Source of the DNA: Fibrobacter sp.
Lineage (GTDB): Bacteria; Fibrobacterota; Fibrobacteria; Fibrobacterales; Fibrobacteraceae
Reading direction: 5' to 3'
Length of the DNA: 32,728 bases
NCBI GenBank assembly: GCA_017503015.1
Contig: JAFVTX010000029.1
Location: 1-32,728 of the forward strand
Shown here piece by piece: positions 1 through 32,728 of the stretch. A model generated the notes under the pieces. The model was not told the origin of the DNA and did no database searches. It saw only the letters and a list, made by a program, of their open reading frames with translations. Within the stretch, counting starts at the first letter, position 1. Each line of letters begins with the position of its first letter. A program made the translations under genes and the position numbers.

Positions 1-50
1 CGCACAATTTAGAAAATAGGATGGAAAAGAAAGACTCTTAAAAAAGCGAT

Positions 51-59
51 AGCTATATT
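51..59 (+). promoter_or_regulatory. -10 promoter element of the UreE-N-like gene
   Basis: The 9-mer AGCTATATT, with -10 hexamer TATATT at 54-59, is identical to the elements before the tRNA-Ala and the OmpA-type gene in this window. I see no good -35 hexamer at 16-18 bp. A start of transcription about 7 bp downstream would fall on the ATG at 66, so the transcript may lack a leader. Confidence 0.5.
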
Positions 60-65
60 TTGCCC

Positions 66-335
66 ATGATTTGCAACCACATTCTCGGAACCACTCATCA
101 CGGCAGCTACAAGAAGGTTATCGACGTTCTCTTTGAACGGCATGAGCTCAAAGAACATTCTATCCGGAGAATCGCCCGCGACGGGGTGGAACTAGAAATC
201 GAAGTAACCGAGGATTTACAAGAAGGCGACATTCTCGTTGAAACGGAAAGCTACGTTTATGCCGTGAAAATACACGTGCCCAAGCCGCCCAAAGAAAACG
301 CCGACCCCGAAATGCGGGTCAAGCATTACTTGTAG
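66..335 (+). CDS. Small protein resembling the UreE N-terminal domain
   Basis: An 89-residue protein counted from the ATG at 66. An in-frame TTG at 60 is possible but lies inside the spacing expected for the promoter. The body pattern (a Lys/Arg-rich strand, then DGVELEIEV, LQEGDIL, then YAVKI near the end) resembles the N-terminal domain of UreE, the urease nickel chaperone, where a basic strand is followed by a dGrei..L..GDvL motif. Full-length UreE is usually about 150 residues or more; the C-terminal metal-binding domain is absent here, although an HH pair sits near the N-terminus. No Shine-Dalgarno site is visible. No urease gene lies downstream, and the sequence upstream is outside the window. 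The gene ends in a heptamer repeat and a terminator. It is real by its promoter and terminator; the function is tentative. Confidence 0.6.
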   Translation: MICNHILGTTHHGSYKKVIDVLFERHELKEHSIRRIARDGVELEIEVTEDLQEGDILVETESYVYAVKIHVPKPPKENADPEMRVKHYL

Positions 336-338
336 ATT

Positions 339-366
339 TTAGGGGTTAGGTTATAGGTATTAGGGG
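339..366 (+). repeat. Degenerate heptamer tandem repeat, TTAGGGG type
   Basis: Four period-7 units follow the stop codon by 3 nt: TTAGGGG, TTAGGTT, ATAGGTA, TTAGGGG. The same period and a similar core recur at 30552-30579. Confidence 0.75.
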
Positions 367-381
367 TCAATGCCTAAAGCT

Positions 382-414
382 AAAAGTCCCGCCGTTTAGG
401 CAGGACTTTTTTTT
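382..414 (+). terminator. Rho-independent terminator between convergent genes
   Basis: The stem AAAAGTCC-c-GCC pairs with GGC-a-GGACTTTT around a GTTTA loop, with a single C/A mismatch, and runs into eight T. It closes the rightward UreE-N-like transcript. On the other strand only four T follow, so it may also weakly stop the leftward PDZ gene that ends at 431. Confidence 0.85.
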
Positions 415-430
415 ACTGCTTAAAAGGTTT

Positions 431-1237
431 TTACTTCAGCACGGCGTTCTTGCCGCTCACCGAGCCATTGTGCTCGATAGACACCATATAGCGACCGCTA
501 GGAACCTTTTCGCCATTCCAGGAGACGCTGTTAAAACCAGGCTGGGCATTTTCGGCCACCACGGTGGCCACCACAGCGCCATCGGTATTCATCACCGTAA
601 CGGTTGCAGTACCCGCAGACTTCAGGTTAAAGCTGATAGCATTGCGAGAGAAACCCTTCAGCTTGGCAGACCCGGACTTGGCCACATTGGGGTTTGTGGG
701 CCTCGGGGCAAAACCTTCTGCCTTGTCCACATAGATGCCGTTCACATCTTGGGCACTAACGGTTCCCTCTTTCATCAAGGAACCTCGCTTCAGAACAGCC
801 ACAAACTGCTTGTCGCCGCTATTGGCGCTAGCATAATTTTCCAGTTCGGCAGCATCAAATTCTTTTTTGTTGTACCAAGATTCCACCTGGGCACTTTCAA
901 ATTCCTTCACCGTAATCTGGGCGCGGCGAAGCGTTGCCCTCAAAGTGTCTCCAGAATTAACGAAGGTGATTTCCACAGGCTTGTTGACCTGACCACGAAG
1001 CATGGACTTAGATTCTTCGATATCCAGTCCCTTAAGACTGACTCCATCTACAGCCACGATATCGTCACCAGCCTGGATACCCGTCTCTGCGGCAGGTGTT
1101 CCCGGAATGACCTCTACCACATGGACTCCCTGAGGAATCTGGTAGATGGTAATACCCACACCGCCGAACTGTTCATCGGCCAAAACCGGAGCCGCAAGGA
1201 GCGATGCAGCAAGAGAAACCTTAATTAAACGATTCAT
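431..1237 (-). CDS. Secreted PDZ-domain protein with C-terminal FlgD/T9SS-type domain
   Basis: A 268-residue protein. Residues 1-20 form a signal peptide ending in A-P-V-L-A before DEQ. Residues about 22-110 form a PDZ domain, with the usual IPGTPAAETGIQAGDDIVAV core and the following IVAVDG-like strand. A lysine- and charge-rich middle follows. Residues about 190-268 form a beta-sandwich tail with the pattern ...ISFNLKSAGTATVTVMN...G.NSVSWNG..VPSGRYMVSI, which resembles FlgD-like Ig and type IX secretion C-terminal sorting domains. No protease domain is present, so this is not a DegP- or Ctp-type enzyme; PDZ here probably binds a partner or peptide. The start is fixed by AAGGAG at 1245-1250. 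It has its own promoter and is leftward, separated by 95 nt from the gene upstream. Confidence 0.85.
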   Translation of the reverse strand: MNRLIKVSLAASLLAAPVLADEQFGGVGITIYQIPQGVHVVEVIPGTPAAETGIQAGDDIVAVDGVSLKGLDIEESKSMLRGQVNKPVEITFVNSGDTLRATLRRAQITVKEFESAQVESWYNKKEFDAAELENYASANSGDKQFVAVLKRGSLMKEGTVSAQDVNGIYVDKAEGFAPRPTNPNVAKSGSAKLKGFSRNAISFNLKSAGTATVTVMNTDGAVVATVVAENAQPGFNSVSWNGEKVPSGRYMVSIEHNGSVSGKNAVLK

Positions 1238-1265
1238 GAAATTCTCCTTATATTATCCAAATCTC

Positions 1266-1293
1266 AATATACAATATTTTTCCGTAATTTCAA
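1266..1293 (-). promoter_or_regulatory. Promoter of the PDZ protein gene
   Basis: On the minus strand TTGAAA (1293-1288) lies 16 bp before TATATT (1271-1266). Transcription would begin near 1259, leaving a leader of about 22 nt that carries the AAGGAG ribosome site. Confidence 0.6.
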
Positions 1294-1332
1294 AATGAAC
1301 AAAGCCCCAAAAAGGCATTTTATTTCCAAAAA

Positions 1333-2484
1333 TCAGTCAAATGGACGAATTTCTTCGGATTCTGCGTTCGATTCCGTGTCCGATTCCGCATCTTCTTCAT
1401 CCTCCTCTTCGTCCTCGTAGTCCTCCATGGTCTTATCACCAGGCACAATGACCAGACCAAGAGTTACAGGCTCCCCCTTCAAGTTCAAGTAAGCCTCCAA
1501 ATACAAACTTGTAGATAGACGGAGCAGACGAAGGTCCAGCATAGTCCCCCCCTTGTGGATGCTCTTGGGGTTCAAGTTAAAAAACAGGAATTTCTTGTTG
1601 ATGTACTCAAAACGGTCGCTATCATAGTTGATTTGCCATTCGGAATCCCCGTCGTTTTCTTGACGGTAGGTGCAGCGGTCATTGTCCAAATCACACTCAA
1701 AGCTTGCACTTTCTTGATAACGTTTGTTCCACTCGCGGCTAAAGGCACAGCTCTGCACTCGACCAGCACCATTACGATTCTTGTTCAGCTGATCGTTTAT
1801 CACCACATAATCCATTTTCTGGTTCTTTACCTGGTTATAGACGTTCATCAAAATGATGTAGGCTTCAATATCCTTGGGGCACTTGCCCGACAGTTCCACG
1901 TCTTCGTGAGCTTTCAAGAGCGTCTGCTGCAGGTCTATGTCTATAGCGTCAGGAATTTCGCTTTTCTTGATTTTATCAAGGACTTCTTTGGGCGGCACCA
2001 CCACCACCTTGTCGCCTTTCTTGATGGCATAGCCCAACTGGTCGCGGACATAGTCCAAGCACTGCTGTACGTGGATATGGACCGTATTGGAACCGCCCGA
2101 TACAAAGTCCACACCGATGCGCACATTCCACTCGCCGGCGCTGTTTCCTGAATTTTTGTCTATTTCACAGAAAGGCTCTTCACGGATACCGTCAATGAAT
2201 ATGATTTTTGCGTTGAGTTTAGTCACCAGAGAGGCTTCGTTATCCAGGGCGCCACCCAAGCTCCAAAAATTGGGATTCTGCCGTAACACCTCGGCAAAAG
2301 CTTTGTCGCCATCTAAAGCCGGCAACAAGGAATCGTTGCGGGCATTTTTTTCTTGCAGCAGGGCAGAATATTCCGTGGTTACAGCCATGTTGTGAAAGCC
2401 ATTACGTGCCGCAGGAGCGGGAGCAGACCAAGCAGACGAAACCAAAATAAAGAACGCAATTAAGAACAAGAGGGAAAATTTCAT
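1333..2484 (-). CDS. Secreted protein of unknown function with acidic C-terminal tail
   Basis: A 383-residue protein that I do not recognise. Residues 1-21 are a clear signal peptide (hydrophobic run, then S-A-W-S-A before PAPAA). The middle is a mixed alpha/beta region without a known motif. It has six cysteines (CEID, QQCL, GKCP, QSCAF, FECDL, DRCTY), which could form disulfides in the periplasm. Residues about 351-383 are almost only Asp, Glu, Ser and Asn, a low-complexity acidic tail that could bind cations. The start has no Shine-Dalgarno site, but a TATATT -10 box ends 8 nt before the ATG, so the transcript may be leaderless. It lies 30 nt downstream of the HAD phosphatase gene on the same strand. 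Confidence 0.75.
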   Translation of the reverse strand: MKFSLLFLIAFFILVSSAWSAPAPAARNGFHNMAVTTEYSALLQEKNARNDSLLPALDGDKAFAEVLRQNPNFWSLGGALDNEASLVTKLNAKIIFIDGIREEPFCEIDKNSGNSAGEWNVRIGVDFVSGGSNTVHIHVQQCLDYVRDQLGYAIKKGDKVVVVPPKEVLDKIKKSEIPDAIDIDLQQTLLKAHEDVELSGKCPKDIEAYIILMNVYNQVKNQKMDYVVINDQLNKNRNGAGRVQSCAFSREWNKRYQESASFECDLDNDRCTYRQENDGDSEWQINYDSDRFEYINKKFLFFNLNPKSIHKGGTMLDLRLLRLSTSLYLEAYLNLKGEPVTLGLVIVPGDKTMEDYEDEEEDEEDAESDTESNAESEEIRPFD

Positions 2485-2492
2485 ACAAGAAC

Positions 2493-2498
2493 AATATA
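2493..2498 (-). promoter_or_regulatory. -10 element of the acidic-tail protein gene
   Basis: TATATT on the minus strand, ending 8 nt before the ATG at 2484. No clear -35 is visible. The expected transcription start coincides, within a base or two, with the start codon. Confidence 0.45.
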
Positions 2499-2514
2499 AA
2501 AAGATGTTTGGGTG

Positions 2515-3186
2515 TTAAATCCGAATCAAATCCAGTATGTGCGAGATATGATAATCAACCCAAACAGGAACATTCGATTCAGGATTCACGTAAACAGTAG
2601 TCCAACCACGCCTGTGGGCCGGTTCCAAGTTGCGAAGGGAATCTTCTAACAAAATAATATCATGGGAATCTTTAGGCATCAAACGCCCCATTGACGGAAG
2701 CTTTTCAGAAAGCCACTGTTCCATCTTTTGGTAAGCAATATCGTGGGGTTTACCTACCCACCCCAACTGCTTAAGATCAAAGACTCCTTCTATAGCAGAG
2801 TCTATCCCCATGTGGGCCATACCTGCCTCACTCCAGTCGTGACGACCGTTAGTAAAAACGAACCGTGAACCTTTCAGACTCTGAAGCATGGCCAACTTCT
2901 CAGGAGCTTTTTTAGGATAAATCAAGTATTCCGGTTCGTGGATAAAGTCAAAAAACTCGTCAGGATCTACCTTGTTCATGGCCATAAGACCCGCAAGGGT
3001 TGTACCGAAACGCTCCAAATAGTCCGTACGAATCTTGTGGGCCGACTCAAAATCGCCACCAACCGTTTTTTGCACAAAAAGCGAGATGCGATGGTCCAGG
3101 GAATTGATGACACAACGTTCTTCATCACCATACAAGGTGAGGTCATAATCGAACAGCCAAATTTTATCGGATGTGTTTTGGAGCAT
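2515..3186 (-). CDS. HAD-superfamily phosphatase, pyrimidine 5'-nucleotidase-like
   Basis: A 223-residue protein from the ATG at 3186; an upstream TTG would add one residue. HAD motifs appear in order: motif I FDYDLT with nucleophile D13 and general acid D15; motif II FTNG; motif III lysine in VGKPHD; motif IV LLEDSLRNL. The cap segment carries ERFGTTLAGLM, typical of the SDT1/pyrimidine 5'-nucleotidase subfamily, which removes phosphate from UMP, CMP or other small phosphomonoesters. Motif I has DYD where most relatives have DLD. It is cytoplasmic. It starts 12 nt after the stop of the HD-GYP gene, so the two are probably co-transcribed. The substrate cannot be named from sequence. Confidence 0.85.
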   Translation of the reverse strand: MLQNTSDKIWLFDYDLTLYGDEERCVINSLDHRISLFVQKTVGGDFESAHKIRTDYLERFGTTLAGLMAMNKVDPDEFFDFIHEPEYLIYPKKAPEKLAMLQSLKGSRFVFTNGRHDWSEAGMAHMGIDSAIEGVFDLKQLGWVGKPHDIAYQKMEQWLSEKLPSMGRLMPKDSHDIILLEDSLRNLEPAHRRGWTTVYVNPESNVPVWVDYHISHILDLIRI

Positions 3187-3198
3187 CAAAACAAGTCT

Positions 3199-5409
3199 CT
3201 ATATTTCGTCACTATCCGAAGTCAGCCTCGTGCGTTCTTCGTACAGGTCTGCTGCAATGTGGCTGAAGGCTTCCACTACCTTGGGGTCAAAGTGCTTGCC
3301 AGCCCCTTCGGTGATGATAGCCATGGCCTTTTCGAAAGTGAAGGGTTTCTTGTACACGCGCTCCGCCACCAGGGCGTCAAACACGTCAGCCACGGCCATG
3401 ATGCGGGCAGAAAGCGGAATCTCATCACCCTTGATATGGTTCGGGTAACCCGTTCCGTCCCACTTCTCGTGATGGTAATGGGCCATCTCGATAGCCTCTC
3501 TCAGGTACTCCGCTTCCATGGAATCACCCGTGTTAGCCACAATCTTCTGGAGGATTTTCCAACCTTCGGTGGTGTGGGACTTCATGATTTCAAATTCTTC
3601 GTCGGTCAGTTTACCAGGCTTGTTCAGAATCAAATCCGAAATGGCAATCTTGCCGATATCGTGGAGAGGCGCAGAGCGCTTGAACCTGGCAATGCTTTCG
3701 TCAGTGAGTTCATCCGCATAAAAGCCTTCTTTCTTCAACTGGCGGGCAATAGCTTCCACGTAGGCGGCAGTCTTCTTGATGTGGTTTCCTGTACCTTCGT
3801 CACGGGCTTCCACCAGTTCCGCAAAGTTCACGACGATTTCATCCTGCATGCGGGTAATACGTTCATTCTGTGCCTTTATCTGGATGATATAGGCAAGAAA
3901 ATCTTCGGCCATGGTAGAGAACGCATTGTAGAGGTTCTGGATTTCGTCATCGGATCGAATATCTATGGCCTTCACACGTCGCAAACTAATCTGGCGGCCT
4001 ACATCGGAATTATGGGCAAAGGACATAGCTTCCTTGGACATCCGATTGATGGGAATCACTATGCCTCGTTTCATGGCTTCGGCGATCAGGCACATGATAA
4101 CGAGAGAAACTCCAAAGAACAAGGACAATTCCTTGATAAGGAAGGATATTTCGTCCATCAAAATGGACTCCATGGTGATGTCCGCAGCCACATAGGCTAC
4201 AGTCGTGCCACTAGAATCCTTCAGGGGCTTATAAACCGTCAACAACCATCCGTAAGAATCATCAGATACCACCGGTCCAATGGAATCACCTTTAAGAAGC
4301 GCCGGTAAATACTCTTCAAAGCTCGGGTCAAAGGGCACCACATCCCCCACCTGACTGGGCTCTTCGCCATCGGTCGACATCAGGTCAAATACCACATGGC
4401 AGCCATCCTGGGCTATATGGTAAACATACAGGTAATTTGCCGTAGGGAACCCCTCCCTGATGGCATACAGTTCCTTTTCTGTTTCCTCGTAGCCTTCCGC
4501 TTCGCGGCCTTCTTGCAGATACATCATCAGACGGTTGCCGTCCAACACAATGGCAGCAGCGTCTGTAAGACCGTAGGCAATGGAGGTGTACTTGGCAACA
4601 GCCTTTTCCTGGTAAAGGAAATAACCGATGTTTGCAACGAAGACTGCCAGAAGTAATTCCGAAACAATTACGACCAGCATCACCTTCCCGAGCAGGGAAT
4701 ACCTTACCGCCATTCCGGTATTCTTGTCATTCACATTCCGCTGAAAAACATGATTCAGGTAATTCTTGACTCTGCGAGAAATGAAGTGGAATACAACAAT
4801 GGCAATAACAACCGTCACGGACTTGTCAAAAAGGTCCACCACCACGTCGGCCATCAGCTGCGAATAGAAAACACTGGTGCCTAAAATTTCGTGAAGGTAT
4901 TGGGCAAACGGAGCAGACACTCCCGTTCCAAAATTCTGACGGTGAAGGTAATAAGTGAATACAGAACCAAGGCCTCCCCCCAGAAGAGCGTAGCAGAATA
5001 TGACCACAAACAACTTGGGAATACTGGAGAAGAACTTCTTGTTGTAAAAGAATACTGTTGCAAGACCTATGAAAATGCTTATGACTCCATAGAACATGGA
5101 GAATGAACCCGACAAGCTCTTCACCAAATTCGTGGTAAAGCCAACTAGCACTGCAGGGAAAACACCCCCCAGCATAGCGACGAGTATGGTACCGATACAA
5201 TCAAGGAAAAGAGGCAAACCAAAGACGCCCACAAGCTTGTTGGGCACGATATTCAGGAGTATTCCAAGAACGATGAGAAGGACTCCGCTCCCCACACCGA
5301 TCCATTTCTTTTTTCGTTTGTCCTGCATCGTGGTAAAATTTAAAATAAATACCGAATTATTGAACATTTCGCCCAAAAGTACACGGATTTTACTAGCTTT
5401 CCTTGCCAT
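3199..5409 (-). CDS. Membrane sensor with HD-GYP cyclic-di-GMP phosphodiesterase
   Basis: A 736-residue protein. Residues about 35-235 hold a bundle of membrane segments reminiscent of ECF-transporter S-components or 7TM sensor modules (LPLFLDCIGTILVAMLGG). A further membrane helix (about 245-270) leads into an extracytoplasmic Cache-like region (about 275-430) and another helix (about 435-460). A HAMP-like linker follows, then an HD-GYP domain from about residue 545. The HD motif is HDIGK near 583, and HHEKWDGTGYP near 646 supplies the GYP signature, so metal and substrate residues are intact. HD-GYP proteins hydrolyse c-di-GMP to pGpG or GMP, so this likely lowers c-di-GMP in response to an outside signal. 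The start is uncertain: an ATG at 5328 (residue 28) would also place basic residues before the first helix. Neither start has a Shine-Dalgarno site. Confidence 0.93.
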   Translation of the reverse strand: MARKASKIRVLLGEMFNNSVFILNFTTMQDKRKKKWIGVGSGVLLIVLGILLNIVPNKLVGVFGLPLFLDCIGTILVAMLGGVFPAVLVGFTTNLVKSLSGSFSMFYGVISIFIGLATVFFYNKKFFSSIPKLFVVIFCYALLGGGLGSVFTYYLHRQNFGTGVSAPFAQYLHEILGTSVFYSQLMADVVVDLFDKSVTVVIAIVVFHFISRRVKNYLNHVFQRNVNDKNTGMAVRYSLLGKVMLVVIVSELLLAVFVANIGYFLYQEKAVAKYTSIAYGLTDAAAIVLDGNRLMMYLQEGREAEGYEETEKELYAIREGFPTANYLYVYHIAQDGCHVVFDLMSTDGEEPSQVGDVVPFDPSFEEYLPALLKGDSIGPVVSDDSYGWLLTVYKPLKDSSGTTVAYVAADITMESILMDEISFLIKELSLFFGVSLVIMCLIAEAMKRGIVIPINRMSKEAMSFAHNSDVGRQISLRRVKAIDIRSDDEIQNLYNAFSTMAEDFLAYIIQIKAQNERITRMQDEIVVNFAELVEARDEGTGNHIKKTAAYVEAIARQLKKEGFYADELTDESIARFKRSAPLHDIGKIAISDLILNKPGKLTDEEFEIMKSHTTEGWKILQKIVANTGDSMEAEYLREAIEMAHYHHEKWDGTGYPNHIKGDEIPLSARIMAVADVFDALVAERVYKKPFTFEKAMAIITEGAGKHFDPKVVEAFSHIAADLYEERTRLTSDSDEI

Positions 5410-5411
5410 TT

Positions 5412-5430
5412 GTTTACAAAAGTTTACAAA
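5412..5430. repeat. Direct repeat GTTTACAAA upstream of the HD-GYP gene
   Basis: Two exact copies of GTTTACAAA (5412-5420 and 5422-5430), 10 bp apart start to start, about one helical turn. They lie directly before the upstream start codon of the HD-GYP gene. They could be a regulator site; nothing else supports this. Confidence 0.4.
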
Positions 5431-5540
5431 ACGAAAGCAGAAGTCTATTCAGCTGGAAATCTTTCGCATAACTCATTGATGCTCAACGACTTACGCGCGC
5501 CTTTTGAAAAAAAGAATCCAACAAAAAGCACCCCCTTTTC

Positions 5541-5546
5541 TATAAT
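5541..5546 (+). promoter_or_regulatory. -10 element of the tamB-tamA operon
   Basis: TATAAT lies 9 bp before the TTG start at 5556, between the divergent HD-GYP and tamB genes. A transcription start near 5553 leaves almost no leader. I found no convincing -35 hexamer. Confidence 0.45.
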
Positions 5547-5555
5547 TCTAGCTAG

Positions 5556-8500
5556 TTGAAGAATCGAACTTCGACATTCCTTAGGCCCGCCGTAATCACG
5601 ACGGCGATTGTGGGTGCATTGGCTCTTTGCACCTGGTTGTCGGACTATTTGCTGGACGTGATCCTGTCTAGCCCTCACAGCTTCGGATCCCTAGAAATCT
5701 CGCCCCACGGACACCGCCAAGACGGTTATCTGACCCACCATTGGGACTCCATCGCCATCAAAAACGGCGAAAACACCTTTATCCTGAGGAACACGGACCT
5801 GGACATCACCCTGTTCCAGGAGAACCGAAACATCCAGCTGCAGGCCAGCGAAGTCAACGTCAGCATTTCTTCTGCAGGACCACCCAAGGAAAAGAATGTC
5901 GAAACAGACAGCTCGCCGCCATCCCTACCGGAACAGGTAAAATTCTACGTGCCGGTGAATATCGGCGTCGGAAAACTTACTGTAGAAATAGACTCCAGCA
6001 AACACTGGGAGGCCAAAGACATTTCTCTAAAGAGCGAGGGCTCCACCAAGGCCCGGTTTAGCGCTGATAGCATCAAGGGCGATTTCGTGAAACACCCGGC
6101 CAAGGTCGGCGTGTCCCTGGATTTCCAGTCCGACCAAATCAAAATGAAAGGTAAGGTGGTTGCCGGCCCCGATTCCATCGCCGTTGACGCCACCACCTCC
6201 AAGAAAAATCTTGCGGCCGTTTCTACGACGACCTCTTTAGACGTCAAGAAGGTAGAGGACTGGCTACCCGTCAAGATTCCCAAGGGTGCCCCCACCATCG
6301 GCAAGCTCCACGTGCAGACCAAAGCGAGCCTACATCCGAAGACGGGCAAACCCAACTACGACGTTACCATCAAGACCCGCATCGGTGAATTCTGGCCACT
6401 GATGCCGCTAAACGCCACTATACGCGTCAAGGGCGATCAGAAGCGATTCCATTCCGACGTTTTATTAAAAAATGACGAGGGCGGAACCATACATCTTACT
6501 GCCGATATGGACACGAAACTCAACGGAACCGCTTCGGGAAAAGTGGAAAAGATGAGCGCCCTGTTCGGTCCACAGATGATGCCTCTGGACATGACCATCC
6601 ATTCCGCAGAAAAGAAGGGCAACAAGATAACGGCAAAAGTAGAGACCCGACAAGGCTCCGTGGTCGAAGCAAATATCGATCTAGACAGCGATATCCCTGT
6701 CACCTACACAGGCGACATGTCACCGCTTGAACCATGGGCTCTAGACTGGACCAAGGGAGAACTCGTCCTCAAGGACAGGTTTAAAGTTTACGGCACTGTT
6801 TTCGACGGAAAGACCCGAATATTCGTCAAAATTCCGAACGTGGAATACGCCTACCAGATGAAGGCGGATTCCTTACAGACGGTGCTGCTCATTGACAAGC
6901 ACGGTATCGATTTTTCGAATGGAATCATCTATACGCCCAAAGAAACTTTTGACTTCACGGGCGATGTGGTCTGGGATGAACCTGCTCCCCACACCTCCTG
7001 GAACGTGACCCAACGGCATGGCGGGAGCGCCAGGGCGTACGTGACTATCATGGATTCCATCACTATTGACGTCTCTGCCGACCAGGTAGAGATATCCACC
7101 ATACCTTTTGCCAAGACGAAACTGAACGAAAAATTGAACGGCAAGGTGACCGGCAGGTGGACACAGAACTTCGATACCAACGTAGGAAAAGCCGATGTCA
7201 GCATGGACGGGTACTTTGACCCCTACAACCTGAAGGGGAGCGTTTCTGCAAGACAGAACGGCGACACCATCTTTATTGACAAGGCAGAGGCCATACAAAG
7301 CCAGAACAAAGTTCAGGGCGAAGCCATATTCATCTTGCCCAACGATTCCAACCCAGATTTCAAGCCTACGGGAGTCCTACCCATACAGGTTGTACATGCC
7401 TGGGCTGCATCTGAAAAATTCAACATTCCGCTACTGCTGGACCCAATCAACGACACCACATTCACCTCGGGCTTTATCAATGGTGACATCGCCTACGAAG
7501 AAAAAGTTGGATTGCAGGGAAATATCGAATTCACCGACATCGAGTTCAGCAAAATTCCGCCATATCTTTTCAATATCAAAAAAATGAACCTCTTTGCCGA
7601 AGGCAGCAAGGTAGAACTGAACGCCTACTTAGGAATCGGGGGTGGCGGCTGGACCGGCACTACACAGGTTACCCTGGACAACGTGTTCAACGACAAACGA
7701 CACCTGAGCCTTTCTCATAGTACCGACAACGGAGGAAACCTATGGGCCGAAGGATTCATCGACACCGCCTTGGTATTCACGGGAAACGTAAACATGAACG
7801 GTTCGTGGTTTATTCCAGGCACCGTCAGCGAAATCAAGAAAACTGATCTGCAGATTGCCCTCACCGCAAATATCCGGGAAGGCTTAAACGGCATCACCGC
7901 CGACCTTCAAACAGATTCCACTTATTATCAGCCACCCAAGCTGAACTATATGTTCCCGCTACGTGCAAGAGGACACCTAGAAAAGGGAATTCTTGACATC
8001 ACTGAAGCTTCTACTCAAAACGACAGCGCCGAAACCATTTCGGGAACATTGCAATTTGACCTAAACAAGATGCAGCTGCAAGGTATCGACCTGCAGTCAG
8101 AAAAATACACCATCCACACAAAGCACCATACGCTACTTCTTGAAAACATTTCCAGTCACATGGAAGACAACAATGACGCTCTCGTCATTTCTACAGAGCT
8201 GGCTTCCATCCAATACCTTTTCAACCATGAATCATACGGCGATGCAGAAGTTCTAGGACAAGGCGATATCAAATTCGTCATACCCCATTCCATAGACGGC
8301 CTCATCCGGAACAAGAGTATCGAAGGTAACATCTCTATTGACAAAGCCGTTTACAAGAAAGATTTGGAAATTGAAGTAACGCCTAATTCCCTAGACAAGA
8401 TTTTAGCCATGTTCAATAACGCCATAGCAAGACTGCGAAAGACGGAAAACAAAGAGGCAAAGATTTCTGCAGCCAGTCCCATCAACCTATCTGTACATGT

Positions 8501-9464
8501 GATGGACACGCAAAAGGATTCCATTGAAATTCTTTCACCCTTCGCCGCATTCCCCTTTACCTTTGACATTTGGGTTTTGGGCAACACCAACAGGCCGCTA
8601 CTTCGCGGCGATTTCACCAACGCCAACGCAGGATTCATTGGCGTCAAGGATGTCTATAACTTCGACTTGAACTATTTCCGAATCAGCTGGGCCGATGTAC
8701 CCTGGCAAAAAGGCGTCATCGATGTTTCCAGTTCACAAGAACTGCCATACTGTACTGAAACAGACGACAACCAAAACGAAACATGCCCTGTCAATCTGGA
8801 CATCCAAGGTACTCTAACCAATCCGATTGCCACGCCTAATTCAAACTGCGGCCGAGAGTCCAGCGCTGCCGCAATTTACTACAATATATTCCTGGGCTGT
8901 ATTGCAGATGATACCGATGAAAATACGGACTGGAACAAACTTGCAGGAAAGGCTATTGGAAAATTCCTTTCATCTACCGCCAACAGGACTCTTGGCGGTG
9001 AATACATCGGCGATATTGACATGAAGGTGATGCTCTTCAACAGCAACACGACCAATGAAAGGGATTCAAGCTACTTCAAAGTTCCCGTTTCTCTTGACCG
9101 ATGGGTCAAGGACCTAAGCTTGATCTTCGGATATACACAAGACCAGAGCGAAAACCCCACATACGATCAGGCACTGCAATTCGGCGTAAACTACACCCTC
9201 CCTGTATTCCGCGAAAAGGAATATTCTCACAAGAATCACATCAACCCCACCCTATCTTTAAGCGGTCTGCTGGTATCGAAGCAGTACTTGACCAATACCG
9301 GTACCGAAGGCAACGAGAACCGTATTGAAAAGAATGTGGGTATCAACTACACCTACAGGTTCTGGAATCCTTGTCTTTTGGGCGTTGGACACTGTGAGTC
9401 CTACGAACCGCCTGTTGAAAAAGATTTCGAAAAAGAAAAATCCAAAACAGGGGCAAAGCCATGA
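5556..9464 (+). CDS. tamB: TamB-like inner-membrane-anchored transport/assembly protein
   Basis: A 1302-residue protein. A single N-terminal membrane anchor (about residues 10-33) is followed by a very long beta-rich periplasmic body with repeated strand pairs, as expected for the AsmA/TamB hydrophobic-groove fold. The C-terminal part (about 930-1290) fits the TamB/DUF490 domain: DLNYFRISW, VDIQGTL-like and YIGDIDMKV strands, then GVNYTLPVFRE near the end. Family members span the periplasm and act with an Omp85 partner in outer-membrane protein assembly or phospholipid transport. The Omp85 gene follows with an ATGA overlap. A stop codon sits directly before the TTG start, so no longer form exists, and a later start would break the anchor. 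No Shine-Dalgarno site is visible. The gene order tamB then tamA is the reverse of the Escherichia coli pair. Confidence 0.88.
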   Translation: MKNRTSTFLRPAVITTAIVGALALCTWLSDYLLDVILSSPHSFGSLEISPHGHRQDGYLTHHWDSIAIKNGENTFILRNTDLDITLFQENRNIQLQASEVNVSISSAGPPKEKNVETDSSPPSLPEQVKFYVPVNIGVGKLTVEIDSSKHWEAKDISLKSEGSTKARFSADSIKGDFVKHPAKVGVSLDFQSDQIKMKGKVVAGPDSIAVDATTSKKNLAAVSTTTSLDVKKVEDWLPVKIPKGAPTIGKLHVQTKASLHPKTGKPNYDVTIKTRIGEFWPLMPLNATIRVKGDQKRFHSDVLLKNDEGGTIHLTADMDTKLNGTASGKVEKMSALFGPQMMPLDMTIHSAEKKGNKITAKVETRQGSVVEANIDLDSDIPVTYTGDMSPLEPWALDWTKGELVLKDRFKVYGTVFDGKTRIFVKIPNVEYAYQMKADSLQTVLLIDKHGIDFSNGIIYTPKETFDFTGDVVWDEPAPHTSWNVTQRHGGSARAYVTIMDSITIDVSADQVEISTIPFAKTKLNEKLNGKVTGRWTQNFDTNVGKADVSMDGYFDPYNLKGSVSARQNGDTIFIDKAEAIQSQNKVQGEAIFILPNDSNPDFKPTGVLPIQVVHAWAASEKFNIPLLLDPINDTTFTSGFINGDIAYEEKVGLQGNIEFTDIEFSKIPPYLFNIKKMNLFAEGSKVELNAYLGIGGGGWTGTTQVTLDNVFNDKRHLSLSHSTDNGGNLWAEGFIDTALVFTGNVNMNGSWFIPGTVSEIKKTDLQIALTANIREGLNGITADLQTDSTYYQPPKLNYMFPLRARGHLEKGILDITEASTQNDSAETISGTLQFDLNKMQLQGIDLQSEKYTIHTKHHTLLLENISSHMEDNNDALVISTELASIQYLFNHESYGDAEVLGQGDIKFVIPHSIDGLIRNKSIEGNISIDKAVYKKDLEIEVTPNSLDKILAMFNNAIARLRKTENKEAKISAASPINLSVHVMDTQKDSIEILSPFAAFPFTFDIWVLGNTNRPLLRGDFTNANAGFIGVKDVYNFDLNYFRISWADVPWQKGVIDVSSSQELPYCTETDDNQNETCPVNLDIQGTLTNPIATPNSNCGRESSAAAIYYNIFLGCIADDTDENTDWNKLAGKAIGKFLSSTANRTLGGEYIGDIDMKVMLFNSNTTNERDSSYFKVPVSLDRWVKDLSLIFGYTQDQSENPTYDQALQFGVNYTLPVFREKEYSHKNHINPTLSLSGLLVSKQYLTNTGTEGNENRIEKNVGINYTYRFWNPCLLGVGHCESYEPPVEKDFEKEKSKTGAKP

Positions 9465-11356
9465 AAAAGATTCTAGCGATTCTCTTTGCCCTTGCATGCA
9501 CAATTTGGGCCGACGAAGGAGATAAACACCCCTGGTACATGAACTTTGACGGAAACCAGGTGTTCTCCAGCTACCAGCTTGAGGAGCAGTTAGATATTCC
9601 AGAAGAATTCGGGAAGCTGGACACAACAAAACAAGATTTCATGATGAGGCTTTCCCTCGAAAACGTTCGAGCCCTGTACTACTCCAAAGGTTACTTCAGC
9701 CTAGATATCAAGATGGATATCAAGCGCGAATACCTAGCCGCAGACAGCATTCAAAGCGGATACCTCTTCACTTTAGACGAAGGAGTGCGTTACCGGTTCG
9801 CAGGGACTCTTCTAAAAATGCCACAGATCGATAGCGTTGAAATAGATACGTCTTCACTAAAAACCTCTCACGACAGAGTATTTGAAGACAACGATATTTC
9901 AGAGGACCTGCAATATATACAAACGGCTTTCCGCAAGGCAGGATACCTACATGTCTATCTGGACCACCTAGAAAAAATCGATACGGTCGCAAAGAAAATC
10001 TATGTAGAAATAACCGTTCAGCCCGGTGCAAAGGTAATTATGGGAAACATCATGAGTTCCGCCAAGAGAGTCGCCGACCGTGGCGAAAGAAACGCTCCTC
10101 AAGAAGAAGGACTCACCGACACCGCGTGGCTATCTTCCCTATGGAAAATCCCCCAAGGCGAAACCATCGACGGTAAACAATACAACACATTCAAAAACAA
10201 GCTTTTTTCAACACAGATGTTCACCCAGATAAAAATGAATGACTCCTTGCGTGAAGACGGCCTTTCTGACGTACACTTAGACGTAACAGAACGTGTACCC
10301 GGCGAAGCCCGTTACGGATTCTTCTACGAAGAAATCTACGGATTTGGCGCCCAGGCCTACGCCAAACACAAGAACTTCATTGGACACTTCCATGAATTTT
10401 CCACTGGCGGGCAAATTGCACAGCACAAGCAGGAATTTTCCGTTGGTTACGCAAATCCCCTCCTGTTCGGAACATCTTTCTCGTTTATCCCTACCGCCAT
10501 CCGTTTCGACGACCGCCTTAGTTTCAACCACGAAAAAATCAACCCGCCCGCCTACCCGGACAGTATTGAAGAACGTTACGAAGTTATCAACCGCGCGGAC
10601 CTGACATTCGGCATTACCAACCATATCCGTTTCCGTGGGACTATCGATTCCCGTTATGTAAAAAGAAACGAAGACCAGCTGCTAAAGCAAAAGCAGGAAA
10701 TCGCCCTGACCTTTGACTTTACCGATGACTATTTTAATCCCACCAAGGGAATACGCCTAGCGCCTACGTTCGGTATGGGTCTCAACCTAACTGCTTCCCT
10801 TGACAATCCCACCATGATCGGCAATCCCTATACCTATTCCGAAGGTACTGTTAATCTGTACCATCCCTTGTTCTGGACATTCTATGGAGCGGTAAGCGGA
10901 AGCGTGGGCAAGTTCTTTGATTCTGCCCTAGAAGACGATGCCCGCGTATTCTACCAGGGAGGATCTCGTTCTGTTCGTGGCTACCGGTTCAGGAGCATCT
11001 ATGCTAGTTACACCGACACGGTTACCGCAAAAGATGGAACGCAGAAAGAGCGTATCAACACCGGTCTCACACCATTCTACTACCGTTTCAATCAGGAGCT
11101 CCGCTGGAAAATTCCAATCAAGAGCTGGAGTCGCTGGCAAATCGTGCAATTCTTCGACTGGGCAAAAGTCATGGACGAAGAAAGCAGTCTCTATATCGAA
11201 GAATCCGATGCCAGTTTCGGCCTTGGAATTCGCTACCACTGGCAGTTCCTGACATTCCGCCTGGATTACGCCATCAACAAGAAGATGAAGAACCTGGGGC
11301 AGTGGGAAAATTTCGCCTGGAGCCGGTTCGCTTTCGACCTATCTCAGGCGTTCTAA
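9461..11356 (+). CDS. tamA: TamA/BamA-family Omp85 outer-membrane protein
   Basis: A 631-residue protein. An N-terminal signal sequence ends either after T-I-W-A (signal peptidase I) or at the cysteine in FALAC, which is a weak lipobox. Residues about 25-290 contain POTRA-like alpha/beta modules (NVRALYYSKGYFSLDI; QTAFRKAGYLHVYL). Residues about 300-631 form the Omp85 barrel. Two signature strands are visible: GGSRSVRGYRF near residue 500, carrying the VRGY lid-lock motif, and GLGIRYHWQFLTFRLDYA near the end. The protein finishes in phenylalanine, the usual outer-membrane barrel terminus. Overlap with the tamB stop (ATGA) indicates coupled translation, with AGGGG upstream. A stand-alone bamA is expected elsewhere, and pairing with TamB favours TamA. 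It stops 5 bp from the end of a convergent gene, leaving no room for a terminator. Confidence 0.9.
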   Translation: MKKILAILFALACTIWADEGDKHPWYMNFDGNQVFSSYQLEEQLDIPEEFGKLDTTKQDFMMRLSLENVRALYYSKGYFSLDIKMDIKREYLAADSIQSGYLFTLDEGVRYRFAGTLLKMPQIDSVEIDTSSLKTSHDRVFEDNDISEDLQYIQTAFRKAGYLHVYLDHLEKIDTVAKKIYVEITVQPGAKVIMGNIMSSAKRVADRGERNAPQEEGLTDTAWLSSLWKIPQGETIDGKQYNTFKNKLFSTQMFTQIKMNDSLREDGLSDVHLDVTERVPGEARYGFFYEEIYGFGAQAYAKHKNFIGHFHEFSTGGQIAQHKQEFSVGYANPLLFGTSFSFIPTAIRFDDRLSFNHEKINPPAYPDSIEERYEVINRADLTFGITNHIRFRGTIDSRYVKRNEDQLLKQKQEIALTFDFTDDYFNPTKGIRLAPTFGMGLNLTASLDNPTMIGNPYTYSEGTVNLYHPLFWTFYGAVSGSVGKFFDSALEDDARVFYQGGSRSVRGYRFRSIYASYTDTVTAKDGTQKERINTGLTPFYYRFNQELRWKIPIKSWSRWQIVQFFDWAKVMDEESSLYIEESDASFGLGIRYHWQFLTFRLDYAINKKMKNLGQWENFAWSRFAFDLSQAF

Positions 11357-11361
11357 AAGCG

Positions 11362-12201
11362 TTATCGGGTAACCGTTTCTCGATATATATCAGCAAGGGA
11401 AATACCGCGTGTTCTCAAAGAGCCTACAGGAATTCCAGCCGACAAAAGTGCTTTATGCACAGCACTTTTTTCTACCTCGGTCGAGACTTCAATTTCAAAA
11501 CGTCTTGCCTTATCGGCCACCATCTGAATTTCTTTCTGCAGGTTTCCTGAACGCAAAACGACGCCCTTGTCAATAATGGCGAAATCAGTAGCTTCCGATT
11601 CCATTTCTGCCAAAATATGAGAACACACTATCGCCGTGCCGCCCATAGCCTTGCGCCATTCTCCAATATAGTTCCACACCCGCTCCCGAGATTCAGGATC
11701 CAGATTGGCAACTGGCTCATCAAGAGCCAAAATCTTGGGCCTATGCACAAGGGCACGAACAATCTGCAATTTCTGCCTATTTCCAAGTGATAGCTGAGAC
11801 AATTTCATATCCATTGCAGGACCATTTAGTTTAACCAAAATATCCTTGCTGCGATCCAACGCCTCAGATCGTCCAATTCCATAGAAACCCGCAAAATAGC
11901 ACAAATATTCCGCTACGGTCAGTCGGAGGTAAACCCCCGGATTTTCCAGAAGGACGCCAAGCTTGTTCGAATCCAAGAAGCCCTTTTCGTTTTGGTAAGC
12001 AGGTGCTATTTTCAGTGTTCCCGTATAATGCGGCAGCCTTCCGCACAATAGTCTCATCAGCGTTGTCTTGCCTGCACCATTAGGCCCAAGAAGAGCAAAG
12101 AAAGAACCCTCCTCTATTTCCAAGGACAGGTCCTTTAATGCAAAGTTCTCGGACTTCGGATACTTAAAGCTCAAGTCCTTTATAGAAACAAGACTAGGCA
12201 T
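11362..12201 (-). CDS. ABC transporter ATP-binding protein, ABC-2 exporter type
   Basis: A 279-residue protein from the ATG at 12201. All nucleotide-binding motifs are present: Walker A GPNGAGKTT, signature LSLGNRQKL (an LSLGN variant of LSGGQ), Walker B KILALDEP and H-loop VCSHIL. After the ATPase core, a C-terminal extension of about 60 residues resembles the regulatory tail of NatA/CcmA-like exporters. These ATPases pair with ABC-2 membrane proteins to export drugs, lipids or polysaccharide. No permease gene is next to it, so the partner is elsewhere or unknown. Its ATG shares one base with the TGA of the small gene upstream (TGATG), so translation is coupled. Its stop lies 5 bp from the stop of the convergent tamA-like gene. 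Confidence 0.9.
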   Translation of the reverse strand: MPSLVSIKDLSFKYPKSENFALKDLSLEIEEGSFFALLGPNGAGKTTLMRLLCGRLPHYTGTLKIAPAYQNEKGFLDSNKLGVLLENPGVYLRLTVAEYLCYFAGFYGIGRSEALDRSKDILVKLNGPAMDMKLSQLSLGNRQKLQIVRALVHRPKILALDEPVANLDPESRERVWNYIGEWRKAMGGTAIVCSHILAEMESEATDFAIIDKGVVLRSGNLQKEIQMVADKARRFEIEVSTEVEKSAVHKALLSAGIPVGSLRTRGISLADIYRETVTR

Positions 12202-12425
12202 CAATCATCCTCAACAGGAAATAGTTCTTCGCGACGAAATACCTTTTCCGGATTAACCAGGCGGTTGAGCGCCTCGGTAAGCAAGTCCTGGGTGTGGCGC
12301 GGAACCGGCTTTTTTCCGAGCCTGGCCTTTTGCACCATCTTGTGGTTCAAGTTTCCGGGCAACTGTTCCACCACATCGTGATTGGTCCAGTTTCCGGCCG
12401 AAAGAATCTCGTCAACCTTCGTCAT
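12201..12425 (-). CDS. Small protein, possible Cro/C1-type HTH fragment
   Basis: A 74-residue soluble protein of unknown function. The stretch KMVQKARLGKKPVP followed by HTQDLLTEALNRL resembles the recognition helix, turn and last helices of Cro/C1-type DNA-binding domains (iErGk..ps...l..ia.aL), so a regulator of the downstream ABC gene is possible. This is inference from a short pattern. It ends in TGATG overlap with the ABC ATPase gene, which supports a real gene and one transcript. The start ATG lies only about 12 nt after the T-tract of the OmpA gene terminator, leaving no room for a normal promoter or ribosome site. Expression therefore depends on read-through or on a leaderless transcript. 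Confidence 0.65.
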   Translation of the reverse strand: MTKVDEILSAGNWTNHDVVEQLPGNLNHKMVQKARLGKKPVPRHTQDLLTEALNRLVNPEKVFRREELFPVEDD

Positions 12426-12436
12426 GCCTATAAATT

Positions 12437-12468
12437 AGAAAAAGCCCTGGGATAAACCCAGGGCTTTT
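12437..12468 (-). terminator. Rho-independent terminator of the OmpA-type gene
   Basis: On the minus strand, AAAGCCCTGGG pairs with CCCAGGGCTTT around a 5-nt loop and runs into T residues. The 11-bp perfect stem, about 20 nt after the OmpA stop, fits a strong terminator. Confidence 0.9.
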
Positions 12469-12488
12469 CAAAGATTCAGTAGAAGACC

Positions 12489-15062
12489 TTATTCAGTGAA
12501 GGTGGCCACGCACTTGGTTCCATCGTCATCCGGCGTCACGTAGTGCATTTCGATACGGCGGTTCTCTTCACGACCGTCAGCCGTCTTGTTGTCAGCCACA
12601 GGAGCGGTATCACCGCAACCCACAGCCTTAATGCGGTTCTTCTTCACACCGGACTTGATGAGGAGGTTCATCACCGCCTTGGCACGGTCAAGAGACAGCT
12701 TCTGGTTCTTGGCGGACTTACCCACATTATCAGTATGACCCTGAATAACGATGTTCAGATCCTTGTAGCGGTCTTCGGTAGTGAGCTTCTTAGCCACGCC
12801 CTTCAGCACCGTCTTGGCGTTGGATTCGAGAGTAGCCTTACCGCTCTTGAAGGTCACACCAGTGAGCTTTTCAGGAGCCTGAACAGGGCAGCCATGGCCG
12901 TCGGCACCCGGTTCATCCGGGCAACGGTCAATACCCTTACAGACATTTTCGAACTGCTTCTGGAGTTTCTTCGTTGCAACCCATTCAGAGCAGGCGCCAT
13001 CGCCATCCGGGTCAGGATCGTCATCGAACGGGCAACCCTTGTTCCAAGCGGGGCCGTTTTCGGTGGGGCAGCGGTCCGGAGTCTTGGTGGGGCAAATATC
13101 CTTGAACTGATCATGCATGGACTTTTCGAAGACCCAAGAAGAGCAGAGGGAGTCACCGTCGACGTCCGGATTTTCCATGGGGCAACCCTTCGCCCATTCC
13201 GGACCGGATTCTGTCGGGCACTGGTCGATACCCTTACAGATGTCGTCGAACTGATCCAGCATCTTCTTCTCGGATACCCAGGCGTCGCAGAGTCCGTCGC
13301 CGTCGGTGTCGGGTTCACCCAGCGGGCAACCTTCGTTATTTGCCGGACCAGACTCGGTCGGGCACTTGTCGATACCCTTACAAGACTTTTCGATAAACCA
13401 CTTCTTGGCGATTTCCTGGTCTTCGGCAGCCTTTTCGAAGTAGTAACCCATCTTCTTTTCGGTCACCCAAGCATCGCAAAGACCGTCACCGTCCACGTCG
13501 GGATCATCCCACGGACATCCCTTGTTGGCCTTAGTACCAGCTTCACCCGGGCACATGTCATAGCCCGCGCAAACATTGCTAAAGCTGCTTGCAACACCTT
13601 CATCGATGACCCACGGAGAGCACATACCGTCACCATCCGGGTCAGGCTGCTTGGTCTTACAACCATTAAACTCTACCGGACCAGGCTGTGCCGGGCATTC
13701 ATCGATACCATCGCAGATGTCCTTGAATTTCTTGGTCAGCTTCTTCTGGGAAACCCACGGGTCACAAACGCCGTCCTTATCCGGGTCGGGATCATCCAGT
13801 TCGCAACCATCTTCGCCTTCACCCGGTTCGTTGGGGCACTCATCGACACCTTCGCAAATATCGGAGAATTCATCTTCAAAACCCTTCTCAGCCACCCAAG
13901 AATCGCAAACACCGTCTTCGTCGGAGTCCGGGTTACCCAACGGGCACCCCTGGTTCAAGCGATGGCCCTTATCGTCAGGGCATTTGTCTTCGTTGTCAGT
14001 CACACCGTCTCCGTCACGATCTTGCGGAAGCAAGAATCCACTCCAGGTGAGACCTCCGTAGACAGTATATTCAGGATTTACACGGCCAGCAGAAAGTTGG
14101 ACACCTTCAGGTCGGTCTTCAGATTTCCAAGTCTTCAGGCCCGTCAACTTCTTGTCGCCACCCAAATAGTAGGAGGCACCAACATGGATATCCAAGCCCA
14201 CCGGAGTATGAAACACCAGAGCACCGGTCAACTGCTGCAATTCGAGATTTTCTTCGACACCAGTATAAACGAACTTATCTAGCTCAATATCCATGTAGTA
14301 CTCAGCAAAAACGGATAGGAAATCCACGAAATAGTATTCAGCAGCAGCACTAACAAAGGGAACATTCATAAAGACGTCTCCTTCACTGCTAGTATAGCGA
14401 TAACCTCCGTTCACATGAATCAAAAACGGAATGCCATCACCACCATCCAACTTGCTAAAGTCCGCCGTTGCAGCAAGACCGAACTTCATGGTCGTAGAAT
14501 TGGACCCAAAAGCTTGACCTTCACCTGTTTCCTTGTTGATATATTCCAGTTCACGAACCCAAAGGCCCTGCTTGTTCTGATCAGCTGTGGGGAACGCCGC
14601 ACTAAAGAACACGGCCACGTCCATGGGTTGGTCTTCGGGCAGCGGGAAACGAATCTTCAAATCTCCCTTCACATTGCCAAGACCGCCTGTTGTACGGCCA
14701 TCATCATTCACGATATTTCCATTCTGGTCAACCGTCGGGAGATTGAAAGAATCATAGTAAACGGGAATAGCCACACCTACATCAAAATAATGCCAAATAC
14801 CAAGAGCAAAACCCACGTTGGCGCTCAATGCAGCAAATTTGGAAACTTCGCCCCAACCAACCGCACCTCTAGCCCCATTCAAGTTGTTATAGCCATCGGC
14901 ATAGTCCATAAGGGCAAAAAACGCCAGCTTGGAGTGTCCAAGGGACTGACCGGACTGGGTCTTGTTTACACCGACAAAGCCTTCCTTGTTCAATGTCTGT
15001 GGATGGGCCGCATAGGCGCCAACAGCCAGCGCCAAGGCCAATCCCGCAATTACTCGTTTCAT
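12489..15062 (-). CDS. OmpA-family outer-membrane protein with expanded TSP3 stalk
   Basis: An 857-residue protein. The signal peptide is residues 1-19. Residues about 20-335 are beta-strand rich and likely form a membrane barrel. A stalk (about 345-725) begins with a canonical thrombospondin type 3 unit (DRDGDGVTDNEDKCP). Seven longer units of about 47 residues follow, each with PDxDxDGxC, a Trp two residues on, an amphipathic helix, then IC.G.D.CP and a GC ending. The aspartates should bind calcium and the cysteines are regularly placed. One unit carries an extra helix (EKAAEDQEIAKKW). The C-terminal OmpA domain (about 730-857) has the peptidoglycan-binding signature VIQGHTDNVG and the LSxxRAxxV helix, then GREENRRIE. 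It likely ties the outer membrane to the wall and may be exposed at the surface. SD-like AAGGAG precedes the ATG, and the gene has its own promoter. Confidence 0.92.
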   Translation of the reverse strand: MKRVIAGLALALAVGAYAAHPQTLNKEGFVGVNKTQSGQSLGHSKLAFFALMDYADGYNNLNGARGAVGWGEVSKFAALSANVGFALGIWHYFDVGVAIPVYYDSFNLPTVDQNGNIVNDDGRTTGGLGNVKGDLKIRFPLPEDQPMDVAVFFSAAFPTADQNKQGLWVRELEYINKETGEGQAFGSNSTTMKFGLAATADFSKLDGGDGIPFLIHVNGGYRYTSSEGDVFMNVPFVSAAAEYYFVDFLSVFAEYYMDIELDKFVYTGVEENLELQQLTGALVFHTPVGLDIHVGASYYLGGDKKLTGLKTWKSEDRPEGVQLSAGRVNPEYTVYGGLTWSGFLLPQDRDGDGVTDNEDKCPDDKGHRLNQGCPLGNPDSDEDGVCDSWVAEKGFEDEFSDICEGVDECPNEPGEGEDGCELDDPDPDKDGVCDPWVSQKKLTKKFKDICDGIDECPAQPGPVEFNGCKTKQPDPDGDGMCSPWVIDEGVASSFSNVCAGYDMCPGEAGTKANKGCPWDDPDVDGDGLCDAWVTEKKMGYYFEKAAEDQEIAKKWFIEKSCKGIDKCPTESGPANNEGCPLGEPDTDGDGLCDAWVSEKKMLDQFDDICKGIDQCPTESGPEWAKGCPMENPDVDGDSLCSSWVFEKSMHDQFKDICPTKTPDRCPTENGPAWNKGCPFDDDPDPDGDGACSEWVATKKLQKQFENVCKGIDRCPDEPGADGHGCPVQAPEKLTGVTFKSGKATLESNAKTVLKGVAKKLTTEDRYKDLNIVIQGHTDNVGKSAKNQKLSLDRAKAVMNLLIKSGVKKNRIKAVGCGDTAPVADNKTADGREENRRIEMHYVTPDDDGTKCVATFTE

Positions 15063-15103
15063 AGAGTCTCCTTAATGAGGGTATTTCCCAATACTTTCGC
15101 CAA

Positions 15104-15131
15104 AATATAGCTTTTACAGCCCTATATTCCA
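15104..15131 (-). promoter_or_regulatory. Promoter of the OmpA-type gene
   Basis: On the minus strand the 9-mer AGCTATATT (15112-15104) includes -10 TATATT at 15109-15104. The hexamer TGGAAT (15131-15126) lies 16 bp upstream in the -35 position and is one arm of a palindrome. Transcription would begin near 15097, giving a leader of about 35 nt. Confidence 0.6.
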
Positions 15132-15142
15132 TATTGGAATAT
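15124..15142. promoter_or_regulatory. Palindrome over the OmpA gene -35 region, candidate operator
   Basis: Arms ATATTCCA (15124-15131) and TGGAATAT (15135-15142) are perfect inverted repeats with a 3-bp centre. The right position at the -35 of an abundant-type envelope gene suggests a dimeric regulator site. No regulator can be named. Confidence 0.5.
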
Positions 15143-15223
15143 GTAAAATGAGATAAATAGCACACATTTCATCCGCTTTTTTCGCTTTGTTTACGAAAAA
15201 TTACAGTATTTCCCCGTTTTTTT

Positions 15224-15889
15224 TTACAGGAATTTCTCGAAAATATCCGGATACATACGACACAGGCTGGTAAGCCCGCACCTGCTGATGATGAGGTGGT
15301 CTATAACGGGTATCTGGACAATCTTTCCGGCAGAACATATCATCCTCGTCAATTGCAAATCCTCTTCACTCGGTTCTGAACTTCCTGAAGGGTGGTTGTG
15401 GACCAAAATCACCGACACAGCCCTGTCCTCTATGGCATGGACAAATGTTTCACGCGGGTGCACCAGAGTCTGGTTTACAAGACCGGTAGTCAGTTCATGA
15501 ATGTTGATGACCACATTGGATGAATTCAAGGTTACCAGGACCATGTGCTCCTGATTTTCGTACTTGAGATAAGAAAGCCTCGGTTCCAGATCTTCGGGGG
15601 TAATGACATTGATAGCGCGGGCCCCCAACATATAGCGGGATGAAAGTTCAAGACAAGCAAGGACTTTCGAAGCTTTCGCTCGACCAAGACCACGAACCTT
15701 CAAAAGTTCCTTCATTGTCGGAAACTCGTTTACCGTCGACAGGTAGTCCGAAAGGTTTCGGGACAGTTGGAACACATCGCAATTGGAGCATCCACTACCA
15801 AGTACCAGGGCCAAAAGTTCCTCATTGTTCAGGGCGCCCACGCCCTTTTGTTGCATTTTTTCCCTGGGTAAAAGATTTTGTTCGCTCAT
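15224..15889 (-). CDS. radC: RadC/JAB-domain protein (UPF0758)
   Basis: A 221-residue protein of the usual family length. Residues about 5-75 contain the UPF0758 N-terminal region (PREKMQQKGVGALNNEELLALVLGSG) followed by a helix-hairpin-helix-like VRGLGRAKASKV. The C-terminal JAB/MPN domain has the zinc motif HNHPSG...SEEDL, that is H-x-H-x(n)-S-x-x-D, so metal ligands are intact. RadC was first linked to repair, but that role is doubtful; the biochemical activity of the family is unclear. Ribosome site AGGAGG lies 5 nt before the ATG. A bidirectional terminator sits only about 12 nt upstream of the ATG, so how radC is transcribed is not obvious. No hairpin follows its stop; the next gene downstream has its own promoter. 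Confidence 0.93.
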   Translation of the reverse strand: MSEQNLLPREKMQQKGVGALNNEELLALVLGSGCSNCDVFQLSRNLSDYLSTVNEFPTMKELLKVRGLGRAKASKVLACLELSSRYMLGARAINVITPEDLEPRLSYLKYENQEHMVLVTLNSSNVVINIHELTTGLVNQTLVHPRETFVHAIEDRAVSVILVHNHPSGSSEPSEEDLQLTRMICSAGKIVQIPVIDHLIISRCGLTSLCRMYPDIFEKFL

Positions 15890-15901
15890 GATTCCTCCTT
15901 G

Positions 15902-15935
15902 AAAAAAAGAGCGCCTACGTAATAGACGCTTTTTT
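15902..15935. terminator. Bidirectional terminator between the gluzincin gene and radC
   Basis: AGCGCCTA pairs with TAGACGCT (one G-T pair) around a 5-nt loop, flanked by seven A and six T. It can end the leftward gluzincin transcript. It lies directly before the radC ribosome site. Confidence 0.8.
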
Positions 15936-15998
15936 CAGGAGAAATATGCCAAGCGAATAAAAATTTTACATTGGATGCTTGAAAACCACGCCGATTAG

Positions 15999-17027
15999 CT
16001 AACGAGACACCTGTTCCCACAAATTGCGAGACGTCACGCCGTAATGCTCCTTGAGGGACTTGTCCACATCACCGTGATAAAAATCCCGGATGCAAGTTTT
16101 GAACTTGAGAAACTGCTCTCTGGATGCCAACCCAGACTCAGCACGGAACATCTTCTTGACCATTTCCAAAGAATACCAATAAAGTTTCAACGCTTCGTCG
16201 GTCCTGGACTCCCCTACGAAAGGCGCTACAAGGGCATCCAAGGAAGGTGGCGAACCCGAAGGGCGATTCTTGTCGTTTCGGCTTCCGTCTACAAGTTGGG
16301 CAATGCCCTCATTCAACCACAGAGGGACTTTGGCCCTAGTCATGGCACGGACAAAGGCATGAGTCAGTTCATGAAAAATCACGGGGCGGTAAAGTTCGCG
16401 GTACTGCATCATTCCAACGGGAATACGGAGCTTACCGTCGAAAATGGCCCCAACCCACTCTGGCCTTGGCCCTATTCCCTGATATTCAGAAGATTGGTAC
16501 AAGACTACATGCATCTTGTTTTCTGGGCGGAAATCAAAAAGATGACACAGGGAGTCGTAGGCCACCTCTAAAACGGACAAAGCCTCCAACACATCATTCC
16601 TATTCGGGCGACCCTCGAATTCTACACGAAAATGCATGGATCGGGCAATGCCCAAATCTTCCATCTCCTTGAGAAGTGATTTCGATTTCTTTTCTAGGAA
16701 TTCCAGGTCTTCGTTTCTGTAATTCAAGGTTCCAATATAAGCTATGCAATCCTCGTAGCGTTCCTGCTCATAGAGAGTGCCCGCTAAGTGAAGTTGCAAG
16801 TTTTTATCGTCAGGAGTTTTTTCTAAAAGGGCGCGGACAGCCTTTTCTGAACATTTCCAGTCCGCCGCCTCCTGACACTCATTAAATTCATCCACAAGGC
16901 GATTCGCCTCTTCTATGGCACGATTCTTTTTTGACACATCCATGTAGGTGTGTACACCATAACCCAGGGCAACAATAGCGGCGACGATAGCGAAAAGCGT
17001 TCGAAAAGGAGGTGGACTTTGAGTCAT
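15999..17027 (-). CDS. Membrane-anchored gluzincin metallopeptidase with TPR-like region
   Basis: A 342-residue protein from the ATG at 17027; a TTG two codons earlier is less likely. An N-terminal uncleaved anchor (about residues 9-27) is followed by a TPR-like helical region (about 35-125: CSEKAVRALLEKTPDDKNLQLHLA and LYEQERYEDCIAYI). The peptidase-MA-like domain (about 130-342) has the zinc motif FHELTHAF and the downstream glutamate in WLNEGIAQLV, the gluzincin pattern HExxH plus E. All three metal ligands and the catalytic Glu are present. It probably acts in the periplasm, held to the inner membrane. The substrate is unknown. No Shine-Dalgarno site is visible. It is divergent from ychF with an 84-bp gap and is followed by a strong terminator. 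Confidence 0.85.
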   Translation of the reverse strand: MTQSPPPFRTLFAIVAAIVALGYGVHTYMDVSKKNRAIEEANRLVDEFNECQEAADWKCSEKAVRALLEKTPDDKNLQLHLAGTLYEQERYEDCIAYIGTLNYRNEDLEFLEKKSKSLLKEMEDLGIARSMHFRVEFEGRPNRNDVLEALSVLEVAYDSLCHLFDFRPENKMHVVLYQSSEYQGIGPRPEWVGAIFDGKLRIPVGMMQYRELYRPVIFHELTHAFVRAMTRAKVPLWLNEGIAQLVDGSRNDKNRPSGSPPSLDALVAPFVGESRTDEALKLYWYSLEMVKKMFRAESGLASREQFLKFKTCIRDFYHGDVDKSLKEHYGVTSRNLWEQVSR

Positions 17028-17111
17028 AGCCAAAAGATAGCAAGTGGATTATTCTAGATTTAGCCCCGAAAACAGAAGAACGGTGCATTTTTTGCGCCAT
17101 AGGAGATTATC

Positions 17112-18209
17112 ATGGGTTTTAAGTGCGGTATCGTAGGCCTCCCCAACGTAGGCAAGTCCACCATCTTTAACGCCATCACCAACGCCGGCGCCGAAGCCGC
17201 GAACTACCCCTTCTGCACCATCGAGCCGAACGTGGGCATGGTGAGTGTGCCGGACAGCCGCCTCGACGAACTGGTCAAGGTTTACAACCCGAAATCCATT
17301 GTCCCCGCCGTTACAGAATTCGTGGACATCGCTGGTCTCGTGAAAGGGGCTGCCCAAGGAGAAGGCCTAGGCAACCAGTTCCTCACCCACATCCGCGAAT
17401 GCGAAGCTATTATGGAAGTCATCCGCTGCTTTGACGATGAAAACATCGTGCACGTGAGCGGTTCCGTGGACCCGGTCCGGGATGTAGAAATCATCGAAAC
17501 CGAACTGATTTTGAAAGACCTGGATTCCGTGGAAAAGCGTCTCGCTACCGAAGCCAAGGGAGCCCGCACAGGCAACGCCGAAGCCAAGGCCCGTCTCGCC
17601 GCCTGCGAAAAACTCCGGGACACCTTCCAAGAAGGCAAGGCCGCCCGCACCGTGATGCACGAAAGCGAAGAGATGGAAGGCATCGTGAAGGACCTCGGGC
17701 TCCTTACCGCAAAGCCGCTGTTCTACTGCGCGAACGTGAAGGAAGACGACATCCTCACGGGCAACGCCTATGTGGACCAGCTGAAGGATTACGCCGCCAA
17801 AAACGGCCACGAAGTCATCGTGATTAGCGGGAAGATCGAAGAAGAACTTTCCGCCATGGAACCTGCGGACAAGGCGGAGTTCTTAAAGGAACTGGGCATG
17901 AAGGAATCGGGCCTGGACGCCGTGGTGCGCAAGGGCTACGAAATCCTTGGGCTCCGCACCTTCTTTACTGCCGGCGAAAAGGAATGCCGCGCCTGGACGT
18001 TCCATGCAGGCTACAAGGCCCCGCAGTGCGCAGGAGTGATCCACACCGACTTTGAGCGCGGGTTCATCCGTGCAGAAACCCTCAGCTACGCCGACTTCTT
18101 GAAGCACGGCAGCTGGAACGCCGCCAAGGAAGCGGGCCTCGTCCGCACCGAAGGTAAGGACTACCTGGTACAGGATGGCGACATCATGTACTTCTTGTTC
18201 AATGTGTAG
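17112..18209 (+). CDS. ychF: YchF/OLA1-family redox-regulated ribosome-binding ATPase
   Basis: A 365-residue protein, the usual length. The P-loop GLPNVGKST near residues 8-16 is followed by switch and G3-type sequence FVDIAGLVKGA and by the unusual NVKE in place of NKxD, the mark of the YchF group that prefers ATP. A coiled-coil insertion (about 125-200) and a C-terminal TGS domain (about 280-362, ending GDIMYFLFNV) complete the set. YchF binds ribosomes and takes part in translation and stress responses. AGGAG at 17101-17105 sets the start. Codon use is notably GC-rich and regular, as in highly expressed genes. A heptamer repeat array and a bidirectional terminator follow. Confidence 0.97.
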   Translation: MGFKCGIVGLPNVGKSTIFNAITNAGAEAANYPFCTIEPNVGMVSVPDSRLDELVKVYNPKSIVPAVTEFVDIAGLVKGAAQGEGLGNQFLTHIRECEAIMEVIRCFDDENIVHVSGSVDPVRDVEIIETELILKDLDSVEKRLATEAKGARTGNAEAKARLAACEKLRDTFQEGKAARTVMHESEEMEGIVKDLGLLTAKPLFYCANVKEDDILTGNAYVDQLKDYAAKNGHEVIVISGKIEEELSAMEPADKAEFLKELGMKESGLDAVVRKGYEILGLRTFFTAGEKECRAWTFHAGYKAPQCAGVIHTDFERGFIRAETLSYADFLKHGSWNAAKEAGLVRTEGKDYLVQDGDIMYFLFNV

Positions 18210-18222
18210 CACCTGCGGTGCA

Positions 18223-18299
18223 GTTATGAGTTGTGAGTTATGAGTTATGAGTTGTGAGTTGTGAGTTGTGTGTTATGAGTTGTGAGTTGTGAGTTGTGA
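18223..18299 (+). repeat. Heptamer tandem repeat array, GTTRTGA type
   Basis: Eleven consecutive 7-bp units of GTTGTGA or GTTATGA (one ends in GT instead of GA). It begins 13 nt after the ychF stop and ends before the terminator. Because 7 is not a multiple of 3, all reading frames give the same 7-residue repeat, which is not a real protein. Confidence 0.9.
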
Positions 18300-18322
18300 G
18301 GTTCGAGCAAGCACTACACATT

Positions 18323-18352
18323 AAAAAACTCGCCTTGTGGCGAGTTTTTTTT
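18323..18352. terminator. Bidirectional terminator between ychF and the membrane protein gene
   Basis: AAAAAACTCGCC pairs with GGCGAGTTTTTT around TTGT, with A and T runs on both sides. It serves both convergent transcripts and touches the stop codon of the leftward gene at 18351. Confidence 0.9.
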
Positions 18353-18929
18353 ACTTCGCAGAACGTTTCGCCCGCAGGTCGTCTATAATCGGGCGGGCGA
18401 TGCAGGCCAGGTTCATGGCTGTTCCGATAAGAATCAAGACGCTTGCGCAGTAAATACCCACTCCCGGATCCACGCGGAGCACATTCATACCGATAGCATT
18501 GCAGAGAGCGCCAATCTGGGATAGTACCGCCCATAGCGAAAACATAGAAAGCATACCCAATGCAAGAGAGCCCAGGGAAGCATAATAGCCCAAAGGGGCA
18601 AGCAGGGCAAAGACCGCAGCCAAAAACAGCGCCGCCGCAATCCCGAACAAATGAAGCATAGGCTCCATCTTCGGGAAGTTAGGGATAAAGTCCTTGAACC
18701 GTTCAATAGACCTAGGATTACCCTCTTCCATCTTCTTGAGCAAGCTCGTTGCCGGTTCCTTGAGTTCGGTACCCAAGTCAAGACCAAGAGCGATTTCGTA
18801 CATGGAGGGTTCCGCAATAACCTGCTCGGTGCAAGATACATTTGCCAACGGCATCAACAAACCCAAAATGGCCAATAGATAAGGTAAGCCAACCAGCCTC
18901 TGGAAAAGCCTAAAATACTTGTTGGGCAT
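18351..18929 (-). CDS. Small multi-pass membrane protein of unknown function
   Basis: A 192-residue protein that I do not recognise. Hydrophobic segments are at about 12-30, 92-113, 116-140 and 156-178. A soluble loop (about 32-90, with EPATSLLKKMEEGNPRSIERF) lies between the first and second, probably on the periplasmic side. The C-terminus is basic (DDLRAKRSAK), which fits a cytoplasmic end. Its ATG overlaps the stop of the SUMF1-fold gene by one base (TAATG), so the two are translated together and may act together in the envelope. A terminator begins at its stop codon. Confidence 0.75.
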   Translation of the reverse strand: MPNKYFRLFQRLVGLPYLLAILGLLMPLANVSCTEQVIAEPSMYEIALGLDLGTELKEPATSLLKKMEEGNPRSIERFKDFIPNFPKMEPMLHLFGIAAALFLAAVFALLAPLGYYASLGSLALGMLSMFSLWAVLSQIGALCNAIGMNVLRVDPGVGIYCASVLILIGTAMNLACIARPIIDDLRAKRSAK

Positions 18930-21325
18930 TACTTACCTATAACATCCAGGGGATACACGCAACGGAATCCAAGTGTTTCAGACCAATACCTGGGGTCTTC
19001 GTCATCCCGGACAGACATATTAAGCATCTTTTCCTTGTCTTTCCAGGAACCGCCCTTGTAAACCCTAGAGGAGCCGAACAGTGCGCCTGTCGGGTTAGAA
19101 GATTCCACCCAGAACGAAAGCATAAAGTACTTGTCACGAGTCCATTCGGCAACGTTTCCGGACATATCGTAGATGCCCCAGGCATTGGGCTTCTTGGTAG
19201 CCACCTGCTGTGGTCCGTAGGCTTCATCTTCTTTACGCTTGTTGTAGGAATTTTCCCTGTAAATGGCGTAAACAGATGGATCCGGAACAGAATCCAGCAC
19301 CCAGGGTGATCCTTCGATACTCCCCGCACGGCCTGCAAATTCCCACTGGGCCTCAGTCGGCAGGTCACCCCCGTTCACCTGGCACACCTTGCGGGCATTT
19401 TCCCAGTTAATGTTGTGGACCGGCTTTTGCGGGTGGAAGAAGGTTGACTTGTCCTTGACCCGTTCGGCAGAATCAACACGGAGCATAATTTTTTCCATGA
19501 GTTCCTGAGTCATTTCGGTCACCATGATAGCGAAGGGCGACATTTCTACCACGTTGCCGTAATAACGGAAGGATCCAGAATCCAGAACCACCAACTTGCC
19601 ACGGAGGGGGTCATTCACGATCTTTTTCAGCGAAGGTTCCGCCACGCTCGAAGAAGACACAACCACTTCTGAAGAAGACGAGCTCACCACAGCCTCGGAC
19701 GAAGAAGAAACTTCTTCTACCGCAGGAGGAACGGGCTTCGGGAACAACCAGTCCTGGACTTCCTGCTGTTCAAAAATGTACTGGGGCAGCATAAAGCTTC
19801 CCTGGGCTTCAATAATTTGGTCGCCAACTTGGACTTCCAGTTTCACATAGCGGTAATGATGCCTCGTGATGCCGTTGGCACCATAAATCCACACGGGCTT
19901 GTTGTTCTGCAGGGATACGATGATTCTGGCGCCCCCTTCTGGGGAGGCAAGCATTGCCGCCAAGGAATCGGAAGCATAGCCCGGAACATGTCCTTTCCAG
20001 GTCACGTCATAACGGTTCACCGGCTGGCTAAACTTGAGAATCAGGAAATCTGCCTGAGCCTGAGCCTTAGCCTCAACGGGTGTTGCAGAAGCACTAGAAG
20101 CAGGAACGCCAGCAACTGGAGCTGTCGCAGAATCAGCCTTAACCGTAGAGTCCGCAGCTGCCGCAGAAGCAGTGGGAGCCGTAGAAGCTGCAGGTGCGGC
20201 AGGAGGTGCCGGATAAACAAGAACCGCACCAGCAGGCTCTGGCAAAGTGGTAACCGTATCGTAGAAGATGGAATCGGGAACCAGGTAGAACCGAGCCGGC
20301 AAGGCATGGAGACTATCGAATTTTTGCTTAAAGGCCTGGTCTACGGCAGAAACGCCAGACATTTTCGACTTACGCCACAAGTCCAGGGCCTCCGCATGCA
20401 CAACGTCGTACCGGATCGAGTAAGCCTGATACGTGGGATCGTTCATCTCCAAACCTACAGAAACAGCCTGTTTCTTGGCCGGGTAAACCTTGGCAAAATC
20501 ATTTGTGTCCACAGAATTGAGCACGGTGATGAGTTCACCCACATATTTGTCGTAAAGAACTTCCGTATACTCAAGATTCGGGGTGGCGGCAACCTGATCC
20601 ACCGTCACGGACACCGGGCTTGCCGCAGGAGCCGTTGTCCGAAGTTGAACAAGATTGGGCTTGAAAAGCAGTGTCTTTCCACTCTGGACCATACCGATAT
20701 CGGTAAAAGGCATATAGCCGTCAGCCGAGAACACAAAGGCGTAAGGGCCCGGAACTACAGGGGATATCGTCTTGGCCACATTGCGGAGCTTGGTATCAAG
20801 GGATGAAATCTTTATAGACTTGATGGAGCTTTCCACCTTGATAACACCCGGGAGCGGGTCTTCGTTCAGCACCTGCCAGCGCCCATTTTTCATAAAAAGC
20901 AGCTTGGGCACTCTAGGAGAATAGATGTAGTCCTTGTCGAAGTAGATATACTTTTCGTCCTGGAAGGCCTTGGAATTCTTGGTCGGATAAAAGCGCATCC
21001 GGAGGACATCAAAAACGGTGAGCTGGTTCTTCTCCAGGCTAAAGGCATGAAGATTGCCATAAACCGCGGGATTCACCTTGCCCTGAACCCAGTAGTATTC
21101 CTTAGGCGACTTCTTGTAGCGCAAAAAGAGGGCATTGTCCTTCAGGGGTAGAGCGGGGGCGATTGTGGTCACAGAACCGGGAATCCTGATTGCCATCTCC
21201 GGGAAGGGCTCAAAAAGTTCACCCTCCTTATACTGGTCCATGGACACCCTAAACATCTTGTCGCCATCGGCAAGAGCCAACGCCGGCAACAAAAGCAAAA
21301 CGGGCAGAATGCGCAACAAATGCAT
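18929..21325 (-). CDS. Secreted SUMF1/FGE-fold envelope protein, GldJ/GldK-like domain
   Basis: A 798-residue protein from the ATG at 21325, set by TAGGAG 6-7 nt upstream; a longer reading lacks a site. The signal peptide is residues 1-19. A long N-terminal region of unknown fold is followed by an Ala/Pro/Thr-rich linker (about 375-425), a beta domain, and a serine-rich linker with three SSSS runs (about 540-570). The C-terminal SUMF1/FGE-sulfatase domain (about 575-798) has NINWENARKVCQ, LPTEAQWEFAGR, YDMSGNVAEWTRD and VYKGGSW...LGFRC. The two catalytic cysteines of true formylglycine-generating enzyme are absent, so a binding or structural role is likely. VYKGGSWKD and LGFRC recall the GldJ/GldK proteins of gliding and type IX secretion; that link is inference. 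No lipobox is present. Confidence 0.85.
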   Translation of the reverse strand: MHLLRILPVLLLLPALALADGDKMFRVSMDQYKEGELFEPFPEMAIRIPGSVTTIAPALPLKDNALFLRYKKSPKEYYWVQGKVNPAVYGNLHAFSLEKNQLTVFDVLRMRFYPTKNSKAFQDEKYIYFDKDYIYSPRVPKLLFMKNGRWQVLNEDPLPGVIKVESSIKSIKISSLDTKLRNVAKTISPVVPGPYAFVFSADGYMPFTDIGMVQSGKTLLFKPNLVQLRTTAPAASPVSVTVDQVAATPNLEYTEVLYDKYVGELITVLNSVDTNDFAKVYPAKKQAVSVGLEMNDPTYQAYSIRYDVVHAEALDLWRKSKMSGVSAVDQAFKQKFDSLHALPARFYLVPDSIFYDTVTTLPEPAGAVLVYPAPPAAPAASTAPTASAAAADSTVKADSATAPVAGVPASSASATPVEAKAQAQADFLILKFSQPVNRYDVTWKGHVPGYASDSLAAMLASPEGGARIIVSLQNNKPVWIYGANGITRHHYRYVKLEVQVGDQIIEAQGSFMLPQYIFEQQEVQDWLFPKPVPPAVEEVSSSSEAVVSSSSSEVVVSSSSVAEPSLKKIVNDPLRGKLVVLDSGSFRYYGNVVEMSPFAIMVTEMTQELMEKIMLRVDSAERVKDKSTFFHPQKPVHNINWENARKVCQVNGGDLPTEAQWEFAGRAGSIEGSPWVLDSVPDPSVYAIYRENSYNKRKEDEAYGPQQVATKKPNAWGIYDMSGNVAEWTRDKYFMLSFWVESSNPTGALFGSSRVYKGGSWKDKEKMLNMSVRDDEDPRYWSETLGFRCVYPLDVIGK

Positions 21326-21351
21326 AATCGCTCCTATAAATTCTCCTAAAC

Positions 21352-21407
21352 ACCGCCTCCCGGCGGTTATTTCCAAAAAAGATAATTACTTGGGACGATT
21401 TACGTCC
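21352..21407. promoter_or_regulatory. Two short hairpins in the uvrA-SUMF1 gap
   Basis: The gap holds a 6-bp stem ACCGCC/GGCGGT (21352-21367) and a 5-bp stem GGACG/CGTCC (21393-21407). Neither has a T-tract for the leftward transcripts, so they are not clear terminators. A second AGGAG lies 12 nt before the real ribosome site of the next gene. Confidence 0.35.
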
Positions 21408-21435
21408 TCAAAAAGCCGCTCCAACAGCCGAAAAA

Positions 21436-24400
21436 TCAGCTATTTACGCCCATTTTCAGCAAATAACCGCCCTGGCTACCGCCGGTGGGGCCCAATTCCA
21501 CCTTCCAGTCCGCCATGCGGATAATGTCGGGGTGGTGCTCGATGACAATCAGGGTGTCGCCACGGGCAGACAAACGGCGCAACAGGTTCCAGAGAATCTG
21601 GATATCCTTCAGGTGGAGCCCCGTAGTGGGTTCGTCCAGCAGGTACACCATCTCCCCCGCCGATTTCCGGGAAAGTTCCGCCGCAAGTTTCAGCCGCTGG
21701 GATTCACCGCCCGAAAGGGTGGTGACCGGCTGGCCGAGCCTCAGGTAGCCGAGGCCCACGTCCCGCAGGCATTCCAGCTTGGGCAAGATTTTCGGCTGGT
21801 CCTTGAAGAACTCGCAGGCTTCGTCGATACGCAGGTCCAGAACGTCGGCGATGTTCTTGCCCTTGAAAGTAACCGTAAGGGTTTCCTGGTTGTAACGCTT
21901 GCCGCCGCAGACTTCGCAGGTTTCCCAGATGTCCGAAAGGAAATGCATTTCCACCGAGATGGCGCCGCGACCTTCGCAGGCTTCGCAGCGGCCACGGGCC
22001 AAGTTGTAACTGAAACGGCCGTAGTCAAAACCCTTCACCTTGGCCTGTGGCAGTTTGGCGAATAGCTTGCGTATGTCGTCAAACACGCCCGTGTAGCTCG
22101 CGGGCGTGCTGCGAGGCGTTCCGGAGATTGGGCTCTGGTCCACCAGCAACACCTCGCCGCTCTGCTTCTTGCGACCACGGGCCTGGAACTTCTTTTTGAG
22201 AGCCGGGAAAATTTCGTCAACCACCATGGAGCTCTTGCCCGAGCCGGACACGCCACAGACCACGCTAATGGCGCCCTTCGGGAACTTGACGGACAAGATC
22301 TTCAGGTTGTTTTTCTTGAGCCCCTTGAACTCGTAGAACTCCGAATCTTCGGTAACGGGGCGAACCGCCATCTGGTTTGTCACGGGAATAGAGCCCGTAA
22401 GGTACTTGACGGTCTCGCTCCGGGGGAACTGCTGCAGGGCGTAGGGTTTGGAAAGTTGCTTTGGAGAGCCTTCCGCCACCACCTCACCGCCAAATTCACC
22501 AGCAGCAGGACCCATATCGATAATGTGGTCCGCCGCCTGCATCATCTTCATGTCGTGTTCCACCACCACCAGGGTGTTTCCCAGGTCCCGCAGGCGGTAC
22601 AGAGAATCCAGCAGCTTGGCGGTATCGCTTTCGTGGAGGCCTACCGTGGGTTCGTCCAAAACGTAGAGCACTCCTTCGAGACCGCTACCGATCTGGCTTG
22701 CGAGACGGATACGCTGGGACTCGCCACCGCTCAGGGTGTCGCCTGCACGGTCAAGCCCGATGTAGCCAAGTCCCACGCTGATGAGGAATTCCAGACGGCC
22801 GATGATTTCACGGAACAGGGGTTCCGCTACCGTCTTCTTGCTTTCACCGTTCTTTTCGCCCTTGAAATTTACATGGGTGAACCAGTCCAGGGCCTCGGAA
22901 ATACTCATGTGGTGGACATCCATGATATTCTTGCCCGCGATACGCACGGCAAGGTATTCGGGCTTGAGCCTTTCCCCGTGGCAATCGGGGCAGACTTCGC
23001 CATCCTTGAAATGTCCGAGACCAAGGCAGGTATCGCAGGCGCCCCAGTGGGTATTGAAACTGAAATGCTTGGGGTTGAGGGCAGAATCCATGTACCAGCC
23101 GCAATCGGGGCAGCCCGGCTTTTCGGAACAGGCGAGGCGTCCGCCCTTTTCGTCTTCTACGTACAGGATTCCATTTCCGTCGCGATAGCCCCGTTCAAAG
23201 GCCTCCACCAAGCGGGCACGGTTGGATTCCTTGACCACCACGCAGTCCACCACGGCCAAAAGCTGGCGCTCCCGGGTAGGGATTTTCGGCAGCGGAAGCT
23301 CCACCAGTTTCTTGCCCAGGTAAGCCTTGCGGTAACCCTTTTCTGTCAAGATTTTAGACAACTTAATTACATCGTTGATTTCGAAGGGAGCAAGGACCGT
23401 CACCATCTTGTTCAGGTCACGGTCAAAGGCATACTGCATAAGGTCACCCGCGGAGTACGAATCCACGGGTTTCCCGCAATGCAAGCAATGCGGCGTGCCG
23501 ACCCTCGCCCACAAAATGCGGAAATAGTCGTAAATCTCGGTGAGGGTCGCCACCGTACTCCGCGGACTTTTGCTGGCGCTTTTCTGGTCGATGGCGATAG
23601 CCGGGGCAAGTCCCGTGATGGAATCGATGCTCCCGTGGTCGGGGCGGCCAAGGAAGCGACGGGCGTAAGTACTGAGGGTTTCTACAAAGCGACGCTGGCC
23701 TTCGCTAAAGAGGGTATGGAAAGCGAGGCTGGACTTGCCGGAGCCCGAAACTCCGGTGATTACCGTAAGCTTGTGCCGGGGAATAGTGACGTCGATGTTT
23801 TTCAGGTTGTGCTTGCGGGCGCCGTGGACCTCCATATCCAGGGAGTAAGCCTCCCCCGCCTTGAGGGACCTGTCGAACTGCTTGTTCTCCCCATGCTTTT
23901 TCAAAAGCACAGGCGCCAGGTATTTGCCGGTCTGGCTTTTCTTGTTCTTTGCAATCTGCTCCGGAGTACCTACGGCCACGATGCGTCCGCCGCCTACACC
24001 CGCTTCGGGCCCGAGGTCGATAATCCAGTCGGCGCACTTGATTACATCCAGATTGTGCTCAATGACCACCACGCTGTTCCCGAGACTCCGCAAGCGGTTC
24101 AGGCATTCCAAGAGCCTGCGGATATCTTCAAAGTGCAGACCCGTAGTGGGTTCGTCCAGCAGGTAAAGGGTCTTGCCCGTGCCCGGGCGACGCAGTTCCG
24201 AGGCAATCTTGATGCGCTGGGCCTCACCGCCGCTGAGGGTGGTAGAAGGCTGGCCAAGCGTCAGGTAACCCAGGCCCACTTCCTTGAGCAAGTTCAAGGG
24301 TTCTGCAATTTTTGGCAGGTCCTTGAAAAATTCCGCCGCATCGGCAATGCTCATTTCCAGAATCTCGGAAATATTCTTGCCCTTGAAATAGATTTCGCGG

Positions 24401-26709
24401 GTGGCATCGTTAAAACGCTTGCCGTCGCACACATCGCAGGTCACCTGCACACTGGGCAAAATGTGCATGTCCACCACTTTTATGCCCGCCCCTTCGCAAG
24501 CGTCACAGCGGCCGCCCTTCACGTTAAAGCTGAAACGGCTCTTGGTGTAGCCACGGACCTTGCTTTCGGGCAGGCTACCGAACAGGTCGCGGATATCGTC
24601 CCAAATTTTCGTGTAGGTCGCCGGATTGCTCCGGGGCGTGCGACCGATAGGCGTCTGGTCAATTTCAATTACCTTGTCGATGTTCTCGAGCCCTTCCAGA
24701 TGGTCGAACTTACCTACAGGCTCTTCGGAGTTGTAAAACACCCGGGCAAGTTCACGACGCAGAATCTGGTTTACGAGAGTGCTCTTGCCAGAGCCGGAAA
24801 CGCCGGTAACTACGGTAAAGGCTCCGTCCAGCGGGATTTCCACGTCGATGTTCTTCAGGTTGTTCTCAGACGCGCCACAGATTTTCAGCTTGGGGGTATT
24901 CTTGTCAATCCTCTTGCGGTTTGCCGGAATCTCGATGGCCTTGCGACCGCTCAGGTAGGCACCCGTAAGCGAAGACTTGTTCTTTTCCAGTTCTTCTACA
25001 GTTCCGGCCGCCAAAATCCGGCCACCCTCTACGCCAGCGCCGGGCCCTACGTCTATGACGCAGTCGGCGTGACGCATGGTGTCTTCGTCGTGCTCCACGA
25101 TGACCAGGCTGTTGCCCTGGGCACGCAGGTGCTCCAGCATTTCCAAAAGCTTGTCGTTATCCCGCGGGTGAAGCCCGATGCTGGGTTCGTCCAGAATGTA
25201 AAGCACCCCCTGGAGCCCTGCCCCTACGGCACTGGCCAGGCGGATTCGCTGGGCCTCGCCGCCGCTCAGGGTAGAAGCCTTGCGGCTGATGTTCAGGTAG
25301 CCAAGGCCAACCGTCTTCAAGAAATTCAGGCGACCCCGGATTTCGCGGAAGATTTCCTTGCCTATCCGCAATTCCTTTTCGGAAAGTTTCAGGCCGTTGA
25401 AAAAGTCGGCGGACTTATCGACGGACCAATCCGTCAGTTCCGTGATATTGTGGCCATGAAACTCCACCGCATTCGCCATGCGGTTGATGCGGGTACCCCC
25501 GCACTCGGGACAGACTCCGATTTTCATGAACTTGCGGAAATGGAAAATATGCCACATGTCCCACAGTTCCTGCATCACGGAGACCACTCCGCTTTCGTTG
25601 CCGCTGGGAGGGCCGTACAAGAAGGCATGGCGCTGCTTTTCGGTCAGCTTTTTCCAGGGAGTATCCAGGGAGCAGTGCATTTCGTTGGCGATAGTCCGCA
25701 AGTTCCGCCAGCCGAAATCAGAAAAGATAATCGTGCCCGTGTCCTTCTTTTGACAAGCAAAACAGCCCTGCTTGATAGATAGGTTCGGGTCGGGCACTAC
25801 CAGGTTCAGGTCGAACTCGCAACTTTCTCCCAAGCCCTTACAGGCGGGGCAACGGCCCTTGGGGTCATTAAAGCTGAAGAACCGGGGTTCCAGTTCCGGA
25901 ATAGAGATACCGCACTTGGGGCAGGCAAGCTCCGTACCCTGGAGGCGGTATTCCTCCTTCACATTTCCTGCGCCATCCTTGCCCTCGCCCGACGACAGCA
26001 AAAAACTCACCAGTTTTCCGTCGGTCAGCTTCAGCGCCCCTTCCAGAGCCTCCCGCAGGCGGCTCATGTTCTTGCGTTCCAAAGTCATGCGGTCGATGAC
26101 CGCCTCAATGGTATGCTTCTCGTAACGCACCAGGGCAGGCACTTCCTCGATCCTGTAGATTTCGCCATCCACCCGGGCGCGCACAAAACCGTCTTCCTTG
26201 AGTTCGGCCAGTTCCTTGCGGTATTCGCCCTTGCGTTCCTGCACAATGGGGGCCATCACCGTAATCTGCTTGCCCTCGTCGCCTACATACAAATTATCTA
26301 CAATCTGGTCCACGGTCTGAGCCTTGATGACCCGGCCGCACTTGGGGCAGTGGGGCACGCCCAGTCGGGCAAAAAGCAGGCGGTAATGGTCCAGAATCTC
26401 TACCACCGTACCCACAGTACTGCGGGGGTTCCGGTTCACCGTTTTCTGGTCAATGGAAATCGTGGGCGAAATGCCGCGAACGCTCTCCACCTCGGGGTGT
26501 TTCATGCGGCCGATGAACTGACGGGCATAAACAGACAGCGATTCAACAAAACGGCGCTGGCCTTCTTGGAAGACCGTATCAAAGGCAAGGCTGGACTTGC
26601 CCGAACCCGAAACGCCGGTCACCACCACGATAGAATCGCGAGGAATCTTCAAATCCACATGTTGCAGGTTGTGTTCATGGGCGTCGCGAATATCAATAAA
26701 CTTGGTCAT
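21436..26709 (-). CDS. uvrA: Tandem double-length UvrA excinuclease ATPase
   Basis: A 1757-residue protein from the ATG at 26709; an earlier TTG is unlikely. Ordinary UvrA is about 940 residues. Two complete UvrA-like halves are joined near residue 945. Four Walker A motifs (GVSGSGKS) lie near residues 31, 634, 984 and 1484, each with LSGGE-type signature and LDEP Walker B. UvrA finds bulky DNA damage and loads UvrB. Half 1 is standard: UvrB-binding segment, zinc module CPKCG...CPACKGLG, an insertion domain of about 105 residues and the C-terminal zinc hairpin GRCDACEG...CDVC. Half 2 keeps the ATPases, a UvrB-binding-like segment and zinc pairs, but has 7 residues (about 1231-1237) in place of the insertion domain. 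No frameshift is seen. Double UvrA is known from Chlamydiae. No Shine-Dalgarno site is obvious. Confidence 0.96.
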
Positions 26710-26787
26710 AGAATTAAAAATGAGAAATTTTTTCGACCACAAAGATAGTGAACATTTGGATATTATTCAAGTTCCATTTTGCTTACC

Positions 26788-26816
26788 TTGCCAAAAAAGG
26801 GCTTTTTAGCTATATT
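26788..26816 (+). promoter_or_regulatory. Promoter of tRNA-Ala
   Basis: TTGCCA (26788-26793) and TATATT (26811-26816) are separated by exactly 17 bp. The -10 is part of AGCTATATT. Transcription would start near 26823, about 9 nt before the tRNA. It is the clearest two-box promoter in the window. Confidence 0.85.
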
Positions 26817-26831
26817 CGGCACTCACCTAAC

Positions 26832-26904
26832 GGGGATATAGCTCAGTTGGTAGAGCGACAGGTTCGCAATCTGTAGGTCATGGGTTCGACTCCCACTATC
26901 TCCA
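26832..26904 (+). tRNA. tRNA-Ala (anticodon CGC)
   Basis: A 73-nt cloverleaf. The acceptor stem GGGGATA/TATCTCC includes the G3-U70 wobble pair that marks tRNA-Ala, with discriminator A. The D arm is GCTC/GAGC and the anticodon stem ACAGG/TCTGT. The loop TTCGCAA puts CGC at positions 34-36, which reads GCG alanine codons. The T arm is ATGGG-TTCGACT-CCCAC. The 3' CCA is not encoded (CTC follows), so it must be added by the CCA enzyme. Confidence 0.93.
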
Positions 26905-26907
26905 CTC

Positions 26908-26939
26908 AAAAGAGGCAGACAAAAGTCTGCCTCTTTTTT
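26908..26939 (+). terminator. Rho-independent terminator of tRNA-Ala
   Basis: AGAGGCAGAC pairs perfectly with GTCTGCCTCT around AAAA and runs into T residues, starting 4 nt after the tRNA. The gene is therefore monocistronic. Confidence 0.93.
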
Positions 26940-26999
26940 ACATAACAAGACCGTTCGCGCTAAATTTCGGTGCAAATTCTCCGGCCTGCGCTCACTCTC

Positions 27000-27034
27000 G
27001 CAACCACGCCTCGTTAATACGAGGCGTTTGTTGC
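27000..27034. repeat. Inverted repeat between tRNA-Ala and the AhbAB gene
   Basis: ACGCCTCG (27006-27013) pairs with CGAGGCGT (27020-27027) around TTAATA, and outer GCAA/TTGC extends it with small bulges. It may end the leftward AhbAB transcript, but a U-tract is missing on that strand. The surrounding 26940-27097 stretch holds no gene I can support. Confidence 0.45.
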
Positions 27035-27097
27035 TCACGATTGGTCGGCATTTGCCAGCCTTTTGTTTTTGAGTTTTGCACGGTAATCAAACCGCAC

Positions 27098-28066
27098 CTA
27101 GGCAAAATAGACGAAACTGGTCTTTTTCAGTTCCTTCAGGGACGTCAGCACCGCATGGTCCGGGCCGTTCAGGGCAGACAGCGCAGAACAGATGCTTTGC
27201 TCCAGTTCGGCTTCACTTTGCCCGTGGAACATGGCGTAAACATTATAGGGGAAACCTCCGAAAGGGCTGCGCTCGTAGCAGTGGGAAACGTGAGGATCTT
27301 CGGCCAACAATGCTCCCGCCCGTTCCGCATCCGCGACGGCAAGGCACACCATGGCGTTTGCATCAAAACCCGCCTGCTGGTGTCTGAGGACCGCCCCGAA
27401 TCTGCGCATGATTTTTTGATCCAAGTCACCGCGGATTTCGGCGACGTCTATTCCCAAATCAGAGAAGGGCGTTTTGGTGTGGGGAATATCCTGGCACAGG
27501 AGGTTGATCCGGCGACGGTCCTTTGCCTCAGGGACAAAGGGTTCGGCACCTTTGGCAACCGGCCTTTCCGTGACCCGAGCTGCCGCAACCTGGCCCGACG
27601 CATCTGCAGAACTCCGCGACGCAGACTTCATCACCGTGTTTATCTTGAACATCTTGCTGGCCGAGAGCACATGGGCATCGTGCAGGACGGTTTCCGCCTC
27701 CAACCCCCGAACCGTTTCCTGAATTTCGGATTCCGACCGGGCGATGACGGTGAACCAAACGTTGTAGGCGTGACTGCGGACATAGTTGTGTGTGATGGCA
27801 GGAATCTTATCCACCGCCGCAGCAAAACCTTCCAGTTTATCTTCGCTCACCACTCCCGTGCAGAGTCTGGAGATGTAGCCCAACCTGCGGGAGTCATAGA
27901 CGCCACCCAGGCGACGGATGACGCCGGACTTGCGAAGGCGTTCCACGCTATCGAAAGCCTCTTCTTCTGAAACGCCAAGAAGCCTTCCCAGTGCGGCGTA
28001 AGGACGCTCTTCCAGCGGGAAACCGTCCTGGACAATTTCCAGAATTTTCAGGTCTAGAGCTTCCAC
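27098..28066 (-). CDS. ahbAB: Fused siroheme decarboxylase AhbA-AhbB (Lrp/AsnC type)
   Basis: A 322-residue protein with two Lrp/AsnC-like halves. Half 1 (about 1-150) has a winged-helix segment with SGVIRRLGGVYDSRRLGY and then VWFTVIA. A linker of about 30 Ala/Ser/Thr-rich residues follows. Half 2 (about 180-322) has the family signature MRRFGAVLRHQQAGFDANAMV and HCYERSPFGGFPYNVYAMFHG, close to AhbB/NirD-type proteins. AhbA and AhbB form a heterodimer that removes two acetate carboxyls from siroheme to give didecarboxysiroheme, the entry to heme b by the siroheme route and to heme d1 in denitrifiers. Here both are on one chain. It begins with GTG (GGGGA upstream) and overlaps the nucleotidyltransferase gene by 13 nt. 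No other heme gene is in view. A transcription-factor reading is less likely given the half 2 motifs. Confidence 0.88.
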   Translation of the reverse strand: MEALDLKILEIVQDGFPLEERPYAALGRLLGVSEEEAFDSVERLRKSGVIRRLGGVYDSRRLGYISRLCTGVVSEDKLEGFAAAVDKIPAITHNYVRSHAYNVWFTVIARSESEIQETVRGLEAETVLHDAHVLSASKMFKINTVMKSASRSSADASGQVAAARVTERPVAKGAEPFVPEAKDRRRINLLCQDIPHTKTPFSDLGIDVAEIRGDLDQKIMRRFGAVLRHQQAGFDANAMVCLAVADAERAGALLAEDPHVSHCYERSPFGGFPYNVYAMFHGQSEAELEQSICSALSALNGPDHAVLTSLKELKKTSFVYFA

Positions 28067-29016
28067 GAGAATCCCCTACCCCGGATTTCGTCCTTCACGG
28101 TTTCGCCCACCTCTACGGTCGCTCCCGCAAACAAGATGGAGTTTTCCACACGAACACCTTCGGGCAGATCCACTCCATTTTGGACAACTGAACAGCCGAC
28201 CTTCGAAACGCAATCCCGCCGTCTGGAATCGAGACCGTCACCGACCCAGCTGTTCAGCCCCAGTTCCTGCAGGCGGGCGTCGCAGGCGGCCTTCAGGCCC
28301 GCGGGGCTTCCCATGTCTATCCAGGTGGCGTCCATCTGGCTGCAGTCCACATAAATCGGGTGACCCGCCGCAAGTTCCTGTTTCCAGAATTCACGGATGT
28401 CGAACTCACCGTCCTTGATGCGGGCAAGGGCCGCATCGCTGTACCAGGACACTCCCGAGAAGGTGGCGGGCTTGCCCTGTTCTGAACCGAAACGGCCAGC
28501 AACTCCTGCCAAGTGTCCGTTTCCGTCAACACGGAAGGTATTTACCTGAGGGAACTCCACCGCCAAGAGCGCCACGTCGCAGCGGTCGCGGCGGGCGTTC
28601 TCCATAAATTTATTCAAGTCAAAACGACAGTAGGCGTCGCCGTTCATCACCAGGAGCCCGCCGCGGTAACCTTCGTTGTATATGCGTTTCAGGGGGCCTG
28701 CGGTCCCGAGGATTTCCGGCTCTTCCCAGACCTTCTCGAACCCGAGACGCGAACCTTCGGCTATCACCTGTTCTGCAAGGTAGTGAGCGTTAGCGTGGAG
28801 ACGCACAGGCCCAAGCTCCCTGGCACGAATCGCCTGGATTTCCAGGATGCTCTTGTCCACCACGGGCACCAACGGCTTGGGCATGTCTTCGGTCAAGGGC
28901 CGAAGCCTCGTGCCGAGGCCAGCCGCAAGAATCAAGACGTTGAGTTTTTCCCTTTCCAAATTCTTCTCTTTCGTTTCGTTATAATAAGGGCCAAGTAAAA
29001 AACGCCCACAGGTCAT
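28054..29016 (-). CDS. Sugar-phosphate nucleotidyltransferase (MurU/ManC-like)
   Basis: A 320-residue protein if it begins at the ATG at 29016. The nucleotidyltransferase signature LNVLILAAGLGTRLRPLTEDMPKPLVPV is followed by GTAGPL and the metal-binding NGDAYC, as in enzymes that join a nucleotide to a sugar 1-phosphate. A short hexapeptide-like tail (about 285-320, LPEGVRVENSILFAGATV) follows. Relatives include MurU, used in cell-wall recycling, and GDP-mannose or glucose-1-phosphate enzymes; the sugar cannot be told. The first 20 or so residues are poorly conserved in type. A TTG about 19 codons in, with AGAGAAG before it, is a possible true start. It lies 37 nt after guaB and overlaps the AhbAB gene by 13 nt, so an operon is likely. 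Confidence 0.87.
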   Translation of the reverse strand: MTCGRFLLGPYYNETKEKNLEREKLNVLILAAGLGTRLRPLTEDMPKPLVPVVDKSILEIQAIRARELGPVRLHANAHYLAEQVIAEGSRLGFEKVWEEPEILGTAGPLKRIYNEGYRGGLLVMNGDAYCRFDLNKFMENARRDRCDVALLAVEFPQVNTFRVDGNGHLAGVAGRFGSEQGKPATFSGVSWYSDAALARIKDGEFDIREFWKQELAAGHPIYVDCSQMDATWIDMGSPAGLKAACDARLQELGLNSWVGDGLDSRRRDCVSKVGCSVVQNGVDLPEGVRVENSILFAGATVEVGETVKDEIRGRGFSWKL

Positions 29017-29053
29017 ACCCGAGGACGTTAAAAATAATCAAACCATCACGGGA

Positions 29054-30579
<1,526 letters not shown>

Positions 30580-30595
30580 AAAGCGTAAAAAAAGC

Positions 30596-31546
30596 CTACA
30601 GCGAAAACACCCGTTTGATGTCGTCCACCCGTTCCGTTACCGTAAGGGCGAGCTTCAACAGTACCGCCGCCTTCTGAGGCGCAAGTCTCCCTGCGCAAAT
30701 ACAGCCGGGAGCAAGAGTTTCGTTCAATGTCACCAGCCCGTGATGGGTGCGGCTCGCTATGACCACGGGAATGTCGATACGCTCCAAAACCTTGGCCCAG
30801 GCCTGGCTGAACTCGCCCGAGCCCGCCCCCGCAATCACAAGGCCGTCCGAAACACAGGAGGCGTATTCCAGCACCTTCGGGTTTGCATCTACCGTAAAAT
30901 AGACCACGTTCACCCGAGGCAGTTCCTGGAGTTTCGACACGTCAAAAAAGTTCTGCTCCTTGAGGGCATTCCAGTTGGAGCCTTCGCCGGGAGCGTCCAC
31001 CCCCATAGCGTTTATGGCCGAGGCGCTGCACTTTTGCACGCCGCGGGCATCGAAGAGCTCCCCAGCAAAGAAAACCCACACCAGGTTTGCCGGAGGGTCG
31101 TCGTCGATGGCAAATCCCACCGCCGCACGGACTGCTCCCAAGAGGTTCGCCGGGCCGTCGGGATCCTTCGCCGTGGCAGGCTTCATGGAACCTGTCAAGA
31201 CCACCGGTTTTTCGCACTTGACCGTAAGGCTTATAAAATAGGCCGTCTCGTCCATGGTGTCGGTACCGTGGGTCACCACGATTCCGTCGACGGTTTCGTC
31301 TTCTTGCAGTTCCCTGATGCGGTTCGATAGCTTAATCCATAGTTTGTCCGTAATGTCGTCGGAATTCACGTTGCAGATTTGCTCCGCCGTGACTTCGGCG
31401 TATTCCGAAAGTTCGGGCACGGACTTTACCAGGTCTTCGGCAGAAATCTGCCCCGGAACATAGCCCGTGCTCTTGCCGGGCTCGCCTACGCCGGCAATGG
31501 TTCCGCCGGTGGCCAAAATTGCAATTCGCTTCTTTCCGCTTGCCAT
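30596..31546 (-). CDS. L-asparaginase
   Basis: A 316-residue protein. It hydrolyses asparagine to aspartate and ammonia. Both catalytic motifs are intact: ATGGTIAG with Thr near residue 13 or 16, and THGTDTMDET (residues 92-101) with T95 and D96. GSMKPA and GLVIAGAGSGEFSQAW further on are also typical. No signal peptide precedes the first motif, so it is probably cytoplasmic in spite of type II-like motif spelling. Ribosome site AGGGGG lies 5 nt before the ATG. It starts 8 nt after the DUF4416 gene and forms a likely pth-DUF4416-asparaginase operon. No hairpin terminator was found after the stop, where a heptamer repeat begins. Confidence 0.94.
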   Translation of the reverse strand: MASGKKRIAILATGGTIAGVGEPGKSTGYVPGQISAEDLVKSVPELSEYAEVTAEQICNVNSDDITDKLWIKLSNRIRELQEDETVDGIVVTHGTDTMDETAYFISLTVKCEKPVVLTGSMKPATAKDPDGPANLLGAVRAAVGFAIDDDPPANLVWVFFAGELFDARGVQKCSASAINAMGVDAPGEGSNWNALKEQNFFDVSKLQELPRVNVVYFTVDANPKVLEYASCVSDGLVIAGAGSGEFSQAWAKVLERIDIPVVIASRTHHGLVTLNETLAPGCICAGRLAPQKAAVLLKLALTVTERVDDIKRVFSL

Positions 31547-31554
31547 CTTTCCCC

Positions 31555-32145
31555 CTACAAGTCCCGCGACGAAACGTTACCCGAGTTAGACTTCTCGTCA
31601 CCTAATTCGTGCTTTCCGCCGCCCATCTTCTTGAACTTCTCGCGGATGAGTTGCAAGTCGTGCTGGTAAGGATTCCGCTTGAAATCTTCAAAAGCCCAGG
31701 CCGTAGGGTGGAACTGCCCCTTGGCATAAGTCAAGAGCATGTCCAGCCACACGCCTCCACCGGCGTAAAGCTTGAAGGGTCCCCGCTTGTAACTGGGGAG
31801 TACCACCTTGTCCAGGTCCATGTAGCCGATGTCGATGTTCACCCGGCGGGCATCGGGGTGTGCCACAGACGCCATAGTCAACTCCAGAGCGTTGCTCCGT
31901 TCTTTTTCGAGAGCGATGGTCTCCGGCGGAATTTCCTTTTCAAATGATACAACTCCACGATACAGACCTTCCCCCATCTCGGGCGTGTAATAGGGAGTCT
32001 GGTCGAAGGGAAACAACTTTCCCCTGTGGCGGATACTCCCCCAGGTGCGTTCCAGGGCGTCAATCACCTCCGGAAGCCACTCGGGCCCCGGCTGCAGCAC
32101 AAAGGCCAGCAGTTGCGCATTTTCCGAAAATTGCGATGCTTTCAC
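31555..32145 (-). CDS. DUF4416 family protein
   Basis: A 196-residue protein from the GTG at 32145. A longer reading to 32292 runs through the pth gene in another frame and its extra residues look like a shadow (Trp-, Arg- and Ser-rich), so the GTG with GGGGGC upstream is the better start. DUF4416 features include the P-F-D-x-T-x-Y-Y-x-P-E-M-G-x-G-L motif (residues about 45-60), then FE..I.PE..A, RRVNIDIGYMD, LYAGGGVWLDMLLTYAKGQFHPTAWAFEDF and a basic C-terminus. The family function is not known. It begins 10 nt after the pth stop and ends 8 nt before the asparaginase ATG, so it is likely in one transcript with both. Confidence 0.88.
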   Translation of the reverse strand: MKASQFSENAQLLAFVLQPGPEWLPEVIDALERTWGSIRHRGKLFPFDQTPYYTPEMGEGLYRGVVSFEKEIPPETIALEKERSNALELTMASVAHPDARRVNIDIGYMDLDKVVLPSYKRGPFKLYAGGGVWLDMLLTYAKGQFHPTAWAFEDFKRNPYQHDLQLIREKFKKMGGGKHELGDEKSNSGNVSSRDL

Positions 32146-32155
32146 CTTGCCCCCA

Positions 32156-32710
32156 CTACTTGCCGTTGTAGCGTTCCATGCACTTTTCCATACCGAGCTT
32201 GAAATAGCATTCCACCAGGGCGGGAACTTTCGCGATGGCCTCTTCGAAAACGGGCCGGTCCTCGGGCGAAAACTTCGCCAGCACCCAGTCACTCAGGTCG
32301 AACTTGGGCGGACACTTGCCCACGCCAAAACGGATTCGCGGGAACTTATCGCCCACATGCTCGATGATGTTCCGAAGCCCGTTTTGCCCACCGTGACTGC
32401 CGTCCTTGCGGCAACGGATGCGTCCCACGTCCAGATTGACATCGTCGCTGAATACCAGCAGATGGTCCACCTTCACCTTGTACCAGGTCATCAGGGCCTG
32501 CACCGCCTCGCCAGACAAGTTCATGTAGGTCTGGGGCTTCACCAGCAGGCAATCCTCCCCCGCGATGTTCACCTTCATGGTAAGCGACTTGTGCTCGCAT
32601 TTCCAATCCTTGTTCGGGTCGGCCAATTTCTCGACGGCCATAAAGCCCGCGTTGTGATGGGTGTTGCTATACTGGGTTCCAGGGTTTCCGAGTCCGACGA
32701 TGAGATACAT
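32156..32710 (-). CDS. pth: Peptidyl-tRNA hydrolase
   Basis: A 184-residue protein, normal length. It releases peptides from tRNA that drops off the ribosome. Active-site motifs are intact: GLGNPG (residues 6-11), NTHHNAGF with catalytic His19, YMNLSG and SDDVNLDVGRIR with the acidic residue that orients the His, then GSHGGQNGL. The family usually has NTRHN; here the residue before the catalytic His is also His. No Shine-Dalgarno site is visible; heptamer units sit 4 nt before the ATG. It leads the pth-DUF4416-asparaginase operon as far as the window shows. Confidence 0.97.
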   Translation of the reverse strand: MYLIVGLGNPGTQYSNTHHNAGFMAVEKLADPNKDWKCEHKSLTMKVNIAGEDCLLVKPQTYMNLSGEAVQALMTWYKVKVDHLLVFSDDVNLDVGRIRCRKDGSHGGQNGLRNIIEHVGDKFPRIRFGVGKCPPKFDLSDWVLAKFSPEDRPVFEEAIAKVPALVECYFKLGMEKCMERYNGK

Positions 32711-32714
32711 ACTA

Positions 32715-32728
32715 GTGGTGAGTGGTGA
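32715..32728 (+). repeat. Start of a heptamer repeat, GTGGTGA type, cut by the window edge
   Basis: Two exact units of GTGGTGA touch the window end directly upstream of pth. They resemble the GTTRTGA array at 18223-18299. How many units follow is not visible. Confidence 0.55.

What the first reader, a model, noticed from the sequence alone, without database searches (positions are those of the whole stretch)
18223..18299. Period-7 tandem repeats recur at four intergenic sites
Degenerate heptamers occur at 339-366 (TTAGGGG type, 4 units), 18223-18299 (GTTRTGA, 11 units), 30552-30579 (YTAGGGK, 3-4 units) and 32715 to the window end (GTGGTGA, at least 2). All are outside genes, three within a few bases of a stop or start codon. 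Different consensus but the same period and a shared T-R-R-G-like core suggest one generating process, such as slippage, or a family of expression or nucleoid-binding elements. The guaB copy covers the -35 position and the pth copy sits where a ribosome site should be.
Basis: seen in the sequence. Interest (0 to 1): 0.6.

Follow-up and report, generated by a model that had tools for sequence, protein, structure and literature searches.

The report
Outward-pointing 7-base repeats at gene edges
This Fibrobacter genome is dotted with short arrays of 7-base repeats between genes, whose cytosine-poor strand nearly always points away from the neighbouring gene, and the same layout recurs in very distant bacteria, hinting at one shared but still unknown way of making and spreading them.

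Summary
The window holds four intergenic period-7 arrays (339-366, 18222-18300, 30552-30576, 32714 to end), and they belong to a genome-wide population. An 823 kb sample holds 109 intergenic arrays (13 per 100 kb). Other periods that are not multiples of 3 or 7 are rare, and shuffled DNA gives about none. Many unit families share one make-up: on one strand C is only 4%. That C-poor strand runs 5'->3' away from the adjacent gene: 157 arrays against 21, or 107 against 4 within 15 nt in the enlarged set. The rule holds for convergent, divergent and tandem gene pairs. Where one region holds both orientations the order is +- in 79 regions and -+ in 1, across Fibrobacter, Bacteroidota, Cyanobacteria and others. 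The rule was already reported for other heptamers in Xanthomonas and Nostoc, so the kind is known. Apparently new here are the Fibrobacter case, many unit families obeying one rule, the unit changing between species at one conserved site (3' of ychF), and arrays in phase with the stop codon. My best mechanism, inferred, is 7-nt slippage plus break repair copied from other arrays, filtered by translation. No reverse transcriptase or Ku was found in this genome. A regulatory role remains unshown.

The parts
339..366 (+). Degenerate heptad array, TAGGGGT/TAGGTTA/TAGGTAT type, starting 3 nt after the stop codon of ORF 60-335, in sense orientation
   Evidence: sequence; the type occurs 215 times genome-wide
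17112..18209 (+). ychF (GTPase, 365 aa), the gene whose 3' edge carries the main array
   Evidence: Pfam YchF-GTPase_C 1.8e-38 and MMR_HSR1
18210..18220 (+). Mini hairpin CACC-TGC-GGTG between the ychF stop and the array (also in G016 and G022)
   Evidence: stem in the fold
18222..18300 (+). Main heptad array, 11 units AGTTRTG (TGAGTTA/TGAGTTG), sense to ychF, C-poor strand pointing away from the gene
18312..18322 (-). CACTACACATT, read as a remnant of an opposite-facing right arm that is longer in relatives (ATTACACATTTCACACTACACATT in G046)
   Evidence: the reading as a remnant is inference
18323..18350 (.). Intrinsic-terminator-like hairpin AAAAAACTCGCC-TTGT-GGCGAGTTTTTT, conserved in some relatives
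   Evidence: fold
30552..30576 (+). Heptad array CTAGGGT/TTAGGGG, 40 nt upstream of guaB (29054-30511, minus strand), antisense to guaB, C-poor strand pointing away from it
32714..32728 (+). Heptad array AGTGGTG directly upstream of the pth start codon (32156-32710, minus strand), antisense to pth, cut off by the contig end
   Evidence: the window is the whole contig C29

Best explanation
These are intergenic heptanucleotide arrays, a known kind of bacterial repeat, kept at gene edges by a mutational process with a filter. Shown: the arrays change by 7- and 14-nt steps, array regions are replaced much faster than other intergenic DNA, and the C-poor strand runs 5'->3' from the gene edge towards the middle of the intergenic region whatever the gene directions. 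Inferred: after a break or fork collapse in an intergenic region, the 3' end trimmed back to a gene edge pairs with an array elsewhere in the genome, often primed by a stop-codon trinucleotide (TAG, TGA or TAA lie inside the units), copies that array and sometimes the donor's core, and the ends are rejoined. Copying the C-poor strand leads into the donor's intergenic middle, while copying the other strand would lead into the donor's gene, so the orientation perpetuates itself. Translation adds a filter: in front of starts the G-less strand must be the mRNA (no spurious AUG/GUG or Shine-Dalgarno), and behind stops the C-poor strand supplies stop codons in all frames. In the window this would explain the sense arrays behind ORF 60-335 and ychF and the antisense arrays before guaB and pth.
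For: Lag-7/14/21 signal in intergenic DNA. Outward 157, inward 21 (p = 6e-27); 107 to 4 within 15 nt, including G022 stretches not used to find the rule, where it is 18 to 0. Convergent 35 of 39 and divergent 36 of 38 outward. Order +- 28 regions and -+ 1, +- 5 and -+ 0 in the new stretches, +- 46 and -+ 0 in distant phyla. Stop codon in phase with the array: lag-7 match 0.59-0.75 at positions -3 to -1, about 0.25 to 0.35 just upstream. TAG next to TAGGNNY arrays 9 of 11 against 33% genome-wide (p = 0.0014). Array regions 74% median identity against 95.5% for other intergenic regions at equal gene-edge identity; indels of 7 or 14 nt 10 against 1. Core replaced while both arms are kept (L128 18341-18498 against G022) and unit family replaced at one boundary (L042 against G016). 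Different units at the same ychF site across the genus. Shared cores at several loci, nearly all with arrays for the commonest ones.
Against: The copying step is not observed. Most ends of stretches shared between loci (66 of 96) do not fall in heptads. Orientation is lost more than 100 nt from genes in Fibrobacter (5 to 6), though 11 to 4 in distant phyla, so a filter acting at gene edges alone could do much of the work. The model does not explain why the period is 7 rather than 5, 8 or 10.
Confidence: 0.35

Rival explanations
1. Plain slippage plus selection: heptads arise and expand by replication slippage in either orientation, and only orientations harmless to translation survive. In front of starts the mRNA must lack G (no spurious starts or Shine-Dalgarno, unstructured leader); behind stops the C-poor strand gives stops in all frames.
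For: 0 of 18 genes with start-proximal arrays have a Shine-Dalgarno-like motif. The orientation bias fades with distance from genes in Fibrobacter. 7-nt indels between relatives. The same rule in many phyla.
Against: Random slippage should yield all heptamers, not a few C-poor families repeated at dozens of loci. No strong reason to forbid the other strand behind stops within 15 nt. Arrays begin at the stop codon and in phase with it. Core replacement at orthologous loci.
Confidence: 0.3
2. Remnants of small mobile elements (MITE- or REP-like) whose inverted ends are heptads: the element's middle is a palindromic core and its two ends carry the facing arrays.
For: A core AGATTAGTAATGAGTT..CTTATAGTCGCGCCTTTGGCGCCAAATTATA recurs at 9-16 loci in the sample, nearly all with arrays, with 86-96% identity. 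+- order.
Against: Most array regions have no such core: 20 of 78 share a repeated core. Arms are often of different families. No intact Y1 transposase found in the genome, one fragment with an internal stop. Arrays start at stop codons.
Confidence: 0.15
3. Functional elements: binding sites or RNA structures controlling termination, translation or mRNA stability.
For: Position at gene edges; some facing pairs of one family can form hairpins; modest RNA fold signal at the ychF site (z -2.3).
Against: Unit sequence differs between species at the same site, and several relatives lack an array there; arms often cannot pair; an ordinary terminator-like hairpin follows in the window.
Confidence: 0.12
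4. A dedicated enzyme adds heptads to 3' ends at breaks, telomerase-like, with the G/T-rich strand at the 3' end, and the ends are then joined.
For: Strand polarity, +- order, telomere-like composition (A 24, C 4, G 37, T 35%), unit families replaced at the same boundary. A bacterial tandem-repeat-making reverse transcriptase, DRT10, is described (PMC12632851, 9-nt repeats).
Against: No PF00078 reverse transcriptase in this genome or in G016 and G022, and no Ku in the 31 genomes of the genus searched.
Confidence: 0.08

Closest known systems
GGGNATC / GGGGAYT heptamer repeats of Xanthomonas and Nostoc (Rehm et al. 2015, PMC4692102)
   Same: Period 7, intergenic, genome-wide, copy number varies between relatives, and the same placing: antisense just upstream of ORFs, sense just downstream of stops, irrespective of ORF direction
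   Different: Many unit families in one genome; the main unit TGAGTTR has no G-tract for a G-quadruplex; unit family changes between species at one site; +- pairs of unlike arms; stop-codon phasing measured here
TAACTGA direct repeats of Beggiatoaceae, Cyanobacteria and Bacteroidetes (MacGregor 2015, PMC4679880)
   Same: Heptamer, mostly intergenic, often just upstream of starts, scattered over phyla; its complement TCAGTTA differs by one base from TGAGTTA
   Different: That study treats one exact unit and proposes translational regulation in Beggiatoaceae; here arrays lie behind stops about as often as before starts and the units are diverse
STRR heptanucleotide repeats of Calothrix and other cyanobacteria (Calothrix case cited in PMC4692102; otherwise own knowledge)
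   Same: Several tandem heptanucleotides in one genome
   Different: Not compared in sequence here beyond the shared (GAGTTRT)n unit found in Nostoc and Calothrix
DRT10 / telomerase
   Same: Tandem repeats added to a 3' end would give the strand polarity seen
   Different: No reverse transcriptase found in this genome; DRT10 repeats are 9 nt and were not described as genomic arrays in the passages read

Membership tests
Intergenic heptameric SSRs (Rehm type) | Tandem units of 7 nt, over-represented in non-coding DNA | tested here: met
   109 of 126 arrays intergenic although intergenic DNA is 13% of the sample
Intergenic heptameric SSRs (Rehm type) | Antisense upstream of ORFs, sense downstream of stops | tested here: met
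   86 to 4 near starts, 61 to 2 within 15 nt of stops
Intergenic heptameric SSRs (Rehm type) | Copy number varies between relatives | tested here: met
   7/14-nt indels 10 against 1 in control regions
Intergenic heptameric SSRs (Rehm type) | G-tracts able to form a G-quadruplex (defines the GGGNATC subtype) | tested here: not met
   Main unit AGTTRTG has no GG; only TAGGGG-type units do, and those were not tested physically
TAACTGA repeats | Exact unit TAACTGA | tested here: not met
   Window units are TCATAAC/TCACAAC on that strand
TAACTGA repeats | Located just upstream of start codons | tested here: inconclusive
   True for the guaB and pth arrays, not for the other two
Telomerase/DRT-type repeat addition | A reverse transcriptase in the genome | tested here: not met
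   PF00078: 0 matches in G000, G016, G022; very divergent enzymes not excluded, and G016 and G022 are incomplete
REP/BIME with RAYT transposase | Palindromic unit and a Y1 transposase | tested here: not met
   Units are not palindromic; only a Y1_Tnp fragment with an internal stop in G000
MITE | Defined ends and target-site duplication | not tested
   Empty/filled ortholog pairs not analysed for duplications

The most novel reading that the evidence does not exclude
A widespread bacterial process, not yet described, builds or copies C-poor heptads onto 3' DNA ends at intergenic breaks, so that gene edges in many phyla carry telomere-like arrays all pointing into the intergenic space and acting as handles for exchanging intergenic cassettes.
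Probability: 0.12. Interest if true: 0.9.

Novelty: new variant of a known kind. Interest (0 to 1): 0.55.

Why it matters
Heptamer arrays have long been noted in bacteria without an accepted origin. The rule that one C-poor strand nearly always points from the gene edge into the intergenic space, in convergent, divergent and tandem settings and across phyla, sharply limits the possible mechanisms. It also turns the question into a testable one: induce a break next to an array and read the repair products. It matters for annotation too: the arrays abut gene ends, take the place of ribosome-binding sites and probably break assemblies.

Tried and rejected
Reverse transcriptase (PF00078), Ku (PF02735) and Y1 transposase (PF01797) were sought as the machine: the first two are absent from this genome, the third is one fragment with an internal stop. 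Hairpin formation as the general function: about half of the facing arms are of unlike families (similarity 9.07 observed against 7.11 +/- 0.68 for shuffled pairings). A known structured RNA: Rfam finds only a tRNA in the window. Rho-site logic was considered and rejected because the strand switches within one short intergenic region according to the nearest gene edge. The array supplying the stop codon from within was considered: periodicity begins at the stop rather than well upstream of it, so this is not the general case. RecA's preference for GT-rich DNA was sought as a physical reason for the polarity; no usable paper was found.

Full report
Where it is. The window is the whole contig C29 of a 2.96 Mb, 74-contig genome. 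It is a Fibrobacter: congener G022 has a contig of 54,329 bases, the length of contig OMSO01000008.1 of 'uncultured Fibrobacter sp. RUG831', which holds the same repeat. The flanking genes are ychF, guaB, an asparaginase and pth.

Check of the observation. All four arrays exist as described. In the window alone only 18222-18300 is far beyond chance. Genome-wide, GTTRTGAGTTRTGA is found 74 times against 0 for the reversed control and YTAGGRKYTAGGRK 215 times against 26. In a 433 kb sample, 58 period-7 arrays reach score 10, while other periods that are not multiples of 3 or 7 give at most 6; at score 12 there are 36, and one order-3 Markov shuffle gives none. In 823 kb, 109 of 126 arrays are intergenic although intergenic DNA is only 13% of the sample. 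Intergenic DNA shows lag-7, -14 and -21 peaks in this genome and in G022, but no lag-7 peak in relative G003.

Unit families. AGTTRTG, AGGGGYT/AGGATYT, AATGTGG, AGTTCGG/ATTTCGG, AGTTACT, AGGTTGT and others occur, often mixed in one region. On the G-rich strand the composition is A 24, C 4, G 37, T 35% against C 21% in intergenic DNA. Orientation was assigned by G over C, so some asymmetry is built in, but a C content of 4% is not.

Geometry. The C-poor strand runs 5'->3' from the nearest gene edge into the intergenic region: 157 outward, 21 inward (p = 6e-27); near starts 86 to 4, within 15 nt of stops 61 to 2. With further G022 stretches not used to find the rule, the counts within 15 nt are 107 to 4 (those stretches alone 18 to 0), fading to 5 to 6 beyond 100 nt. 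It holds in convergent (35 of 39) and divergent (36 of 38) pairs, so it does not follow the direction of transcription. Regions with both orientations are ordered +- in 28 cases and -+ in one, and +- in 5 more and -+ in none in the new stretches. All four window arrays obey.

Other phyla. (GAGTTRT)4 occurs in at least 115 stretches of the species-level genome collection: Bacteroidota, Cyanobacteria, Chloroflexi, Gammaproteobacteria, Fibrobacter and others. In those loci the order is +- in 46 regions and -+ in none; outward against inward within 60 nt is 40 to 4 in Cyanobacteria, 55 to 14 in Bacteroidota, 20 to 2 in others. Gene calls there are simple ORFs, so these numbers are rougher. The same placing was reported for GGGNATC-type heptamers in Xanthomonas and Nostoc (PMC4692102), so the rule itself is prior art for two genera.

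Contact with genes. Arrays that abut stops begin at the stop codon and in phase with it (lag-7 match 0.59-0.75 at the stop, 0.27-0.35 in the three bases before). The stop codon fits the unit: TAG next to TAGGNNY arrays in 9 of 11 (p = 0.0014), TAG overall 29 of 51 against 33% (p = 0.0008). Where an array lies within 18 nt upstream of a start, none of 18 genes has a Shine-Dalgarno-like motif, against 43% of genes and 14% by chance. Whether arrays replaced such motifs or settled at genes without them is not decided.

Evolution. Between this genome and G016/G022, with gene edges about 95.5% identical, array regions have a median identity of 74% against 95.5% for other intergenic regions, with ten 7- or 14-nt indels against one (20 array and 55 control pairs). 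Some pairs differ by in-place 7-nt steps; in others the arms stay and the core is replaced (L128 18341-18498), or the unit family changes at one boundary (L042 against G016). Behind ychF, relatives carry TGAGTTR, TAGGGGC, AATGTGG, TCAGGYT, CTAGTTA or GTTCGAG arrays, often as facing pairs, and several carry none. The window keeps CACTACACATT, which I read as the stub of the right arm seen in G046 and G012 (inference). Within the genus the GTTRTGA pattern is patchy: 74, 107 and 124 matches in three genomes, none in most.

Mechanism. Slippage accounts for the 7-nt steps. It does not give a handful of C-poor families repeated at dozens of loci, nor orientation, nor core replacement. A step in which 3' ends at gene edges copy other arrays would give all of these, and a translation filter would sharpen them; this is inference and I put it at 0.35. 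Plain slippage plus selection is close behind at 0.30. A dedicated heptad-adding enzyme has no candidate here: no reverse transcriptase, no Ku. Element-like cores with heptad ends exist at 9-16 loci of the sample but do not explain most arrays. Why the period is 7 remains open.

Verdict. A real, genome-wide feature of a known kind, with a sharper and wider description than I found in the papers read. Function is not shown.

Noticed in passing
L046:8120-8215; L056:1205-1310; L126:18600-18810; L128:18395-18450; L055:7951-8057: Dispersed element AGATTAGTAATGAGTT..CTTATAGTCGCGCCTTTGGCGCCAAATTATA with a GGCGCC palindrome and heptad arms, at 9-16 loci in 28% of the genome.
   Followed up: partly
L057:7637-7854; L122:8612-8823; L125:2572-2739: A second recurring intergenic palindrome, GTCATCCTCGCGCAGGCGAGGATCCGCTT..GAGGATGAC, often between facing arrays; related GTCATCCTGAGCG..GGATC sequences occur in other species of the genus.
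   Followed up: partly
window 18210-18220; L081 (G006) 3' of ychF; L059:16125-16138: A mini hairpin (CACCTGCGGTG, CGGCTTCGCCG, GCACCTGCGGTGC) sits between the stop codon and the first heptad at several loci.
   Followed up: no
window 32714-32728; G000:C25:20; G000:C60:21: Contigs end or begin inside or next to heptad arrays, so the arrays probably break the assembly and array numbers are lower bounds.
   Followed up: no
G000:C38:62808-62996: A Y1 transposase fragment with an internal stop codon; several congeners have copies without one.
   Followed up: no
window 16687-16730: A tandem duplication of about 22 bases, TTCGTTTCTAGGAATTCAAGGTC.
   Followed up: no
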